This document shows, in pieces, positions 1 through 64,000 of a DNA stretch of 64,000 nucleotides (the stretch's first letter is position 1; the number at the start of each line of letters is the position of its first letter). The notes below the pieces were generated by a model. That model ran no database searches and was not told where the DNA came from. It saw nothing but the letters and a program-made list of their open reading frames with translations. The position numbers and the translations under genes are program-made. The stretch spans positions 62,001 through 126,000 of the forward strand of contig JAHBXV010000007.1 of assembly GCA_019636285.1 (NCBI GenBank), in the 5' to 3' direction. This stretch comes from Planctomycetaceae bacterium. GTDB taxonomy: Bacteria; Planctomycetota; Planctomycetia; Planctomycetales; Planctomycetaceae.

Positions 1-153
1 GTCACACTCTGGTTTGTTCTTGGAGGAACGGCCGGATTGCTCGCCGGGCAGCAGATCGGCCGACGGCTCCCCGCGCCGGTTCTGCAAAGAGTGTTCGCCG
101 TCGCCATCCTCGCGGTCGCCCTCTTCTTAGTTTTTCGAAACACCCTTGCCTGA
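1..153 (+). CDS. TauE/SafE-type membrane exporter, C-terminal fragment
   Basis: The first base is in frame, and 50 codons run to a TGA at 151-153. The start lies outside the window. The visible tail holds two hydrophobic stretches, LWFVLGGTAGLLAG and VFAVAILAVALFLVF, separated by a short basic loop (GRRLPAPVLQ). That is the usual last-two-helix layout of sulfite exporter TauE/SafE family proteins, which move sulfur oxyanions or organosulfonates across the inner membrane. The family call is supported by the neighbouring sulfide:quinone reductase remnant and the sulfur-related genes downstream, since TauE next to SQR is a common pairing. With only 50 residues seen, another polytopic transporter is possible. 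Confidence 0.6.
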   Translation, partial: VTLWFVLGGTAGLLAGQQIGRRLPAPVLQRVFAVAILAVALFLVFRNTLA

Positions 154-176
154 TCCCAACTCAGGAGAAGCTCTCC

Positions 177-634
177 ATGCCGCCCCCCATCATCAAGTCC
201 TGACCGTCTGCGGTGACGAAGTTTCTCCCCTATCAGAATGCCGTCCTGACAGGGGACGGCTGGCGCACTGCCTATGACTGGCTCATGGTCGCTGCGGGAA
301 CACAACAAGTTCCCCAATGTCTTTGCCTTGGGAGATTACGGAGTCTTCCGACATCCGAGACAGGAGCCGCCATTCGCAAGCAGGCATCGGTTGTCGCTCA
401 GAATTTGCTGTCCGCGATGCGAAGCGAGCCCTTGTCCATCCGCTACAATGGCTACACCTCCTGCCCCCTGGTCATGGGCATTGGCAGGTTCGTTCTCGCG
501 GGTTCGATTCCGGCAAACAACCAGCCCGAACCTTTCCGATCGACCAGTCGAAGGAGCGCTGGAGCATGTGGTTGCTGAAGCGGTATCTCCTGCCGGCCCT
601 TTACTGGCGAGGCATGCTTAACGGGCCTATTTGA
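177..634 (+). pseudogene. Decayed sulfide:quinone oxidoreductase (SQR) gene
   Basis: Pieces of an SQR-like flavoprotein appear in order but in different frames. An ATG at 177 is followed, after a frame change, by HHQVLTVCGD, resembling the N-terminal FAD-binding strand. At about 250-290 comes GDGWRTAYDWLMVAAG, typical of the strand-and-loop before the second nucleotide-binding region. At about 307-333 comes FPNVFALGDYG, the C-terminal FAD motif. At 342-400 comes SLPTSETGAAIRKQA, then YNGYTSCPLV near 450-470. The end, from about 505, gives KQPARTFPIDQSKERWSMW and LLPALYWRGMLNG before a TGA at 632-634. Intact SQR is about 380-430 residues, so large internal deletions and at least two or three frameshifts are implied. 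The piece cannot make a working enzyme. Confidence 0.85.
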
Positions 635-687
635 ACCGGCTGGCAACCATTTTTTTCTCCCGACCCATGCAACAAGGAATTTCCGAG

Positions 688-1863
688 ATGTCCCGTCCGA
701 CCGTTCTGACGACCACGATGTTTTGCCTGCTTGCCTGGATCGCGGCAGGGACTGCCCAGGAGAAAAGCGTCAAGCCGGGTATCAACGACTCATTCCGGAA
801 TCCGAACCCGCGAGAGTTCGTCGAGCGATTCGAAATCGAAAGCCGCGAGGTCTTCCTTCACCGCCGGAAGATTCTGGAAGCCTGCCGAATCGAACCGGGA
901 CAGACGGTGGCCGACATCGGCGCCGGGACTGGTCTGTTTACTCGAATGTTTTCCGAAGCGGTCGGCGACAAAGGGCGCGTCATCGCCGTCGACATCGCGA
1001 AGGAGTTCCTCGATCACATCGAGGCGACCAGCCGTGAACGGGAGGTAAAGAACGTGGATACCTTGCTCTGCACCGCCGACTCGACGGAACTGCCGGAGAA
1101 CTCCATCGACATGGCTTTCATTTGCGACACCTATCACCACTTTGAATTCCCGCTGAAGACGATGGCGTCACTCCGACGCGCTTTGAAACCCGGGGGCCGC
1201 GTCATCGTGGTGGACTACCATCGTATTCCGGGAAAGACGAGGGAATGGGCGATGAATCATATCCGCGCCGGTCAGGAAGTTTTCGAGAGCGAGATCGTCG
1301 AAAGCGGGTTTCAGAAAACGCGAGAGGTCGGTGGTTTTCTCGAAGAGAACTACCTGGTCGAATTCACTAAAAGCCCCACGCCCGGCTTGAAGCCGCTGCA
1401 ATTCCCCATCATCGCGGACTACGGAGGAGTTGTCTCGGTCATCAACGCCGTGGAGAAACCTCGCGCCGGAGCCAAACTGCTGCTCGACGTAACGGCTGCC
1501 GCGTCAACGGACGCCGTCCATAAGGGATTGGCACGGGCGGCCCGTCTCATCAACCTGTATGGCGCGTCCGGACTGAAGGCGTCGGATATAAAACTTGTGG
1601 TCGTCCTTCATGGCGAAGCGACCAAATCGGTCTTGAAGGATGAATTCTATCAGGCCCGGTTCGGCGTCGAACGAAATCCCAATCTGCCGCTGATTCAACG
1701 GCTTCAAGACGCGGGGGTCGAAGTGTTCGTTTGCGGTCAGGCGCTCAACTACAAAGGGTTCCCGGAGTCCACCGTCGAGCCATCAATCCCCATTGCCGAT
1801 TCCGCTCTTTCCGTCATCGCCAACCGGCAGATGGATGGCTATGGGTATTTGCCGATCCCTTAA
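688..1863 (+). CDS. Secreted class I methyltransferase fused to a DsrE-like domain
   Basis: The predicted protein has 391 residues. The ATG at 688 was chosen because AAGGAA lies about 10 bases upstream and it opens directly into a signal-peptide-like segment (LTTTMFCLLAWIAAGTAQ). Residues about 55-225 form a Rossmann methyltransferase with SAM motif I DIGAGTG (76-82), an acidic strand end (VIAVDI) and a KPGGRVIVVDY strand. From about residue 235 to the end there is a DsrE/DsrF-like alpha/beta domain of the sulfurtransferase superfamily, with a lone Cys near 349 (VFVCGQAL) where this superfamily often has its persulfide-carrying Cys. Export of a SAM-type fold is odd, because SAM is not known to be available in the periplasm. 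It lies between the SQR remnant and a cytochrome, which suggests a sulfur-related role, but the substrate is unknown. Confidence 0.8.
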   Translation: MSRPTVLTTTMFCLLAWIAAGTAQEKSVKPGINDSFRNPNPREFVERFEIESREVFLHRRKILEACRIEPGQTVADIGAGTGLFTRMFSEAVGDKGRVIAVDIAKEFLDHIEATSREREVKNVDTLLCTADSTELPENSIDMAFICDTYHHFEFPLKTMASLRRALKPGGRVIVVDYHRIPGKTREWAMNHIRAGQEVFESEIVESGFQKTREVGGFLEENYLVEFTKSPTPGLKPLQFPIIADYGGVVSVINAVEKPRAGAKLLLDVTAAASTDAVHKGLARAARLINLYGASGLKASDIKLVVVLHGEATKSVLKDEFYQARFGVERNPNLPLIQRLQDAGVEVFVCGQALNYKGFPESTVEPSIPIADSALSVIANRQMDGYGYLPIP

Positions 1864-1918
1864 TCGAACGCAAAAAAGCATAGCTTCGATTTTTCCTGAA
1901 AACAGAGAGACGCGAGGG

Positions 1919-2746
1919 ATGCGAAGACGACACAGGAAACTGGCGGGATGGTTCTCCGTCAGTGGCGGCGCCCTGGTTTTGCTCGGGCTCGTCACGGCGG
2001 ACGATTTCAAACCGGCAACGCAAACGCTTCCGTCTGGACCCCTGGGTGAGACGATCGAACGTGGGCGAATCCTCGTCGAGCAGACAGCCACTCATCCCCT
2101 ATCGAAACCCTATGTCGGCAACGCGCTCAACTGCACCTCGTGTCATTTGAAGAACGGCACCGATCCGAAAGCCGCCACGTTCATCGGGGTCGCGACCGCC
2201 TATCCCGCCTGGTCTCCGCGCGAGAGGCGGGTCATCACTCTCGAAGACCGCATCCTCAACTGCTTCATGCGCAGTTGTAACGGCGTTCGCCCCCCGCTCG
2301 GCGGCGAAGTCTCCGTCGCGATCACTGCCTACATCACCTGGCTCTCGACGGACCAGCCGTTGAAGATGAATGCCGAACGCCCGCTCGGCCCCAATGCCAT
2401 TCCGCAGCTCAAGCACGATGCCCGACAAGCCGACCGCGCGCGTGGGAAGGCGCTGTATTCCGAACGCTGCGCCTCCTGCCACGGCGAGGACGGACAGGGA
2501 GACGACGACAACCCTCCGGTCTGGGGTTCCCGGTCGTATAACGACGGTGCGGGACTTGCCGATGTCGTCAAGCTCGCCTCCTGGCTCAAAGTCGCCATGC
2601 CGCTCGATGAAACCGGTTTGACCGATCAGGAATCGCTCGACATTGCCGCCTATGTCAACGCTCACGACCGGCCAGCCTTCCATCTCCAGGACCACCTGCC
2701 CCCAAAGAGCCGACTCGGGGAATACAATTCTGAAACGGAACCTTAG
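1919..2746 (+). CDS. Dihaem cytochrome c, thiosulfate dehydrogenase (TsdA)-like
   Basis: The product has 275 residues. A basic N-terminus and one hydrophobic segment (GALVLLGLVTA, about 17-27) give a signal peptide or anchor. There are two haem-binding motifs, CTSCH at 72-76 and CASCH at 184-188, so two class I cytochrome c domains. Between them ITLEDRILNCFMRSCNG matches the conserved TsdA segment. In characterised TsdA enzymes a Cys in this region is the distal ligand of the catalytic haem, and Cys115 is the best candidate. TsdA couples two thiosulfates to tetrathionate in the periplasm. The start at 1919 follows a GCGAGGG ribosome site and avoids overlap with the upstream gene. The gene probably shares a transcript with the methyltransferase-DsrE gene. 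A plain dihaem electron-transfer cytochrome is the alternative. Confidence 0.75.
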   Translation: MRRRHRKLAGWFSVSGGALVLLGLVTADDFKPATQTLPSGPLGETIERGRILVEQTATHPLSKPYVGNALNCTSCHLKNGTDPKAATFIGVATAYPAWSPRERRVITLEDRILNCFMRSCNGVRPPLGGEVSVAITAYITWLSTDQPLKMNAERPLGPNAIPQLKHDARQADRARGKALYSERCASCHGEDGQGDDDNPPVWGSRSYNDGAGLADVVKLASWLKVAMPLDETGLTDQESLDIAAYVNAHDRPAFHLQDHLPPKSRLGEYNSETEP

Positions 2747-3127
2747 AGCGCCAGGCTGGTCATCGCTCCAGCAAGTACCCGGACGTCCAATCAAGAAGAT
2801 CGCCAAACGAAGGAAAATGCGGGCTTCGGGGTTTATCTGTTCCGGAAGCCGTGCGGGTTAACAGTCTTGGGGGCAACTATTGGCATGCTTCCGCTCTTCC
2901 GCCGCTCCTGACAGGAACTCACGCCGACCTGGTATGATGCTCATGGAAAATCCTCGAGACTTGTACCAACAACTCTCGATTCCTTGACTCACATTGCCAG
3001 CCGTTCACTCCCGCGTGGCTGTCTCCTGAAAATCCATCACCGCCCGTTTTGACGGTCGCATGGCCCAGCAATTGCTGAACTGGCCTGTGTGGTTTCGGTT
3101 CTCCAGGAGACATCTGGAGAGCGAACG
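2747..3127. other. Intergenic region, no gene seen
   Basis: About 380 bases lie between the cytochrome and the antiporter gene. No open frame with recognisable protein features, RNA gene or clear terminator hairpin was seen. A promoter for the antiporter gene presumably lies here, but no convincing -35/-10 pair stands out. Confidence 0.5.
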
Positions 3128-4462
3128 GTGGAACAGGTTTCCGTAGACGGGAAACGAGCGATGTGGTTCGCGGTCTGGTGCCTGGTGGTCGGCGGAGTGC
3201 TGGTGTTCATGGCCCTCGCGGGGTCGGTCATCCGGCGGATCCCGCTGTCGTCCGCGATGTTTTATCTGGGAATTGGGTACGCACTCAGCCCGGTCGGGGC
3301 CGGGTTGTTGAACGTGGACCCTGTGGCGGACGCCGAATTGCTCGAACATCTGACCGAGGTCGCGGTCATCGTGTCCCTGTTCACAGCCGGGCTAAAGTTG
3401 CGGGTGCCGTTGTCTGACCCACTGTGGCGCGGACCGGTTCTGCTGGCCACCGTTTCGATGGCGATAACAATTGGCCTGGTCGCCGCGATCGGTGTATTGG
3501 CTCTTGCACTGCCGATCGGGGCGGCCGTGCTGCTCGGGGCTCTCTTCGCTCCCACCGACCCGGTACTGGCCTCGGACGTGCAAGTTCGGCGGCCCGGTGA
3601 TCGCGATCAGGTCCGGTTCGATCTGACCGCTGAGGCTGGGTTGAATGACGGGATGGCCTTCCCGTTCGTCATGCTTGGCCTGGGACTGCTCGGCCGGCAT
3701 GACCTTGGCCCATTTGGAGTCAAATGGCTGGCGGTCGACGTGGTCTGGGCGATCCTCGTCGGATTAGTCATCGGCTTCGTCCTGGGGACACTGGTCAGCC
3801 GGCTGGTGCTCTATCTGCGGAAGATCCATCGAGAAGCGATCGGGTTGGATAACTTTCTAGCCCTCGGGTTGATTGGCGTCGCTTATGGGTCCGCGGTGTT
3901 GGTGGGGGCCTGGGGATTTCTGGCCGTGTTCGCCGCCGGGCTTGCCGTTCGCTATGAGGAACTGCGACGCAACGGCGGCCGCAACGCTGAAGAGGTTAAA
4001 GACCCGACATCGGAAGAAGACGCGGTCCACCCGGAGAAGGCTCCAGCCGTCATGACCGAGGGAGTCCTCAAGTTCAACGAACAGGCCGAGCAGGTGCTCG
4101 AGGTGGCTGCGGTTCTCGTGCTCGGAGCGCTACTGGCTGCCACGCAACCCACGTGGACGGCGGTTGGTTTAGCAGCCGCACTGTTCTTCGTGATCCGCCC
4201 GGCGTCGGTCTACCTCGGGCTGGCACCACTGCGTGGAGCGGGCGTCCAGACCGCCATGATCGGTTGGTTCGGAGTTCGCGGCGTCGGCTCGATGTATTAC
4301 CTCACCCACGCGATTGGCCAAGGCGTCCCAGCCGACCTGGCCCGGACATTGTCTGAGTTGGTGGTGTGGACGATCGCCCTGTCGGTCATCATTCACGGGG
4401 TGTCGGTCACCCCCGCGATGAACTGGTATGCCGCACGCGTGGGAGGTCGGAGTGCTGGTTAG
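3128..4462 (+). CDS. CPA1-type cation:proton antiporter (NhaP-like)
   Basis: The product has 444 residues and about a dozen hydrophobic segments, consistent with an inner-membrane Na+(K+)/H+ exchanger of the CPA1 family. Key family motifs are present: FAPTDPVLAS with Thr-Asp-Pro at about 143-145, and AEAGLNDGMAFP with the Asn-Asp pair at about 173-174, the ion-binding core of CPA1 transporters. A hydrophilic, charged loop (ELRRNGGRNAEEVKDPTSEED) sits near residues 280-300. The GTG at 3128 was chosen because GGAGAG precedes it by six bases. A GTG at 3089 and an ATG at 3161 are alternatives. There is no C-terminal TrkA-C or RCK regulatory domain. The exact cation cannot be told from sequence. 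Confidence 0.88.
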   Translation: MEQVSVDGKRAMWFAVWCLVVGGVLVFMALAGSVIRRIPLSSAMFYLGIGYALSPVGAGLLNVDPVADAELLEHLTEVAVIVSLFTAGLKLRVPLSDPLWRGPVLLATVSMAITIGLVAAIGVLALALPIGAAVLLGALFAPTDPVLASDVQVRRPGDRDQVRFDLTAEAGLNDGMAFPFVMLGLGLLGRHDLGPFGVKWLAVDVVWAILVGLVIGFVLGTLVSRLVLYLRKIHREAIGLDNFLALGLIGVAYGSAVLVGAWGFLAVFAAGLAVRYEELRRNGGRNAEEVKDPTSEEDAVHPEKAPAVMTEGVLKFNEQAEQVLEVAAVLVLGALLAATQPTWTAVGLAAALFFVIRPASVYLGLAPLRGAGVQTAMIGWFGVRGVGSMYYLTHAIGQGVPADLARTLSELVVWTIALSVIIHGVSVTPAMNWYAARVGGRSAG

Positions 4463-4518
4463 AAGATCACGGCCAGTTTGGATCTTCCACGAGAATTGAA
4501 TCGCAGAGGAGACACGCC

Positions 4519-5052
4519 ATGGAGCGGATCTTTTTCAGTGGCTGGGAAAGCCTTCTCCGAACTCTCGTCGTCGGCGTCCTGGCCTATGTGACCTTGATTG
4601 TCTTCCTGCGCATTTCAGGTAAGCGAACGCTTTCCAAGATGAATGCATTCGATCTGGTCGTGACCGTCGCCCTGGGTTCGACCCTGGCCACGGTTCTGCT
4701 GACCAAAGATGTCGCCTTGGCCGATGGGGCGCTGGCGTTCGCGCTCCTGATTGGGCTTCAATTTGTCGTCACCTGGTCCAGCATCCGGTCCGAATGGATT
4801 CGCCGCCTGGTAACGGGAGAGCCCCGTCTGCTCGTCTATCGCGGCGAGTTTCTCTCCGCGGAGTTGCGGCGCGCCCGGGTGACCGACGAAGAGATTCTGG
4901 CCGCGGTGCGAGCGGCCGGTTTGGCCTCTCTGGAGGATGTGGAAGCCGCCGTGTTGGAAACGGATGGATCCTTCAGCATCGTCCGGAAGGGAACCGGCCA
5001 AAGCATGTCGAGCTATGCTGGTGTCCAGGGATTGCCGAGCCGTAAAATCTAA
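4519..5052 (+). CDS. DUF421/YetF-like membrane protein
   Basis: The product has 177 residues with three N-terminal hydrophobic segments (about 10-30, 42-60 and 68-85) and a soluble C-terminal alpha/beta domain. The segment FLRISGKRTLSKMNAFDLVVTVALGS is the family signature region of DUF421 (YetF/YdfS-like) proteins, whose SGKR and DLVVT pieces are strongly conserved. The C-terminal part (LVYRGEFLSAELRRARVTDEEI, then SIVRK) is also typical. The start has a good AGAGGAGA ribosome site. Family members in Bacillus are linked to spore and membrane traits, but the molecular function is not settled. It lies 56 bases after the antiporter gene and may be co-transcribed. Confidence 0.85.
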   Translation: MERIFFSGWESLLRTLVVGVLAYVTLIVFLRISGKRTLSKMNAFDLVVTVALGSTLATVLLTKDVALADGALAFALLIGLQFVVTWSSIRSEWIRRLVTGEPRLLVYRGEFLSAELRRARVTDEEILAAVRAAGLASLEDVEAAVLETDGSFSIVRKGTGQSMSSYAGVQGLPSRKI

Positions 5053-5126
5053 CCGGGTGCAAGGGACGACCGGCGCAGCTCCGCTTCAAGGCTGATGAGT
5101 GTGACGATCGCAGGCAATGCCACGAA

Positions 5127-5624
5127 CTATCGGCGGAGGGCGCGATCGGGGAGGCGGCGTGGTTCTTCCTCCGTGACCGGAATGGGGACGATCTTGTCAG
5201 CCGCAGGCACTTCATCTGAGATGCGCAAGACGTCGCGGCAGTGCTGGTGACAACTGATGCAGACCGTCAATGAGTGCATGTAGGTATACGCCGCGCCGTC
5301 GAGATTCCGCTCTTTCGCCATGTCTTCGAGCTTGGCGGATAACCTCTGAAGCTCGGTCCGGTGGTGGGAATACACCTGGTCGTCGTGTCCCGACCACTCA
5401 GTGGCGACGCAGATTCGACTTAATTCTCTCGCACCACGGGCAATTTCCGCAAAGTCCTCGGACACCAGGCCATCGACGACTCGATGAGTGCTGCTCGTTT
5501 TCGCGAGCATCAGGGCCGAGAGGTTCTTGTCGTCGCGGACATCCTCTCCCGCAGCCAGCAACCAGCCTCCCGCCGCAATCGCTGCCAGTAGGCAAACAAC
5601 AAACCCGCGCTGACTCGAAGTCAT
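5127..5624 (-). CDS. Small periplasmic monohaem cytochrome c-like protein
   Basis: The product has 165 residues. The ATG at 5624 is preceded by AGGAAAACCGGAA and opens into a signal peptide (GFVVCLLAAIAAGGWLLAAG). A single haem motif, CISCHQHC, lies near residues 125-132 close to the C-terminus, after a mostly helical region. A C-terminal CxxCH following helices is the arrangement of cytochrome c' and related four-helix proteins, so an electron-carrier or gas-binding role in the periplasm is plausible. There is no second CxxCH. The stop is followed at 74 bases by the end of the DUF421 gene on the other strand, so the two genes converge. Confidence 0.65.
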   Translation of the reverse strand: MTSSQRGFVVCLLAAIAAGGWLLAAGEDVRDDKNLSALMLAKTSSTHRVVDGLVSEDFAEIARGARELSRICVATEWSGHDDQVYSHHRTELQRLSAKLEDMAKERNLDGAAYTYMHSLTVCISCHQHCRDVLRISDEVPAADKIVPIPVTEEEPRRLPDRALRR

Positions 5625-6206
5625 TTCCGGTTTTCCTGAAAGAGTCGGCCCGGGTGGAGGACGACAAGCAAAATCGTACGCAGGCTCGATCGCGCCGGGA
5701 TTCCCATCCGAGAGAGTCAACGGACTCTGGGAATCGCAGGTCTGGCAGACCCTGACGGAATGGCGACCAGGACTTAAGAAGTCTTTCGGCAGCCGATTTG
5801 CCGGTGCATCAGAAGATTCGGATTGGCGGGTGAGTTCGCCTGGAATCTTTGAAGGAGCGAGGTGAATCACTCAAGTCCGGTCAGGACGGGTTTGTCATCG
5901 ACAAGTGACCGTAGCTAGTCCAAGCCGGACAGCACTTACCGAACTGGCGAACAGTCGAATAAATCGAATCAGCAAATCATTGCGGGTAGCTCGTAGCACG
6001 CCAGTCGAAGTGTCTCTGCGTTCAGAGAGGTGCAGAAACGCAGGTCAGGCTACGCCTGACGAGCTTCAGTAGCCTTCGTCAGGCGTGGCCCGGCCTACTT
6101 GCTATTTCCTTCCTCTTTCTTCCTTTTTTCTCCGGTTGTGGCCCCACGGGAGTTGACTGGATTAACCCACACCATGCAGCCGGATCTGCACAATCTTTCT
6201 CCATCG
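5625..6206. other. Intergenic region with one hairpin repeat
   Basis: About 580 bases lie upstream of the cytochrome gene and downstream of the small membrane gene. The only structure seen is the paired hairpin repeat at 6042-6099. No credible coding frame was found on either strand. Confidence 0.5.
6042..6099. repeat. Paired-hairpin intergenic repeat, GTCAGGC type
   Basis: A perfect hairpin GTCAGGC-TAC-GCCTGAC occupies 6044-6060. A second, degenerate copy (GTCAGGCGTGGCCCGGCC) follows at 6079-6096 in inverted orientation. The two copies match at about 17 of 20 positions when one is reversed, so the unit is an inverted pair of palindromes, like REP/BIME elements. Related architecture with other core sequences occurs at 15041, 45766 and 54194. 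Confidence 0.65.
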
Positions 6207-6563
6207 CTACTGTCGAGATTTGTCAGCAATGTCTCGGTGATCGACTGGCTTGCTCCGGCTCCCAATGATCGCAAGTAAAACGAAGGTACTCATCGCTCCA
6301 ATGCCACTAACCAGAGATAGCCCCACCACAAACGATGCCATGCTCGCTTCATTACCGACATTTGGCAGAGACCGAAAGACGTACAACAAGAAGTTTCGCT
6401 TCGGGTCATTTGCACCGGAGACCGCGATCTCCATCGCCGCGTTAAGCAGAAATGCGCTGGCGTAAAGTACAGCTAAGCTGAAACACATTCCAACGACGCA
6501 CCATCTAGCTAACGGCGTTCCCCCGATAGACCTCAGCAGCTTCGACATTATGGAACTGTTCAA
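6207..6563 (-). CDS. Small membrane protein of unknown function
   Basis: The product has 118 residues and no recognised family. Three hydrophobic stretches (about 20-43, 75-100 and a shorter flanking one) indicate an integral membrane protein. The start is taken as TTG at 6563 because AAGGA stands eight bases upstream. ATG at 6548 is possible but has a poorer site. Base composition is clearly lower in GC than the flanking genes, which may mean recent arrival or a lineage-specific gene. Its stop is followed by the long intergenic region carrying the hairpin repeat. Confidence 0.5.
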   Translation of the reverse strand: MNSSIMSKLLRSIGGTPLARWCVVGMCFSLAVLYASAFLLNAAMEIAVSGANDPKRNFLLYVFRSLPNVGNEASMASFVVGLSLVSGIGAMSTFVLLAIIGSRSKPVDHRDIADKSRQ

Positions 6564-6694
6564 TTCCGTGTTCCTTTAACATCACGCTGTATCGATTGTG
6601 TGTGTCGGAGGCGATCCCAACTAATCGGCCGTTGGGTCTGGCGTCAATCAGGCTTAGAGGTATTCGTCGCGCAGCGGCTTACCGACCCTCTTCT

Positions 6695-8014
6695 TCAACG
6701 GCTCTCGGCAACCCGCCCCGGCTGCCGCTCATTCGGAATATGTCCTTCCGGCATGACATCGGTAATCAAACGTGCCGAGCGGCTGAAGGTGAAGTAGTTC
6801 CAGGCCCACTGAAACAGGATCAGCACCCGGTTCTCGAATTGCACGATTTGAATGAGGTGCACGAACAGCCACAACAGCCACGCGATCATGCCGCGGAACT
6901 GCCACCGGCCAATCTGCGCCACCGCCGCCGAACGGCCGATCGTCGCCATGCTGCCGTAGTCGGTATAGCGAAATTCGGGCTCGGCTTTGCCATCTAAACG
7001 AGCCCGGATTCGGGACGCGACATTCGTTCCCTGCTGCATGGCCACCGGTGCCACGCCGGGGAGAGGACGACCGTCTTTGTCGACGCAATGGGCGAGATCG
7101 CCGATCACAAAAATCTCGGGATAGCCGGCAATGGTCAGATCGGGTTGAACCATCACGCGGCCCTGGCGATCGACGGCGGCTCCCGTGACGTCCGCCAGGG
7201 CTTTTCCCAACGGCGAGGCCTCGACCCCGGCGGCCCACAGGACCGAACTCGACGCAATCGTCTCCTCATGGTCCCCCACCTGTAGTGAGATGCCCGCAGG
7301 GGTGACGTTCGTCACCTTGGCACCCAGCCGCAGTTCGATTCCCTGCTTCTCCAACTGGCGCTGTGCTTCGCTCGACAACGCCTCGGGAAATGCTCCCAGC
7401 ACGCGCGGCGCGAGGTCGACCATAATCACGCGGGCTTCCCGGGGAGTCGCCGCGCGAAAGTCTTGACGGAGCGTGTGCCGGGCAATTTCCGCTAGCGTGC
7501 CCGCCAGTTCGACACCCGTCGGACCGCAGCCGACTATCACAAACGTCAGCAGCGACGCACGGCGGCCAGGATCGGGCTCCCGCTCCGCCTCTTCAAAAGC
7601 CGTGAGCACCCGACGGCGAATCGAGAGGGCATCTTCGATGGTCTTAAGGCCCGGAGCCTCAGCCGCCCAGGCATCCTGACCGAAGTAGCTGGTGCGGGCG
7701 CCGGCCGCGAGAATCAGGGTGTCGTAGGGGAGCGTGCCGTCGTCAAGAATCACCTGTTTGTTCTGAACATCAAATCCGGTGACATTCGCCAGCCAGACCC
7801 GGCAATTCCGCTGGCGTTTGAGGATCGCCCGCAGCGGAGCCGCAATATTCCCCGGCGAGAGGCCGCCCGTCGCAACCTGATACAAGAGCGGCTGAAACAA
7901 GTGAAAATTCCGGCGATCGACCAACGTCAGATCGACGTTCGCCCGGCGCAAGGCTCGGGCAGCATGCAAACCGCCAAACCCGCCTCCCACAATGACAACG
8001 CGATGTGCTGGCAT
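6695..8014 (-). CDS. ndh: Type II NADH:quinone dehydrogenase
   Basis: The product has 439 residues. The ATG at 8014 has a strong GGAGAGG site. The N-terminal FAD motif is VVIVGGGFGGLHAARAL (residues 5-21). FHLFQPLLYQVATGGLSP, just after, is the signature of NDH-2 and related enzymes. The NADH-binding motif VIVGCGPTGVELAGTLAE lies near 165-182. The C-terminal FAD motif IFVIGDLAH lies near 300, followed by PLPGVAPVAMQQG. A C-terminal hydrophobic stretch (MIAWLLWLFVHLIQIV) would anchor it in the membrane. It transfers electrons from NADH to quinone without pumping protons. SQR shares this fold, but the NDH-2 motif set and the absence of SQR-type cysteines favour NDH-2. Confidence 0.88.
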   Translation of the reverse strand: MPAHRVVIVGGGFGGLHAARALRRANVDLTLVDRRNFHLFQPLLYQVATGGLSPGNIAAPLRAILKRQRNCRVWLANVTGFDVQNKQVILDDGTLPYDTLILAAGARTSYFGQDAWAAEAPGLKTIEDALSIRRRVLTAFEEAEREPDPGRRASLLTFVIVGCGPTGVELAGTLAEIARHTLRQDFRAATPREARVIMVDLAPRVLGAFPEALSSEAQRQLEKQGIELRLGAKVTNVTPAGISLQVGDHEETIASSSVLWAAGVEASPLGKALADVTGAAVDRQGRVMVQPDLTIAGYPEIFVIGDLAHCVDKDGRPLPGVAPVAMQQGTNVASRIRARLDGKAEPEFRYTDYGSMATIGRSAAVAQIGRWQFRGMIAWLLWLFVHLIQIVQFENRVLILFQWAWNYFTFSRSARLITDVMPEGHIPNERQPGRVAESR

Positions 8015-8103
8015 GAATCGCCTCTCCCCCCGTATCAGACAACCGGCCAAGCCAAGGTTCAGGCAGATTGCAGGTTTTGGCTCGGCTTCAACGGTCACCG
8101 GCA

Positions 8104-8352
8104 TCACGATTCAACCGGACGATGACGGACCACGATACGGGCCAACTCGGCAAGTGTTTCGGCACTTTGCGGCAACGGGACCGAACGCTCGCGTAACGAT
8201 TGTCCAATCCCATCAAACACGAACCGCAAGCGGCAGAAAAGGGCAGGACTGTAATTGAGGGATTGTTGGACGATCGTTGAGTCGACCGTTCGCGAGGCCG
8301 CAGGGTGGATTTCGAGTTGAGCTTCCGGACGACCGATTGGTTCCGAGCTTCT
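8104..8352 (-). pseudogene. Possible 3' remnant of a gene upstream of ndh
   Basis: On the minus strand an 82-codon frame is open between TGA at 8353-8355 and TGA at 8104-8106, with no ATG. Its translation ends LAELARIVVRHRPVES and looks protein-like (QSLNYSPALFCRLRFVFDG). It could be the tail of a truncated gene that once preceded ndh. No family is recognised, and a chance open frame in GC-rich DNA is possible. The remaining bases to 8492 show nothing else. Confidence 0.25.
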
Positions 8353-8492
8353 TCACCCAGTGCGAAGATTTAGAAGAATTCGTCAGACGAGGCCTAGTCT
8401 AGTTGACTATTAAGATGCGTTGTATCTTGGATACAATGTTGTCTGCTGACGATGAATCAAGTAGTGGTTCTCTGATCGACAAGGACTATCCA

Positions 8493-9422
8493 ATGGCCAG
8501 CAAGAAGCTTCATTTCCAACTGACCGTCGATGGCGGGGTGATGACAGCAATGACCGATTGCTGGGAGCGTTTTCTTCCGGGTGGAGAACCGGTCCTAAAC
8601 TCAACAGTGTGGCGCGGATTTGAAGCCCGATCCTGCGGAATTACGAACTTATCTTGCCCACCTCGGTCCATTGATGACGTCGGTCCAATTCAAGTCAATA
8701 TCGAAGTGACGTATCGATCGCCTGATCATGTGAGCTTTGTTGGCCGCACGAAGTACATTGGGTGGAACGCGGAGGTTCTTGACAGAAGGCAAGATGGAAC
8801 ACTCTTGGATGGGTTTGGCCAACCGCTCGCGGAGGGCCAACCGCCGGTCTACCTTCAATTTCGTATGTATAAGGATATAGAGTTCAATGATCTCGACTTC
8901 GGTGAGCTTCAAACGTCTGATCTTGTCGATGAAGTCTCACATCTCAGCGAAGGCGACGTCATGAAAGAACTGAAAAACGGCTCTTTCAAATGTGCTGTGC
9001 ATTCGACGTTTGTTGCGTCAAGGCGGCATCGCCCTCCGGCCAAAATCATCTTGTCAAGCATGGAAACAGGACGCTGTCACGACGGCTGTGGAACAGAAAT
9101 CCGCAACATCAACAACAAGTCCGAGCATCTGCAGCAGTTGGTTACAGATGCACTTCTAGAACTCATGTGCGATTTCATTGAAGGCAGGGTGTCCATCAGC
9201 ACAGCTTCCAACGGAAGTGCGACATTCGTTCAATTGTCGAGTTCGCTAGTCGATTGTGCTCCGAACGAGGACGGGCTTGACTCCATTTTCGACATCTTGC
9301 ATCTGGAAACACCGAGAGATTTTTTGGACGACTTGGCTAGACGGCTGAAATCACTCTACATGATCGATGTGAGTGTTGTAGATGGAGAGAAGGGCGGCTT
9401 GTTGATTCGACATGAAAATTAG
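8493..9422 (+). CDS. Protein of unknown function
   Basis: The product has 309 residues and no recognised domain. The ATG at 8493 has AAGGA seven bases upstream and was preferred over in-frame starts at 8403, 8415 and 8436. There is no signal peptide or membrane segment, so the protein is probably cytoplasmic. It is acidic and mixed alpha/beta in character, with several scattered Cys (for example CHDGCGTEI near 192-200). GC content is lower than that of the neighbouring genes. It stands alone, ends 88 bases before the tRNA-Ala terminator on the opposite strand, and has no operon partner to hint at a role. Confidence 0.6.
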   Translation: MASKKLHFQLTVDGGVMTAMTDCWERFLPGGEPVLNSTVWRGFEARSCGITNLSCPPRSIDDVGPIQVNIEVTYRSPDHVSFVGRTKYIGWNAEVLDRRQDGTLLDGFGQPLAEGQPPVYLQFRMYKDIEFNDLDFGELQTSDLVDEVSHLSEGDVMKELKNGSFKCAVHSTFVASRRHRPPAKIILSSMETGRCHDGCGTEIRNINNKSEHLQQLVTDALLELMCDFIEGRVSISTASNGSATFVQLSSSLVDCAPNEDGLDSIFDILHLETPRDFLDDLARRLKSLYMIDVSVVDGEKGGLLIRHEN

Positions 9423-9509
9423 TGGCTTCCGCACACGAGGGTCTCGCGCCGACCCGCTAACCAACAAATAGATGAGCTGAGAATCAATGCAAAAATTCAC
9501 CTCGAAACG

Positions 9510-9546
9510 AAAAAAGCCTCGTCCACCGTCGGTGGACAAGGCTTTT
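9510..9546 (-). terminator. Intrinsic terminator after tRNA-Ala, possibly bidirectional
   Basis: Reading the minus strand, AAAAGCCTTGTCCACC, a GAC loop and GGTGGACGAGGC are followed by six T. This gives a stem of about 15 pairs with one mismatch, right after the tRNA 3' end. On the plus strand the same stem is followed by four T, so it may also stop transcripts of the 8493-9422 gene. Confidence 0.9.
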
Positions 9547-9550
9547 CAAG

Positions 9551-9623
9551 TGGAGCGGAAGGGAGTCGAACCCTCGACCTCTGCATTGCGAACGCAGCGC
9601 TCTCCCAACTGAGCTACCGCCCC
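9551..9623 (-). tRNA. tRNA-Ala (anticodon CGC)
   Basis: The minus strand begins GGGGCGGTAGCTCAGTTGGG, has an anticodon stem CTGCG/TGCAG around the loop TTCGCAA (anticodon CGC, reads GCG), a T arm GAGGGTTCGACTCCC, and an acceptor 3' half CCGCTCC followed by discriminator A. The acceptor stem pairs throughout with one G-U. CCA is not encoded. A strong terminator follows immediately. Confidence 0.97.
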
Positions 9624-9918
9624 GAGTTGGCCGGGAGTGTAAACCATCTTGAAAGACGTGAAAAGGGAGAGCAGGTTCGGTCGTGGCCCGACAATCGGCG
9701 GCGACTTTGCCGGATCGCGGGAAACTTTCCCCAATTCACGGCCTCTGCTCAACTTACGCGAAACGCCTGCTTGACAGTTCGCCGTCCCGCCCGACAGAAT
9801 GCTGATTCCTGTCCGAAGCCGCGCGAATCCGCGACGGCGTTCGGCGAAACTCCTCTCTCCCCCAAATCGACCACAGGCGGAACGACCGACGCGTCTCCCC
9901 GGCCTGAAGGACCTCACG

Positions 9919-11604
9919 ATGGCGGAAGACTATTTGAAGAAGCTGGTCAGCGAAGGCGTGATCAGCCAGGATCAGCTCGACGAAGCCACCGCGATCGCCA
10001 AAAAGCGCGGCCTCACGGTGGAAGACGCCCTGGTGCAGCAGGGCTACGTCGAGATGGAACAGATCACCTCGCGGCAGGCCAGCGAATACGGCTACGAATC
10101 GCTGAATCTCGACGGCCTCAAGATTCCCGACTCGGTCATCTCGCTCATCCCGGAGTCGGTGGCTCGCGAGAATCTCGTCATTCCCCTGGCGCTCAATGAG
10201 GACCGCATCCAGGTCGCGATGGCGAACGCGATGGACTTCGACGTTCTCGACAAGCTGCGGTTCGTGCTCAACAAGGAAATCGACCCGGTCGTCGCCTCGC
10301 GCGACGCGATCCAGAATGCCATCAACCGGCACTACGGCCAGACCGAGCAGGAATCGGTCGACTCGATGATCGCCGAGTTCACCGAAACCGCCATCGACTT
10401 TACCGAAACCGAATCGCCCCAGACCAAAGCGCAAGAGGCGGAAGAGAATGCCCCGATCGTGCGGCTGGTCAACCTGATTATCTCCGAAGCAGTGAACATG
10501 CGAGCTTCGGACATTCACATCGAGCCGTTCGAAGATCGTATCCGCGTGCGCTATCGGATCGACGGCGTGCTGGTCGAGCGCGACAGCCCGCCGCGGCGGC
10601 TGCTCGGGTCGATCATCTCACGTATCAAAATCATGGCGCGTATCGATATTTCCGAAAAGCGTCGCCCGCAGGACGGCCGGATCAAGACGCGAGCCGGCGG
10701 CAAAGATTTCGACCTTCGCATCAGCTTTATCCCGACAAACCACGGGCAGGGCTGCGTCATGCGAATTCTGGATCGCGATAACATCAAGATCGGGATTCGG
10801 AACCTGGGCTTCAGCGAAGACAACTACCGGAAGTTCCAGAACCTGATTCGTCGCCCGAACGGCATTTTTCTGGTGACCGGCCCGACGGGGTCCGGGAAAA
10901 CGACCACTTTGTACAGTGCCCTGGGTGAACTAAACCGGCCCGACAAAAAGATCATCACGGCTGAAGACCCAGTGGAGTACTACCTCCCTGGGATCAATCA
11001 GGTCGAGGTTCGGCACGAGATTGGACTCGACTTCGCCCGTATTATTCGCGCCATGCTGCGTCAGGCCCCCAATGTGATTCTGGTGGGTGAGATTCGAGAC
11101 ACTGAAACGGCGGAGATGGCAATTCAAGCATCTTTGACTGGACACTTGGTTTTCAGCACGCTGCACACGAACGATGCGCCCGGTTCCATTACACGTCTGA
11201 TCGACATGGGGGTCGAGCCATTCCTCGTCGCCTCGAGCGTGATGGCCATCATGGCTCAGCGATTGGCTCGTGTGGTTTGTCAGAATTGCAAGGAACGGTA
11301 CGAGCCGGACAGTAGCGAATTGCAACACTTCGAGCTGTCAGCCGACCAGCTCGCGACGGCCCAGTTCACCCGCGGCCGCGGATGCAACAAATGTACACAC
11401 ACTGGCTATCGTGGACGCGCGGCCGTGTTCGAGTTGCTGGTGATGAACTCGGTCCTGCGGGACATGTCGTTTCGTGGGGAACCGGCGCAGAATCTGCGTC
11501 GCCAGGCACGACTGTTCGGCATGAAGACCCTGGCTGAGGACGCGCTCGACAAGGCGCTCATTGGCAAGACGACGCTGATGGAGTGCCACAACTTCCTCAA
11601 ATAG
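9919..11604 (+). CDS. GspE/PilB-type assembly ATPase, first copy
   Basis: The product has 561 residues. The ATG at 9919 follows AAGGA by seven bases. An N-terminal MshEN/GspE-N-type domain (about 1-140) is joined by an acidic linker (141-178) to the catalytic core. Walker A is GPTGSGKT at 321-328, the Asp box AEDPVEYY at about 348-355, Walker B VILVGEIRD at 386-394, and the His box TGHLVFSTLHTND at 408-419. A zinc-binding tetracysteine element has Cys454, Cys457, Cys489 and Cys492, as in GspE/PilB and not in PilT. The enzyme would be a cytoplasmic hexamer that powers extension of a pilus or pseudopilus. It is the first gene of the pilus-type locus. A related second copy lies at 13315, so PilB versus GspE cannot be assigned to either. 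Confidence 0.92.
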   Translation: MAEDYLKKLVSEGVISQDQLDEATAIAKKRGLTVEDALVQQGYVEMEQITSRQASEYGYESLNLDGLKIPDSVISLIPESVARENLVIPLALNEDRIQVAMANAMDFDVLDKLRFVLNKEIDPVVASRDAIQNAINRHYGQTEQESVDSMIAEFTETAIDFTETESPQTKAQEAEENAPIVRLVNLIISEAVNMRASDIHIEPFEDRIRVRYRIDGVLVERDSPPRRLLGSIISRIKIMARIDISEKRRPQDGRIKTRAGGKDFDLRISFIPTNHGQGCVMRILDRDNIKIGIRNLGFSEDNYRKFQNLIRRPNGIFLVTGPTGSGKTTTLYSALGELNRPDKKIITAEDPVEYYLPGINQVEVRHEIGLDFARIIRAMLRQAPNVILVGEIRDTETAEMAIQASLTGHLVFSTLHTNDAPGSITRLIDMGVEPFLVASSVMAIMAQRLARVVCQNCKERYEPDSSELQHFELSADQLATAQFTRGRGCNKCTHTGYRGRAAVFELLVMNSVLRDMSFRGEPAQNLRRQARLFGMKTLAEDALDKALIGKTTLMECHNFLK

Positions 11605-12135
11605 CCCACGAACAAACAGCCATCACGGATGGTGAACGCAAGTCCCCTGTGTCGGCTGTTTGCCCTCATTCGCGAGTTTTTTCGCCCACTGCCTGAAGCG
11701 CGAGGATCTTTCTCAAAGCATGGCTCGGTGTGTCAAAGTGATACATCCGACGGTTGCCAGGAAAAACGGTCCTGGCCGGACTCCATTGTGGTTCGGATGA
11801 GGCTTCAGCCGTTTTGAACGGTGGAACAGTCCATCCGGAATTCTGCTGATTCCCGGGGGAATTTGCACGGAATTTTGCACCGGCTGCGCAATGGGCGAAT
11901 AATCGGGTGGTCTCGACGCGGTTTTCCGTTTCTCATCTTTTTCATTCTCTTCCGCCGAGAGTCTCGCAATCGCAGCCCGAACGGGCCAATTCCATCGACT
12001 CATGTGGTCCAGAAATCGAACGGGCTGGCATTTCTACAGGTGCAAAACCCATTGGTCGCCAGTATAGAGGTTTCCGTCTCCGGCGAGTTCTCGCCGGGCG
12101 CCCTTCGCGACCATTCCGGTTTTCGGTGAGCACTC
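11605..12135. other. Intergenic region before pilT
   Basis: About 530 bases separate the first ATPase gene from pilT. No open frame with protein-like character, no RNA gene and no clear terminator was found. The length suggests that pilT has its own promoter rather than being read only from upstream. Confidence 0.5.
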
Positions 12136-13257
12136 ATGGCGAATTTGCAGATTGACAAATTGCTGGAGACCGTCGTACGCGAACGCGTGAGCGATCTCCA
12201 TATCACCAGCGGCCAACCCCCCGTGGTCCGGATGAGCGGGCACATGGTGCGGCTGGAGACCAAGTCGCTGGAAGCCGAAGACACCGTGGCGTTGATGAAA
12301 TCCATCACGCCCGAGCGAAATCAGCAGGAACTTCAGGAAATGGGCGGAACCGACTTCGGTTTCGCCTTTGGCGACAAAGCCCGTTTCCGCGTGGCCGTCT
12401 TCAAGCAGCGCGGCCACGTCGGCATGGTGCTGCGGCGAATTCCCAATGAGTTTCTGACGTTCGAGCAACTGGGGCTCCCCCCGGTCATTCGCGATCTCAT
12501 CATGCGGCCTCGCGGTCTGTTCCTGGTCACCGGCCCCACCGGTTCCGGGAAGACGACCAGCCTCGCGAGCATGATTAACTATCTGAATGACACGATCGAT
12601 CACCACATCATCACGCTCGAAGACCCGATCGAGTATTACCACAAGCACAAGAAGTGCACGATTAATCAGCGGGAAATCGGCGTCGACGTGCCAGACTTCC
12701 CGGAAGCCCTCAGGCGTGCGCTGCGTATGGACCCCGACGTGATCCTCGTCGGTGAAATGCGCGACCTCGCGACGATTTCGGCGGCCATTACGGCAGCCGA
12801 AACCGGTCACGTGGTGTTCGGCACGCTGCACACCACCGGGGCCCAGGGGACCGTCGACCGAATCATCGACGTGTTTCCGACCAACCAGCAGGAACAGATT
12901 CGAACGCAGTTGTCGGTGGCCATCATCGGCATTCTCTCGCAGGCGCTGTTGCCCAAGAAACCCAAGGGGCTGGTCGCCGCGTACGAGTTGCTGGTGGTGA
13001 CGCCCGCCATCGCCAACCTGATTCGTGAAGCCAAGACGTACCGTATCAACTCGTCGATTCAGACCGGCAAGAAGTTCGGCATGCAGCTCCTGGACGACGC
13101 CTTGTTCAACCTGTGGAAGAACGGGTTGTGCGAGGAAGACAGCGTGGTGTTTAAGTCGAACAATCCCGGCGAATTGAAGGCACGCATCATGCGGGCCAAG
13201 AAGGGGCTGTTCGACGAAGAGGACGAGGAAGAAGACGAAGAAGGCGAGGAAAAGTAG
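12136..13257 (+). CDS. pilT: PilT-type retraction ATPase
   Basis: The product has 373 residues, close to the PilT norm plus a tail. Walker A is GPTGSGKT at 133-140, the Asp box LEDPIEYYH at 161-169, Walker B VILVGEMRD at 202-210, and the His box TGHVVFGTLHTTGA at 223-236. There is no tetracysteine zinc element, which separates it from the two flanking GspE/PilB ATPases. The family depolymerises type IV pili for twitching and DNA uptake. The C-terminal 20 residues are almost all acidic (DEEDEEEDEEGEEK), which is unusual for PilT. The start is an ATG with GGTGAG upstream. Its presence argues that the locus builds a retractable pilus and not only a secretion pseudopilus. Confidence 0.92.
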   Translation: MANLQIDKLLETVVRERVSDLHITSGQPPVVRMSGHMVRLETKSLEAEDTVALMKSITPERNQQELQEMGGTDFGFAFGDKARFRVAVFKQRGHVGMVLRRIPNEFLTFEQLGLPPVIRDLIMRPRGLFLVTGPTGSGKTTSLASMINYLNDTIDHHIITLEDPIEYYHKHKKCTINQREIGVDVPDFPEALRRALRMDPDVILVGEMRDLATISAAITAAETGHVVFGTLHTTGAQGTVDRIIDVFPTNQQEQIRTQLSVAIIGILSQALLPKKPKGLVAAYELLVVTPAIANLIREAKTYRINSSIQTGKKFGMQLLDDALFNLWKNGLCEEDSVVFKSNNPGELKARIMRAKKGLFDEEDEEEDEEGEEK

Positions 13258-13314
13258 GAACGGTCAAGAGAGAGGTTTTTCTGACGGTCAAAGACAGCCC
13301 TGGATCAGGCAGCA

Positions 13315-15018
13315 ATGGCACACCGTAAGCTCGGACAGATTCTGGTCGACCTCGGCTATATCAACGAGGACCAGTTGTGGGATGTGCTCGAAGAGCAGAA
13401 GCGCAGCCCCGGCGAAGTCATCGGCCAGGTCGCGATCCGCATGGGCCTGGTGACCGATGCCCAGGTGACCGAGGCCCTCGCCGAGCAGTGGGGGATGCCG
13501 ATCGTCAGCCTGGCGGAAACGACCATTCCGCCGAAGGTGCTGGAACTTGTTCCGCAGACGATGGCTGAACTCTACAAGATCATGCCCGTCTCGCTGAAGG
13601 ACAATGTCCTCACGGTAGCGATGTCCGATCCGCAGAACGTCGGGGCGCTCGACGATTTGCGGAATTTCCTGGGAGTGGAAGTCCGCGGCGCGGTGTCGAA
13701 CCTGAAGGACGTGGAAGCGGCCGTCGCCCGCTACTACGCCGACCGGGAAGACAGCATCGAAGACGTCATTGGCCAGCTCGAAGAAGACTACGGCGACGAC
13801 GGCAGCAACTCGAAGGCGTTCGATCTCGGCGAAGACCTCGCGGATGCGGCTCCCATTCGCAAGCTGCTCAACATGATTCTCCTCCTGGCCATCAAGGACC
13901 AGGCGAGCGATATCCACTTCGAGCCCTTTGAAGACGAATTCAAAGTGCGGGTGAAGGCGGACGGCATGCTGTACGAGATGGTTCCGCCGCCGCGGCATCT
14001 CGCGAACGCCATCGTCAGCCGTATCAAGATCATGGCGGAACTCGACATTGCCGAACGTCGATTGCCGCAGGACGGTCGAATTGAACTGAGCGTCGGCGGT
14101 CACTCGGTCGACTTGCGGGTCAGCACGCTCCCCACGCTGTTCGGCGAATCGGTGGTCATGCGAGTGCTTGACCGGACGGTGGTGCAGCTCGACCTCAACA
14201 AGATCGGGATGGACCCCCAGACGCTCACGAAGTTCCGGTCGATGATTCATCGCCCGAACGGCATCGTGCTCGTCACCGGTCCAACCGGCTCCGGGAAAAC
14301 GACCACGCTCTATTCGGCTCTCAACGAGCTGAACGACATCGAAACGAAGATTATCACCAGTGAAGACCCGGTCGAATACGACATCGACGGGATCATTCAG
14401 GTTCCCATTAATCATGATATTGGCGTGACGTTCGCGACCGTGCTGCGGGCTATTCTGCGGCACGACCCCGATACGATTCTCGTTGGCGAAATTCGCGACT
14501 TCGAAACGGCGCAGATCGCCGTCCAGAGCGCGCTGACCGGGCACCTGGTGTTCAGCACGCTCCATACGAACGACGCGCCGTCGGCGATCACCCGGCTGCG
14601 CGATATGGGTGTCGAACCGTTCCTGATTACCGCGACGGTGGAAGGGATTCTGGCCCAGCGGCTGGTGCGGCGCATCTGCTCGCAGTGCCGGACCCAGTTC
14701 GACCCGAGCGATGACCTGCTCATGGAACTGCAACTGCCGATCGCCCAGGCCCGGCAGTACAAGTTCTACTACGGCAAGGGCTGCCAGCGTTGTAACAACT
14801 CGGGCTACAAGGGCCGGACGGGGATTTACGAGCTTCTGGATATTACCGATGACATCCGCGACCTGGTCGCGAATGCCGCGAATGTCGACGACATCCGCAA
14901 CTTTGCCCGCAGCCAGGGGATGACGACCCTGCGCGAAGCGGGGCTGAAACTGATTTTCGACGGGATCAGCACCATCGATGAAGTGGTTCGCGAAACGGTG
15001 ATGGAAGACATGGATTAG
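13315..15018 (+). CDS. GspE/PilB-type assembly ATPase, second copy
   Basis: The product has 567 residues. The N-terminal MshEN-type domain (about 1-140) opens with LGQILVDLGYINEDQL, a typical start for this domain. A short acidic linker (EDVIGQLEEDYGDDG) leads to the core. Walker A is GPTGSGKT at 322-329, the Asp box SEDPVEY near 349, Walker B TILVGEIRD near 387-395, and the His box TGHLVFSTLHTND about 20 residues later. The zinc element has ICSQC near 455-458 and CQRC near 489-492. It starts 57 bases after pilT. It is clearly homologous to the ATPase at 9919 but not a recent duplicate. The two may drive different machines, or power one pilus under different conditions. Confidence 0.92.
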   Translation: MAHRKLGQILVDLGYINEDQLWDVLEEQKRSPGEVIGQVAIRMGLVTDAQVTEALAEQWGMPIVSLAETTIPPKVLELVPQTMAELYKIMPVSLKDNVLTVAMSDPQNVGALDDLRNFLGVEVRGAVSNLKDVEAAVARYYADREDSIEDVIGQLEEDYGDDGSNSKAFDLGEDLADAAPIRKLLNMILLLAIKDQASDIHFEPFEDEFKVRVKADGMLYEMVPPPRHLANAIVSRIKIMAELDIAERRLPQDGRIELSVGGHSVDLRVSTLPTLFGESVVMRVLDRTVVQLDLNKIGMDPQTLTKFRSMIHRPNGIVLVTGPTGSGKTTTLYSALNELNDIETKIITSEDPVEYDIDGIIQVPINHDIGVTFATVLRAILRHDPDTILVGEIRDFETAQIAVQSALTGHLVFSTLHTNDAPSAITRLRDMGVEPFLITATVEGILAQRLVRRICSQCRTQFDPSDDLLMELQLPIAQARQYKFYYGKGCQRCNNSGYKGRTGIYELLDITDDIRDLVANAANVDDIRNFARSQGMTTLREAGLKLIFDGISTIDEVVRETVMEDMD

Positions 15019-15040
15019 TGCTTTGTCATGGATTGGCTTT

Positions 15041-15118
15041 CGTGTGCCACTGGCTATGCCAGTGCATCCCGCGACGGCCGTTCCATTTAAGACACACTGG
15101 CGGAGCCAGTGGCACACG
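15041..15118. repeat. Paired-hairpin repeat, CACTGGC type
   Basis: Two palindromes, CACTGGC-TAT-GCCAGTG (15048-15064) and CACTGGC-GGA-GCCAGTG (15095-15111), face each other. The outer 15 bases, CGTGTGCCACTGGCT, are perfectly repeated in reverse at 15104-15118. The unit therefore can fold as two small hairpins or one long stem. It lies inside the pilus operon, between the second ATPase gene and pilC. A related copy is at 54194. Confidence 0.85.
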
Positions 15119-15238
15119 AACAGGAAGTCGTGACGAAACACTGGTGGCAAGAGATTTCGACTCCTCGGGTGATCCGTCGAGTCTTGCGAATGACCTGAGA
15201 TCGACTGCTTTAGCGGCCGCTTCCCAAAGGGCTTGACG

Positions 15239-16498
15239 ATGCCGACATTTGCCTACGAAGCGATGGACAACACGGGGCTCGAGGTGAAAGACACCATCGA
15301 TGCCGCGAGCGAACAGGAAGCGCAGCAGAAGATCCGCGAAAAGGGATTCTTCGTCACGCGCATCCAGGAGAAGGGTCGGACCAAGAAGAAGAAGGACGGG
15401 AAGGGGGGCGGCGACGGCAAGAAGAAGCCCGCGGTCCGCCGGAAAGGAACCTTCTCGATCGGCAAGGTCAACGGCAAGAAGTTGACGACCTTCACGCGGC
15501 AGTTGTCGACCTTGCAGGACGCCGGTCTGCCGATCCTGCGAAGCCTCCGCATTCTGGAAAATCAGGCCAAGCCGGGTCCGCTCAAGAACTGCCTGTACGG
15601 CGTGATCGACGACATCGAATCGGGAAGCACGCTTTCCGAAGCGATGGCGAAGCAGCCCAAGGCGTTCGACAACCTGTACGTGAACATGGTGAAAGCCGGG
15701 GAAGCCGGCGGGGCGCTGGAAGTCATTCTGCAGCGGCTGGCCGAGTTCAAGGAACGTCAGCAGAGTCTGCAGCGGAAGGTGAAGGGGGCCATGATCTACC
15801 CCGGCGCGGTCATCACCGTCGCCACGTTGATCGTGGGCTTCATCATGTACTACATCATTCCGAAGTTTAAGAAGATCTTCGAAGACTTCGGGACCGAGCT
15901 GCCGGGCATCACGGTCGTGCTGATCGAGACCAGCGATGCCGTCGTGAACTACTGGTACCTGGGGCCTGTGATCCCGCTCTCGATCTGGATCATGTTGAAG
16001 ATCATCAAAAAGAACAAAACCGGGGCGTTTATCGTCGACTGGGTGTCGCTCAAAATCCCCTTACTTGGGCAGATATTACGAAAATCGATCATTGCCAGAA
16101 CGTGTCGGACACTGGGGACGCTGGTCGCCTCGGGGGTTCCCATTCTGGAGGCGCTCGCGATCACGCGGGATACCTCGGGGAACGCGGTCTTCGTGAAGGC
16201 GTTCGATCATATCAACTCGGCCATTCGTGAAGGGGAGTCGATCGCGGTTCCCCTGAAGGAAACCCGGACGGTCGACGACATCGTGGTGAACATGGTGGAC
16301 GTCGGCGAAGAGACGGGGGCCCTCGACAATATGTTGTACAAGGTCGCGGACGTTTACGACGAAGAAGTTTCGGTCCTCGTCGAAGGGCTCGTGAACCTGT
16401 TGGAACCGTTGATGGTGGTGGTGCTGGGTCTGATTGTCGGTTTCATCGTGATCGCCCTGTTCATGCCACTCATCAAGCTGCTGAACGATCTCTCGTGA
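15239..16498 (+). CDS. PilC/GspF-type inner-membrane platform protein
   Basis: The product has 419 residues. The ATG at 15239 was preferred over TTG at 15233 because AAAGGG sits eight bases before it. Two GspF domains are present: the first around 80-200 (FTRQLSTLQDAGLPILRSLRIL; FDNLYVNMVKAGEAGGALE) and the second around 280-400 (CRTLGTLVASGVPILEALAI; DNMVDVGEETGALDNML-like). Hydrophobic segments lie near 190-215, 235-262 and at the C-terminus. Such proteins sit in the inner membrane and link the cytoplasmic ATPase to the growing pilus. Unusual is a very basic insert at about 44-72 (KGRTKKKKDGKGGGDGKKK) after the N-terminal segment. The gene follows the second ATPase gene after the palindromic repeat. 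Confidence 0.92.
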   Translation: MPTFAYEAMDNTGLEVKDTIDAASEQEAQQKIREKGFFVTRIQEKGRTKKKKDGKGGGDGKKKPAVRRKGTFSIGKVNGKKLTTFTRQLSTLQDAGLPILRSLRILENQAKPGPLKNCLYGVIDDIESGSTLSEAMAKQPKAFDNLYVNMVKAGEAGGALEVILQRLAEFKERQQSLQRKVKGAMIYPGAVITVATLIVGFIMYYIIPKFKKIFEDFGTELPGITVVLIETSDAVVNYWYLGPVIPLSIWIMLKIIKKNKTGAFIVDWVSLKIPLLGQILRKSIIARTCRTLGTLVASGVPILEALAITRDTSGNAVFVKAFDHINSAIREGESIAVPLKETRTVDDIVVNMVDVGEETGALDNMLYKVADVYDEEVSVLVEGLVNLLEPLMVVVLGLIVGFIVIALFMPLIKLLNDLS

Positions 16499-16695
16499 CG
16501 GGATAGAAAGCCCGTTCGCCGCCGCACGACCCGCACCGAACGGGGAGCGGCGGCGAAAGGCAATCCCATCACGATCTTCGCGGGCCGCCTGACCACGTAT
16601 TTGCTTTCTCGCCCGAGTGCGAGCGAGTGGGGCGTGCCGTGTCTTCAAAATCCACTGGCTAGACCGTTTTCCTGCTAGGGCGAGGGAACTCCGCC

Positions 16696-17712
16696 ATGAC
16701 TCGACTCACTTCCCCCGAGCGCACATTCGGACGCAATCGGTTCCATCGCCGAGCAGCAGTCGCGGCTTCGCGCCGCAGCCGCTTCGGTTTCTCGCTGATT
16801 GAACTCTTGGCGGTGATCGTGGTCATCGCGATCCTGATCGGCCTCTTGATTCCCGCCGTCCAGTCGGTGCGATATCGGGCGAAAATCACCGAAGTGCGGA
16901 CGGAGATCTCGTCCATGCAGGCGGCGATCGCACGCTTCCGCGAAGAATTCAGCATGGATCCGCCGAGTCGTTTGGTGATTTACGAGCAAGATGTATGGGG
17001 CTCTCCTCCCCCTCCACCAAGCCCCGACTGGACGCTTGCTGATGTCCGCAAGAGCAAGGCATTCATTCGTCAACTTTTCCCGAGTTACGACTTTTCCTTG
17101 CCACGAGATATCAATGCGGATGGAGATACCAACGACGCGATCTATCTTTACGGCGCTGAATGCTTAGTCTTCTTCCTCGGCGGTCCTCCGACCTGGGTCG
17201 ACCTAGACTCCGATGGAGTATGCGACGATGGCACAGAAAGGGTGCTAGCTGCTGGATTCTCGAAGAATCCGGCTAATCCATTTGCTCCGATACCAGCATC
17301 GGGTGAACGTCGTAACCGTTTTGGGCCGTACTTCGACTTTAACCAAGGCCGACTAATAGCGCTGAATAGCTCCGAGCCAAACCTTCGCGTCTATCTTGAT
17401 CCGCTACCCAGCCAGACATCCCCTTACCTGTATCTGTCCAGCTATGAAGGTCGCGGCTATCAGCACCTCGATGCTGGGCTTGATGCCAGCGCAAATCAAC
17501 TGTTGGACAGTGTGTATCGCCAAGGGGAAAGCTCGACGAGCCCGCCCTGGAATCCCACGGGTGTGCAGATCATTTCACCGGGAATCGACAAGCAATACGG
17601 CCGTGGCGGTCCTTGGCTCGAAGCCAAAGCCAGTACGCAACTAGGCGGAAATCGCCAGGTCGAGGAAGACAACATCACCAACTTCCACAACACAACGTTG
17701 GGTGGTCGCTAA
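16696..17712 (+). CDS. Pseudopilin with long leader
   Basis: The product has 338 residues. The prepilin cleavage site is predicted between Gly31 and Phe32 (RFG/FSLIELLAVIVVIAIL), with the conserved Glu at mature position 5 and a hydrophobic N-terminal helix. The 31-residue basic leader is long for a pseudopilin. The soluble part carries Asp-rich loops, DINADGDTND (about 137-146) and DLDSDGVCDD (about 170-179), like calcium-binding sites known in GspG-type pseudopilins. Prepilin peptidase processing and assembly into the pilus or pseudopilus are expected. The start has an AGGGCGAGGG site. It is the first of five pseudopilins in a row and may be a major or GspG-like subunit, but the class is not certain. 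Confidence 0.85.
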   Translation: MTRLTSPERTFGRNRFHRRAAVAASRRSRFGFSLIELLAVIVVIAILIGLLIPAVQSVRYRAKITEVRTEISSMQAAIARFREEFSMDPPSRLVIYEQDVWGSPPPPPSPDWTLADVRKSKAFIRQLFPSYDFSLPRDINADGDTNDAIYLYGAECLVFFLGGPPTWVDLDSDGVCDDGTERVLAAGFSKNPANPFAPIPASGERRNRFGPYFDFNQGRLIALNSSEPNLRVYLDPLPSQTSPYLYLSSYEGRGYQHLDAGLDASANQLLDSVYRQGESSTSPPWNPTGVQIISPGIDKQYGRGGPWLEAKASTQLGGNRQVEEDNITNFHNTTLGGR

Positions 17713-17746
17713 CCGGGCGATTCCAGTCGATCGGATTTGAGAGCTC

Positions 17747-18718
17747 ATGATGATTCGCCAACTCCCACCCGCCCGTCGCGGCTTCACGATGATTGAACTG
17801 CTCGTGGTCATCACGATCATTTCGATTCTCCTGGCCGCCACGTTGTACGCCATCGGCAATGCGATCGGCGCCGCGCGGGCGAATGCGACGCAAGCGACGC
17901 TCGTCAAACTCGACGCCCTGCTGCGGGGGCGAATCGAGGCGTTCGGGGTCAATCTCAAGAAGCCGACGCAAACGAAAATCATCGAACGCCAGATGGCGGT
18001 GGTCAGCGACACTCTGAAGGCAGAAGGCGTGCCGACGCTGCCGACAGCCGTCCTGGAACTGCTGGCTCGCAAGAGCCTGTTCCAGCAGGCGTTCCCGCAG
18101 ACGCTGGGCGACAATGTGACCTTGGGCGCTGCTGGAAATTACTTCAACGGCAATGCCCAGAACGCGGCTGAAAGCTCGGAGTACCTGTACTGGATTCTGA
18201 CGCAGGCCGATTCATACGGCATGGCGCCGCCGGATTCGAGCGAGTTCTCGGCGAGCGAAATCGGGGATACCGACGGCGACGGCCGGTTGGAGTTCCTGGA
18301 TGCCTGGGGAAATCCGCTGCTGTTTTACCGCTGGCCGACCCGGCTGCTGCGACCGGCGGGACCAACATCCCCGGTGATGCCCGCGCTCGCGGCGTTACAG
18401 ATCGGCGGCCTGCCATCCGACAATCTCACGCTCAGCAAAGACCCGGGCGATGGCGTCAATCTGTACTCGGACAAGATCGCCGAGCAGATCCTGCCTCCGG
18501 AAATTTTCGAGAAACTGTTTCATACGCCGCGCACTTATTACGTTCCGCTCATTCTCTCGGCCGGTCCGGATCGGGAAAGCGGCCTGTATCAGCCGCACGT
18601 TCACGACGACTCGACGCCCATCTATGGGAACCTCGCGCAGCCGCTCCCGGCGACGCTGGCCGACCCGTCGTATGGACCGCTGCTCGATAATATTACCAAC
18701 CACAAGAAGCAGGACTGA
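17747..18718 (+). CDS. GspG-like pseudopilin
   Basis: The product has 323 residues, longer than a classic GspG of about 140. The cleavage site is predicted at Gly12/Phe13 (RRG/FTMIELLVVITIISIL) with Glu at mature +5. Near residues 170-190, GDTDGDGRLEFLDAWGNPLLFY joins a calcium-type Asp loop to the DAWGNPLLY-like segment that is the hallmark of GspG major pseudopilins. An insert of about 130 residues lies between the helix and this segment. The gene starts 34 bases after the previous pseudopilin. It probably forms part of the pseudopilus shaft, though the size suggests a lineage-specific form. Confidence 0.85.
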   Translation: MMIRQLPPARRGFTMIELLVVITIISILLAATLYAIGNAIGAARANATQATLVKLDALLRGRIEAFGVNLKKPTQTKIIERQMAVVSDTLKAEGVPTLPTAVLELLARKSLFQQAFPQTLGDNVTLGAAGNYFNGNAQNAAESSEYLYWILTQADSYGMAPPDSSEFSASEIGDTDGDGRLEFLDAWGNPLLFYRWPTRLLRPAGPTSPVMPALAALQIGGLPSDNLTLSKDPGDGVNLYSDKIAEQILPPEIFEKLFHTPRTYYVPLILSAGPDRESGLYQPHVHDDSTPIYGNLAQPLPATLADPSYGPLLDNITNHKKQD

Positions 18719-18766
18719 TTCCTTCGACAACTGGTTTTACCGGCTACGGGCCTGCGAGCGATTCTC

Positions 18767-19903
18767 ATGCAAAGACACCTTAAACCCGATGATGCCCGAC
18801 GACACGCGACTCGCGGCGGCGTGACGCTGATCGAGTTGATCGTCGTCGTGACGATCATCGTCATCCTGGTGGCGATCACCGCGACCGCGATCCGGGTGAA
18901 CTACGACAGCGACCGCATTCGGGCCGGCGCTCGGCAGATGCAGTCTTACCTGTTGGGAGCACGCGACCGGGCAATTCATGCGAAAGCGCCACGCGGCGTG
19001 CGGCTGATCCTCGATCCGCAGCTTCCCAATGTCGCGACGAGCATGATCTACATCGAGCCGGTCAATGTCGAACCCTACAACGTCGAGATTTACGGTGCGA
19101 CCGACCGGACTCTGCCGATTTCAGGGACCAACCTCGCGCGTCGCGTCGAACTTCCCATCAATCCGTCGACGGGCCAGGTCCGACCGGTGACGCCCGACTG
19201 GGCCGCGCTCGACGACGACGGACTTCTCATTCGGGGTCGCACGCGAATTCGAATTCCCGCCGACAGCCGCGGCGAATGGTATGTCATTCAAGACTTTGCC
19301 TTCGATCCGCCTAGCGGAGCTAACAAAGGCCGCGATTCCCAGGTTCTGTTACTGAGCACGGAATACCGGCAGCCCGTCAATGGGACGCGCGTCATCACGC
19401 AGGCCCAACTCGATCTTCCGCCTGTTCCGCTGGAAAACGAACAGCCGGTGCAATTGCCGCGCGGTATCTGCGTCGACCTCAATCGTTGCGGCAAATGGAT
19501 TTACTCGGCAACTGCCCCCAGCAACCGGCAGTTCGATTTCAAGATTCCCGCAGACTGGCGAATCGCCGTTCCTCCGTCCAGTTTTTCCACTCAGCTTGAC
19601 ATCCTGTTTTCGCCGCGTGGTTCGGTGATCGGTCCTGCTGCTGCGACGGGGATCATTCAGTTGTACCTGACGGAAGAGTTCGCTGCCGAAGCGGGACTCG
19701 ATCCCTCGTACCAGGGAGGCGACTGGCCGGTTCCCGATAGCATCGTTACCACGATTTTCACGCGGACTGGAACTGTGATCACGAGTCCGGTCAATAAGAC
19801 GAACGATTACGATAACAGCACGAATCCTCCGGTCGGCCCTCCTGACAACTTGGCGGACGATCCCTTCTATTACTCCGAACGGGGAGAGGTGGCCGGTAAA
19901 TGA
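18767..19903 (+). CDS. GspH/FimT-like minor pseudopilin
   Basis: The product has 378 residues. The cleavage site is predicted at Gly18/Val19 (TRGG/VTLIELIVVVTIIVIL) with Glu at mature +5. The segment following the helix (IRAGARQMQSYLLGARDRAIHAKAPRGVRL) matches the GspH/FimT pattern, where a helix bearing ARxxAI is followed by the first strand of the beta domain. The C-terminal region is beta-rich and long. GspH-type minor pseudopilins join the tip complex of the pseudopilus. Its TGA overlaps the ATG of the next gene (ATGA), so the two are probably translationally coupled. Confidence 0.82.
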   Translation: MQRHLKPDDARRHATRGGVTLIELIVVVTIIVILVAITATAIRVNYDSDRIRAGARQMQSYLLGARDRAIHAKAPRGVRLILDPQLPNVATSMIYIEPVNVEPYNVEIYGATDRTLPISGTNLARRVELPINPSTGQVRPVTPDWAALDDDGLLIRGRTRIRIPADSRGEWYVIQDFAFDPPSGANKGRDSQVLLLSTEYRQPVNGTRVITQAQLDLPPVPLENEQPVQLPRGICVDLNRCGKWIYSATAPSNRQFDFKIPADWRIAVPPSSFSTQLDILFSPRGSVIGPAAATGIIQLYLTEEFAAEAGLDPSYQGGDWPVPDSIVTTIFTRTGTVITSPVNKTNDYDNSTNPPVGPPDNLADDPFYYSERGEVAGK

Positions 19904-21549
19904 AACCTCTCGCTTCCGCTTACCGTGCTCGTTTGACGTCGAAGGCCGCTGCCGGTTCGACGCTCAGCGAAATTCTCGTCGCTCTGCTGGTGATGAGCAT
20001 TGGCGTCATTTCGGTCGCCACGCTCTTTCCGATTTCGGTCTTGCGCACCGTGCAGGCCACGCAACTGACCCAGGCAGCACAACTGCGCTATAACTTTGAA
20101 GGCATGTTGGGGCCGCGCCCGGACTTGCTCAACGGGACCACCAAGTGGAAGGCCCAAACCGGCTATCCAGTGGGGGCGCTCGTCGTTCCGAATGTCCCCG
20201 GCAACTTCTATCTCGAATGCACGTCGGCGGGAACATCAGGCTCACTCGAACCAAGCTGGCGGGGGCTGGGCAACACGACGACCGACGGCGGAGCCGAGTG
20301 GTCCACACATCGCTTGCGGACTTACATCGTTGATCCGCTGGGTTGGGAAGAACGGGGCCAGGAGATGGCCGACTTTAGCGTGGCTCCCGCGCTAGGAGTC
20401 GCCGATCTCCGCAATACATTCGGTCGGCTCGATCTGTCCAACACGGTCTTGCCCATGGACGTGGCTCCGGCGGGTTTCTACCGCATTGCCCGTTTCCGGG
20501 GTGGCGTATTGCCGCCGGGTTTTCTCGACATTTTTCCGTGCGTTCAAGCGCCAACGCATCCCATGGGAACGCTAGTCAATTCCGACCGCCTCGCCGACGC
20601 CCGACGAACGGCGACTTTGCCCGACAACTGGACGTTGCAGGCCGATACGTTCGAGTTGGTGTTCGACCCCACTGACGCCACGACGCGCAGCAATATCGTG
20701 TTGACGAACGCCAAGACCGAGCTCGTGCAGACGCTTGACGTGAACGGATCGACTGCTTCGGGAATCGATTTCCGGACTCCACCCTATGTCACGGTCGCCG
20801 GTGAGGAATCTTACATGGTGGGACGCATGGTTGCGTTCGACGAGACCGGACGGCGAAGCGAAGTCCGCACGCTCGACACCATCACTGTCATTGGAGCCGG
20901 CCAGGAACAACTGACGTTTCGTCCGCCGCTGCCGGCGGCTGGCTTCACACCGGCTCGCGTTCGCGTCGAAACCTTCACACCCCGGTTCACCTGGATGCTC
21001 GCCTGCCGCCGGATTGCCAGCGGGGCTACCTACTCCAGCCTGGTCGTGTTCTACAACCGGTCGTTCACGGCGGAAGATGAGCTGATTCACCCGGCTCACT
21101 TCACGACCGCGTTCAAGGGCCCGGACAACACGCTGGGGACCGTGGACGATATTCCCAATAGCCGCGTGGTTGTGCAGTTCAATGCCGACCTTGGTCCAAC
21201 CGTCGCTCCACCGCTTAAGCGCGGGGGATACATCTGCGATGCCGAGAACAATCGCTGGTATCGCATTACCGACTACGACCTGAATAACGACGTCACCAGC
21301 CCGGCGGCCGTGTACAACCGCAGTCCCGAGTACATTGCCCAGGCACTTGATCCCGATTTTCCCGGGGGCGTTTTGTCCAATTCCGCGAGCACGCGCTGCG
21401 CGCTGGTCACGCTGGAATCCCCCATTCTCGAAAACAGCGGCCTTTACCGGCCGGTTGCGGCAGCCAACCAGAACGCTGCTGCCGGAGCCATCATCATGCA
21501 GGGCATTGTCGACGTCTATCAGCTCGATCCGTCCCTGCCGTGGGAATAG
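19900..21549 (+). CDS. GspI/PilV-like minor pseudopilin, enlarged
   Basis: The product has 549 residues. The cleavage site is predicted at Gly19/Ser20 (AAAG/STLSEILVALLVMSIG) with Glu at mature +5. The pattern LSEILVALLVMSIGVISVATLFP resembles the PilV/GspI N-terminal helix. The soluble part is several times larger than a usual GspI of about 120 residues and is mostly beta and loop. It overlaps the previous gene by four bases and is followed after three bases by the next pseudopilin, so these three genes form a tight translational unit. Minor pseudopilins of this type help start pilus assembly at the tip. Confidence 0.8.
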   Translation: MKPLASAYRARLTSKAAAGSTLSEILVALLVMSIGVISVATLFPISVLRTVQATQLTQAAQLRYNFEGMLGPRPDLLNGTTKWKAQTGYPVGALVVPNVPGNFYLECTSAGTSGSLEPSWRGLGNTTTDGGAEWSTHRLRTYIVDPLGWEERGQEMADFSVAPALGVADLRNTFGRLDLSNTVLPMDVAPAGFYRIARFRGGVLPPGFLDIFPCVQAPTHPMGTLVNSDRLADARRTATLPDNWTLQADTFELVFDPTDATTRSNIVLTNAKTELVQTLDVNGSTASGIDFRTPPYVTVAGEESYMVGRMVAFDETGRRSEVRTLDTITVIGAGQEQLTFRPPLPAAGFTPARVRVETFTPRFTWMLACRRIASGATYSSLVVFYNRSFTAEDELIHPAHFTTAFKGPDNTLGTVDDIPNSRVVVQFNADLGPTVAPPLKRGGYICDAENNRWYRITDYDLNNDVTSPAAVYNRSPEYIAQALDPDFPGGVLSNSASTRCALVTLESPILENSGLYRPVAAANQNAAAGAIIMQGIVDVYQLDPSLPWE

Positions 21550-21552
21550 CCG

Positions 21553-23454
21553 ATGAACCACACACACCACAAATCCCGACGTCGCACGCGGCGGCTGCCT
21601 TCCCGCCGGGCGGGCTTCACGCTGGTCGAAATGCTGGTCGCCGTCGCGCTCGTCCTGCTGCTGATGAGCATGTTCGCCCAGGTCTTTCAGATCGCGGGAA
21701 GTACCATGTCGAAGCAGCGCGGCATCGCCGAGAACGACCAGCGCTCGCGCACGCTGCAGAACATCATCAAGGGGGATCTCGACAAGCGGACGTTCCGGCT
21801 GGTGGTCCCCTGGGTCAACCAGGAGAACGGCCAGTTGCCTGAAGCCGATGGCCCGTTGCGGCGGGGCTATCTGTATATCTCCGAGAACGACCCGGCGAGC
21901 GAGACGGACGACTTCCTGCAACTGACGGTCAGCGCGAACGTCATTACGAAGCAGAAAGACTTCGAACCGTTCACCGGCAAGGCGACGCTGATCGGTTACC
22001 AGACCGTCAACTCCATGGCTTCTGGCTACCTGGACCCTACTGATCCGGACTTTCAGCAACTGAAGAACCGGCGACTTTACAACCAACCCAACCAGCCGGA
22101 AGCGGACGACGGTCGCACGACCCTGGAAGACGGCACCGCGACATCCTCCGCCGCCGAGATCGCCTACTTCCTGCGGAACGGCAACCTCTACCGCCGCGTC
22201 CTCCTGATTCGCGAGCCGCTTCCCAGCGTGGGAGCCGCCGACGCGCAGCCGCGTTTCAAGGCGAACAACAATACCCTGTGGGACGCCTTCGACTACACGA
22301 CCAGTCCCGATCCGGGCGTGCCGCCGTCGTATCCGGCGACGGGAAACTTCTGGAACGACTTCGACTTCTCGGCGTTCCCGCAGCCGTGCTCCGGCGACAC
22401 GACGTTGTACTACGCGCGGTTCCATGGGATTGATGACCTCAACAACGCCTCGACCAACACGCAGTTCCCCTTCGGTCGGCCCAACTGGCGCTTCGGGCAC
22501 AACACGACGACAGGCCGCTCGCGCGAATGGAACGCCGCGAGTTCGGCGGCGACGTTCTACGTGGGTCGTCTGACTCATGAAGAGACGTCCCGGTCCAACA
22601 TTAATTATCCCCATGGCGTGAACAGCGGCATCAATCCGATGAGCGCCACTTATGCGGATGCAGATAACGACGGGATCGTTGACGGTCCGGTCAGCGGGCC
22701 TCGGCGCGGTGAAGACCTGCTGTTGCCGAACGTGCATGCCTTCGACATCAAAGTCTGGGACGACGGCGCGAATCGTTTCGTCGACATCGGCGGCCTCGGG
22801 GCAGTTTACTTCAACCCGAACAACTATCGCCTGACGGGTTCGGGCGGACCCACGTTCGGTCCCGTCGGGGTCGCGGGTGTCGATAATGTCCTGGATACCT
22901 GGTATCCGGGGCCGGAGAACTCCGCCGATTCTTCGCTCGCCGGGCTCTGGCTCGACTATGACGCCGACAGTAACCGCGATTCGGGCGAAACCAACCTTCC
23001 GCCCCCCTATCGTCTGCGCACGTTCAAGCCGCAGAATGAGCACATCGACACGACCGACACGACGCCGAACACCTTGCCAAACGGAGCCACGGCGATCATT
23101 CCGAACTGGCAGAACAACAATCCGTATTCTATCGGGGACCGGGTCTTTCCCCCTTACTTCCCACCGGGCGACATCAATGAAGGACAGTCGCGTTTACCTC
23201 GCAATACTCGGTTCTTCTACCGCATGGTTGGCTTCAACGGTACATCAGGACCAACAGCACTGTCGGGCGCGAACCTGACAAATCAGCCGACCTGGCCGAC
23301 AGCCGCCGGAGCTCGCGTCGTCGATAACGAGTGCGTCTGGGAAGCCGTCGACAACTGGCGACCATTGAAAGCCATTCAGATCACCGTCCGTTTCTTCGAT
23401 ATTCCCAGCGATCAGATGCGCCAGGTGACCATCGTTCACAACCTGGTCGACTGA
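21553..23454 (+). CDS. GspJ/PilW-like minor pseudopilin, enlarged
   Basis: The product has 633 residues. The cleavage site is predicted at Gly21/Phe22 (RRAG/FTLVEMLVAVALVLLL) with Glu at mature +5. The segment after the helix (IAENDQRSRTLQNIIKGDLDKRTFR) fits GspJ/PilW proteins. The large soluble part contains two Asp loops, YADADNDGIVDG near 367-378 and DYDADSNRDSGE near 468-479, of the calcium-binding type. A segment LLLPNVHAFDIKVWD near 391-405 is followed by further beta structure. The N-terminal leader is His/Arg rich. In type II secretion GspI, GspJ and GspK form the pseudopilus tip, and here the I-, J- and K-like genes stand in that same order. Confidence 0.82.
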   Translation: MNHTHHKSRRRTRRLPSRRAGFTLVEMLVAVALVLLLMSMFAQVFQIAGSTMSKQRGIAENDQRSRTLQNIIKGDLDKRTFRLVVPWVNQENGQLPEADGPLRRGYLYISENDPASETDDFLQLTVSANVITKQKDFEPFTGKATLIGYQTVNSMASGYLDPTDPDFQQLKNRRLYNQPNQPEADDGRTTLEDGTATSSAAEIAYFLRNGNLYRRVLLIREPLPSVGAADAQPRFKANNNTLWDAFDYTTSPDPGVPPSYPATGNFWNDFDFSAFPQPCSGDTTLYYARFHGIDDLNNASTNTQFPFGRPNWRFGHNTTTGRSREWNAASSAATFYVGRLTHEETSRSNINYPHGVNSGINPMSATYADADNDGIVDGPVSGPRRGEDLLLPNVHAFDIKVWDDGANRFVDIGGLGAVYFNPNNYRLTGSGGPTFGPVGVAGVDNVLDTWYPGPENSADSSLAGLWLDYDADSNRDSGETNLPPPYRLRTFKPQNEHIDTTDTTPNTLPNGATAIIPNWQNNNPYSIGDRVFPPYFPPGDINEGQSRLPRNTRFFYRMVGFNGTSGPTALSGANLTNQPTWPTAAGARVVDNECVWEAVDNWRPLKAIQITVRFFDIPSDQMRQVTIVHNLVD

Positions 23455-23539
23455 CCGGCTGAAAAGCCGCCAACGCCGTTGGCGGTCTTCCAGAAAACAA
23501 TCCCGCGGGCCGCACGGGCGCAACTCCCGAGGTGCCACT

Positions 23540-26500
23540 ATGCCGACTCGAATGCCTCACCAGCGCGAATTCGCTCCGACGCATGACCGTCGCGGGTCCG
23601 CCCTCTTGATCGTCATGGTCCTGATGGCCATGCTGTCGCTGCTGGGCGTCCTCTTCTACCTGTTCGCCACGCAGGAACGGCTGTCGGCCGAGTATTACAG
23701 CAACGCCGCCAAGGTCGAAAAGTACGACTTCACGATCGACCAGCAGATGGACCTCGCGCTGGAACAGATCATCGTCGGACCCAAGCAGGGCCAGTACAAG
23801 AACAGCGCGCTCTACGGCGGACGTCACTCCGTTATCCCCAATATGCTCGGGAGCGATCTCCATCCGTTTAACGGTGAGGGAGTCGATCCCAGCAATCCGG
23901 GAACCTATGCCGATTTTAATGACTCGCCCGCCGCGAATGGCGGACAGGAACGAGACCTGTCGAACTATCCCCAGCCGGACGTCGACTATACCTATCCCGA
24001 CATCAACAATGTCTTTCTCTTTTACGATGGTCCCGACCGCGATGGTCGGCGCGTGATCATTCCGTCGTTTCATCGCCCGCAATACGTAGATTTGAGCCTG
24101 GCTCCGGATTGGTATAGAGACGCGAATGTTGCACAACGGGTAATGCGTCCGAACGAAGGCCACGTCTACGTCCCTCCGGCTGGTCGGCGTCTTAACACTT
24201 CAGTTTCGCGATTTCTAACGTCGGCGAGCGGGGGTGTTGGTCCGTTCCCGTTCGAACCGCTCGATGATCCCGACGGCGACAACACCCGTAAGGGCGAGCA
24301 GGGAGTCTGGTCGAATTCGCAGAACGTGTCGACCGGCGAGTGGATTTACGAGTACGACGTCGACAACGATGGCGATGGCACCCGCGAAGGAGTCTGGCTG
24401 GATGTCGACTTTCCCGCGCTCGAAGACGAATCGGGTCAGCTCTACGTTCCTCTGATTTCCGCGACGATCAAAGACGCCGATGCGCTTCTGAACTTGAACG
24501 TTCATGGCAACCTGGCCCGCGTCTGGGACGGCAGCGTTCCCATGGATGCCGAGTTCGCCTACACGGCGGGCGCCGGTCAGGATCGCTACGTCAGCCGGTC
24601 GAACCTGGGACTGACGCCGGCCGAGGTGAATCCCTTGTGGGCCCTCAATCGTCAGCCGGGCATCGAAGGGGCCTATACCGCCGAAGACTTCTTCAGCAAC
24701 ACGCCGCCGAATCTGCAATTTGAATCGGCGAACCGCGAATGGCTCTTCATGCTGATGGGCCGGTTCAACCAGACGACCACCGACCTGATCCCCGGCCGGT
24801 TCGGCGAAGTCGAGAAGATGTACCAGAACGTCCTGAACTCCACGAGCCGGACGGCCGCGTTCTTTAACCCCTGGCCCGGTCCGGGGCAGACTGACGTCGA
24901 CGACAACAGCGACGCCCAGCAGGTCAGCGGGGGGTTCTACGGCCAGGGCTTTATTCCCTTTGGCCGCCCCATGGACTATGCAGGGTTGGGATCGTTCACA
25001 ACATTCGGCAAGTATGCGCGCGTAGGTCCAACCGCGCCCACCAACCTGGCCCGCTGGCCCCAATTCAACGGTTATAGCACGCTTGCCAGCGTGCAGCCGG
25101 TCTGGTCGACGTACACCAACGGCATGACCGCGTCGGTGTCGGAAACGCTCAGCAATGACATGATGGAGACCATCTTCGACTTGCGGAGCGCGAGTCCGTC
25201 GGATGACCTGTTCGGACCCGATGAAATGCGGCTGCTTCATCTGAGCAATTCCGACTTCAATCGTGCCACGGGGGGCAACTCCAGGCTGTCGCGATTGGCG
25301 CCGTTCAACTTCGATACCAGCGTCAGCACGTTCCCCACGACTGGCGGGCTTTACGAAGGATTCCGTTCGGCACAGCGGCATCGCGGGAAGTTCACGACCC
25401 TCAGCTGGGATCGCAAACAGTTCAACCCGCCGCCGTACGACGCCAGCCGCGCCTGGGAGTACAACGCCGACGCCGATGGCGATGGCCGTCCCGAGTTTCC
25501 GACTGCGTATAACGGCCTGGTCTACAGTTCCGGGAACGGCGGTTCGGCGAATCCCGTCGATCCGTTCCGCCCGCTCCTCCGGAAGCTGATCGAGGTCGAG
25601 CCCGGCAATCGCGAGGAAACCCGCTTGCAGTTCCGGCTGAGCCTCAACGAACTGCTGACCAACGTGAACGGCGATCCGCTGCCCAACTTTAACCCCGGCC
25701 AGATTCCTCCCGAACTGGTCGTGGCGACCCGCCCGCTGACCAACCACAACACGGCCGCGGTCGACGGTTCAGCGATGGGGGGGCCGTACGCCTACCCGGC
25801 CAACGGTGCCTTCTCCACCGCGAAAGCCCAGGAATGGTGGGCACGCCGCGACCGCCAGCTCATGGCGCGTGACATCTATGTCTTGCTCTACACGATGTGC
25901 TGGGGCGAAGAAGAGACTGGTGGGTTGCCGAAGAACCCGACGCAGAATGGTGGTGGAGCGACTCAGGTTGACTCAAGCGATGGAAGCGAAGATCGGGTGC
26001 TGATGCGGCGCATGGCGCAGTTCGCCGTCAATATCGTCGACTCGCTCGATCGCGATAACATCTTTACCAAGTTCGAATACGATGTGAATCTGTCGAACGG
26101 CTGGAACCTCGATGACGACCCCTACACCAATTCCAGCGAAAGTGATCGCGATGTCGTCTGGGGTGTCGAGCGCCTGGATCTGACCATCAGCGAAACGCTG
26201 CTGGTTCGCGCGGCAGCCTTGACGAACGACGAGAACCGAACCCAGTGGACCGACGACGAGGGGGACTTTTACTTCTCGTACGTGGAACTGCGAAACCCCG
26301 GCCCGCGCAATGTCGACCTCGATACCGAAGGCTGGCGAATTCAGGTCGCCACGACGCTGCAGGAAACGGGCGGCATGTCGGACCCCGTCGGGGATGCGAT
26401 CACGCGCGAATTCCAGTTGCTCGATCAGACGATCAATGCGGGCGACCTCTATACGATAGCCTCGGTCGGCATTCCGCCCAGTGGAACGCCGATTGGCGGT

Positions 26501-28087
26501 AATCATCCCAGCGTCATGAAGGTCGCCGACGGATCGACGCCCCCTTCCGACTGGGACAACACGCCCTCCGCGTGGATCGCTCCCGCCAATGGCCTGGCGC
26601 CGAACGTGGAAATGGAACTTCCCGCTCATAGCTCGCGCTATTCGCCATCGGGGACGCCCATGGTGGATGCCACGAACGCGCCGACCATGCACGACTTTGG
26701 CTCCGGTTCGGTCGGTTCAACGCCCAGCATCCGGTTCCGCCTCCAGCGGCTCGTCTATCCAGACCTGCCGGAAGACGCGACGCACAACCCCTGGGTGACC
26801 GTCGATTCGCAACGGCCCGAACTGCACGTCAAGAGCTTTAATAACAGCAACATCGACACGGCGCTCACCGAGATCAAGAGCACCGAACGCGATCAGCCGT
26901 TTGCCAATCTCGACGAAGAATTCAACAATCCAGGCGCCACTCGCGTGCAGAACACGCTGGCCGCCGACAACTACGGCAGCCCGGCGGCGTTCGACCGCTT
27001 TCAGGCAGTGCTCGATCGCGACTATGCCTCGATCGTGGAACTGTTCCAGTTGGGAATTGGCGGCGGCGACTCTGCCGCGAAGGGCCTGACGGCCGAGCAT
27101 TACTTCCTGAACACGAACCGCACGAACATCGATGCGGTCAACATCGTGCTCCCCAACCGGTGGCACCGGCTGCTGGAATTCCTCGAAGTCCCGACACGGA
27201 CTCACCGTGGCATTCCCGGCTTCGCCAACGCGCTCGATTACCCGCGCGTTCCGGGAAAGATCAACATCAACACGATCCGCCATCCGGAAGTGCTCGCCGC
27301 GCTCATCGACGACCCGACCGTCATGCGGCTCATGTTCATGGATGACTACAACCAGAACGGTTCGCTCGATGGCATGGGGGGAGCGGCGACGGCCCCGAAC
27401 CTGCCTGATCCGCCGATTAACGAGGATCTCGATGGCGACGGCAACATCGATATCCATTCGGTGCCGCCGCTCTTGAGAACCGACACGTTCTACAACATGG
27501 ATGGAACGAACGGTTCTGGCATTCAGAACTGGTGGTACAGCTTCCTGGAAGCACGCGACGGCCGCCGCGTGGCCGGACTGAACCAGACCCCGCAACCCGA
27601 TTCAACGACCGGTTGGTTCCTGCCCGGAACCGTCAATTCGACGCCGTTCCGAAGCTGGACCCGGGCCGAGCAATGGGCGGCAGCACAGAATTCCGTGGAA
27701 CCGACACTGTTGCGCTCGTGGCCGACCGACAATGGCGTGACGAAGGATACGCACCGCCACTTCTTCGAACTGGGTACGGCGGCGGACCATGCGAACCGTT
27801 CCGTCGATCCCACCGTGCGTAACCGCATTCTCGCGAAGATCGCGAATAACGTCACGACCCGCAGTAACGTCTTCGTGATCTACCTGTCGCTGAAGTATTT
27901 CAAGGCCGTGGAGAACAACGGGGCGATCCAGATTGGCGAGCCGCTGGATACCTCGGTGCCGGTCAGCACGCCGGACCATCGAGGCTTTTTCGTGATCGAC
28001 AGAACGCGGGCCGAGGATGCCTGGGATCCGGCGACGCAGCGGTTCGACTTCCGCAGCGTCATCCAGTTCCGGCAGGTATTGCAGTAG
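23540..28087 (+). CDS. Giant GspK/PilX-like tip pseudopilin
   Basis: The product has 1515 residues, against roughly 300-330 for known GspK. The N-terminus RRG/SALLIVMVLMAMLSLLGVLFYL has the prepilin cleavage Gly19/Ser20 but no Glu at +5, a distinctive feature of GspK tip subunits. The rest is a very large extracytoplasmic region with no further membrane segment. Calcium-type loops are seen at DVDNDGDGTREG (about 272-283), NADADGDGRPEF (about 642-653), DDYNQNGSLDG (about 1268-1278) and NEDLDGDGNIDI (about 1294-1305). A stretch near 1240-1260 (RVPGKININTIRHPEVLAAL) resembles the short helix-hairpin-type INxNTA segment found in GspK. It is the last gene of the tightly packed operon. The size implies an extra function at the pilus tip, such as adhesion or substrate binding, but that is inference. 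Confidence 0.8.
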   Translation: MPTRMPHQREFAPTHDRRGSALLIVMVLMAMLSLLGVLFYLFATQERLSAEYYSNAAKVEKYDFTIDQQMDLALEQIIVGPKQGQYKNSALYGGRHSVIPNMLGSDLHPFNGEGVDPSNPGTYADFNDSPAANGGQERDLSNYPQPDVDYTYPDINNVFLFYDGPDRDGRRVIIPSFHRPQYVDLSLAPDWYRDANVAQRVMRPNEGHVYVPPAGRRLNTSVSRFLTSASGGVGPFPFEPLDDPDGDNTRKGEQGVWSNSQNVSTGEWIYEYDVDNDGDGTREGVWLDVDFPALEDESGQLYVPLISATIKDADALLNLNVHGNLARVWDGSVPMDAEFAYTAGAGQDRYVSRSNLGLTPAEVNPLWALNRQPGIEGAYTAEDFFSNTPPNLQFESANREWLFMLMGRFNQTTTDLIPGRFGEVEKMYQNVLNSTSRTAAFFNPWPGPGQTDVDDNSDAQQVSGGFYGQGFIPFGRPMDYAGLGSFTTFGKYARVGPTAPTNLARWPQFNGYSTLASVQPVWSTYTNGMTASVSETLSNDMMETIFDLRSASPSDDLFGPDEMRLLHLSNSDFNRATGGNSRLSRLAPFNFDTSVSTFPTTGGLYEGFRSAQRHRGKFTTLSWDRKQFNPPPYDASRAWEYNADADGDGRPEFPTAYNGLVYSSGNGGSANPVDPFRPLLRKLIEVEPGNREETRLQFRLSLNELLTNVNGDPLPNFNPGQIPPELVVATRPLTNHNTAAVDGSAMGGPYAYPANGAFSTAKAQEWWARRDRQLMARDIYVLLYTMCWGEEETGGLPKNPTQNGGGATQVDSSDGSEDRVLMRRMAQFAVNIVDSLDRDNIFTKFEYDVNLSNGWNLDDDPYTNSSESDRDVVWGVERLDLTISETLLVRAAALTNDENRTQWTDDEGDFYFSYVELRNPGPRNVDLDTEGWRIQVATTLQETGGMSDPVGDAITREFQLLDQTINAGDLYTIASVGIPPSGTPIGGNHPSVMKVADGSTPPSDWDNTPSAWIAPANGLAPNVEMELPAHSSRYSPSGTPMVDATNAPTMHDFGSGSVGSTPSIRFRLQRLVYPDLPEDATHNPWVTVDSQRPELHVKSFNNSNIDTALTEIKSTERDQPFANLDEEFNNPGATRVQNTLAADNYGSPAAFDRFQAVLDRDYASIVELFQLGIGGGDSAAKGLTAEHYFLNTNRTNIDAVNIVLPNRWHRLLEFLEVPTRTHRGIPGFANALDYPRVPGKININTIRHPEVLAALIDDPTVMRLMFMDDYNQNGSLDGMGGAATAPNLPDPPINEDLDGDGNIDIHSVPPLLRTDTFYNMDGTNGSGIQNWWYSFLEARDGRRVAGLNQTPQPDSTTGWFLPGTVNSTPFRSWTRAEQWAAAQNSVEPTLLRSWPTDNGVTKDTHRHFFELGTAADHANRSVDPTVRNRILAKIANNVTTRSNVFVIYLSLKYFKAVENNGAIQIGEPLDTSVPVSTPDHRGFFVIDRTRAEDAWDPATQRFDFRSVIQFRQVLQ

Positions 28088-28452
28088 GGAAGTGGTTGGT
28101 GGAAAGCCGAGAGCCGGCGGAGGCGATGGGGAGAGTGGGTGAGGGGGCGAGAGGGAGCAGAAGGCCGAAAGCGGTTAATGGCTGATTCCTGATCCTCCGC
28201 TGACCCCTGATCCCTCCCCGCTGGCGGCTGGAAGCTGGCGGCTGGCCGCCACCAGCGGCACAAAAGTTGTACAGGGAGAGAGTCGACGGGCCGACGACTT
28301 GCGGAAAACCTTGCAAAAACAGGGGTTTCGCAGTTTTCTCTCCCGCGGACGCGGCAAAACGCGACGGGCGGTTTGACGCAATTGGTGCGGAATTCGGCGA
28401 TCGCACGGAAAAAGCCGTCACGCCGGGTGTCGACAGTGGGGTCGCCTGCCGG

Positions 28453-28476
28453 AACTCGGGTTTTCACGAGTTTTTT
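28453..28476 (+). terminator. Weak intrinsic terminator candidate
   Basis: AACTCG, an eight-base loop and CGAGTT are followed by T residues. The stem has only six pairs, so efficiency would be modest. Its position between the long pilus operon and the separate DUF1559 gene is suitable. Confidence 0.35.
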
Positions 28477-28493
28477 GCAGACAGACCCGTGAG

Positions 28494-28505
28494 ATTTGGC
28501 ATAAT
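28494..28505 (+). promoter_or_regulatory. Candidate extended -10 promoter for the DUF1559 gene
   Basis: TTTGGCATAATG contains TG plus one base followed by CATAAT, an extended -10 form. A TTGCAG about 19 bases upstream would be a poor -35. It would give a leader of about 170 bases. No experimental support exists in the sequence itself. Confidence 0.35.
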
Positions 28506-28682
28506 GCAGGGCGCGCGGCAGGGGACAACGGTGCGTGGCCAGTCCCGACGAATCAGTCCGCAGCCAGATGATGGCGAATTTCGACGCGATTTCCCGTTTA
28601 GAAAGCAGCCGTCAACAACCCTTTTCAATTCGTTCCTGGACTTTCGTCGCTCGTCCCCTCTGAACACTGGAGAACCATCGTC

Positions 28683-29849
28683 ATGAACGCTCGTCTGAAA
28701 AAACCGGTTAGCCAACAGCCGCGACGCGGCTTTACCCTGATCGAACTGCTGGTGGTGATCTCGATCATCGCCGTGCTGATCTCGCTGATCGCCCCCGCCG
28801 TGCAAAGCGCCCGCGCGGCGGCTCGCAAGCTGCAATGTCTGAACAACATGAAGCAGGTCGCGCTGGCCGTCACCAACGTGGCGAGCGGCTCGGGCGACAA
28901 GCTTCCTCGCCTCCTCGATACGATGACCGCCCCCGGCTATTCCAACGACACGATTACGCCGCCTTCTACTGGCAACGTGACGCTTGTCGTTGGCTGGCCG
29001 ATACAACTGCTGCCGGCGTTGGACTCGGCTGCTCTCTTCCGAAGTATTCGCGAATCTGTTGTTGATGTTGGTAGCGGACTTGGTCGGATTAAGTCGCAGG
29101 ATCAGGTCGCACTGAGAGTCTTCACTTGTCCTGATGACCGCAACAACAACGGCCAGAAAATGGGACTTTCGTACGTTGCCAATATGGGCTACGTGTCGAG
29201 CGCAGCTTGGGGAACAAACAACCAGCATCAGTTCTATGGTGTGAACTATGACGGCAGCACGACCTTTGTGACTCCGGCTGATGGTCGCATTGCCCGAGCG
29301 ACCGGCGTCTTCTGGCAACTGCCTGCGCTCACGACCTCGACAGCGGATGATTCGGATAACGCGCGAGTCAGCATTGATGATGTGAACCAGGGCGATGGGA
29401 CGACGAACACGATTATGTTGGTCGAGAACGTCACTGGCGGACTTGCCGTGCCAGCGCCTTCAACCCAAAACCTGGGTCAGAACGGCTGGGGTGCGTCGGA
29501 GATCAATCGTCTGGGCTTCGGCATTTCGGTTGATCCGGCAAATCCGATGGGTCTTGGGGACATTTCCGCCAATCCGCGATATGCACTGAGCAACGGTTCG
29601 CTGCCCGCTTCCTTTGGTTCGCTGGGCGATTCGTTGGCTCGAACCTCGTGGATCAACAGCCAGGTTCAGAGCACGAACGCCTTCCGTCCGCGTCCGTCCG
29701 GCAACCACGCCGGCGCGATCAACGTGGCCATGATGGACGGCCGCTGCATCACGCTGAGCGAAAACATGGATCAGTGGCTCTATGCCCGCCTCGTGACGCC
29801 CGACGCCTCGCGCTGGGGCCAGGCGGTCGTCAGCGAAGAAGATTTCTAA
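28683..29849 (+). CDS. DUF1559 pseudopilin-like protein
   Basis: The product has 388 residues. The prepilin-type N-terminus [22 protein letters not shown] is cleaved at Gly16/Phe17 with Glu at +5. It is followed by [22 protein letters not shown], the classic start of DUF1559 proteins, which form large paralogous families in planctomycetes. The C-terminal segment [22 protein letters not shown] matches the family's ending, where an HxGGxNVxFxDG motif is usual. It has a candidate promoter of its own and a strong terminator 70 bases after its stop, so it is probably transcribed apart from the upstream operon and may be the major subunit. The function of the family is not established. The start has GGAGAACC upstream. 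Confidence 0.92.
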
Positions 29850-29918
29850 GCCGAGCGGAAAGACAGGCCAGGCGGAAAAGCTGAAAGCAATCTGCTGAGA
29901 GCCAGACCAAAGCCAACG

Positions 29919-29964
29919 AAAACGCCCCGGAGAGAGATTCCTCTTTCCGGGGCGTTTCGTTTTT
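29919..29964 (+). terminator. Strong intrinsic terminator after the DUF1559 gene
   Basis: AAACGCCCCGGAGAGAG, a short loop and TCTTTCCGGGGCGTTT form a long stem followed by a T-rich tail (CGTTTTT). It lies 70 bases after the stop codon and closes the pilus region. Confidence 0.92.
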
Positions 29965-30036
29965 GAGGGATGGGCTTCGAGAGAGTGCGTCCGCAGAACT
30001 CGCGTTCCGGATTATTGTATCCATGGGAAGACAGGG

Positions 30037-30136
30037 GCTCTCACGAAGCCACCAAGGTACGGAGAATGCAGGGGGAAAATCTCATCTCGAAGCTTATTCT
30101 TGTCTTTCTCCGTGCCTTGGCGCCTTGGTGAGAGAC
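30037..30136. repeat. Imperfect inverted repeat, CTCTCAC/CCTTGG element
   Basis: Arm one at 30037-30066 runs from GCTCTCACGAAGCCACCAAGG to GGAGAA. Arm two at 30106-30136 is its near reverse complement, from TTCTCCGTGCCTTGG to GGTGAGAGAC. A centre of about 40 bases lies between them. The arrangement resembles a small non-coding mobile or MITE-like element, with no transposase inside. Confidence 0.7.
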
Positions 30137-30216
30137 AAAAGGATTTGCTTCCTTCTTCCTGAGGCGGCCCAAGGCTGTCGCCTCGAGCCGCTCGCGGACA
30201 ATGCGCGTTCGTCCGT

Positions 30217-31065
30217 TCACCGGATGGACTCGATCAGCGCCTTGACGACTTCGGCGTTGTACTGATCTTCGAGAAGGTGCAGTTCGAGGGTCACGCTTCC
30301 CGACTTGCCGGGAAATTCGCCATGGACCCAGTAGAGTTTGGGGCCAGCGGGGGTTTCCGGGGCTGGGGTTTTCGTCGTGTTATCCACGAGGGTTTCGGGC
30401 GATTCCGCTTCCGTCGCTACGGGCTCCGCCCCTGTCACGTCGGATGCTTCGCCCGGTGTTTTGCTCTCCATCGCTTCCGCTTCGCCGCGTTCTTCAAATG
30501 TCCGGCGGCGGCCATGCACGATGAAGAATGTGCAGTTCCTTCCGCCAATCGTTCGCGGCAATTTTTCGACCGTATAGTCGGCGAACTCTTCGTCGAGGTT
30601 CTCGAGGAAGAAGTTCTCTTCCATCGCCGCGTCTTCGTTCACCACGGCGGGGGGATCGTCGGGGTCGGTCGCAATGCTGGTCAGCATTAGCGTGCCCGGT
30701 TGCTCGGCATCGGGTCCGTCGGCGTCCGCGTTGTTGGCATCAAGGGACAGGGGCGGGCAGTTCTTGTCCGGACACCATTTGAAGAAGACGTTTCGTATGC
30801 CGAAGACCGACGACGCCATCTGCGGCGCGAACTCCGGAGGGACCGTGATGTCGGCCATCTCGCCAACAATCTTGCGAATACCTGGTTCATCCGTGACGGC
30901 CATCTCCCCAAGGGTCTTCTTGAAGAAATAATAGCCGGCAACACCGATCCCCAGGCAGGACACGAAGGCAACGCCCCCCAGAATTCCGAGCACGATCAGG
31001 ATTGTTTTCGCCGTGCTGCCCCGCCGGCGCGGCATCGGGGACGCTTTGTCCAGCAATCGACGCAT
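30217..31065 (-). CDS. Membrane-anchored protein of unknown function
   Basis: The product has 282 residues and no recognised family. A positively charged start (MRRLLDKASPMPRRRG) leads into one transmembrane helix at about 22-46 (ILIVLGILGGVAFVSCLGIGVAG), leaving a large periplasmic or extracytoplasmic domain. The middle is acidic. A Pro/Thr/Glu-rich low-complexity stretch (about 205-245, PVATEAESPETLV) precedes a C-terminal strand-rich end (GSVTLELHLLEDQYN). It lies 32 bases after the DUF5658 gene on the same strand and may be the third gene of that operon. Confidence 0.65.
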   Translation of the reverse strand: MRRLLDKASPMPRRRGSTAKTILIVLGILGGVAFVSCLGIGVAGYYFFKKTLGEMAVTDEPGIRKIVGEMADITVPPEFAPQMASSVFGIRNVFFKWCPDKNCPPLSLDANNADADGPDAEQPGTLMLTSIATDPDDPPAVVNEDAAMEENFFLENLDEEFADYTVEKLPRTIGGRNCTFFIVHGRRRTFEERGEAEAMESKTPGEASDVTGAEPVATEAESPETLVDNTTKTPAPETPAGPKLYWVHGEFPGKSGSVTLELHLLEDQYNAEVVKALIESIR

Positions 31066-31097
31066 GTTTTTCCTCTGAAAGGGGGAGGGATCGAACG

Positions 31098-31484
31098 TTA
31101 GATGACAGGAATCGCGAGATCGCCGTGGCGAATCAGCAAGACAAGGCTATAGATGACCACGCAGCCGACAATCAATGTCCCCAGCGTGAGGATCAATCGT
31201 GCGCGATCGGGGCGGCGCTGATTCACGATCTGCACGATGATGCAGACAAAGGCGACGACACCGAGCTTGAAATAGACCATTCCTTTCGGGCCCCAGGCGT
31301 GCAGAAAGAAGTTCGCGACCGGATTTGATTCGTAGAAATGGTCTCCGATCGTAAGCAGCCGCCACGTCATCACGATGTCGAGCACGTTGACGAGGATAAA
31401 GGCACGAGTCTCGGCGATGTGCTCGACACGAAACAGGACGCCGCGGATGTCTTCCCAGAGCGTGGGCGGCTTGCGGCCTTTCAT
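31098..31484 (-). CDS. DUF5658 membrane protein
   Basis: The product has 128 residues. The pattern AFILVNVLDIVMTWRLLTIGDHFYESNPVANFFL matches DUF5658, with its conserved Asn-x-x-Asp near the first helix and ExNP shortly after. Three or four hydrophobic helices fill the chain (about 27-47, 68-86, 95-118). The ATG at 31484 overlaps the stop of the GTPase gene by four bases (ATGA), so translation is probably coupled. The molecular function of the family is unknown. Confidence 0.82.
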   Translation of the reverse strand: MKGRKPPTLWEDIRGVLFRVEHIAETRAFILVNVLDIVMTWRLLTIGDHFYESNPVANFFLHAWGPKGMVYFKLGVVAFVCIIVQIVNQRRPDRARLILTLGTLIVGCVVIYSLVLLIRHGDLAIPVI

Positions 31485-33337
31485 GGTCGTACCCCCGGCG
31501 TGGACGCGGTCAGGTCGCGTGGCGCGGCATCGTGCGTGGCGGGCGAACGCTTGAGGGCTGCCAGGCGGCCGCCCTCGGAACCCGCGGAGTCGCGCGAAAG
31601 TCGCGCTCGCGCGGCCAGTTGCTCCAGGGCAGCCAGTTGGCGGGTGAATTCCTGGCAGGCTTCGCGAATGTCGGGGAACAGCCCGCTTGTGAAGCGAGCC
31701 GCCGCGAGATCGGCAGACAGCTTTTGGATGCGGGCCTTCAGGCCGCGTCCCAGTCGCCGGAGGTAGAGCATCAGCCAGACGGCACACCAGGCCACGAGAA
31801 AGATGATCGCGGGCAGGTAAAAATCGGTCGACAATAGCGGGGCCGGGGGGACAGCCCAGAACGAATCGTAGAAGAAGTTCCGTCCCATCCGGTACAAGAG
31901 AAAGGCCGGAAGCAGGCAGAAGCCGGTCTCGTAGACCAGCCGCGGCCACCACCAGGTATGCTGCCGGGCCAGGTCCTGAATCAGGCCGTCGATTCGGCTG
32001 CCGACGTCGTCCAGAAAATCGCCTTCCAGTCGACCGGCTGTGTTCGTCGTGTCAGTCATCCGCGCGGCAGACGCATCGAGTCCCGCCTCGCGCGTGTAGC
32101 CATCGATGACGAGCTTCGCTTTGCGGAGATTTTCTTCGGTCGGCGACAACCCGGTCGGTCGTCGAGTTCGCGCTTCGGCCTCTTCATCCTGCCGCTGGGT
32201 GAGCCACCACCGCGAACCCTGCAAGGCTCCCCAGATCGCCAGTTGGGCTGTCGAGCGCGCCCGCATCAGCCCCAGCGAGCCCAGCCAGATGGCCTGCTGG
32301 TGATACAGTCGCAGCAGCAGCGAAAACGGACTGGCTCCCCAAACTTCGACAACTCGCCCCAACAGCCGGCGCTCCCACGCGGCGCGACTTTCCAATAGCT
32401 CCGTCTGTAGCCGCTGGCTCATTTCATCCCGAATGGCGACCTCTTCCGTCCTTAACGCGACGTCAATCTGTTCGATCCGTGGGGACCAGTCGGTGAGTTC
32501 CGAAAGGCTGCGATCCACGGCCAGACAGAACAGCCCCAGCAGGTTGGCCCTGCGAATCCGGATTCGACGCGTTGCCGACAGTTCGTGGAGCAGCAGATCC
32601 ATCAGGCGACCGAATTCGCCATCCGGGTTCTGCCCACGCTGCCGCTGCGCGAGAGCCGCGTGAGAATCGACGAGGAACATCTCGGAAATGTCGTAGTCGC
32701 CGGCCAGTTGCCGCCGCCAGTCGTCGCGAATGTCGTCATCGCGATCGGCGTGCGTCTGCACAAAGACCATCCGGCATCCCGCGGCCGCCTGCCTTAGTTC
32801 ATCACTGACTTTCGCGGAGCGGTATTTTTCCTGCGTGCTGATGCACAACAGCACGTCGCACCAGGGGAGCAGGGCATGCAGACGTTCGAGATTGCTGCCA
32901 GCCGTTTCGTCCTCCGTCGTATCCGGGTCCGGGCAGTCGATGAGCACGAGATCCCGCAGCAGCGGCAGGTCGCGGCGAATCACCCGTACCGCATCGGTCG
33001 GCAGACCGTATGTTTCCAGCACGGTTTCCGGGTGAGCGATCAGAACCGGCTGCGTCGTGGTGGGACGCTGGCGCCCGGCGGTGGTCACCACCTCGCCGAG
33101 CAGGGCATTCACCAGGCTGCTCTTGCCGCTGCCGGTGCCCCCAAAGGTGGCGACGACCAGCGGCGACTCCAGCCGAGACCGCAACGGTTCCAGCCGATCG
33201 ACCAGCAGCCCCAGAAATCGCTGCTGCTGACGAATCGGCTGCCAGTGCGAGTCGGCAGACGTCCACGTCCTCAGATCCTCGAGGAGCTGGTCGATCCGCG
33301 ACAGCAATTCCAATTGAGCGAGCTCAGGACTGACCAA
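31481..33337 (-). CDS. Dynamin-like membrane GTPase
   Basis: The product has 618 residues. The Walker A/G1 motif is GGTGSGKSSLVNAL at about 66-79, the G3-like motif LVLIDCPDPDT lies near 140-150, and a QTHAD segment near 197-201 can serve as G4. The middle is helical (about 290-490). Two hydrophobic segments near the C-terminus (FCLLPAFLLYRMG and AIIFLVAWCAVWLMLYL, roughly 505-560) would hold it in the membrane. This layout, a GTPase head, helical region and paired membrane segments, fits bacterial dynamin-like or YcjX/Era-related membrane-remodelling GTPases. The TTG at 33337 was chosen because AAAGGA lies eight bases upstream. The longer frame to 33478 would run through a dispersed repeat. 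It heads an operon with the DUF5658 gene. Confidence 0.78.
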   Translation of the reverse strand: MVSPELAQLELLSRIDQLLEDLRTWTSADSHWQPIRQQQRFLGLLVDRLEPLRSRLESPLVVATFGGTGSGKSSLVNALLGEVVTTAGRQRPTTTQPVLIAHPETVLETYGLPTDAVRVIRRDLPLLRDLVLIDCPDPDTTEDETAGSNLERLHALLPWCDVLLCISTQEKYRSAKVSDELRQAAAGCRMVFVQTHADRDDDIRDDWRRQLAGDYDISEMFLVDSHAALAQRQRGQNPDGEFGRLMDLLLHELSATRRIRIRRANLLGLFCLAVDRSLSELTDWSPRIEQIDVALRTEEVAIRDEMSQRLQTELLESRAAWERRLLGRVVEVWGASPFSLLLRLYHQQAIWLGSLGLMRARSTAQLAIWGALQGSRWWLTQRQDEEAEARTRRPTGLSPTEENLRKAKLVIDGYTREAGLDASAARMTDTTNTAGRLEGDFLDDVGSRIDGLIQDLARQHTWWWPRLVYETGFCLLPAFLLYRMGRNFFYDSFWAVPPAPLLSTDFYLPAIIFLVAWCAVWLMLYLRRLGRGLKARIQKLSADLAAARFTSGLFPDIREACQEFTRQLAALEQLAARARLSRDSAGSEGGRLAALKRSPATHDAAPRDLTASTPGVRP

Positions 33338-33434
33338 GCCTGGGTTCCTTTCGGCTGGTTTTCGGACCTCCCGAGTATTGACGTGCCACGAAAAGAGAAC
33401 AAGCCGGGGCCGCCTTCCATACTGAATTCGCCCC

Positions 33435-33460
33435 TTAGCCGCGACCCACCGGGGAGCGCT
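33435..33460. repeat. 26-base dispersed repeat, copy 1
   Basis: The sequence starts TTAGCCGCGACCCA and, after one variable base, ends CGGGGAGCGCT. It forms an imperfect hairpin (AGCCGC against GCGCT, with CCC against GGG). It lies in the divergent gap between the GTPase gene and the 33550 gene. Other copies are at 36915 and 43305. Confidence 0.85.
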
Positions 33461-33549
33461 ACCCCAAATACGCCCCAATTGCCTGTCGCCGGATGCCCTC
33501 TCGCGGTAGAACGTTAGTGACCATTCGTTCGAGGGAAATCCGGAGCGTC

Positions 33550-34272
33550 ATGATGCCGACCACGCGGGCATTTTTGCTGATGATCCTCCTGGTGCTGACC
33601 GGGGGCGAGGTTTCCGTCACTCACTCGGCGGACGAACTGACGCCAGGCAAGTGGAAGGTTCTGCATCTGCGCTCCCGTCGGATTGTCCCCAACGTGCAGC
33701 CACTGCGCGAGCGGAGCGGCCTGTCCAATGTCGCGGTACTCGACCTGAAGGGACCGCATCCCGGCCATCCCTTTCTATTTGGCAACTTCGCGATCAACGG
33801 AAAGATGGGGATCGCCGAGGGAAACATCCAACGGGTTGAAGGGAAGAACGCGGCGGTCTCGCTGGGCGAGCACGACGAATTCGATCTGGAAGGGGTCATC
33901 GACGGCGGCGGGACCGGCGGCCTGTTCCTGATGTTCGGCTGGAAAGACGGCCGCGGCAACCTCGTTTACAACGTCACCATGCAGCGCAGCGGCAGCCCGT
34001 GGCATCAGTGCGAATTTCGCCGCGGCATGGTCGTCCCGGAAAGCGACACAGAGATCAATCGCTACGAGTGGGAAGGCCCCAAGCCCGTGGTGATCCGCGT
34101 GGCGGACGGCCGCCTCACTCTCCGGATCGATACCACAACGATCGCGACCGAGCGCGAGCTGGAAAACTATTCGCCGGGTGAAATCATGCTGGGTTCTTAC
34201 GACACCAAGCTCGATCCCCGCCCTCTCCAAATTCACTCGCTACGAATCCGCCCGCTGATGCGTGCCCCTTGA
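33550..34272 (+). CDS. Secreted DUF1080-like beta-sandwich protein
   Basis: The product has 240 residues. The ATG at 33550 (or 33553) has GGAG just upstream. The first 25 residues are a signal peptide (AFLLMILLVLTGGEVSVTHSA). The mature part is strand-rich with segments FNINGK-like (FAINGKMGIAEGNIQ), GGTGGLFLMFGWKDGRGN and VIRVADGRLTLRIDTTTI. Such a pattern recalls the concanavalin-type DUF1080 (3-keto-disaccharide hydrolase-like) domain common in planctomycete secretomes, but sequence agreement by eye is moderate. A periplasmic or exported carbohydrate-binding role is possible. It is divergently placed from the GTPase gene. Confidence 0.6.
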   Translation: MMPTTRAFLLMILLVLTGGEVSVTHSADELTPGKWKVLHLRSRRIVPNVQPLRERSGLSNVAVLDLKGPHPGHPFLFGNFAINGKMGIAEGNIQRVEGKNAAVSLGEHDEFDLEGVIDGGGTGGLFLMFGWKDGRGNLVYNVTMQRSGSPWHQCEFRRGMVVPESDTEINRYEWEGPKPVVIRVADGRLTLRIDTTTIATERELENYSPGEIMLGSYDTKLDPRPLQIHSLRIRPLMRAP

Positions 34273-34409
34273 ACCGCCGGATGATCTCCCGAACCCGCCT
34301 GGACGACACATTTCCCCGAAGCTAACGGGCATCAAAGCGACGCCCGTCCCACCCAAATCCTCCCCGAATCGTTCGCGCGATTCTCATTTTGGAACCCGGA
34401 AAGATCGAT

Positions 34410-35603
34410 ATGGATCCGTTGCCGCTTCTGAAGCAGCTCATCGCCATTCCCAGCGTCAACCCCATGGGTCGTGCGGTCGAAGGCCCGGAATATCTCGAAG
34501 GGCGGGTGAGCGACTTTCTGTGCGAACAACTCAAGTCGCTGGGAATCGACTACGAACGGCGGGAAATTGCTCCGGGCCGCGCCAACATTCTCGCAAGGTG
34601 CGAAGCCGGATCGGGGGCCCCGGTCGTCCTACTCGACGCGCATCAGGACACGGTTCCGGTCGATGGGATGACGATTTCTCCATTCGAACCCTTTGAGCGT
34701 GACGGCAAGCTGTATGGCCGTGGAAGCTGCGATGTCAAAGGGGGGCTGGCGACCATGTTCGCGGCCTTTGTCCGACTGGTGAAGGAGCAGCCTGCCGGCC
34801 GTGCGACCGTCGTTTTGTCGATGACCTGCGACGAAGAAGCGACCAGTATCGGGATACACGACCTTTGCGGTTCCTGGCACGGCAAAGCGCCCCCCTATCG
34901 CCTGTGTCCCAAGAAGCCCGATGTCGCCGTCGTCGCGGAACCGACCGAATTACAAGTCGTGGTGGCTCACCGCGGCGCGCTTCGCTGGAAAATTCGCGTC
35001 GGCGGCGTCGCCTGCCACAGTTCACGGCCCCAAGATGGCGTCAACGCCATCTATCGCATGGCGAAGGTTGTGAATGCTCTGGAAGAGTTCGCCGACTATC
35101 TCCCTGGCTCCGTTCCGGCCCATCCGCTTTGTGGTCCCGCGACTCTCAGCGTCGGGCTGATCGAAGGGGGAGCCAGCGTGAACGTCGTTCCCGATCACTG
35201 CACCGTCGATATCGACCGCCGCATGCTGCCCGGCGAGTCCTCCGAATCCGCCCTGGAGACGGTCCGAGCCTGGATTGCCGAGCGGGTCGATTTCCCATTC
35301 GAATTCCTGCCGTCGTTCTGCAACAGCGCTGCCCTCTCTGAAGAACTCAGCGGTCCGTGGAGCGCACGCCTGCAACAGGTTCTCAAGAACACCGTCGGTC
35401 CGCGCGAGCGGATCGGCGTTGCCTACGGGACGCATGCCTCGCGCACGGCTGCCGCCGGGGTGCCGTCCGTTGTCTGTGGACCGGGAGACATCGCCCAGGC
35501 CCATACCAAGGATGAGTGGATCGAAATCCGTCAGCTCGGACAGGCGGTCGACGCGTACTACAACTTCTGTGTCGCGGCCGGTCAGGGTCCGCTGGCGTCC
35601 TGA
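34410..35603 (+). CDS. M20-family metallo-deacylase (ArgE/DapE-like)
   Basis: The product has 397 residues, usual for the family. The ATG at 34410 has GGAAAG six bases upstream and was preferred over TTG at 34389. Metal-site motifs are seen in order: LLDAHQDTVPV (His and Asp of site 1, near 75-85), YGRGSCDVKGG (bridging Asp, near 105-115), CDEEATS (catalytic Glu-Glu, near 140), VVAEPT (near 178) and a final His in AQAHTKDEWIE near 363. The dimerisation domain begins after WKIRVGGVACHSSRPQDGVNAI. Members hydrolyse N-acyl amino acids or N-succinyl-diaminopimelate in two-metal sites. The exact substrate is not decided by sequence. It stands 44 bases before the oxidoreductase gene. Confidence 0.88.
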   Translation: MDPLPLLKQLIAIPSVNPMGRAVEGPEYLEGRVSDFLCEQLKSLGIDYERREIAPGRANILARCEAGSGAPVVLLDAHQDTVPVDGMTISPFEPFERDGKLYGRGSCDVKGGLATMFAAFVRLVKEQPAGRATVVLSMTCDEEATSIGIHDLCGSWHGKAPPYRLCPKKPDVAVVAEPTELQVVVAHRGALRWKIRVGGVACHSSRPQDGVNAIYRMAKVVNALEEFADYLPGSVPAHPLCGPATLSVGLIEGGASVNVVPDHCTVDIDRRMLPGESSESALETVRAWIAERVDFPFEFLPSFCNSAALSEELSGPWSARLQQVLKNTVGPRERIGVAYGTHASRTAAAGVPSVVCGPGDIAQAHTKDEWIEIRQLGQAVDAYYNFCVAAGQGPLAS

Positions 35604-35647
35604 TCGTTTTCTAACAATGCATTCGTTTCGAGCCGCGAGGAGCCCCC

Positions 35648-36634
35648 ATGGACCGTATTCGAATTGCCCAGATTGGGACGGGGCATGGGCACGCGGCCGG
35701 CAAAATGCAGGTCTATCGCCGTTCGCCCGACTTTGAAGTTGTCGGGATAGCGGAACCAGACGAAACAAAGCGGCAACAACTGGCGAAAGATCCCGCCTAC
35801 CGCGACATCCCCGTTCTCGCCGTTGAAGAACTTCTTGACCTCAACGGGTTGCAGGCCGTCGCGATCGAAACCGACGTCCGCGATCTGCTGACGCATGCCG
35901 AAGCCTGCGTTGAACGTCGGCTGCCCATTCATCTCGACAAGCCGGCTGGCGAATCGCTGTTGCAGTTTCGGCGCATTCTGGACACGGCAACCAAGGCACA
36001 CATCCCCGTGCAAATGGGGTACATGTACCGCTACAACCCCGCGTTCGTGATGTTGCGGGAATATCTGTCGCAAGGCTGGCTGGGAGAGCCGTTCGAAGTC
36101 CACGCCGTGATGAGCAAGGTGGTCGGACCCGCTGAGCGGAAGGAACTGGCCGGCTATCCCGGCGGCATGATGTTCGAACTCGGCTGCCACCTGATCGACG
36201 CCCTCGTCGATGTGCTTGGCCCCTGCGACAAGATCACTCCCTACGTCCGCTCATCAACGACCGTTAATGACGGCCTCGCCGATAACATGCTCGCGGTCTT
36301 CGAATATCCGCGCGCGACGGCGACCGTCCGTTCGTCGGCCTTGGAAGTCGAGGGCTTCAGCCGCCGCCACTTTGTCGTCTGTGGAACCGAGGGGACATTT
36401 CACATCGAACCGCTCGATCGGCCAACCGTCCGGCTGGCACTGTCCCGGCCGCGCGGCAGCGCCAAGCGGGGCCTCCAGACGGTCGAGATTGCCCCGTATG
36501 ACCGCTACGTCGCCGATGCCGCCGATTTCGCGGACTGTATCCGCACGAATCGCCCGCTCCGCTGGACCCCGATGCACGACCTGGCCGTGCAGGAAGCCGT
36601 CCTTCGGGCATCGGGCTGCCCGCTGGATCGCTAA
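35648..36634 (+). CDS. Gfo/Idh/MocA-family oxidoreductase
   Basis: The product has 328 residues. The N-terminal Rossmann fold opens with RIAQIGTGHGHAAGKMQVYRR, where the first Gly-rich turn has His in place of the more usual residues, and VVGIAEPDE ends the second strand. Residues about 90-105 (HLDKPAGESLLQFRRIL) are the conserved EKP-like region, with Asp-Lys-Pro. A mixed alpha/beta C-terminal domain has the MYRYNPAF and GCHLIDALVDVLG segments of the family. Enzymes of this family oxidise or reduce sugars and related compounds with NAD(P). The RBS is GAGGAG. Planctomycetes carry many paralogues, so the substrate is unknown. Confidence 0.88.
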   Translation: MDRIRIAQIGTGHGHAAGKMQVYRRSPDFEVVGIAEPDETKRQQLAKDPAYRDIPVLAVEELLDLNGLQAVAIETDVRDLLTHAEACVERRLPIHLDKPAGESLLQFRRILDTATKAHIPVQMGYMYRYNPAFVMLREYLSQGWLGEPFEVHAVMSKVVGPAERKELAGYPGGMMFELGCHLIDALVDVLGPCDKITPYVRSSTTVNDGLADNMLAVFEYPRATATVRSSALEVEGFSRRHFVVCGTEGTFHIEPLDRPTVRLALSRPRGSAKRGLQTVEIAPYDRYVADAADFADCIRTNRPLRWTPMHDLAVQEAVLRASGCPLDR

Positions 36635-36668
36635 TTCAGATTTCAAACAACAGCGACCTGGAAAACGC

Positions 36669-36902
36669 ATGGCTGGTTATCAGTCTTACGACACCCGACT
36701 TGAATCGCTGGTGATGGCGCAGCGTACCGAATGGGACGCCGCGGTCTCGTCCCTCACCGATGACAAGCGACAACTCCTGGCTCGCGTGCTCCACGCCGAT
36801 CCCTCCCAGGCCGCGAGCATTCGCTACGAACGCCAGCACACCGGCTTCGAACGCATCATCACCGTCACGCCGGCGGACGTTTCACGGATTCTGCCGTCCT
36901 GA
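36669..36902 (+). CDS. Small protein of unknown function
   Basis: The product has 77 residues. The ATG at 36669 has GGAAAA upstream and lies 34 bases after the oxidoreductase gene, so it is probably part of that operon. The chain is hydrophilic with one likely helix (LTDDKRQLLARVLHADPSQAA) and no membrane segment or Cys. No family is recognised. It is read in a different frame from the oxidoreductase, and protein-like composition plus a ribosome site support it as a real gene. Confidence 0.55.
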   Translation: MAGYQSYDTRLESLVMAQRTEWDAAVSSLTDDKRQLLARVLHADPSQAASIRYERQHTGFERIITVTPADVSRILPS

Positions 36903-36914
36903 TTGCCCGCATCC

Positions 36915-36940
36915 TTAGCCGCGACCCATCGGGGAGCGCT
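36915..36940. repeat. 26-base dispersed repeat, copy 2
   Basis: This copy matches copy 1 over all but the single variable position. It lies 12 bases after the small gene and about 65 bases before the molybdopterin oxidoreductase gene, where it could act as a terminator or boundary hairpin. Confidence 0.85.
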
Positions 36941-37005
36941 TCCCCTGTTGCGGGCCGATACGCCGCCGATCTACCATACGTGTTGCGAATTCGGCTTCAC
37001 CTCCG

Positions 37006-39246
37006 ATGAGTGACACCATGCGCAAAGTCAGTAGCGGCGGCGGTTTTCCGGCAATTCTCTACACGCTGACCAAGGCCCGCGAAGTCGGCGGTCTGTGGAA
37101 GCTGTGGAAGGCGATGCGCTCGAAAAACGCCTGCAAGACCTGCGCCCTCGGCATGGGAGGTCAAAAAGGGGGGCTGGTCAACGAACGGGGCATGTTCCCG
37201 GAGGTCTGCAAGAAATCGCTCCAGGCCATGGCGGCCGACATGCAGGGGGCCATCAAGCCTGAGTTCTGGCAAACCTACTCCATCCCCCAATTGCAGGCAT
37301 TCACTCCGCGCGAACTGGAAACCTGCGGTCGTCTCGTCCAGCCCATGCTCCACACGCAGGGCGAGTCTCATTATCGCCCGATCACCTGGGAAGATGCGTT
37401 TCAGCGAATCATCGGCAAGCTGAAGCGGGTCTCGGCTGACGAAACCTTCTGGTACTTCAGTGGCCGTAGCTCCAACGAAGCCGGCTTCCTGCTGCAAGTC
37501 TTCGCTCGCGTCTTCGGCACGAACAACGTCAACAATTGCAGCTTCTATTGCCACCAGGCCAGCGGCGTGGGTCTCGCCAGTTCGCTGGGGACGGGGACGG
37601 CAACGCTCGTCCTCGAAGACGTTGAGCATGCCGACTGTGTCTTTATCATTGGCGGAAACCCGGCCAGCAACCATCCGCGACTGATGAGCACGCTCAAGCA
37701 CGTCCGCCGCAAAGGGGGCGAAGTCGTTGTCATCAACCCCATCATCGAAACGGGGTTGGTCAACTTCCGTGTTCCCAGCGACCCGGTCAGCCTGCTGTTC
37801 GGTACGAAGATCGCCACGCTGTACGTGCAGCCGCACATTGGCGGCGACCTGGCCCTCTTGACCGGTGTCGCCAAGCGTATCGTCGAGATGCAGGCGCACG
37901 ACCTGAAATTTCTCGAATCGTTCTGTGAAAACTGGTCCGATTTGCGAGACCGCTTGGCAGCCGTCACCTGGGACGAGATCGTGGCCCGATCGGGCGTCAC
38001 CCGAGACCAGATTGACGCAATCGCCGAGCGCTACGCGAAGGCCCGCAATGTGGTCTTCTCGTGGACGATGGGGATCACGCACCACACCCACGGCGTGCAG
38101 AACGTCGAGGCCATCGCCAACCTGGCCCTCCTGCGAGGCATGGTCGGCAGACCGAACGCGGGCCTATTGCCCATTCGCGGGCACTCCAACGTCCAGGGAA
38201 TCGGCTCGATGGGCGTGACCCCACGCCTCAAAGATGCGATTTTCGAGCGACTTGAATCTCACTTCGGCTTGAAGCTGCCGACGACCGAAGGACTCGACAC
38301 GCTGGGCTGCATGGAGGGGGCGAACGCCGGTCGCCTGAAGGTCGGCTTCTGCCTGGGCGGAAACCTGTACGGCTCCAATCCCGACTCGACGTTCGCGGCT
38401 CAAGCGCTCGGCGAACTCGACCAATTGGTCTATCTCAACACCACGCTCAATACCGGCCACGCGTGGGGGCTGGCTCGCGAAACGATCATTCTGCCGGTAC
38501 TGGCTCGCGATGAAGAGCCACAGCCGACCACCCAGGAGTCGATGTTCAACTATGTCCGGCTGAGCGATGGCGGCCCGGCCCGGCACGTTGGCCCGAAGAG
38601 CGAAGTTGAGGTCATCGCCACAATCGCGGACGGCGTTCTCGGAAACAGCGGCCCCATCGACTGGAAGCTGATGGCCGATACCAACCAGATTCGCGAAGCC
38701 ATCGCAAAAGTGGTCCCCGGCTTCGACAAACTGGCCGATATCGCCAAGACCAAGCACGAATTTCAGATCGCCGGTCGTACATTTCACGAGCCGACATTTC
38801 CCACACCCTCCGGAAAGGCCCGGCTGCGGGTCCACGATCTCCCATCCCTCATTGGCGGTCCCGATGAACTGCGACTCATGACGATCCGCAGTGAAGGGCA
38901 GTTCAACACGGTCGTTTACGAAGAATACGATCTCTACCGGGGAATCGATCGTCGCGACGTCATCCTGATTCATCCCGATGACCTGGCGCGACTTGGCTTC
39001 CGCGATGGGGACCGGGTGACGGTTCGGAGCGACACGGGGGAAATGCCTGGCGTGCGGGCGACGGCCTTCGAGAAAATCCGCGCGGGGAATGTCGCGATGT
39101 ACTACCCCGAGTGCAACGTTCTTGTCTCCCGGGCGGCCGATCCCCGCTCGAAAACTCCGTCGTTCAAGGCGATTCCGGTCACGCTCCACGCCAACGTCCC
39201 CAAGCCGGTTATGCCGGGACTCCCCGTCGTCAGTCGAACCGCCTGA
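37006..39246 (+). CDS. FdhF/YdeP-family molybdopterin oxidoreductase
   Basis: The product has 746 residues, matching the YdeP-like subgroup of the DMSO reductase superfamily. The N-terminus has only CKTCALGMGG near 43-52, not the four-Cys [4Fe-4S] motif of classic formate dehydrogenases, again like YdeP. The molybdopterin-binding core shows FWYFSGRSSNEAGFL (near 147), NNCSFYCHQASGVGL (near 178), IIGGNPASNHPR, VVINPIIE and GRPNAGLLPIRGHSNVQG (near 388). The C-terminal MopB domain contains TIRSEGQFNTVVY and FRDGDRVTVRS. A Cys that could ligate Mo lies at CSFYCHQ. The enzyme acts in the cytoplasm (no Tat signal) and its substrate is unclear. It stands alone with no visible accessory genes. Confidence 0.88.
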   Translation: MSDTMRKVSSGGGFPAILYTLTKAREVGGLWKLWKAMRSKNACKTCALGMGGQKGGLVNERGMFPEVCKKSLQAMAADMQGAIKPEFWQTYSIPQLQAFTPRELETCGRLVQPMLHTQGESHYRPITWEDAFQRIIGKLKRVSADETFWYFSGRSSNEAGFLLQVFARVFGTNNVNNCSFYCHQASGVGLASSLGTGTATLVLEDVEHADCVFIIGGNPASNHPRLMSTLKHVRRKGGEVVVINPIIETGLVNFRVPSDPVSLLFGTKIATLYVQPHIGGDLALLTGVAKRIVEMQAHDLKFLESFCENWSDLRDRLAAVTWDEIVARSGVTRDQIDAIAERYAKARNVVFSWTMGITHHTHGVQNVEAIANLALLRGMVGRPNAGLLPIRGHSNVQGIGSMGVTPRLKDAIFERLESHFGLKLPTTEGLDTLGCMEGANAGRLKVGFCLGGNLYGSNPDSTFAAQALGELDQLVYLNTTLNTGHAWGLARETIILPVLARDEEPQPTTQESMFNYVRLSDGGPARHVGPKSEVEVIATIADGVLGNSGPIDWKLMADTNQIREAIAKVVPGFDKLADIAKTKHEFQIAGRTFHEPTFPTPSGKARLRVHDLPSLIGGPDELRLMTIRSEGQFNTVVYEEYDLYRGIDRRDVILIHPDDLARLGFRDGDRVTVRSDTGEMPGVRATAFEKIRAGNVAMYYPECNVLVSRAADPRSKTPSFKAIPVTLHANVPKPVMPGLPVVSRTA

Positions 39247-39549
39247 AAGAGTTCGCGAACAAGAACCTTGACGAATCGCTCGCGCGGCGATGGGATAACG
39301 GCTGAGGGATGCATCCCCGAATGCGCGTCGCGACCAGACTGCCTTTCAGCCGGTCGTGACGCAATTCGAAGAAGCCTTCCTCGCCGGCTTGTTCTCATCG
39401 CCTCTTGTGCCGCACGCTCCCGGCGCAACGCATGACCGTTCCCACCGCGCGGCAATTTGCCACGTGGTTGATTGGTCCGTGCGCGCGCATGCCTGCTGCC
39501 GGATTTTCCCCGTCCGCAAGCGCTCCAAACTGGGAATTCCGCGAACACA
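39247..39549. other. Intergenic region before glgC
   Basis: About 300 bases in which no gene, RNA or terminator was recognised. A longer upstream start for glgC exists in frame, but its sequence is not like the family. Confidence 0.5.
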
Positions 39550-40785
39550 ATGCTTGATGACACACTCACGATCCTTCTCGCCGGCGGCGTCGGCTCGCGC
39601 CTGCATCCCCTCACTCAGGATCGCGCCAAACCCGCCGTCCCGTTTGCCGGCAAGTACCGCATCATCGACTTCCCGCTGAGCAATTGCCTGCACTCGGGAC
39701 TAAGGCGAATCCTCGTCCTCACGCAATACAAGTCGCATTCGCTGCAGAAACACCTGCGTGATGGATGGTCGATCTTCAATCCGGAAATCGGCGAGTACGT
39801 CACCACCATTCCGCCGCAGATGCGGACGGGCGACTCGTGGTATTCCGGGACGGCCGATGCCATCTACCAGAACCTCTTTCTGCTGGAGCGCAGCCGGGCC
39901 AAATATTGCCTGGTGCTGTCCGGCGATCATGTCTATCGCATGGACTATGCCGCCCTGCTGGCGTTTCACCAGGAACAAAAAGCAGACTGCACCGTCGCCT
40001 GCATGGAAGTCTCGCTCGACGAGGCCCGCGAATTCGGCGTCATGGGGGTCGACGCCCAGCAGCGGATCGTCGAGTTTCAGGAAAAGCCCGAAAACCCCAA
40101 ACCCATTCCCGGCGATCCCCGGCATGCGCTCGCTTCCATGGGGATCTATGTCTTTTCGACGGATGTCCTCTGCGAGGAACTGCGCCGCGATCATGCCGAG
40201 CCGGGCTCGCGGAACGATTTCGGACGAAACATCATTCCCCACATGATCGACAAGCGTCGCGTTTTCGAATATCGCTTCGGCGGAAAGTCGGGACGTGTCT
40301 CGCAGGATCGGTATTGGCGCGACGTGGGGACGATCGACGCGTACTACGAAGCGCACATGGATCTGCTCAAGCCGATCCCGCCGCTTGATCTTTACCAGCC
40401 GGACTGGGCGATTCGCACCTATCACGGGCAGAATCCACCCGCCCGACTTGTTCCGGGAGCCTCCGGATCGGACGGGCAGTTGATCGATTCGATGCTCGGC
40501 GCGGGAACGCTGATTGTCGGCGGCTGCGTCCGCCGTTCGGTTCTGTCGGCCCGAGCCGAAGTTCACGACGGAGCCATCGTCGAGAACTCGATCCTGTTGC
40601 AAGGAGTCAAAGTCGGTCCCGGCTGCGTCGTCCGCAACGCGATCATCGACAAGTCGGTCACGGTTCCGGCCAACACGCAAATCGGCGTCGACCCGGTTAA
40701 CGACCGCGTCCGAGGCTTCACGATCTCCGAAAAAGGAATCACCGTCGTCCCGAAAGCATTCTGCTTCGCACCAACCGACGGCTGA
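39550..40785 (+). CDS. glgC: Glucose-1-phosphate adenylyltransferase
   Basis: The product has 411 residues, as expected. The nucleotide-binding signature ILLAGGVGSRLHPLTQDRAKPAVPFAGKYRIIDFPLSNC is seen at about 7-45 (conserved GGxGxRL and the Lys/Arg activator region). GTADAIYQN near 98-106, SGDHVYRMDY near 126-135 with the metal Asp, and EFQEKPENP near 175-183 follow. YWRDVGTIDAYYEAHMDL lies near 255-272. The C-terminal part has left-handed beta-helix repeats (SVLSARAEVHDGAIVENSIL, VVRNAIIDKSV). It makes ADP-glucose for glycogen synthesis in the cytoplasm. The start was set by the family start and lacks a strong ribosome site. Confidence 0.95.
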   Translation: MLDDTLTILLAGGVGSRLHPLTQDRAKPAVPFAGKYRIIDFPLSNCLHSGLRRILVLTQYKSHSLQKHLRDGWSIFNPEIGEYVTTIPPQMRTGDSWYSGTADAIYQNLFLLERSRAKYCLVLSGDHVYRMDYAALLAFHQEQKADCTVACMEVSLDEAREFGVMGVDAQQRIVEFQEKPENPKPIPGDPRHALASMGIYVFSTDVLCEELRRDHAEPGSRNDFGRNIIPHMIDKRRVFEYRFGGKSGRVSQDRYWRDVGTIDAYYEAHMDLLKPIPPLDLYQPDWAIRTYHGQNPPARLVPGASGSDGQLIDSMLGAGTLIVGGCVRRSVLSARAEVHDGAIVENSILLQGVKVGPGCVVRNAIIDKSVTVPANTQIGVDPVNDRVRGFTISEKGITVVPKAFCFAPTDG

Positions 40786-40842
40786 TTGCTGATGCCTGAC
40801 GGCTGCTTGCTGGCTGCTCGCCGCTGGCGGCTGGCCGCTCTC

Positions 40843-41583
40843 TTAATTCCCCCGCCACCCCGCTTGCTGGTACCCTCCCGCGAAGGGACTGACGCCCCAG
40901 CCACCCGCTGGTTGCCATGCTACGGGCGTTGCGGTTGGCGAAAGGACGATGCGGTTCCAGTCCGTCACGCCGACGGCATCAGCGGCCGATAGACCCTGCG
41001 CATAACCCGCGTACCACTCCGAGACGGCCGGGCGGCCCCGGCACGATCGGTAGTAGGCCGACCAGTATTTAGGCGGCGGCGCGGCTGGCAGAACGGGACG
41101 ACCGCCGAGGGCCAGATCCTCGAACGCCTGCGTGAAACCGGCGCGAAAATGGCACGATTCGCGGCAGGCCCGGTCAACGTCCTTGAGCGCCTTGGCCGCG
41201 CAGCCATGAGCCGTATGCTTCGACACCAACTCGTCGCACCAGCCTTTGTAGTGGTGGTGCGGAGCCGTCAATTTGCTGGGCTGGCACGACGGACATCCCA
41301 GGCCGTTCCCGCAGTCGGAACCGCAGTCTCCCGTCGCACAGCCCGCTTCGCAGGAGTTTTCGGCTCCGCAGCAGGGGCTCCCGCCGGGATATTGCGACCA
41401 TGACGTGGCGCATCCGCCCGAAGCGCAGTGAGTGCTGACGCATCCGATTTGACTCAGGCCCAGCACGCCGACAATCGCTAGAGCAGGTTTCAAGACCCGG
41501 TTGACGGCGGCAAAACGTCTCAAGAACGGACGACTGCCCCGTCGCTCCGTGGGTGTTGAAACCACCTGAAAGAGTGCTCGCAC
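40843..41583 (-). CDS. Cysteine-rich putative lipoprotein
   Basis: The product has about 246 residues. After a basic leader a hydrophobic stretch ends in LGLSQIGC, a good lipobox, so the mature protein would start at Cys and be lipid-anchored. The next 70 residues hold many Cys in pairs (CCGAENSCEAGCATGDCGSDCG). The C-terminal half has PPPKYWSAYYRSCRGRPAVSEWYAGYAQG, a pattern I have the impression is shared by a family of planctomycete exported proteins. The start is taken as GTG at 41583, after GGGAGGGG. GTG at 41610 is possible. Function is unknown. The Cys clusters suggest disulfide cross-linking or metal binding at the cell envelope. Confidence 0.65.
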   Translation of the reverse strand: MRALFQVVSTPTERRGSRPFLRRFAAVNRVLKPALAIVGVLGLSQIGCVSTHCASGGCATSWSQYPGGSPCCGAENSCEAGCATGDCGSDCGNGLGCPSCQPSKLTAPHHHYKGWCDELVSKHTAHGCAAKALKDVDRACRESCHFRAGFTQAFEDLALGGRPVLPAAPPPKYWSAYYRSCRGRPAVSEWYAGYAQGLSAADAVGVTDWNRIVLSPTATPVAWQPAGGWGVSPFAGGYQQAGWRGN

Positions 41584-41794
41584 GATCCCCTCCCTGAACT
41601 CGGCCCGCACGCGACTCCATTCGAAGCGGCGGACTCCACCAACGCCCAGGCATCGGTGGTTCCTGAAAGTGATATCGACGAGGAGGCCAGGTCGACGCCC
41701 CCGATTCCCCCTGGCTGCGACTGGGAGCGACAGCGGAGAGTCTTCCGTCGCGCGAATCTTTGCGGCTCGTGACGGATATCTGGTCGGGCCGACG

Positions 41795-43216
41795 TTACAT
41801 GTTCGTCTTGGCGTCGGTCGTATCTCCCAGCACGCTGGTCAGGGCTGAATTCAGTATCTGATCGTGTGTGTGATCCTTGGAATAAATTCGTACGATGCAG
41901 GAACTCAACGGCAGCGCCCGGAAGAGTTCGTCGTCGTGCAGTTCCTGCGGCGTCGCCCCAGCAGCCGGGTCGAGCATGTAGTTCTGGCCCCCCGCCGGCA
42001 GATGGGCGCTCGGCCGGTGGTAGTGCCGCGCGACATCGATCTTCAGCGGAATCTCGCGCGATCCCTTCGGCAGACGCTCCCGCACCCGCTTCAGCACCAG
42101 ATCTGGCTCTGAGAAGATGCTGACTCGTTCGGCAGACGCCGTGTGAAAACTGAGCGTTCGCTCGCAGGCCATCTTCCACGAAACCCGGCGATGCAGAATG
42201 TCCTGCCAGCGACCGCCCAGATCCTTCAGGACGGGATCCTCGCTCTGTGCCCAGCGCTGCACATCGACCAGGAACGATGTCTCCGTCAGTCCCCGGTAGG
42301 CGGTCAGGTTGTCGAGAGGATTGCCGGTGAACAAATGGGGCATGGTCTCGGGGAAGAGTTCTTCCAGCGCGAGATCCAGCGCCCGCACCGTGCGGTGGAA
42401 GTAAACCGTCCGAAACAGGCTCGCGCGAACTTCGATGAACTGGATCAGAGTGGGCAGTCCCCGGACATGAATCGTCAGGCCAGCGGGAGTGAAGAACGTG
42501 TACCGCAGCAGCCGCGAGATATCGAAGGCGCGCTGGCTGTAGCCGGTCATGTACGCGTCGCGCAACACGAAGTCCATGTTGTCGACCGTGTAGATGCCGC
42601 TGAACAGCGAGCGCAGCTTTCGAAGCCAGTCGGGATGCCCTTCTTCACCCGAACCATCCCGGCGCGGCCGACGAATCAGCCAGGCCACCTGCCGGGGATC
42701 CAGTTCTTCAAGAGGTTGCAGGTTCCCGTTTGGGTTGCGGCGAATCCCGCGCAACAGGTCTCCCAGTTCGTGCTCGATGATCGCCGCGCCAATGTCTTCA
42801 TGCGTGACGCCGAAGCGATCGAGATACTGGTCATCGAAGAAATGGCCGAACGGACCATGACCCACGTCATGCAGCAGGGCCGCCATGCGCACCAGGCTCT
42901 CGACATAGGCGCGCGAGGGCACATTCCGGCTCGCTTCGCACAACGACGAATACCAGTGTTCCAGGACCGACGATGCCAGGTGCATGGCGCCCAGCACATG
43001 CTGAAACCGCATATGCTCGGCCGACGGAAAGACCCACCAGGCGGTCTGCAACTGGTGAATCTGGCGCATCCTCTGCACCCAGGGATGGTCGATCACATCC
43101 TGTTCGGCCACTTCCCCCGCCGACAGTCCCGACCGCGAAATGAACGGGATGTAGCCATGAATGGGGTCGTGCGACAGACTTTCATTCACAAAATCGCGTG
43201 GCATCATTGCCTCCAT
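41795..43216 (-). CDS. HD-domain phosphohydrolase (SAMHD1/dGTPase-like)
   Basis: The product has 473 residues. The conserved set is HVLGAMHLASSVLEH (metal His, near 73), LLHDVGHGPFGHFFD (the HD pair, near 116) and IYTVDNMDFVLRDAYMTG (a late Asp, near 205), as in SAMHD1-like dNTP triphosphohydrolases and YdhJ-type proteins. The start HDPIHGYIPFISRSG is the family's usual DPIHG motif. It would hydrolyse nucleotides or related phosphates in the cytoplasm with a metal ion. The ATG at 43216 was kept, and ATGs at 43207 and 43204 with GGAGG nearby are alternatives. No allosteric site can be read from sequence. Confidence 0.87.
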   Translation of the reverse strand: MEAMMPRDFVNESLSHDPIHGYIPFISRSGLSAGEVAEQDVIDHPWVQRMRQIHQLQTAWWVFPSAEHMRFQHVLGAMHLASSVLEHWYSSLCEASRNVPSRAYVESLVRMAALLHDVGHGPFGHFFDDQYLDRFGVTHEDIGAAIIEHELGDLLRGIRRNPNGNLQPLEELDPRQVAWLIRRPRRDGSGEEGHPDWLRKLRSLFSGIYTVDNMDFVLRDAYMTGYSQRAFDISRLLRYTFFTPAGLTIHVRGLPTLIQFIEVRASLFRTVYFHRTVRALDLALEELFPETMPHLFTGNPLDNLTAYRGLTETSFLVDVQRWAQSEDPVLKDLGGRWQDILHRRVSWKMACERTLSFHTASAERVSIFSEPDLVLKRVRERLPKGSREIPLKIDVARHYHRPSAHLPAGGQNYMLDPAAGATPQELHDDELFRALPLSSCIVRIYSKDHTHDQILNSALTSVLGDTTDAKTNM

Positions 43217-43304
43217 GCCAAAGACCTCTTAGTCCCTCGCATGGTAGCCGGATTGCCACGACAACTCATCTGAAGCCGATCGAGTCTAAATCCCATCCCG
43301 ATAT

Positions 43305-43330
43305 TTAGCCGCGACCCAACGGGGAGCGCT
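43305..43330. repeat. 26-base dispersed repeat, copy 3
   Basis: This third copy differs from copies 1 and 2 only at the variable base. It lies in the 144-base gap between the manA and HD-domain genes, just after the manA stop as read on the plus strand. Confidence 0.85.
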
Positions 43331-43360
43331 GTGCGACCCACGTCGCCGCTCAAGCAAAGC

Positions 43361-44401
43361 TCAGCGCAGCACAGGAGTCACATCCAGCAGAATGGTTCCC
43401 TCGCCGAGCGTCCACTCGCTGGCAGCGCGTCGGGCCGGCAGCAGGCGGGTCGAGCCGATCGCAAGGCTCTCGGTTTCCGAACCAAATCGGAGATCGACCC
43501 GGCCGCTCAGAACCAGCACGACATGACATTGGCCATCGTCATCCGGCACCCAGATCCCCGGACCTTTTCGTCGGACCATGTTGAAATAGGGGGACGAGAC
43601 CAGGTGCTCGGCTCGATGGCGAATCGCGGCGATCTGTCGAGGGCGGGTCGGGTTGACGGGTCCGTCGAGCCGCAACGAACGCAGCGCCTCCTCAACCTGT
43701 AATGGCCGCGGCCGGCTGTCGGAATCGAGACGGTTCCAATCAAACAGGCGGTAGGTGATGTCGCTCGGCTGCTGGATTTCCGCGAGCAGAATTCCCTCGC
43801 CAATCGCGTGGACCGTTCCCGCCGGAACTAGGACGCAGTCGCCCGGCGCCGGGTCGAACTCATGCAGACAATCGGCGATGGTTCCCTCGGTAAGGTGTCG
43901 TCGCAAATCGTCCCGAGTCACGCCCTCATGCAGACCCACATACAGACGGCTGCCGGGCTCGGCTTCCAGAATCACCCAAGCTTCCGTTTTGCCGCACCAC
44001 TGAGGATTCACCTGAGCAGCCGCGGCATCGTCGGGATGGACCTGCACGGACAGTCGGTCCGCCGCGTCGAGGAATTTGACCAGGAGCGGGAACCGGCTTC
44101 CGCTCCAGTCGGGGCCGAGCAAGAGCTCACCGCGAAACTGCGTGAGCCGTTCCAGCGTCCAGTCGGCATACGGACCGTCCGTCACGGTCGTCTGCTGGGG
44201 GCCAAGATCCGCCAGTTCCCAGCTTTCGGCGTAGTCCGTCTCCGAACCGATCCGCTTTCCCAGACGCTCTCCCAGGCGGCGGCCGCCCCATCGGGCTCGC
44301 TTCATAAGCGGCTCGAAGCTCAGGATAGGAAGCACCTCCGTGGAGCGATGATCCGCTTCGGAGAGGTTGAGCGTGGCGGGAAAATGCGGCGTTGATGGCA
44401 T
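43361..44401 (-). CDS. manA: Mannose-6-phosphate isomerase, class I
   Basis: The product has 346 residues, typical of the shorter class I (YvyI/ManA) type. Zn-binding and active-site motifs are present: FLDAADRLSVQVHPDD near 110-125, GKTEAWVILEAEPGSRLYVG near 136-155 and CVLVPAGTVHAIGEGILLAEIQQPSD near 188-213. WGGRRLGERLGK near 38-49 is the typical start. The enzyme interconverts mannose-6-phosphate and fructose-6-phosphate in the cytoplasm, feeding GDP-mannose and glycan synthesis. No strong ribosome site precedes the ATG at 44401, and the start is judged by length. Confidence 0.92.
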   Translation of the reverse strand: MPSTPHFPATLNLSEADHRSTEVLPILSFEPLMKRARWGGRRLGERLGKRIGSETDYAESWELADLGPQQTTVTDGPYADWTLERLTQFRGELLLGPDWSGSRFPLLVKFLDAADRLSVQVHPDDAAAAQVNPQWCGKTEAWVILEAEPGSRLYVGLHEGVTRDDLRRHLTEGTIADCLHEFDPAPGDCVLVPAGTVHAIGEGILLAEIQQPSDITYRLFDWNRLDSDSRPRPLQVEEALRSLRLDGPVNPTRPRQIAAIRHRAEHLVSSPYFNMVRRKGPGIWVPDDDGQCHVVLVLSGRVDLRFGSETESLAIGSTRLLPARRAASEWTLGEGTILLDVTPVLR

Positions 44402-44735
44402 GTAAAGATGTCACCCGGCACGGAACGCAATTCCAGCCTTTGGCCGCCGATCATGGCAGTTTGGCCAGCTTCCAACTCCAGCCGCGCCGGGAGCCCGTCC
44501 AGAGTTCCCGGGCGGGACGGGCAGGCGTGCGAGAACGAAACCGCCCTCACTCGACACCCGTCAACCCAGCAACTTCCATGATAGTCGTCCCACTGGACCA
44601 GAGGGTAGATTGCGATTCGTGGATTTCGGATGAATCTAGCAGGCCACCTGCCAGACGATTCAGTTTGCCCAGCCATGACGATTGTCACGGAGACCGCCGC
44701 CATTAAATCCGTGTAAATCCATCCTTGGATTAATC
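44402..44735. other. Intergenic region, no gene seen
   Basis: About 330 bases between manA and the secreted unknown gene. A minus-strand frame crosses it (to about 44703), but it overlaps manA in another frame and has no protein features. Nothing convincing was found. Confidence 0.45.
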
Positions 44736-45629
44736 TTATGGAGTATTTCCTGCCGAGACGCGGTACGACGCCGGGTGAACCTCTGAAGTCTCAGGGGAAT
44801 CGGGGCGAGCCGTCAGCGCCTGTTCGACAAGTTGCTCTCCCGCGCGCAACTGGCTGGTGGTAAAGAGCCGCGCCCCCACCGGTTGCAGACCGCTCTTGGG
44901 AAGGGATCGCAGTTTCGCCCAGTCGAGATCGCTCGCCAGGTGCCAGGCGGCCGCTTGCATGGCGTCGCGAGAAATTCGCGGTGAATAGCTTGCCAGAAGT
45001 TTCTCCAGCGCCGGATCGCTGGAAAAAGACTCAACGGGCCGCAGGCTGTACGTCATTGTCGCGGAAGGCTCCCGCCGGCCGTATTCCAGGCAGACGGATG
45101 CCAGTTTCAGACCCACCGTGGATTGCGGCGGTATGGAAAAGAAGCCCTGACCGGGATTGTTTCCCGATCCATTGAACAGGTTCTGCCCACCCGGAAAGGT
45201 TTGACCGCTCGCTCCCGGTTGCAGGGTGCCGCCAACGGTCTGGGCAAACTGGTTCATTCCCTGGCTGGCGCCGGAGCCGTTTGTTCCCTGTCCCAATCCA
45301 CCCGGACCGAAAAACCCGTTACCGGCCCCGGTCGACGCACCGAACTGTCCGTGGACATGCATGGCCACCACCGCTTCGGGAACCGAAACCGTCAGGGATT
45401 CATCAGTCAGATTGGTGATGAGGACGTTGGCCTGATAGGCGTCCTGGCACTTCGTCAGCACCTTGAGCTGCCCCGCTGTTTCTCCCGCAAACAGTTCAAC
45501 CACCTCGGCTTCGGGATCAAGCGTCAACTCACGAATCACTCCCGGACGGCCGCCCGTCACCATCGTGAGGGCCAGGACTCCCAGTGCGAGGGCCGGTAGA
45601 CGCCGGGTCGACAAACTGCGTGTCGGCAT
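44736..45629 (-). CDS. Secreted protein of unknown function
   Basis: The product has 297 residues. The ATG at 45629 follows GGAG and opens into a signal-peptide-like segment (LPALALGVLALTMVTGG). The middle (about 105-160) is rich in Gly, Asn and Gln (GAGNGFFGPGGLGQGTNGSG), suggesting a flexible linker between an N-terminal beta domain (ANVLITNLTDESLTVSVPEAVV) and a C-terminal helical part (MQAAAWHLASDLDWAKLRSL). No family is recognised. It follows the DapA-family gene on the same strand, with the palindromic repeat at 45766 between them. Confidence 0.6.
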   Translation of the reverse strand: MPTRSLSTRRLPALALGVLALTMVTGGRPGVIRELTLDPEAEVVELFAGETAGQLKVLTKCQDAYQANVLITNLTDESLTVSVPEAVVAMHVHGQFGASTGAGNGFFGPGGLGQGTNGSGASQGMNQFAQTVGGTLQPGASGQTFPGGQNLFNGSGNNPGQGFFSIPPQSTVGLKLASVCLEYGRREPSATMTYSLRPVESFSSDPALEKLLASYSPRISRDAMQAAAWHLASDLDWAKLRSLPKSGLQPVGARLFTTSQLRAGEQLVEQALTARPDSPETSEVHPASYRVSAGNTP

Positions 45630-45765
45630 GGTCACGTACTCCGAAGAGAGGATGGGCCAGGAGCGCGACTCGAATGAGAGGCTACTTTCCAAACGCGGGC
45701 AAATGCCCGGCTGGAACAGTGCATTCCAAGTCAGACACGGATTTTGGCGTAATTCCGACCCGGCA

Positions 45766-45849
45766 GGGTGGCACGCCCTGAGTCTTCGAAGGGCGTGGCA
45801 AACGAACACGTCCCACGCCCTTTGGCAAAGCCTTCAGGGCGTGCCACCC
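45766..45849. repeat. Paired-hairpin repeat, GGCACGCCCT type
   Basis: The outer 16 bases GGGTGGCACGCCCTGA (45766-45781) return as their perfect reverse complement at 45834-45849. Inside, AAGGGCGTGG (45789-45798) and CCACGCCCTT (45813-45822) form a second inverted pair, giving a nested or cruciform structure. It follows the same architecture as the other paired hairpins. Confidence 0.88.
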
Positions 45850-45874
45850 GAAAATGTTAAGTCGTGAAAACTCG

Positions 45875-46936
45875 CTAACCGGCGAGCCACGTTTCGCGGT
45901 TTGCCAGTACGAAGTCGTCGTCGACCAGGTGTGGATACACGCGGTCAATGCGATCGAGTTCCTCGGCTTGTCCGGGCGACAGCCGCTCGTGGTCCGAGAG
46001 ACACTCCGCATGCTCAAGAAGTCCCTGCCGTCGCAGAACTTCCTGAATCCCCGCGAGGCACCCTGCGAACCCGTTCGCCGCGTCGAAAACTGCGGCATTG
46101 GCATCAGTCACCTGCGACGCCAGCGTCAAAAGTTCGGCGTCCACAACGTGACCTTCGCGCCACGCACGATCGCAGCGTTCCCACTGCTCAACGGCCTTCC
46201 GAGTCCAGACAGCCCAGTGCCCGAGCAGCCCCCCGACAATCCGGCTGGGCCGCTCCGACGTCTCGCCAACGCGCCAGGGCGTGAGCAGGTCGATCAGAAT
46301 ATTGTCATCGTTGCCGGTGTAAAGCGCCACATCGTGCCGACCGGCATCCCGCAGTCCGCGAATGACATCCAGCGACTGATACCGGTTGAACGGCGCCAGC
46401 TTGACCGCCCACAGCTCCGGGACCGATTCGCCCAGCTTGCGCCAGAAGCGATACGACAACAGGCGCCCCCCAACCGCTGGCTGCAAATAGAAGCCGCATA
46501 GCGGGATTACCCGCGAGACCGCGTGGCAATGGCCCACCAGTTCTTCATCAGTGGCGTTGCGGAGCGCCGCCAAGCTCAAGAGTCCGACGTGATACCCCAG
46601 GTCGCGAAGCAGTTCCGCTTCCCGCACCGCCTGCGCGGTCGCGCCACAAATCCCGCCGATCCGTACCAATGGAGTATTGCGGGCCGCATCGGCTCGATCG
46701 CACTCCTCCCGTGCCAGTTCCAGAACCGGCCGGAATAATCCATGGCGTGGTTCGCGGATCTCGAACTGCGTCGTGTGAACGCCGACCGCCAGACCTCCCG
46801 CCCCGGCCGCGATGTAGTAGCGGCTGAGCGCCCGTTGCCGTCGCTCGTCGAGTTTCTTCGCCGTCGTGATCGCGAGCGGATGGGCCGGAATGACGAGCCC
46901 GCCCTGCAGGACGGAACGAATCGAGACACTGGTCAC
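45875..46936 (-). CDS. DapA-family (dihydrodipicolinate synthase-like) protein
   Basis: The product has 353 residues, longer than DapA itself (about 290). Segments fit the TIM-barrel family: VIPAHPLAITTAKKLDERRQRALSRYYIAAGAGGLAVGVHTTQF near 15-57 and the Lys region PELWAVKLAPFNRYQSLDVI near 178-197, where the Schiff-base Lys is expected. The usual Tyr in the GFYLQPAVGG segment has shifted context, so the reaction need not be dihydrodipicolinate synthesis. Its GTG start overlaps the stop of the cysteine desulfurase gene (GTGA), so translation is coupled. Pairing of an aldolase with a desulfurase suggests a shared pathway with a sulfur-containing intermediate, which is inference. Confidence 0.78.
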   Translation of the reverse strand: MTSVSIRSVLQGGLVIPAHPLAITTAKKLDERRQRALSRYYIAAGAGGLAVGVHTTQFEIREPRHGLFRPVLELAREECDRADAARNTPLVRIGGICGATAQAVREAELLRDLGYHVGLLSLAALRNATDEELVGHCHAVSRVIPLCGFYLQPAVGGRLLSYRFWRKLGESVPELWAVKLAPFNRYQSLDVIRGLRDAGRHDVALYTGNDDNILIDLLTPWRVGETSERPSRIVGGLLGHWAVWTRKAVEQWERCDRAWREGHVVDAELLTLASQVTDANAAVFDAANGFAGCLAGIQEVLRRQGLLEHAECLSDHERLSPGQAEELDRIDRVYPHLVDDDFVLANRETWLAG

Positions 46937-48138
46937 GAATGGGCCTCCTCGCGAGCAATCGCTGTCGTCGAATGATCGTTCTGCCGGAGGCGGGCGACAA
47001 CCCTCGAAATTCGCTCGGCGGCTGCTTCAATCTCCGCGTCCGTCGTCAGGGCCGTCAGACTGAAGCGAATCGACGACTTCGCCAATTCGGGCGAAACGCC
47101 CATCGCCAGCAAGACCTCGGCTGCCTCAGCCGACCCGCTCGCGCAGGTTGTCCCCAGCGAACAGGCGATTCCTTCCAGGTCCAGATTCACGAGGAGCGCT
47201 TCGCCATCAACTTCAGGGAAGCCGATGCAGCTTGTGTTCGGGATGCGTGAAACCGACTGACCATGAACAATCAGCGGCCCGGCATTCGCCGTCAGGCGCT
47301 GTTCAAGTTCATCCCGCTGCCGCGTCATCCGTTCAATTCGGGTCGCTCGCTCGCGATGCCAAGTCGACAGCGCATGGGCCATTCCCGCCGCCAGGATGAC
47401 GGGTTCTGTTCCCGGTCGAAGTCCGGCTTCCTGATGCCCGCCATGCAAGACTGGAGTCAGCCGCGTGCCCTGACGTACCAGCAATCCGCCGATTCCTCGG
47501 GGTCCATGAAACTTGTGGGCCGCGAAACTGAGCGTCGTCGATCCCAATTCGCGAAAGGAAACCGGAATCCGACCGACAGCCTGCACCGCATCGAGATGAA
47601 CCGGGCACCCCACGTCTGCGGCCCGCTCCACGAGCGGCGCGACGTTCTGAAGAATGCCGGTCTCGTTATGGGCCACAAGCGCGGTGACCAGTCCCGTCTC
47701 GCCGGTGACGATGTTCTCAATCTCGTCCCGTTGAATCAGTCCATTGGCGTCGATAGGCAACGCGGCGATCGACCAGCCTTGCTGAACCAAGGCGAGGCAG
47801 GTTTGCCGCGTGGCGGGGTGTTCGCCCGGCGGGCTGACGAGGCGCTTTCGCGAACCGCGGGCCAAGCCAAAAATCGCCAGATTGTTGCTCTCGGTCCCGC
47901 CGCTGGTGAAGACCACTTCTTCCGGCTCGGCGTCCAGAATCTCCGCGATCGTCTCTCGACTCTCTTCGAGCACGCGGCGGGCCTTGCGTCCAAAACCATG
48001 GCGACTGCCAGGGTTCCCCCACGCCTGGCTGCTTAGCTCGTACATGAGTTCCAACACCTCCGGCAACGGAGGCGTCGTGGCATTTCCATCGAGATAAATC
48101 GGGGCGCTCATTGACTTCGTCGAGTCTCGGCTCTTCAT
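46933..48138 (-). CDS. Cysteine desulfurase (NifS/IscS family)
   Basis: The product has 401 residues. PLP-enzyme motifs: YLDGNATTPPLPEVLE near 15-30, FTSGGTESNNLAIFG near 76-90, HNETGILQ near 155, HLDAVQAVG near 179 and the PLP Lys in SFAAHKFHGPRGIG near 203-216. The persulfide Cys lies in SLGTTCASGSAEAAEVLLAMG near 332-352. It releases sulfur from cysteine for Fe-S clusters or thio-cofactors. Start ATG at 48138, with ATG at 48111 as an alternative. No iscU, iscR or suf genes are nearby, which suggests a dedicated role with the coupled DapA-family protein or in tRNA/cofactor thiolation. Confidence 0.9.
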   Translation of the reverse strand: MKSRDSTKSMSAPIYLDGNATTPPLPEVLELMYELSSQAWGNPGSRHGFGRKARRVLEESRETIAEILDAEPEEVVFTSGGTESNNLAIFGLARGSRKRLVSPPGEHPATRQTCLALVQQGWSIAALPIDANGLIQRDEIENIVTGETGLVTALVAHNETGILQNVAPLVERAADVGCPVHLDAVQAVGRIPVSFRELGSTTLSFAAHKFHGPRGIGGLLVRQGTRLTPVLHGGHQEAGLRPGTEPVILAAGMAHALSTWHRERATRIERMTRQRDELEQRLTANAGPLIVHGQSVSRIPNTSCIGFPEVDGEALLVNLDLEGIACSLGTTCASGSAEAAEVLLAMGVSPELAKSSIRFSLTALTTDAEIEAAAERISRVVARLRQNDHSTTAIAREEAHS

Positions 48139-48207
48139 GACAGCGAGCCGGACGCCCGGCCAAGTGTTCTTGACGCTCGCAAGTGACGTCCGCCGCGAAG
48201 TTTCGAG

Positions 48208-48561
48208 TTAGTCGCCCCGGTTTTCAGTCGCATCTGCGACCTGCAATTCCAGATTCAGAACCTCCGCGATGCGTTCGATCGCGTCGCTCGGAAGTGGGGA
48301 TTCGGCCAAAAGAAATCGTTCCAACGCCTCCCAGGTCATGCCAGTTTGCGCCAGGAATTCGGGCAGGCTGAGCCCTCGCTGGTGAATGCCATGGATCGCT
48401 CGTCTGAGCTGGCCGCTGAAAGTCGCTTCCTCGGCTGCCAGTTCCATGCGACGGAACTTTTCGTCAATGAGTGGTCGCTCGGCTTCAACTTTCTCAGCCA
48501 GTTCCTTCATCCGGGCCGATTCTTCCGGGGTCAGCGTCCGCATCGTCCGCTTGATCTCCAT
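48208..48561 (-). CDS. XRE-type HTH antitoxin-like protein, copy 1
   Basis: The product has 117 residues. The N-terminal 50 are helical and charged (TPEESARMKELAEKVEAE). The C-terminal part FSGQLRRAIHGIHQRGLSLPEFLAQTG followed by EALERFLLAESPLPSDAIERIAEVL has the spacing of an XRE helix-turn-helix domain, with an LxRFL-type recognition helix. Its ATG overlaps the TAA of the toxin-like gene by one base (TAATG), and GGAGGAAAGATA precedes it. The partner gene upstream is the small 82-residue protein, so the order toxin then antitoxin is that of HigBA-like modules. A homologous pair is at 63511-64000. Confidence 0.68.
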   Translation of the reverse strand: MEIKRTMRTLTPEESARMKELAEKVEAERPLIDEKFRRMELAAEEATFSGQLRRAIHGIHQRGLSLPEFLAQTGMTWEALERFLLAESPLPSDAIERIAEVLNLELQVADATENRGD

Positions 48562-48809
48562 TATCTTTCCTCCGGTTCGTAGGCGGTCACCGGCAACATG
48601 GTCAACGGGTCTTCAAGCCACTCGAATACACAGACCAGCCATCGACCGGCTGTTGTATAACCGCGGATCAGCGGCAGACCCGTGGAATCACTGCGTTCGA
48701 TTCTCGCCCGCTGGCCGAACACCACTTCTTCAAATTCATCGGGGGTAATGCCGTGCTCGGCGAGATGGGCTATGGCTTCGTCCGTCCAAATGACCTCGAA
48801 CCAAGCCAT
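48561..48809 (-). CDS. Small toxin-like protein (BrnT/RelE-like), copy 1
   Basis: The product has 82 residues. The arrangement WTDEAIAHLAEHGITPDEFEEVV, then SDSTGLPLIRGYTTAGRWLVCVFEW and LPVTAYEP, resembles BrnT-type and related RelE-fold toxins, in which an N-terminal helix-strand region is followed by a strand with Arg and a hydrophobic strand. Toxin activity, probably as an endoribonuclease, is inferred only from size, fold pattern and partner. It overlaps the HTH gene by one base. The second copy ends at 63858 with the similar [19 protein letters not shown] segment. Confidence 0.6.
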   Translation of the reverse strand: MAWFEVIWTDEAIAHLAEHGITPDEFEEVVFGQRARIERSDSTGLPLIRGYTTAGRWLVCVFEWLEDPLTMLPVTAYEPEER

Positions 48810-48861
48810 TGTCGCTGTTTCCGATCGGCGTTCGCAATACGTGTGCGTGAAATGAGATGAC

Positions 48862-49989
48862 TCACCCGGAAATCGCCTCAACCCGCGCAATCTCATCGAG
48901 ACGAATCGGCCCCACGTCTTCCCAAGCGTCTGAATTTGCGGGCCGGGCGTGCAGGAACAACTCTCCGCCCGCACTTTTCCGCCCGTCGGGATGGCCCAGA
49001 AACTCGCGTCCATCATGCAGTGTGACGCGAACTCGGGCTGACTCATCGAACCCGAGTTGCGGATGGACCAGCGCTGTGAATCGCGACCAAGCCCAGCGCC
49101 AGAGAGTCCGTGCCGGATCGACCTGTCCCGCGAGATTAATCCAGTCTCGTTCGGCCAGGACAAGCTCCGCGAGTGTCGCCTGACGGCTCCACGCCTCCAA
49201 CGACTCGCTCAGCCACTTTCGCCGCGATTCGACCAGTTCCGCGAACGACTTTGGGCAAGTCCCGTTATCGACTTTCGTGGTGGCTTCCTGCATCAGCCGA
49301 TGACGACGAAACTCGCGATGGACGCGCTGAAAAACGTCCTCGCCGACATCGTCAACCGTGCGCAGTTCTCCGTCCTGGCAACCCGCGACGCGCGACCACG
49401 CCGGTTCAGTCGCAGCCAGGTGTTCATACACTTCAGCTACACTTTGCAGATACTCCCCGTCGGCCTCCTGGAGATCAGCCGCGCTGTCGGTATACGTTCG
49501 CCGGGCCTTGCGCGCAATCAACTCTTGCGCCTGGGCGACTGGCAGATCGAGCCAGACAGTCAGGTCGGGTCGCGGCGTGCGGAACACCTGGTGTTCGACC
49601 GTGAGGATTTCCCGAATCAATCGGTCCCGCTCCTCGGCCGTCCGTTTGGCTCCCTGGTGGGCAATGTTCGACGCGACAAACCGGTCGCAGACGACAATTT
49701 CGTGCGTCGCCAAAAGCCCGGCCAGATGGTCCCGCGATTCAAACCGGTCCCCGGCGTACAACAGGGCCGCCAGAAACGGGTCGACCTCATCGAGCGCGCC
49801 AAAGCGACCATTCAGGAATTCGCCAACCCTCGCCCCGAATGTCGTTTGCGTGTATCGAGGAAAGCTGACCAGCGATGTTTTGATGCCCTCAGACGTCAGC
49901 CGGGAGACCAGCCGTTCGGCTTGTGTCCCCTTGCCCGATCCGTCAATTCCCTCGATGGCGACCAGAAAACCCACGACAGCGTCTCGCAT
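48862..49989 (-). CDS. tmk: Thymidylate kinase with C-terminal extension
   Basis: The product has 375 residues, where Tmk is usually about 200-215. The first part (to about 230) is a dTMP kinase: P-loop AIEGIDGSGKGTQAERLV near 11-28, the DR(F/Y) motif CDRFVASNIAHQGAKR near 100-115, and VWLDLPVAQAQELIARKARR near 143-162. The remaining roughly 145 residues have a helical, Trp-rich segment (KWLSESLEAWSRQ, WINLAG, LWRWAWSRF) and a strand-rich end (RVRVTLHDGREFLG). This tail is not part of a normal Tmk. The ATG at 49989 is preferred to the TTG at 49992. It phosphorylates dTMP to dTDP. Divergent from the synthase gene at 50123. Confidence 0.82.
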   Translation of the reverse strand: MRDAVVGFLVAIEGIDGSGKGTQAERLVSRLTSEGIKTSLVSFPRYTQTTFGARVGEFLNGRFGALDEVDPFLAALLYAGDRFESRDHLAGLLATHEIVVCDRFVASNIAHQGAKRTAEERDRLIREILTVEHQVFRTPRPDLTVWLDLPVAQAQELIARKARRTYTDSAADLQEADGEYLQSVAEVYEHLAATEPAWSRVAGCQDGELRTVDDVGEDVFQRVHREFRRHRLMQEATTKVDNGTCPKSFAELVESRRKWLSESLEAWSRQATLAELVLAERDWINLAGQVDPARTLWRWAWSRFTALVHPQLGFDESARVRVTLHDGREFLGHPDGRKSAGGELFLHARPANSDAWEDVGPIRLDEIARVEAISG

Positions 49990-50122
49990 CAAACGGCTTG
50001 GCGGCCCGATTCACGTGTTCGCTCGGAACCAGACCTCGGGCGAAGAGGCGAAGTGCCTTCCAGGGCGATATCCTACCCGGCATGCGGTTGCCACCACAGT
50101 CTTCGCGAGAGACGCCGCTTCG

Positions 50123-51031
50123 ATGAACAACCGATTGAATGAGTCGTACGTCTGGTGTCGTCAATTGACGCGCCAGACGGCCGGCAACTTTGGTTACGCC
50201 TTCCACACCCTCCCACGCGACCGCTATCTGGCGATGTGCGCGCTCTACGCCTACATGCGCGTGACCGATGACCTCGCCGACGATGAACGACTGGACCTCA
50301 CCGATCGTCGCCGCCAACTCGAGAACTGGCGGACCGATGTGAAGAATTCGCTCGCGGGTCACCCCCCCAGCCATCCGGCTCTCCCCGCGCTCGCCGATAT
50401 TGTGAATCGTTATGCGATACCGGCTGACTCGCTGCTCACCGTCATCGATGGCGTCGAGTTCGACCTCTCGCCGCGAACCATCGCGACGTTCGATGAGCTG
50501 TCATTCTATTGCCATCAGGTCGCCGGCGTCGTGGGAGTCTGCTGTCTCCACATCTGGGGGTATCTGGAACCACGGGCACTCGTCCTCGCCGATCGTTGCG
50601 GCCGCGCCCTGCAACTGACCAATATCCTCCGCGATCTCGCCGAAGACGCTGGGCAGGGCCGCTTCTATATTCCGGAGCAGGACTTCATCGAGTGCGGCTA
50701 TACCCGCGAAGAACTCGCCGCCGGTCGCGAAGGCCCCGGTTTTCAGCTCCTGATGGAACGCATGTCGAGCCGCGCGCTCGCCGATTACGAGGCCGCCGAA
50801 GAGCTGTTCGCCGTCGTGGACCAGCCGGGGCGTCCGATTCTGCGCGCGATGATCGACATTTACTGGGAATTGTTCCTCAAACTGCGCGCGACGCACTTCA
50901 GTCTGTCGCAGGGGCGAGTCCGCCTGTCGAAGGCCCGCAAATGCTGGCTGGCGACTCGCGCCTGGCTGCGTCCGGTCCGACGGGAAATCGCGGCTCCCCT
51001 CGCGAAAACCTCAGCATTCGCGGTTCGTTGA
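50123..51031 (+). CDS. Squalene/phytoene synthase family enzyme
   Basis: The product has 302 residues. The two Asp-rich diphosphate-binding motifs are present: YMRVTDDLADDE near 45-56 and LTNILRDLAEDAGQGRFYIP near 172-191. YCHQVAGVVG near 133-142 and CGRALQLTN are conserved in HpnC/HpnD and CrtB enzymes. The family condenses two prenyl diphosphates to squalene-type or phytoene products, in planctomycetes mainly for hopanoids or carotenoids. No other hopanoid or carotenoid gene was seen in this window, so the exact product is open. The start is the family start, as upstream in-frame sequence is antisense to tmk. Confidence 0.87.
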   Translation: MNNRLNESYVWCRQLTRQTAGNFGYAFHTLPRDRYLAMCALYAYMRVTDDLADDERLDLTDRRRQLENWRTDVKNSLAGHPPSHPALPALADIVNRYAIPADSLLTVIDGVEFDLSPRTIATFDELSFYCHQVAGVVGVCCLHIWGYLEPRALVLADRCGRALQLTNILRDLAEDAGQGRFYIPEQDFIECGYTREELAAGREGPGFQLLMERMSSRALADYEAAEELFAVVDQPGRPILRAMIDIYWELFLKLRATHFSLSQGRVRLSKARKCWLATRAWLRPVRREIAAPLAKTSAFAVR

Positions 51032-51115
51032 CGCGCCCGGCCGTCTGCTCACAATCCTTCGGAAAAGCCCGCGAAAACTTGCGGACTTTGAAACAACGTC
51101 GAATCGAGAACGGTC

Positions 51116-51925
51116 ATGTCGAAGAACGCAAATCGGGCGGCCTGGAATCGCCTGTCGAACGGCAGCCAGTTTGCCAAGGTTGCGACCGACGAGGAATGTC
51201 GTGATCCGCTCAAAACGCTTGATGGTCGCGGCTGGCTGCCTCCCTCGGTGCGCGGGCTCGACGTCCTCTGCCTCGCGTCTGGAGGAGGCTGGCAGTCGAT
51301 CCTGTATGCCTCGGCGGGCGCACGGGTGACGGTCGTTGATATCAGTCCCGGCATGCTGGAGCTCGATCGTCGCGAGTCCGAGCGGCGCGGTCTGGTTGTC
51401 CGCACGTTGGAAGCCTCGATGGACGATCTCTCAGGCCTCGGCGACGCGACCTTCGATATTGTCCATCAACCCGTCAGCACCTGCTACATTCCGGACTTGG
51501 CCGCCGTTTATGGCGAGGTCGCCCGCGTACTGCGGACCGGCGGGCTCTACATCAGTCAGCACAAGCAGCCGACAAGTTTGCAGATCTCCCATCAGGACGA
51601 CCGGCGGCGATTCGTCCTGGGAGTCGAGTACTACCACGGCGGCCCGCTCCCCGCTGTCGAAGATCGCTCTTACCGCGAAGACGGTGCGGTTGAGTATCTG
51701 CACCGTTGGGAGCAGTTGGTCGGCGACCTGTGCCGCGCCGGGTTCGTCATCGAAGACCTGCGCGAGCCAAAGCGGGCCGACTGGAAAGCACCGCCCACGC
51801 ACTTCGGCTATCGCGGGCGGTTTGTTGCCCCGTATGTCCGCATGAAAGCTCGACGGATTGCCCGCGAGGTGGCATCGCCGTCGAGCCAGCAGTTGTGGGT
51901 TCCGGAAACTCTCGCCGGCGATTGA
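51116..51925 (+). CDS. Class I SAM-dependent methyltransferase
   Basis: The product has 269 residues. SAM motif I is VLCLASGGGWQSI at about 46-58, preceded by VRGLD. VTVVDISPGMLELDRR near 70-85 supplies the acidic residue that contacts the ribose. FDIVHQPVSTCYIPDL near 114-129 and VLRTGGLYISQHK near 140-152 are motif II and III-like. No membrane segment. It lies 84 bases after the synthase gene and may be co-transcribed. The substrate is unknown; a lipid or quinone is conceivable given the neighbour. It ends 12 bases before greA, which converges on it. Confidence 0.87.
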   Translation: MSKNANRAAWNRLSNGSQFAKVATDEECRDPLKTLDGRGWLPPSVRGLDVLCLASGGGWQSILYASAGARVTVVDISPGMLELDRRESERRGLVVRTLEASMDDLSGLGDATFDIVHQPVSTCYIPDLAAVYGEVARVLRTGGLYISQHKQPTSLQISHQDDRRRFVLGVEYYHGGPLPAVEDRSYREDGAVEYLHRWEQLVGDLCRAGFVIEDLREPKRADWKAPPTHFGYRGRFVAPYVRMKARRIAREVASPSSQQLWVPETLAGD

Positions 51926-51937
51926 TCTGCCGCCGAT

Positions 51938-52417
51938 TTACGGCAGCTCGATCGCGACGATTTCGTACTTCTGGACGCCGCGCGGCGCTTCGAATTCGAA
52001 GTGATCGCCCGGCTTTTTGCCCATCATGGCGACCGCCATCGGGCTGGTGGCCAGAATCTTGAGAATGTCGCTGTCGTAGTCCTCTTCTCCGGGACCGACG
52101 ATTTCGTACTTCTCCTCGTCGCCGAATTTCAGGTCTTTCAACGTGACGAGGCTGCCGAACGAGACGACGTCAGCCGCCTGTTCCGACTTTTCGACGATGT
52201 AGGTGTTCGCCAGCTTGGTCTTCAACTGGTTGATCTTGGCCTGGAGCATCCCCTGGGCCTCGCGCTGGCCGTGGTACTCGGCGTTCTCTTTCAAATCGCC
52301 CTCCGCACGCGCGTCAGCCACCAACTGAGAAATCCGGGGAAATTCCTCGTATTCCAGGCGGCGCAGTTCTTCCTTGAGCTTGTCAAAGCCTTCGCGAGAA
52401 ATGGGTTGTCGTTCCAT
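51938..52417 (-). CDS. greA: Transcription elongation factor GreA
   Basis: The product has 159 residues, the normal size. The N-terminal coiled-coil domain (about 1-78) contains [49 protein letters not shown], with the conserved acidic DLKENAEYH that acts in the RNA polymerase secondary channel. The C-terminal FKBP-like domain contains [27 protein letters not shown] and [18 protein letters not shown]. It stimulates RNA polymerase cleavage of backtracked transcripts. GGAAAG precedes the ATG at 52417. Confidence 0.96.
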
Positions 52418-52421
52418 GGCA

Positions 52422-52619
52422 CTACTTTCCGTCGCGCGTCAGTTCCCGGAGGGCCTCTCGAACGGGACGAAAACGTCCGTCGAGTTTGGGCCAATCCATG
52501 CGGCGTTCACAATAACAAAACGGGTTGTCCGGTCGTTCGCGGCGCGTTCCGGAGATCGCCAACGCTTTCGCGAGCACACTCCTTCGACCCACGAAAAGCC
52601 TTCTGGCGACGGAGCTCAT
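52422..52619 (-). CDS. Possible small leader ORF before greA
   Basis: A 65-residue frame ends four bases before greA, and its last codons overlap the greA ribosome site (GGAAAGTAG). The translation ends [31 protein letters not shown]-like, which is basic and hydrophilic but of no recognised family. Its close spacing to greA and protein-like ending are suggestive. No clear ribosome site precedes the ATG at 52619, so chance is possible. Confidence 0.25.
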
Positions 52620-52685
52620 GTCACCCGGGGAGGCTTTCAGCAGGTTACCGGCAGGGTCGCACGAACGATGCGGACAAAAAAGAAG

Positions 52686-52717
52686 ACGGGCGACCTGTGA
52701 CAGTCGCCCGTGCTTTT
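52686..52717. terminator. Hairpin, possible terminator or greA attenuator
   Basis: CGGGCGAC and GTCGCCCG form an eight-pair stem around an eight-base loop. On the plus strand the stem is followed by TGCTTTT. On the minus strand it is followed by a tract ending in TTTTTT. No gene clearly ends here, so a role in the greA leader on the minus strand is possible. The rest of the region to 53083 shows no coding frame. Confidence 0.5.
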
Positions 52718-52819
52718 CGCTCTCCGAAATTATACAAACTGCCAGCAGCGTTGCCAGCCGAAGTTTCCGACCCCGCTTGAGCCGTCGGGAAACTCGGCCT
52801 GGGCGAACTTTGCAGCCAG

Positions 52820-52906
52820 GTCGAGAGTCGTGGGTCCAGAGTCGAGCGAAAGCGACGGAATCATTTCCTCGTCTTTCTCGACTCTCGTCTCTCGACCCTC
52901 GACTCA
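52820..52906. repeat. Imperfect inverted repeat of GACTCTCGA units
   Basis: GGTCGAGAGTCG...CAGAGTCGAGCGAAAG at about 52820-52853 is mirrored by CTTTCTCGACTCTCG...CTCTCGACC at about 52874-52900, with extra CTCGACTC copies. It is a degenerate inverted repeat lying upstream of lpxD with no coding content. Confidence 0.5.
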
Positions 52907-53083
52907 GGCCACTTTCAGCGCTGAAAATGGCGACAGGTCAACCGCCCCCGACTCCAAGGGGCGCAATCTGCCCTTGCTCCACCCATTTGCAAAGAGTACA
53001 AACCCGGCGCGAAGGTTCGGACCAACCGGACGCGCCGCCGCGACAGGAAGTTGCTGGCGTATCCGTCGGGAAAAGGATGTCCC

Positions 53084-54169
53084 ATGTCGCGCACTGCCGC
53101 CGCTCTGGCCGTCTTAGTCAATGGCGAACTCCGGGGAGCCGAAAACCGCTGGATTGACGGCGTCGCCTCGATCGAGCAGGCCGGCCCCAGCGAAATCACT
53201 TATATTCAGGACGAAAAGCATCTCAGCCGACTCGCCGATTGCCGGGCCGCTGCCGCTTTTCTGCCGCATCGCCTGGCCGATATCGTTGCCGCCAAGACCC
53301 CCGATCTTACCCAGATTCTCGTCGAAGATCCCCAGGCCGCCTTTCTCACCGTCCTTGAGATCGTGAGGCCGCAGCGTCCCTCGTGTGCTCCGGGCGTTTC
53401 CCCGGCTGCGTTCGTCAGCGAATCTGCACAATTGGGCGAAGGATGTTACGTCGGACCGACAGCAGTCGTCGGCGACGACGTCGTCATGGGGCGAAACTGC
53501 CAGATTCACCCCGGCGCCGTGATTCAGCCCGGCTGCGTGCTCGGCGATGATGTTGTCCTGCACCCCCATGCGGTTCTGTATGCCGACGTCACCCTGAAGA
53601 ACCGCGTCATCATTCACGCGGGAGCGGTCATCGGAGCAGACGGCTTCGGCTATCGACTCGTGAACGGGGCTCTCGAGAAAATCCCGCAGCGTGGAACCGT
53701 CATCCTGCACGATGACGTCGAAATCGGGGCGGGTGCCACGATCGACCGGGCCATGATCGGGGCGACGGTCGTTGGAGCGGGCACGAAAATCGACAACATG
53801 GTCATGATCGCCCACAACTGCGAACTCGGGCAGCACAACGTGTTTGCCTCGCAGGTCGGCCTGGCCGGAAGCTGCAAAACCGGCGACTACGTTCGACTGG
53901 GCGGACAGGTGGGCGTGAAAGACCACGTCACCATGCACACGGGCTCGCAGGTGGGAGCCAAAGGCGGCGTCCATCGCGACATTCCACCCGGCGAAACCTG
54001 GATCGGTTACCCGGCGACCCCCGAAGCCGAGCAGAAACGCCTTGTCTTCTCGCTGAAACGCGTCCCCGAAATGCGAGACCAGCTCAAAGCCCTGCAAAAA
54101 GAAGTGACTCGCCTTTCAGCCGAACTGGCTGCCGCGCCGCCGCCGTCGAGCCTGCGAGCAGCGGGCTAG
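53084..54169 (+). CDS. lpxD: UDP-3-O-acylglucosamine N-acyltransferase
   Basis: The product has 361 residues, typical of LpxD. The N-terminal uridine-binding domain (about 1-105) contains ITYIQDEKHLSRL. From about 115 to 280 there are left-handed beta-helix hexapeptide repeats, with HPGAVIQPGCVLGDDVVLHPHAVLYADV and ATIDRAMIGATVVGAGTKIDN. The catalytic His is expected in MVMIAHNCELG near 246-256, and GADGFGYRL near 184-192 is a hallmark. A C-terminal helix (MRDQLKALQKEVTRLSAEL) closes the chain. It adds the second 3-hydroxyacyl chain in lipid A synthesis. The start has AAAAGGA seven bases upstream. It precedes lpxI. Confidence 0.95.
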   Translation: MSRTAAALAVLVNGELRGAENRWIDGVASIEQAGPSEITYIQDEKHLSRLADCRAAAAFLPHRLADIVAAKTPDLTQILVEDPQAAFLTVLEIVRPQRPSCAPGVSPAAFVSESAQLGEGCYVGPTAVVGDDVVMGRNCQIHPGAVIQPGCVLGDDVVLHPHAVLYADVTLKNRVIIHAGAVIGADGFGYRLVNGALEKIPQRGTVILHDDVEIGAGATIDRAMIGATVVGAGTKIDNMVMIAHNCELGQHNVFASQVGLAGSCKTGDYVRLGGQVGVKDHVTMHTGSQVGAKGGVHRDIPPGETWIGYPATPEAEQKRLVFSLKRVPEMRDQLKALQKEVTRLSAELAAAPPPSSLRAAG

Positions 54170-54193
54170 AACATCTCAAAGCCGCGAATTGGG

Positions 54194-54252
54194 GGTGCCG
54201 CTGGCTCTGCCAGTGCCGCCCAGTCGAGATCTCACTGGCAAAGCCGGTGGCA
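54194..54252. repeat. Paired-hairpin repeat, CACTGGC type, second copy
   Basis: GCTGGC-TCT-GCCAGT (about 54200-54214) and CACTGGC-AAA-GCCGGTG (54233-54249) form an inverted pair with the same core as the element at 15041. It lies in the 115-base gap between lpxD and lpxI, so both family members sit inside operons. Confidence 0.8.
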
Positions 54253-54284
54253 TACTCTCCCCAGAACTCGATTCAACGACACGC

Positions 54285-55181
54285 ATGGTGACGACTCTCG
54301 AACAACAGACGGTCCCCATGATGCCTCGCCGCGTTGGACTGATTGCCGGCGCGGGGCGTTTTCCCATCGTCTTCGCGCGCGAAGCGACCCGGCAGGGTTT
54401 CGACGTCCATTGTGTCGGCCTGATGGGATCCTCATCGCCGGACCTGGGCGAATTCTGTCAGACCTATCGCGAGGTGCCGCTCGCCCGATTGGGGACGGTC
54501 ATCCGCACCTTCAAGCGGCTGCGCACGCGGGAACTGGTCATGGCGGGAAAGGTCGAGAAGACCTCGCTCTTTCAGCCGTGGCGAATTCTGCGGCTGCTCC
54601 CGGACTGGCGGACCCTGCACATGTGGTTTCGCTATGCCGCCAAAGACAAGAAAGATGACACCCTGCTGCTGGCCGTGATCCGGGAGTTTGAGCGGGACGG
54701 CCTGCATTTTGGATCGGCTCTCGATTTCTGTCCGGAGTTACTCGTGAAGCACGGATTCCTGACCCGGAAACGGCCCACCGAGGCCCAGTGGCGCGACATT
54801 CGATTCGGCTGGCAGCTCGCCAAGGAGATGGGCCGGCTGGATGTCGGCCAGTCCGTCATTGTCAATGACTGTGCCGTCATGGCCGTCGAGGCCATCGAGG
54901 GGACCGACCGGGCGATCCGTCGCGCGGGCGAATTGTGCCGCCGGGGTGGTTTCACCGTCGTGAAGGTCGCCAAGCCCCAGCAGGACCGCCGGTTCGACGT
55001 TCCCACGGTCGGCATGCAGACCATTCAGACCATGCACGAATCCGGCGGCCGAGTTCTGGCCATTGAAGCCGGGGAGACCATCCTTCTGGATGAGCCGGAA
55101 GTGGTGGAACTCGCCGACAAACTCGGCATTACCATCATCGCCGTCAACGCCGAAGAAGTCGCGCTGCGCGCCGCGGGCTGA
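54285..55181 (+). CDS. lpxI: UDP-2,3-diacylglucosamine pyrophosphatase, LpxI type
   Basis: The product has 298 residues, close to the roughly 280 of Caulobacter LpxI. RRVGLIAGAGRFPIVFAREA near 13-32 is the N-terminal domain start, LVMAGKVEKTSLF near 84-96 is conserved, DTLLLAVIREFERDGL near 124-139 contains the Asp expected for metal binding, and the C-terminal domain carries VIVNDCAVMAVEAIEGTDRAIRRAGEL and FDVPTVGMQTI. LpxI hydrolyses UDP-2,3-diacylglucosamine to lipid X. It replaces LpxH in many bacteria. No strong ribosome site distinguishes ATG 54285 from 54318 or 54321. The lpxD neighbour supports the call. Confidence 0.9.
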   Translation: MVTTLEQQTVPMMPRRVGLIAGAGRFPIVFAREATRQGFDVHCVGLMGSSSPDLGEFCQTYREVPLARLGTVIRTFKRLRTRELVMAGKVEKTSLFQPWRILRLLPDWRTLHMWFRYAAKDKKDDTLLLAVIREFERDGLHFGSALDFCPELLVKHGFLTRKRPTEAQWRDIRFGWQLAKEMGRLDVGQSVIVNDCAVMAVEAIEGTDRAIRRAGELCRRGGFTVVKVAKPQQDRRFDVPTVGMQTIQTMHESGGRVLAIEAGETILLDEPEVVELADKLGITIIAVNAEEVALRAAG

Positions 55182-55427
55182 GGCGAACGTCTTACCGCTC
55201 TTAGACGCAGTTCAGGCTCGAAGGTTCCGCTTTCCCGCTCCCTCCGAGGGGCAGCGGATCAACGATTGCGAACTGCGGAGGCGATCACACCGATTGCCCC
55301 CCTGTCGTGGTCGCGCTACAATCTTCTGGTTCCCTGGCGGATCGGCCTTATGCCGAGTCTGTCGCGTCAGGAAACCGATCCCTGACCGCTCATTTCGTTG
55401 TTTTTCCGTGCCAATTGCGAGACGTGC

Positions 55428-57437
55428 ATGTCGAACGAGAATCCGCCCGCCACGCAGGAGCCGACTCCGCCCCGCAAGAGTGCTCCCCGTCGGCCGGATC
55501 GAGGTTCCTCCGGTAACCTGTTCTGGTACCTGATGATCGGGCTGGTCGTCGCCGTCCTGCTGTTCGCCTTTGGCGGACGCGATCGCAACGGTACGGTTCT
55601 CGAATTCAGCGAACTCAAGGCCAAGCTGGCGGATGGGACGCTCAGCCGGGCTAATGTTCACGAACTGAAGATCGGTCCCACGGCGATCTCGTTTCAGGAT
55701 CGACCGAACAAGTCGACCGAATCGTCCGAGACTCCCCGGCGGTTTACCGTGCCCGTTCTGGGGATGAAGGAAGAGAATCAGGCCGCGTTGACCGCGATGC
55801 TGGAAAAAGCCGGCATTGCCTACGGTTACCAGCAGGAACCTCCCGAGTGGCAGCAGTTATTGTTGCTGCTGGCCGTTCCACTGATGATTCTCGCCGTCTT
55901 TCTGTTCGTCTTCCGCAAGATCGGCGGCGCGGGCTCGGCGATGACATTCGGCCGCAGCCGCGGTCGGCTCTACGCCCAGGAAGATCTCGGCGTGACGTTC
56001 CATGACGTCGCCGGTATCGAGGAAGCGGTCGAGGAACTTCGCGAGATTGTCGAGTTTCTGCGCAATCCCTCGAAGTACCAGGCACTGGGAGGACGCATCC
56101 CCCGCGGCGTTCTGCTGGTCGGTCCTCCGGGAACGGGCAAGACGCTGCTCGCGAAGGCCGTTGCTGGCGAAGCGGGTGTCCCCTTTTTCGGGCTTTCCGG
56201 TAGCGACTTCGTCGAAATGTTCGTCGGCGTGGGGGCCGCGCGCGTCCGCGACATGTTCCAGCAAGCCGTCCAACGCTCGCCCGCGATTATTTTCATCGAC
56301 GAACTCGACGCTCTCGGCAAGACGCGCGGCAGCGGCATGCCGGGGGGCCACGACGAACGCGAACAGACGCTCAACGCGCTTCTGGTCGAAATGGACGGCT
56401 TTGCGTCCGATCAGTCGGTCATCGTGATCGGCGCGACGAACCGACCCGAGACCCTCGACCCGGCACTCATGCGGCCCGGCCGCTTTGATCGCCATGTCTT
56501 GGTCGACCGTCCCGACATTAAGGGCCGCGAGGCAATCCTCAAGGTTCATGCCGGTCGCGTGAAAATGGACGACAGCGTCGACTTGCGGCATATCGCCAAG
56601 CTCACGCCGGGCTTCGTCGGGGCCGATCTGGCGAATCTCGTCAACGAAGCGGCGTTGCTTGCCGCGCGCAACAACAAGACCAAAGTGACGCGCACCGAAT
56701 TCGAGGAAGGCATCGAGCGCGTCGTCGCCGGCCTGGAAAAGCAGACCCGCATCATTCCGGAAGAAGAAAAAATTCGCGTCGCCTGGCACGAAGTGGGACA
56801 CGCCCTCGTTGCCTGCTCGCTGCCGCACGTCGATCCCGTTCACAAGATTTCAATCATCCCTCGTGGCCTGGGGGCACTGGGTTATACGCTGCAACGGCCT
56901 GAAGAAGACCGACAACTCATCACGCGCACAGAGCTTCAGAACCGCATCTGCGTGCTGCTGGGGGGGATTGCCGCCGAGGAAATCGTCTATCAGGAAAACT
57001 CCACCGGCGGCGCGAACGACTTGCAGCGGGCGACCGACCTCGCACGGCGAATGGTGACCGAGTTCGGCATGAGCCCCCGTTTGGGCCGGGTCCACTACAG
57101 CGAAGGGTCGCGATCGCAGTATCTGGGGACAGCGACCGCCCACATGGAGACGGCCCACAGTGAAGAGACGGTCCGGGAAATCGACCTCGAAGTTCGTCGC
57201 CTGATCGATCAGGCGTACGAAACAGCCTTCGAAATTCTCATGCATCGTCGGCCCGCCATGGAGCACCTCACGAAGGAGTTGCTCGAACGTGAAGTGATGG
57301 ACGCCGACCATTTGCAGGTCGTCCTCGATCAGTATCGGACTGGCCCGCGCCTGAAGCCCGGCACCGCCAAGTCCATCGAACCGCCGGAAGACATTCCCGC
57401 CGAACCCGATGCCGAGGGGTTGGCTCAGAACGGCTGA
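55428..57437 (+). CDS. ftsH: ATP-dependent zinc metalloprotease FtsH
   Basis: The product has 669 residues. Two N-terminal hydrophobic segments (about 30-50 and 143-165) flank a periplasmic domain. The AAA+ module has Walker A GPPGTGKT near 225-232, Walker [13 protein letters not shown] near 280-291, and the [24 protein letters not shown] near 335-355. The zinc motif is HEVGH near 458-462, with third ligand Asp in [11 protein letters not shown] near 535-545. It degrades membrane and short-lived soluble proteins. In E. coli FtsH degrades LpxC, and here the gene follows lpxD and lpxI by about 250 bases. Start set by the ATG at 55428, since the upstream TTG is less likely. Confidence 0.97.
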
Positions 57438-57523
57438 GTCCGTCGGCGCCCGCCTACCTCAATTCTCCCGCGAACGGTAGGATGTCTGGCCACTTGAACG
57501 GGTGGACGATTGGTCGGCGCGAG

Positions 57524-57556
57524 CCGCGATCGTTCCCATATTGAAAACGATCGCGG
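57524..57556 (+). promoter_or_regulatory. Leader hairpin next to the ribosome site
   Basis: CCGCGATCGTT (57524-57534) and AACGATCGCGG (57546-57556) form a perfect 11-pair stem with an 11-base loop. The 3' arm runs straight into the G-rich ribosome site (GGGGGAAGGG) of the transsulfuration gene. It could be a translational control hairpin or a protein-binding operator. It does not match a known SAM riboswitch by eye. Confidence 0.5.
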
Positions 57557-57574
57557 GGGAAGGGTAAACGGTTC

Positions 57575-58738
57575 ATGGCAGCGTCCGACTTGCACTTTGA
57601 AACCCGGTGTGTCCATACGGGAGTCGACAAGGACGCCACGTTCCTGTCGGCAACGACCCCCATTTACCCCACGTCCACGTTTCGCTGGGATGACCTCAAC
57701 GGCCATCGCGGGTTCGACTACACCCGTAGCGGCAACCCCACCCGCCGGGCACTCGAGGAAAACCTCGCCGCGCTCGAAGGGGGCATCGATGCCCGTGCCA
57801 CATGCACCGGCATGTCGGCCATCGTTGCCACGATGCACCTGTTTCAGCCGGGCGATCATCTGATTGCCGGCCACGACATCTACGGCGGCACTTACCGCCT
57901 GTTCGACAGCGTATTCCGCGGCATGGGAATCGACTTTTCGTTTGTCGACATGGGAAATGTCGAAAACATTCGCAAGGCGATCACTCCCAAGACCAAAGGG
58001 ATCTGGATTGAGACCCCGTCCAACCCGCTGCTCAACCTGGTTGATGTTCGCGCGGTGTGCGACGTGGCGAAGTCGAGCAACCTCATCACGATCGCCGACA
58101 ACACGTTTCTTTCGCCGTATTTGCAGCGGCCGTTCGACCTGGGGGTCGATATCGTCGTGCATTCCACCACGAAGTACCTCAACGGCCACTCTGACGTTGT
58201 GGGTGGCGCGGTCATCTGCAAGACAAAGCCGCATGCCGAGAAGATCGGCTACATCGTCAATGCCTGCGGCCTCGCCTGTTCGCCATTTGACGCCTGGCTG
58301 GTGCTGCGCGGCGTGAAGACTTTGGGACCGCGAATGGAAGCACACCAGCGCGGCGCGATGGCGCTCGCCCGTTTCCTGGACGGTCATCCGCGGGTCCAGA
58401 AGGTCTACTACCCCGGACTCGAAACGCATCCGCATCACGCGCTCGCGAAACAGCAGCAGCGCGGGTTCGGAGCGATGGTCAGCTTCGACATCAAAGGCGG
58501 ACGACCGGCCGTCGAACAGTTGCTCGCGAAGCTGACGCTGTTCCAGTTGGCGGAATCGCTCGGCGGCGTTGAATCGCTGATCGAATATCCCGACACCATG
58601 AGCCACGCCTCCATGAACGAGGCCGCTCGCCGCGCGGGGGGCATCAGTGACCAGACCTTGCGCGTCTCCGTCGGAATCGAACACCCCGACGATCTCGTCG
58701 CCGACTTCCGACAGGCCCTGGACACGGTGACTGCATAA
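57575..58738 (+). CDS. PLP-dependent transsulfuration enzyme (Cys/Met metabolism family)
   Basis: The product has 387 residues. The family features are ETRCVHTGVD near 9-18, PIYPTSTF near 29-36, FDYTRSGNPTRRALEENLAALEGG near 48-71, the PLP Lys in DIVVHSTTKYLNGHSDVVGG near 190-209, and GGVESLIEYPDTMSHASM near 330-347. This set fits cystathionine gamma-synthase, gamma-lyase, and methionine gamma-lyase, which cannot be split by sequence alone. It works in cytoplasmic sulfur amino-acid metabolism. The gene stands 137 bases after ftsH with its own leader hairpin, so separate control is likely. Confidence 0.9.
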   Translation: MAASDLHFETRCVHTGVDKDATFLSATTPIYPTSTFRWDDLNGHRGFDYTRSGNPTRRALEENLAALEGGIDARATCTGMSAIVATMHLFQPGDHLIAGHDIYGGTYRLFDSVFRGMGIDFSFVDMGNVENIRKAITPKTKGIWIETPSNPLLNLVDVRAVCDVAKSSNLITIADNTFLSPYLQRPFDLGVDIVVHSTTKYLNGHSDVVGGAVICKTKPHAEKIGYIVNACGLACSPFDAWLVLRGVKTLGPRMEAHQRGAMALARFLDGHPRVQKVYYPGLETHPHHALAKQQQRGFGAMVSFDIKGGRPAVEQLLAKLTLFQLAESLGGVESLIEYPDTMSHASMNEAARRAGGISDQTLRVSVGIEHPDDLVADFRQALDTVTA

Positions 58739-59006
58739 GGGGGCCAGCCGGTCGCTGGAATCGCAAATTTGTCATTTTGGCTCCGAAAGGCGGCCGGGGA
58801 TCGGGATTTGCACCCTTATTTCCCGGTTTCGCGATTGAGTCGGATCGCTTTCTCGGTCAGACTAGGGATCCCGATGACGGGACCGTTGTTCACAAGCCCT
58901 CATGGCGCCTGAACTTGAGGCCAGATCGAAGCTATCGGTCGAGGACCACGGGATCGCGGCATCCTATTCGTTCCTGAATGGCGTGACGCAGAGTGGAGGT
59001 CAACGC

Positions 59007-62000
59007 ATGTCGGCGCGACTCCCTGCCGAGCGAGTTCCTCGCGACCGGTGCCGCGCCGAAGAGCATTTTGCCTCGCTCCCGAGCACGTTCGGACCGCGTT
59101 GGTCGTCACCCATCCTTTTGGCTTTCATCCTCTCGCTGACGCCGGTCTTCGCAACATTCGCGCAAACCGATGACGCGTTGACGACGTCCTCCTCCGAGAA
59201 CACGACTCAGTCGCTGCGGCTGTCCGTTTCGCGACAGCAGGAGTTGCGGTTACAAATCGCTGAAGATCATCTCGCGCGCCACGAGTATCTTCTGGCCGCG
59301 CAACTTCTCGAACAGATCGCCACCGATCCTGACTCGTCGCTCGTGCGTCGCGACGGCCTCTTGGTGTCGCCGCGACGGCTGGCCCGGAACCTGGCTGCCC
59401 GCATTCCCGGCGAGATGTGGCCGCCTCGCAAATCGTCCGGCTCGCCGGATGGTCCGGTCGACATCGTCAACAAGGGACAGGTGGGAGTTGCCGAGTCGCG
59501 TTCGAGGGATGAAGAGTTGTCGCCAGCCGCCAGCCTCGACTGGCTGTGGCAGCGCGCCCTGCGCGACCGGGATCGGGGCTCCTGGAACCATGCCGCAGCA
59601 GCATTCGAGGAATTGTCGCAGCGGCTTCCCGGGGACTCGCCACGGTATGCCATCACCAAGTTGATGCTGATCGAATCGTTGCGAAATACGGGACGGAGAT
59701 CGGATGCTCGCGAAGCGCTCGAACGACTGGGCGAATCGTGGCAGAGTCAGGCATTACCCTGGCACGGCGAACACCGTATCGCACGCGACATCGTCAGCGA
59801 ACAATGGCCAGAACTGCTCCAGGCAGCCGTAGGGGATCATTCCGGTCCGAATGTTGAATCGTCCGCCGCAATCGCTCCGGCATCCCGGGCCGTCTGGACG
59901 GTCGACATTTCCCTTCCACAGTCGCTCGCCGACCCCTTGGGCGAATTCGCCGCAGCCTATCGTCGCGAAGGTGTTCTTCCCTTGCCGGCCGCCCAGCCCC
60001 TGATCGCGGGCGACGCCGTTCTTCTTCGCACGGTCAACGAGCTCCTCTCGATCCGCATGCGGGATGGACAGGTTGCCTGGCGCGTGGCTCAGCCCGACTT
60101 GACCACGCTGAACGAGCAGCCGAATCTGCTGGAGAACCGGGCGTTTCGTCTCAACATCCTGCAAATGCTGCACGCCCGGCGCACGGCCGATTCGCTCAAG
60201 GGAACCCTTTCCGCCGACGGAGAACGGGTTTTTGTCATCGAATCTTCGGCCAGCGAAGCGAGCCCGTCCATGCTCGGTCGACCGCTACGTCGCGGGGACG
60301 ACAACTCGGCCGCTCCCGCGCCCTGGACGAATCGCCTCGCTGCCTATCGGCTCGACGATGGCTCGCTGGATTGGCGCGTTGGCGCCGAACAGCCCGATTC
60401 CGCCTTCTCTCTCGGAGGATGGTATTTTCTCGGTTCGCCGCTGGTGCTCGATGACGAAATCGCTGTTCTCGCCCAGCGCGAGGGAGACGTTGCCCTGCTG
60501 TTTCTCGATCGTCGACGCGGGGCGTTGCTCGACCAGGTGACAGTGGGCACGTCGCTGACCACTCTCGCGTCTGAACCGTTGCGGCGGCGACAGAACTGCC
60601 CGCTTCTCTGGGACGGTACACGGATTTATGGACTCACGGGTGTCGGGGCCTTGATCTGCGTCGATCCGCTCCGCCGCGAACTTGACTGGGCCTTCCGCTT
60701 CGAAGTTGAAGAGGCTGCGGAGACGACTTCGGGCCAACGCCGCAGTGAACGCAACGTCCCGACCGACCGCTGGTGGAACGCCTGGCGACGGGCGTCGCTG
60801 ATCTTGCGCGGCAATCGCCTGGTGCTCGCCACTCCCGAGGCCCAGTCGTTGATCTCGGTCGATCGAGCTTCCGGAAAGGTTCTCTGGAAAATCCCTCGCG
60901 GTGACGGACTTCAAGTGCTGGATGGATCGGGCGACCACATCGTCGTGCAGGAGTCGCATGGCTTGCGCGGCATCGAACGGGATACGGGACAGACCGCATG
61001 GTTCCGCGCGACGTCGGCTCCGTCCGGATCGGGCAGTGTCACGGCTTCCTGGATCGTGCAGCCCGACGAAACGGCTGGCGTCGTCGCCATGAATCGCCAG
61101 ACGGGTGAGATCGCGCCGATACACGGAACCTCGGATCGACTTGGGAATCTGTCGCGCGTCCCCAATGGATGGATCAGCGTGGGTTTAGACAAAGTGACCT
61201 TTCACGCCGATGGCGACTCGGCCTGGAACAGCCCGGAGAGTTCCAGCCATTCCGCCGTCGCGAGCGTTGAAGCCAGCCTGCATCAAGGCGAACTCCCGGA
61301 TCCCGCGATCCTTGCCAAAGTCGATGAGCCGTTTCGACACGAACTGGCACGGCAGGCACGCCGACTCGCGCTCGAAACCTGGCCGAGCGACTGGCGGGCA
61401 CTCGACAAAGCGTGGACGTTCGAGCCACGCGACGACCGCGAACGCATCGAGCTGACGACGCGGACGATCGAGGCGGCTATCGTGGCCGGTGACCTGGAAG
61501 AAGCCTCTGACCGGCTGTTCGCCGCCGCGGAAGAACTGCCGCCCGAACCGCGAGTGGTCGTCGGTCCGTGGACGCGCCGGGTGCGTGGCGACCGCTGGTG
61601 GCAGGGGCTGTGGCAGGATCTGCTCGCCGCAGCCGATCCACCGCGACGCGAGCTGCTTGAGCAAAGGCTGCGCGAACGATTCCAACAGGCTCGCGACGCC
61701 GCCGACCCGTTCGCCCTGCAACGGTTGCACGATCGCTGGTCGACAACGCGACCCGCGCGGGAAATGCTGCTTGACGAAACCAACCGGGTCTTTCTCGGAC
61801 GCGACTGGACGGCCACGGTCTTCGCGCTGACCAGCCTTGCCGATGGCGGCCCCGCCGATTCCCGCCGCGACGCCGGCGTTCGCCTGGCTCGGCACCTGGC
61901 CGATACCGGCTACCGCGAGCAGTCGGAAAGCCGCTGGAACCAGCTCATCGCGCGCGAGTCCGGCGGGCGACTTCGTGACGGCTCGACGATTCTCGCGGCC

Positions 62001-63488
62001 GCTGGCGCGCAAGGTCTCAATCCGCGCGATCGCGGCGAATCGGCACGATCGCGCTGGCCGCTTACTCCCCCGAAAGTTCGTGTTGAGCGGGAAGGCCGGT
62101 TCCACGATGAGGTCTATCAACGACGGATCCCCATCATCTGCGAGCCGGGCAGCCCGTGGGAATCGATTGATGTCGCGGTTGACCGACAGGCGCGGGGAAT
62201 TCGGCTGGTTGCCGACGATCAATCCGGCGTCTGGGAGACGCCGCTGCCGGCTTCAAACTCGCCGTTCCGTTATCTGTACAACCTGTATCGTGGCTGGGGC
62301 CTGGGGCCGGTTCTCATTCTGAAACTGGGGACCGAGTTATTCGCGGTGGCCCCCTATAACGAACAGGGAGAACCCTCCGCTCGTGTTTTGTGGACTCTCG
62401 ATACAGCAGACACCACGACGTTTTTGCAGGACCACCTGGAACTGAGCTGGCATGGGGCTCGGGTCGGTCTGCGCGAAGAAGATGTCCGCGTACTCGATCT
62501 CTTTGAGCAGGAACTCGGGCAGGTCGGCCCGGTGCGCGGCGACTACACCGTCTATCGCTCGCAGGGCAAAGTCGTTGCCATTGAGACCTTGACCGGTCGC
62601 TGGCTCTGGGAAGTTCACGACATTTCGCCCGGTTCACGACTCCTGGGCGATGACAGCACCGTCATCGCCTGGTGGCCCGATCAGGGACGGCTGGTTCGCT
62701 TTCGCGCCTGTGACGGCAAGCCGCTGGGAGAGTCGTCCACTCGGATTCGCGGCGACGATGTCATCCAGACCGTCGGGAACGATGTCTGGCATGTTTCGAC
62801 TTCGACGCCGTCGCGAGTGGCGCGAACCAACCTGGCGACTGGGCATGAGAGCTGGTCGCGAGAATTGGAACCGGGACAGATTGTCACCCGACTCGATGCC
62901 GAGACCTTCGCGGTCGTCGATTCACGCGGCTGGCTTGAGTTCTTGCGTGCCGAGGATGGCGCGACACTGGACGGTCCGTTGACGATCGACGTTCCCCAAC
63001 CCGTGCAGCGCGTCGTCGCCATGCATGACGCCGAGCGGTGGTATCTTGCCATTTCCACGCGGGTCGATGGCGAATTGCAGTTACGCGGTTCCCAAGTCCA
63101 CAACAGTTACCGGGTTCCCTTCATTCGCGGGCCGATGGTGGCCATAAACCGTCACAATCGTCAGATTCTCTGGCGGCGGGATCTCGACGACGAGCCGTTC
63201 CCCCTGGAGCAGTCGCGCGCGGGACCGCTTCTCGTCACCACCTGGAAGATTCCAGCCGGTCGGGATCCCGCAATCACCGGAGGCGAAGGGATTGTTCGCT
63301 GTGTCGACAAACGGACGGGAGAACTCTTACACGAGTTCCGCGACGCTCATCTTCAGGACTATCACACTGTCTGGCCGAGACCGGAGCGGCATGCTGTCGA
63401 AGTCCGGCTGCAGAATCGTCTGATCCACTTCGAATTCGGCAAGCCCGCGACGGATGCGACGCCAAAGGCGGGTGAGGCCGCGCATTGA
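59007..63488 (+). CDS. Giant exported PQQ-like beta-propeller protein with TPR-like region
   Basis: The product has 1493 residues. The ATG at 59007 has an excellent GGAGGT seven bases upstream, preferred over the longer frame from 58902. A hydrophobic segment at about 34-50 (SPILLAFILSLTPVFATFA) makes it a signal peptide or anchor. About 65-260 is helical and TPR-like (EDHLARHEYLLAAQLLEQI). Propeller-like blades appear from about 300, with repeated W...D and G..LW patterns such as LDWRVGAE, LDWAFRF, VLWKIPRGD, LWTLDTAD and LWEVHDI, in two blocks separated by a helical middle (about 760-1010). This suggests two beta-propellers joined by a helical repeat. It may bind PQQ-like ligands or proteins, but no catalytic residues are seen. 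Confidence 0.75.
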   Translation: MSARLPAERVPRDRCRAEEHFASLPSTFGPRWSSPILLAFILSLTPVFATFAQTDDALTTSSSENTTQSLRLSVSRQQELRLQIAEDHLARHEYLLAAQLLEQIATDPDSSLVRRDGLLVSPRRLARNLAARIPGEMWPPRKSSGSPDGPVDIVNKGQVGVAESRSRDEELSPAASLDWLWQRALRDRDRGSWNHAAAAFEELSQRLPGDSPRYAITKLMLIESLRNTGRRSDAREALERLGESWQSQALPWHGEHRIARDIVSEQWPELLQAAVGDHSGPNVESSAAIAPASRAVWTVDISLPQSLADPLGEFAAAYRREGVLPLPAAQPLIAGDAVLLRTVNELLSIRMRDGQVAWRVAQPDLTTLNEQPNLLENRAFRLNILQMLHARRTADSLKGTLSADGERVFVIESSASEASPSMLGRPLRRGDDNSAAPAPWTNRLAAYRLDDGSLDWRVGAEQPDSAFSLGGWYFLGSPLVLDDEIAVLAQREGDVALLFLDRRRGALLDQVTVGTSLTTLASEPLRRRQNCPLLWDGTRIYGLTGVGALICVDPLRRELDWAFRFEVEEAAETTSGQRRSERNVPTDRWWNAWRRASLILRGNRLVLATPEAQSLISVDRASGKVLWKIPRGDGLQVLDGSGDHIVVQESHGLRGIERDTGQTAWFRATSAPSGSGSVTASWIVQPDETAGVVAMNRQTGEIAPIHGTSDRLGNLSRVPNGWISVGLDKVTFHADGDSAWNSPESSSHSAVASVEASLHQGELPDPAILAKVDEPFRHELARQARRLALETWPSDWRALDKAWTFEPRDDRERIELTTRTIEAAIVAGDLEEASDRLFAAAEELPPEPRVVVGPWTRRVRGDRWWQGLWQDLLAAADPPRRELLEQRLRERFQQARDAADPFALQRLHDRWSTTRPAREMLLDETNRVFLGRDWTATVFALTSLADGGPADSRRDAGVRLARHLADTGYREQSESRWNQLIARESGGRLRDGSTILAAAGAQGLNPRDRGESARSRWPLTPPKVRVEREGRFHDEVYQRRIPIICEPGSPWESIDVAVDRQARGIRLVADDQSGVWETPLPASNSPFRYLYNLYRGWGLGPVLILKLGTELFAVAPYNEQGEPSARVLWTLDTADTTTFLQDHLELSWHGARVGLREEDVRVLDLFEQELGQVGPVRGDYTVYRSQGKVVAIETLTGRWLWEVHDISPGSRLLGDDSTVIAWWPDQGRLVRFRACDGKPLGESSTRIRGDDVIQTVGNDVWHVSTSTPSRVARTNLATGHESWSRELEPGQIVTRLDAETFAVVDSRGWLEFLRAEDGATLDGPLTIDVPQPVQRVVAMHDAERWYLAISTRVDGELQLRGSQVHNSYRVPFIRGPMVAINRHNRQILWRRDLDDEPFPLEQSRAGPLLVTTWKIPAGRDPAITGGEGIVRCVDKRTGELLHEFRDAHLQDYHTVWPRPERHAVEVRLQNRLIHFEFGKPATDATPKAGEAAH

Positions 63489-63510
63489 CGGAGTGAGCGC
63501 CACTGCGAAA

Positions 63511-63852
63511 TCAGGCGCCCTGTTCATGTTCCTGAAAAACCAGGCTCACGCCCATTGCCTCAATCAGTCGATCAATCGCATCGCTCGGCAGCGGGGCCTG
63601 TCCTCGCAGGAACGGTCCCAGGACGTCCCATTCGATGTTCGCGCGCTCCATCAATTGCGGGAGCAGAACGCCCCGACGATTGGTCCCGTGAATCGCGCGG
63701 CGAAGTTGCCCGCTGAATCCGGGCTCTTTGGCTGCCAGTTCCATCTTTCTCAAGTCGTCCTCGATCTTTGGCCGCTCTGCTTCGATAGCTGCCACACGCT
63801 CGCGCCAGGCGGTACGCTCCTCGTCCGTCAGGATTTTTACGTTGGGCTTCAT
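63511..63852 (-). CDS. XRE-type HTH antitoxin-like protein, copy 2
   Basis: The product has 113 residues. It aligns with the copy-1 protein: N-terminal charged helix (TDEERTAWRERVAAIEAERP), then FSGQLRRAIHG, PLPSDAIDRLIEAMG and a hydrophobic end. The central segment is diverged (RRGVLLPQLMERANIEWDVLGPFLRG), so the recognition helix probably binds a different DNA site. It starts five bases after the stop of the toxin-like partner upstream, on the same strand. The GTG/ATG choice is settled by ATG at 63852. Overlap of similarity with copy 1 shows a shared origin. Confidence 0.65.
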   Translation of the reverse strand: MKPNVKILTDEERTAWRERVAAIEAERPKIEDDLRKMELAAKEPGFSGQLRRAIHGTNRRGVLLPQLMERANIEWDVLGPFLRGQAPLPSDAIDRLIEAMGVSLVFQEHEQGA

Positions 63853-63857
63853 AATTC

Positions 63858-64000
63858 TAGTCCTTGTCGGGGGTGAAGGCGGTGACCGGAATCACGGTCG
63901 TCCCTTCATCGTCGGCCCATTCGAACACCACGATCAGATACCTGCCGGTTTCGCTGTAGCCCTTCACTAGCGGCAACCCCGACGAGTCGCTGGTCGAGAC
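63858..64000 (-). CDS. Small toxin-like protein, copy 2, partial
   Basis: The last 47 codons, ending in TAG at 63858-63860, are visible; the 5' part lies past the window edge. The translation contains [19 protein letters not shown] then [19 protein letters not shown], which closely follows SDSTGLPLIRGYTTAGRWL and FEW...LPVTAYEP of copy 1. It is therefore a paralogue of the 48561-48809 protein, paired with the HTH gene downstream. Confidence 0.65.

Follow-up and report, generated by a model that had tools for sequence, protein, structure and literature searches.

A putative toxin-antitoxin pair with a BrnT/RelE-like fold and an XRE-type partner in a Planctomycetaceae genome

The two overlapping genes at positions 48208-48809 are a real and conserved pair, ordinary in kind and distinct in detail. 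They probably (about 0.68) constitute a type II toxin-antitoxin (TA) module of a distinct subfamily, with putative toxicity and an action like that of RelS-RelI of Mycobacterium tuberculosis. The subfamily is found mainly in one planctomycete-type phylum. It is apparently undescribed, as we found no description in a literature search with thin coverage of subscription journals, and PADLOC did not find the system. The TA reading is supported by a BrnT-type fold, profile matches, the invariant residue T75, conserved pairing, selection and the co-divergence of both proteins. The patchy distribution, the four copies found in a single genome and carriage by a virus lend additional support.

Locus layout and neighboring genes

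Positions refer to the window, the whole stretch of 64,000 nucleotides analyzed. The features of the pair are as follows.

48561..48809, minus strand: putative toxin gene, 82 aa; open reading frame with a predicted BECR (BrnT/RelE-like) fold
48208..48561, minus strand: putative antitoxin gene, 117 aa; open reading frame with a predicted long N-terminal helix and a degenerate XRE-type helix-turn-helix (HTH)
48559..48563, minus strand: TAATG, overlap of toxin stop and antitoxin start, read from the sequence
48569..48573, minus strand: GGAGG, Shine-Dalgarno-like, for the antitoxin (plus-strand CCTCC)
48391..48528, minus strand: long helix predicted by AF2, antitoxin residues 12-57, with a putative role in toxin binding or dimerization
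48244..48426, minus strand: XRE-type HTH region, antitoxin residues about 46-106, from the AF2 model and PDB structure matches
48810..48861, minus strand: 52-nt gap between the stop of a thymidylate kinase-like gene and the toxin start, candidate leader or promoter region

A sequence-only reading had proposed open reading frames of 82 and 117 residues at 48208-48809 with a one-base TAATG overlap, all of which is correct. The toxin stop TAA (48563-48561) and the antitoxin start ATG (48561-48559) have a single base in common. The internal ribosome site that it named was also found, as a GGAGG inside the toxin gene, 7 nt before the antitoxin ATG. The overlap suggests that the two genes are cotranscribed. 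The thymidylate kinase-like gene (48862-49992) lies 52 nt upstream of the toxin in the same direction, and a class V aminotransferase of the cysteine desulfurase kind follows the pair after 69 nt. The 52-nt gap holds no consensus sigma-70 site, and an operator search at the family loci found no convincing palindrome common to them. The motif CGGTGTTGC occurs about 28 nt before the toxin start at three loci (L002, L004 and L008), and a weaker, similar GTATTGCGA lies at 48830-48850 in the window. These motifs upstream of the toxins could possibly be a promoter or operator.

The thymidylate kinase-like protein carries an additional C-terminal domain. This fusion is also present in the closest genome, and in most relatives the two halves come from different loci. 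Because the closest genome has the fusion but lacks the neighboring genes, it provides no clean empty site. A second pair of the same family is located 15 kb away on the same strand, with a toxin about 48% identical to the first. Its antitoxin spans 63511-63852, and the start of its toxin gene falls beyond the window end, the gene continuing to 64105 on the contig.

A putative toxin between BrnT and DUF4258

The 82-aa protein is predicted with good confidence to adopt a BECR (BrnT/RelE-like) fold. The AF2 model, built like that of the antitoxin from three sequences, reaches a pLDDT of 87.4 and a pTM of 0.78. It places helices at residues 10-17 and 23-31, followed by strands at 36-39, 46-51, 57-64 and 70-77, which is the arrangement of N-terminal helices and a four-stranded meander sheet that characterizes BECR/RelE-ParE proteins. 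All leading PDB matches found by Foldseek and VIA-align have this fold. The top Foldseek match is BrnT of Brucella (3U97; E 2e-3, TM 0.70), followed by a Salmonella TA toxin (7VD7) that itself strongly matches the BrnT profile. VIA-align gave Z scores of 10.0 for 7VD7 and 9.2 for 3U97, against 6.9 for colicin D and a value near 6 for RelE. HigB structures also matched but ranked below BrnT with both tools, and well below it in VIA-align. The earlier assignment as BrnT/RelE-like thus holds for the fold, and the structure search that it had suggested as a check returned BrnT as the best PDB match. E18, Y77 and the acidic composition of the toxin speak against a plain BrnT or RelE protein.

Sequence comparisons place the family less simply. 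The window toxin matches Pfam DUF4258 (PF14076) with 20 bits (E 8.6e-4; cut-off 25) and BrnT (PF04365) with 14.4 bits (E 0.049; cut-off 34.5), both below threshold, and HigB gave no Pfam match. A paralogue in the same genome (C26) barely exceeds the DUF4258 cut-off with 25.1 bits. Individual scans of 28 family toxins gave some match to DUF4258 for 20 of them and to BrnT for 19. In profile-profile comparisons, the family matches DUF4258 (probability 96.5, E 1e-9) about as strongly as BrnT (96.1, E 3e-9). The match between BrnT and DUF4258 themselves is weak (16.6, E 1.5e-3), and the family bridges the two. By these comparisons the toxins appear equally close to BrnT and DUF4258 and fall cleanly in neither. 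PDB sequence searches with single proteins and with the family profile found no toxin relative, and only the fold search found one. We would not file the pair under BrnT, DUF4258 or HigBA.

The active-site region sets the family further apart. The toxicity of BrnT reportedly depends in part on K16, H17 and R72 (PMC13284704). With the catalytic positions placed via 3U97 aligned through the BrnT profile, these residues correspond to E18, H19 and Y77 in the window toxin, with the histidine alone being kept. Across the family, column 18 is mostly E, Q or D and column 77 holds only Y or F. T75 is invariant (100%) and S40 is conserved in 93%, H15 and H19 in 71% each, and R56 is R in 71%; W8, G50 and A76 are conserved as well. 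A serine or threonine in strand 4 is common to many BECR RNases (PMC3482391), a position that T75 would fit. The near-invariant histidines of DUF4258 at columns 11 (95%) and 59 (89%) are found in no member of the family. The window toxin keeps H15, H19, S40, R56, T75 and Y77 and has D41 and L45 where most of the family has R. Family toxins are acidic, with a median net charge of -10 and a median pI of 4.3, compared with a net charge of about 0 and a pI of 6.7-6.9 for BrnT and DUF4258. In our view, this acidity is the most interesting and least explained feature of the toxins.

Comparison with described systems underlines this intermediate position. BrnT-BrnA of Brucella abortus has the same toxin-first order and predicted fold, and its landmarks at the H17 position (H19), W, G and S/T are kept. 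BrnA is an RHH protein, whereas antitoxins of the window family are XRE-type. The shared features with DUF4258 are the weak Pfam match, a profile similarity equal to that of BrnT and a T-A-Y-E strand. Most sampled DUF4258 loci encode a CxxC zinc-type downstream partner (MqsA-type antitoxins), which is not seen in the window family. DUF4258 has itself been called undescribed in the literature (PMC11980606). HigB-HigA likewise combines a toxin-first order with an XRE-type antitoxin, but the window toxin is much nearer to BrnT in structure.

Partner types, distribution and co-divergence

The AF2 model of the antitoxin (pLDDT 80.1, pTM 0.53) consists of a single helix over residues 12-57 followed by short helices at 66-73, 77-84 and 92-101. 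Both the long N-terminal helix and the XRE-type C-terminus had been read from the sequence and reappear in the model, the latter in a degenerate form. The short helices match XRE-type HTH domains in the PDB including SinR, HipB and HigA, and the top VIA match is an antitoxin chain of a Streptococcus pneumoniae TA system (6AF3). All HTH Pfam matches of the window antitoxin are below threshold. The model points to helix 12-57, which runs into the first HTH helix, as a candidate toxin-binding or dimerizing segment. XRE-type HTH partners occur at all family loci and fall into two types, canonical XRE and degenerate HTH, with the window antitoxin belonging to the latter. It lies outside the canonical partner profile and still matches that profile at 4e-8, which indicates that the two types are homologous.

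The toxin gene is present in 24 of 99 related genomes, and in a phylum-wide sample the family profile matched in 38 of 392, with strong matches mostly from the window's own taxonomic family and class. This spread is patchy. The source genome carries four paralogous pairs, the other three toxins being 41-51% identical to that of the window. Most copies of the family are intact, and a few other sampled copies carry in-frame stops. The partner is encoded immediately downstream of the toxin at every one of the 33 genomic loci, as well as on a viral contig. Of these 34 loci, six had been left out of partner-profile building, and one of the six is weak (L027). The partner is also present at all seven strong matches found later. 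At 26 of 30 loci, the spacing between the two genes lies between -17 nt (overlap) and +13 nt (gap). Among the weaker, sister-type toxins, 14 of 15 have other partners, several of them RHH-looking as judged by eye.

Purifying selection acts on both genes, and toxin and partner diverge together. Between the two closest copies, dN/dS is about 0.15 for the toxin and 0.08 for the partner, values that are rough because synonymous sites are near saturation. For either gene dN is much lower than dS, including among paralogues of the source genome. Across loci, toxin distances track partner distances (Mantel r 0.42, p 2e-4), as they do in the degenerate-HTH set alone (r 0.53, p 2e-4); the canonical XRE set (n=11) shows no such correlation. 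The partner type clusters on the toxin tree, most of which is poorly resolved, with 3 changes compared with 8.7 for shuffled labels. The recurring order, the low dN relative to dS and the distance correlation argue that the pairing is more than chance.

The viral copy was found with a profile subset (A4), while viral scans with single proteins and with profile A5, as well as searches of phage records, yielded no family match. On this contig (L040:1501-2218), the toxin is flanked by two genes that, judged by eye, resemble those for a prohead protease and a phage major capsid protein. Its antitoxin is encoded as two genes overlapping by ATGA. The first product is a 93-aa helical protein aligning with the N-terminal half of the antitoxin, and the second is a 65-aa HTH protein aligning with the C-terminal half. 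The split suggests that the antitoxin comprises two separable modules, a neutralizer and an HTH. A distant match on a Pseudonocardia plasmid (L048:2501-3079) encodes a toxin 39% identical to that of the window with a partner 12 nt downstream. This partner is RHH by its look, and the locus would thereby illustrate partner exchange.

Proposed action and alternative explanations

We suggest that the 82-aa BECR-fold protein acts as a toxin and is a relative of BrnT as well as DUF4258. Translation of the antitoxin would begin at the overlapping start, served by a separate ribosome site. Most likely, its N-terminal segment and long helix dimerize and cover the active face of the toxin as RelI does on RelS. 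The XRE-type domain might autoregulate the operon or, if degenerate as in the window, mainly hold the complex together. The free toxin would then arrest growth, and its most plausible target is RNA of the translation machinery. The earlier proposal of a type II module fits the gene order, the overlap, the XRE-type HTH and the conserved pairing, and stands to that extent.

RelS-RelI (Rv2663-Rv2664) is a suitable model in view of the gene order, the separate ribosome site of the antitoxin and its long helix. The RelS-RelI pair likewise encodes a BrnT-like toxin first and an HTH-domain antitoxin second (PMC13284704). RelI places an N-terminal toxin-binding helix over the active site, followed by a long helix and a C-terminal HTH, a region with no evident DNA binding (PMC13284704). 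The catalytic residues of RelS are K9, H10 and H64, and K9-H10 aligns with K16-H17 of BrnT (PMC13284704). The corresponding residues in the window toxin are E18-H19, with E at the lysine position. RelI has been described as specific to actinomycetes and as having a ClpC2-like HTH, whereas the window antitoxin is XRE-type, and we found no sequence link between the two pairs.

The replacement of BrnT K16 and R72 and the acidity of the toxins, unusual for an RNA-binding enzyme, count against a type II toxin. The same is true for the module of the lack of a recognized operator, promoter or PADLOC match. The chief alternative is a non-toxic regulatory pair, in which a BECR-fold pseudo-enzyme that lost catalysis would serve its HTH partner as co-regulator or ligand sensor. 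The replaced BrnT residues, the acidity, the loss of both DUF4258 histidines and the lack of the basic C-terminal tail seen in many sister toxins agree with this alternative, which we nevertheless consider unlikely. H15, H19, R56, S40, T75 and Y/F77 are conserved beyond what a scaffold needs, and a DNA-binding role is itself doubtful for many degenerate-HTH partners. Furthermore, most copies are intact, and TA modules typically show such patchiness, multiple copies and carriage by viruses. Within the TA reading, we tentatively propose an acidic BECR subfamily lacking both the BrnT K/R and the DUF4258 histidine pair. Its members might use a new residue set (H15/H19, S40, R56, T75 and Y77) or have a target other than bulk RNA, with an HTH partner ranging from canonical to degenerate and split in a phage.

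An ordinary BrnTA or HigBA system that belongs to a known family would account for the BrnT fold, the toxin-first order and an HTH antitoxin as in HigA, and two BrnT-HTH fusions are listed in PMC11980606. Such an assignment is very improbable given the 14.4 bits against a required 34.5 for Pfam BrnT, the missing HigB family match and the ranking of HigB structures well below BrnT. BrnT loci in the same phylum sample also have BrnA-type partners and K/H/R signatures, both of which are missing here. The idea that the source genome retains a decayed TA remnant, suggested by D41, L45 and the in-frame stops of some other copies, can be largely set aside as both window reading frames are intact with a clean overlap, the conserved residues are kept and dN is well below dS among the genome's own paralogues.

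As an intermediate group, the family links BrnT with the functionally undescribed DUF4258, and it shows one toxin scaffold combined with antitoxins of three kinds, RHH, zinc-type and XRE-type. The gradation of partners from canonical to degenerate HTH and the split viral antitoxin provide natural constructs for separating neutralization from DNA binding. A toxin this acidic and poor in lysine and arginine would also test which residues a BECR toxin needs. Sister BECR toxins at four further loci (L146, L148, L153 and L155) have very basic tails at the C-terminus; the partner encoded downstream of them is short and acidic, and this group looks like another undescribed pair.
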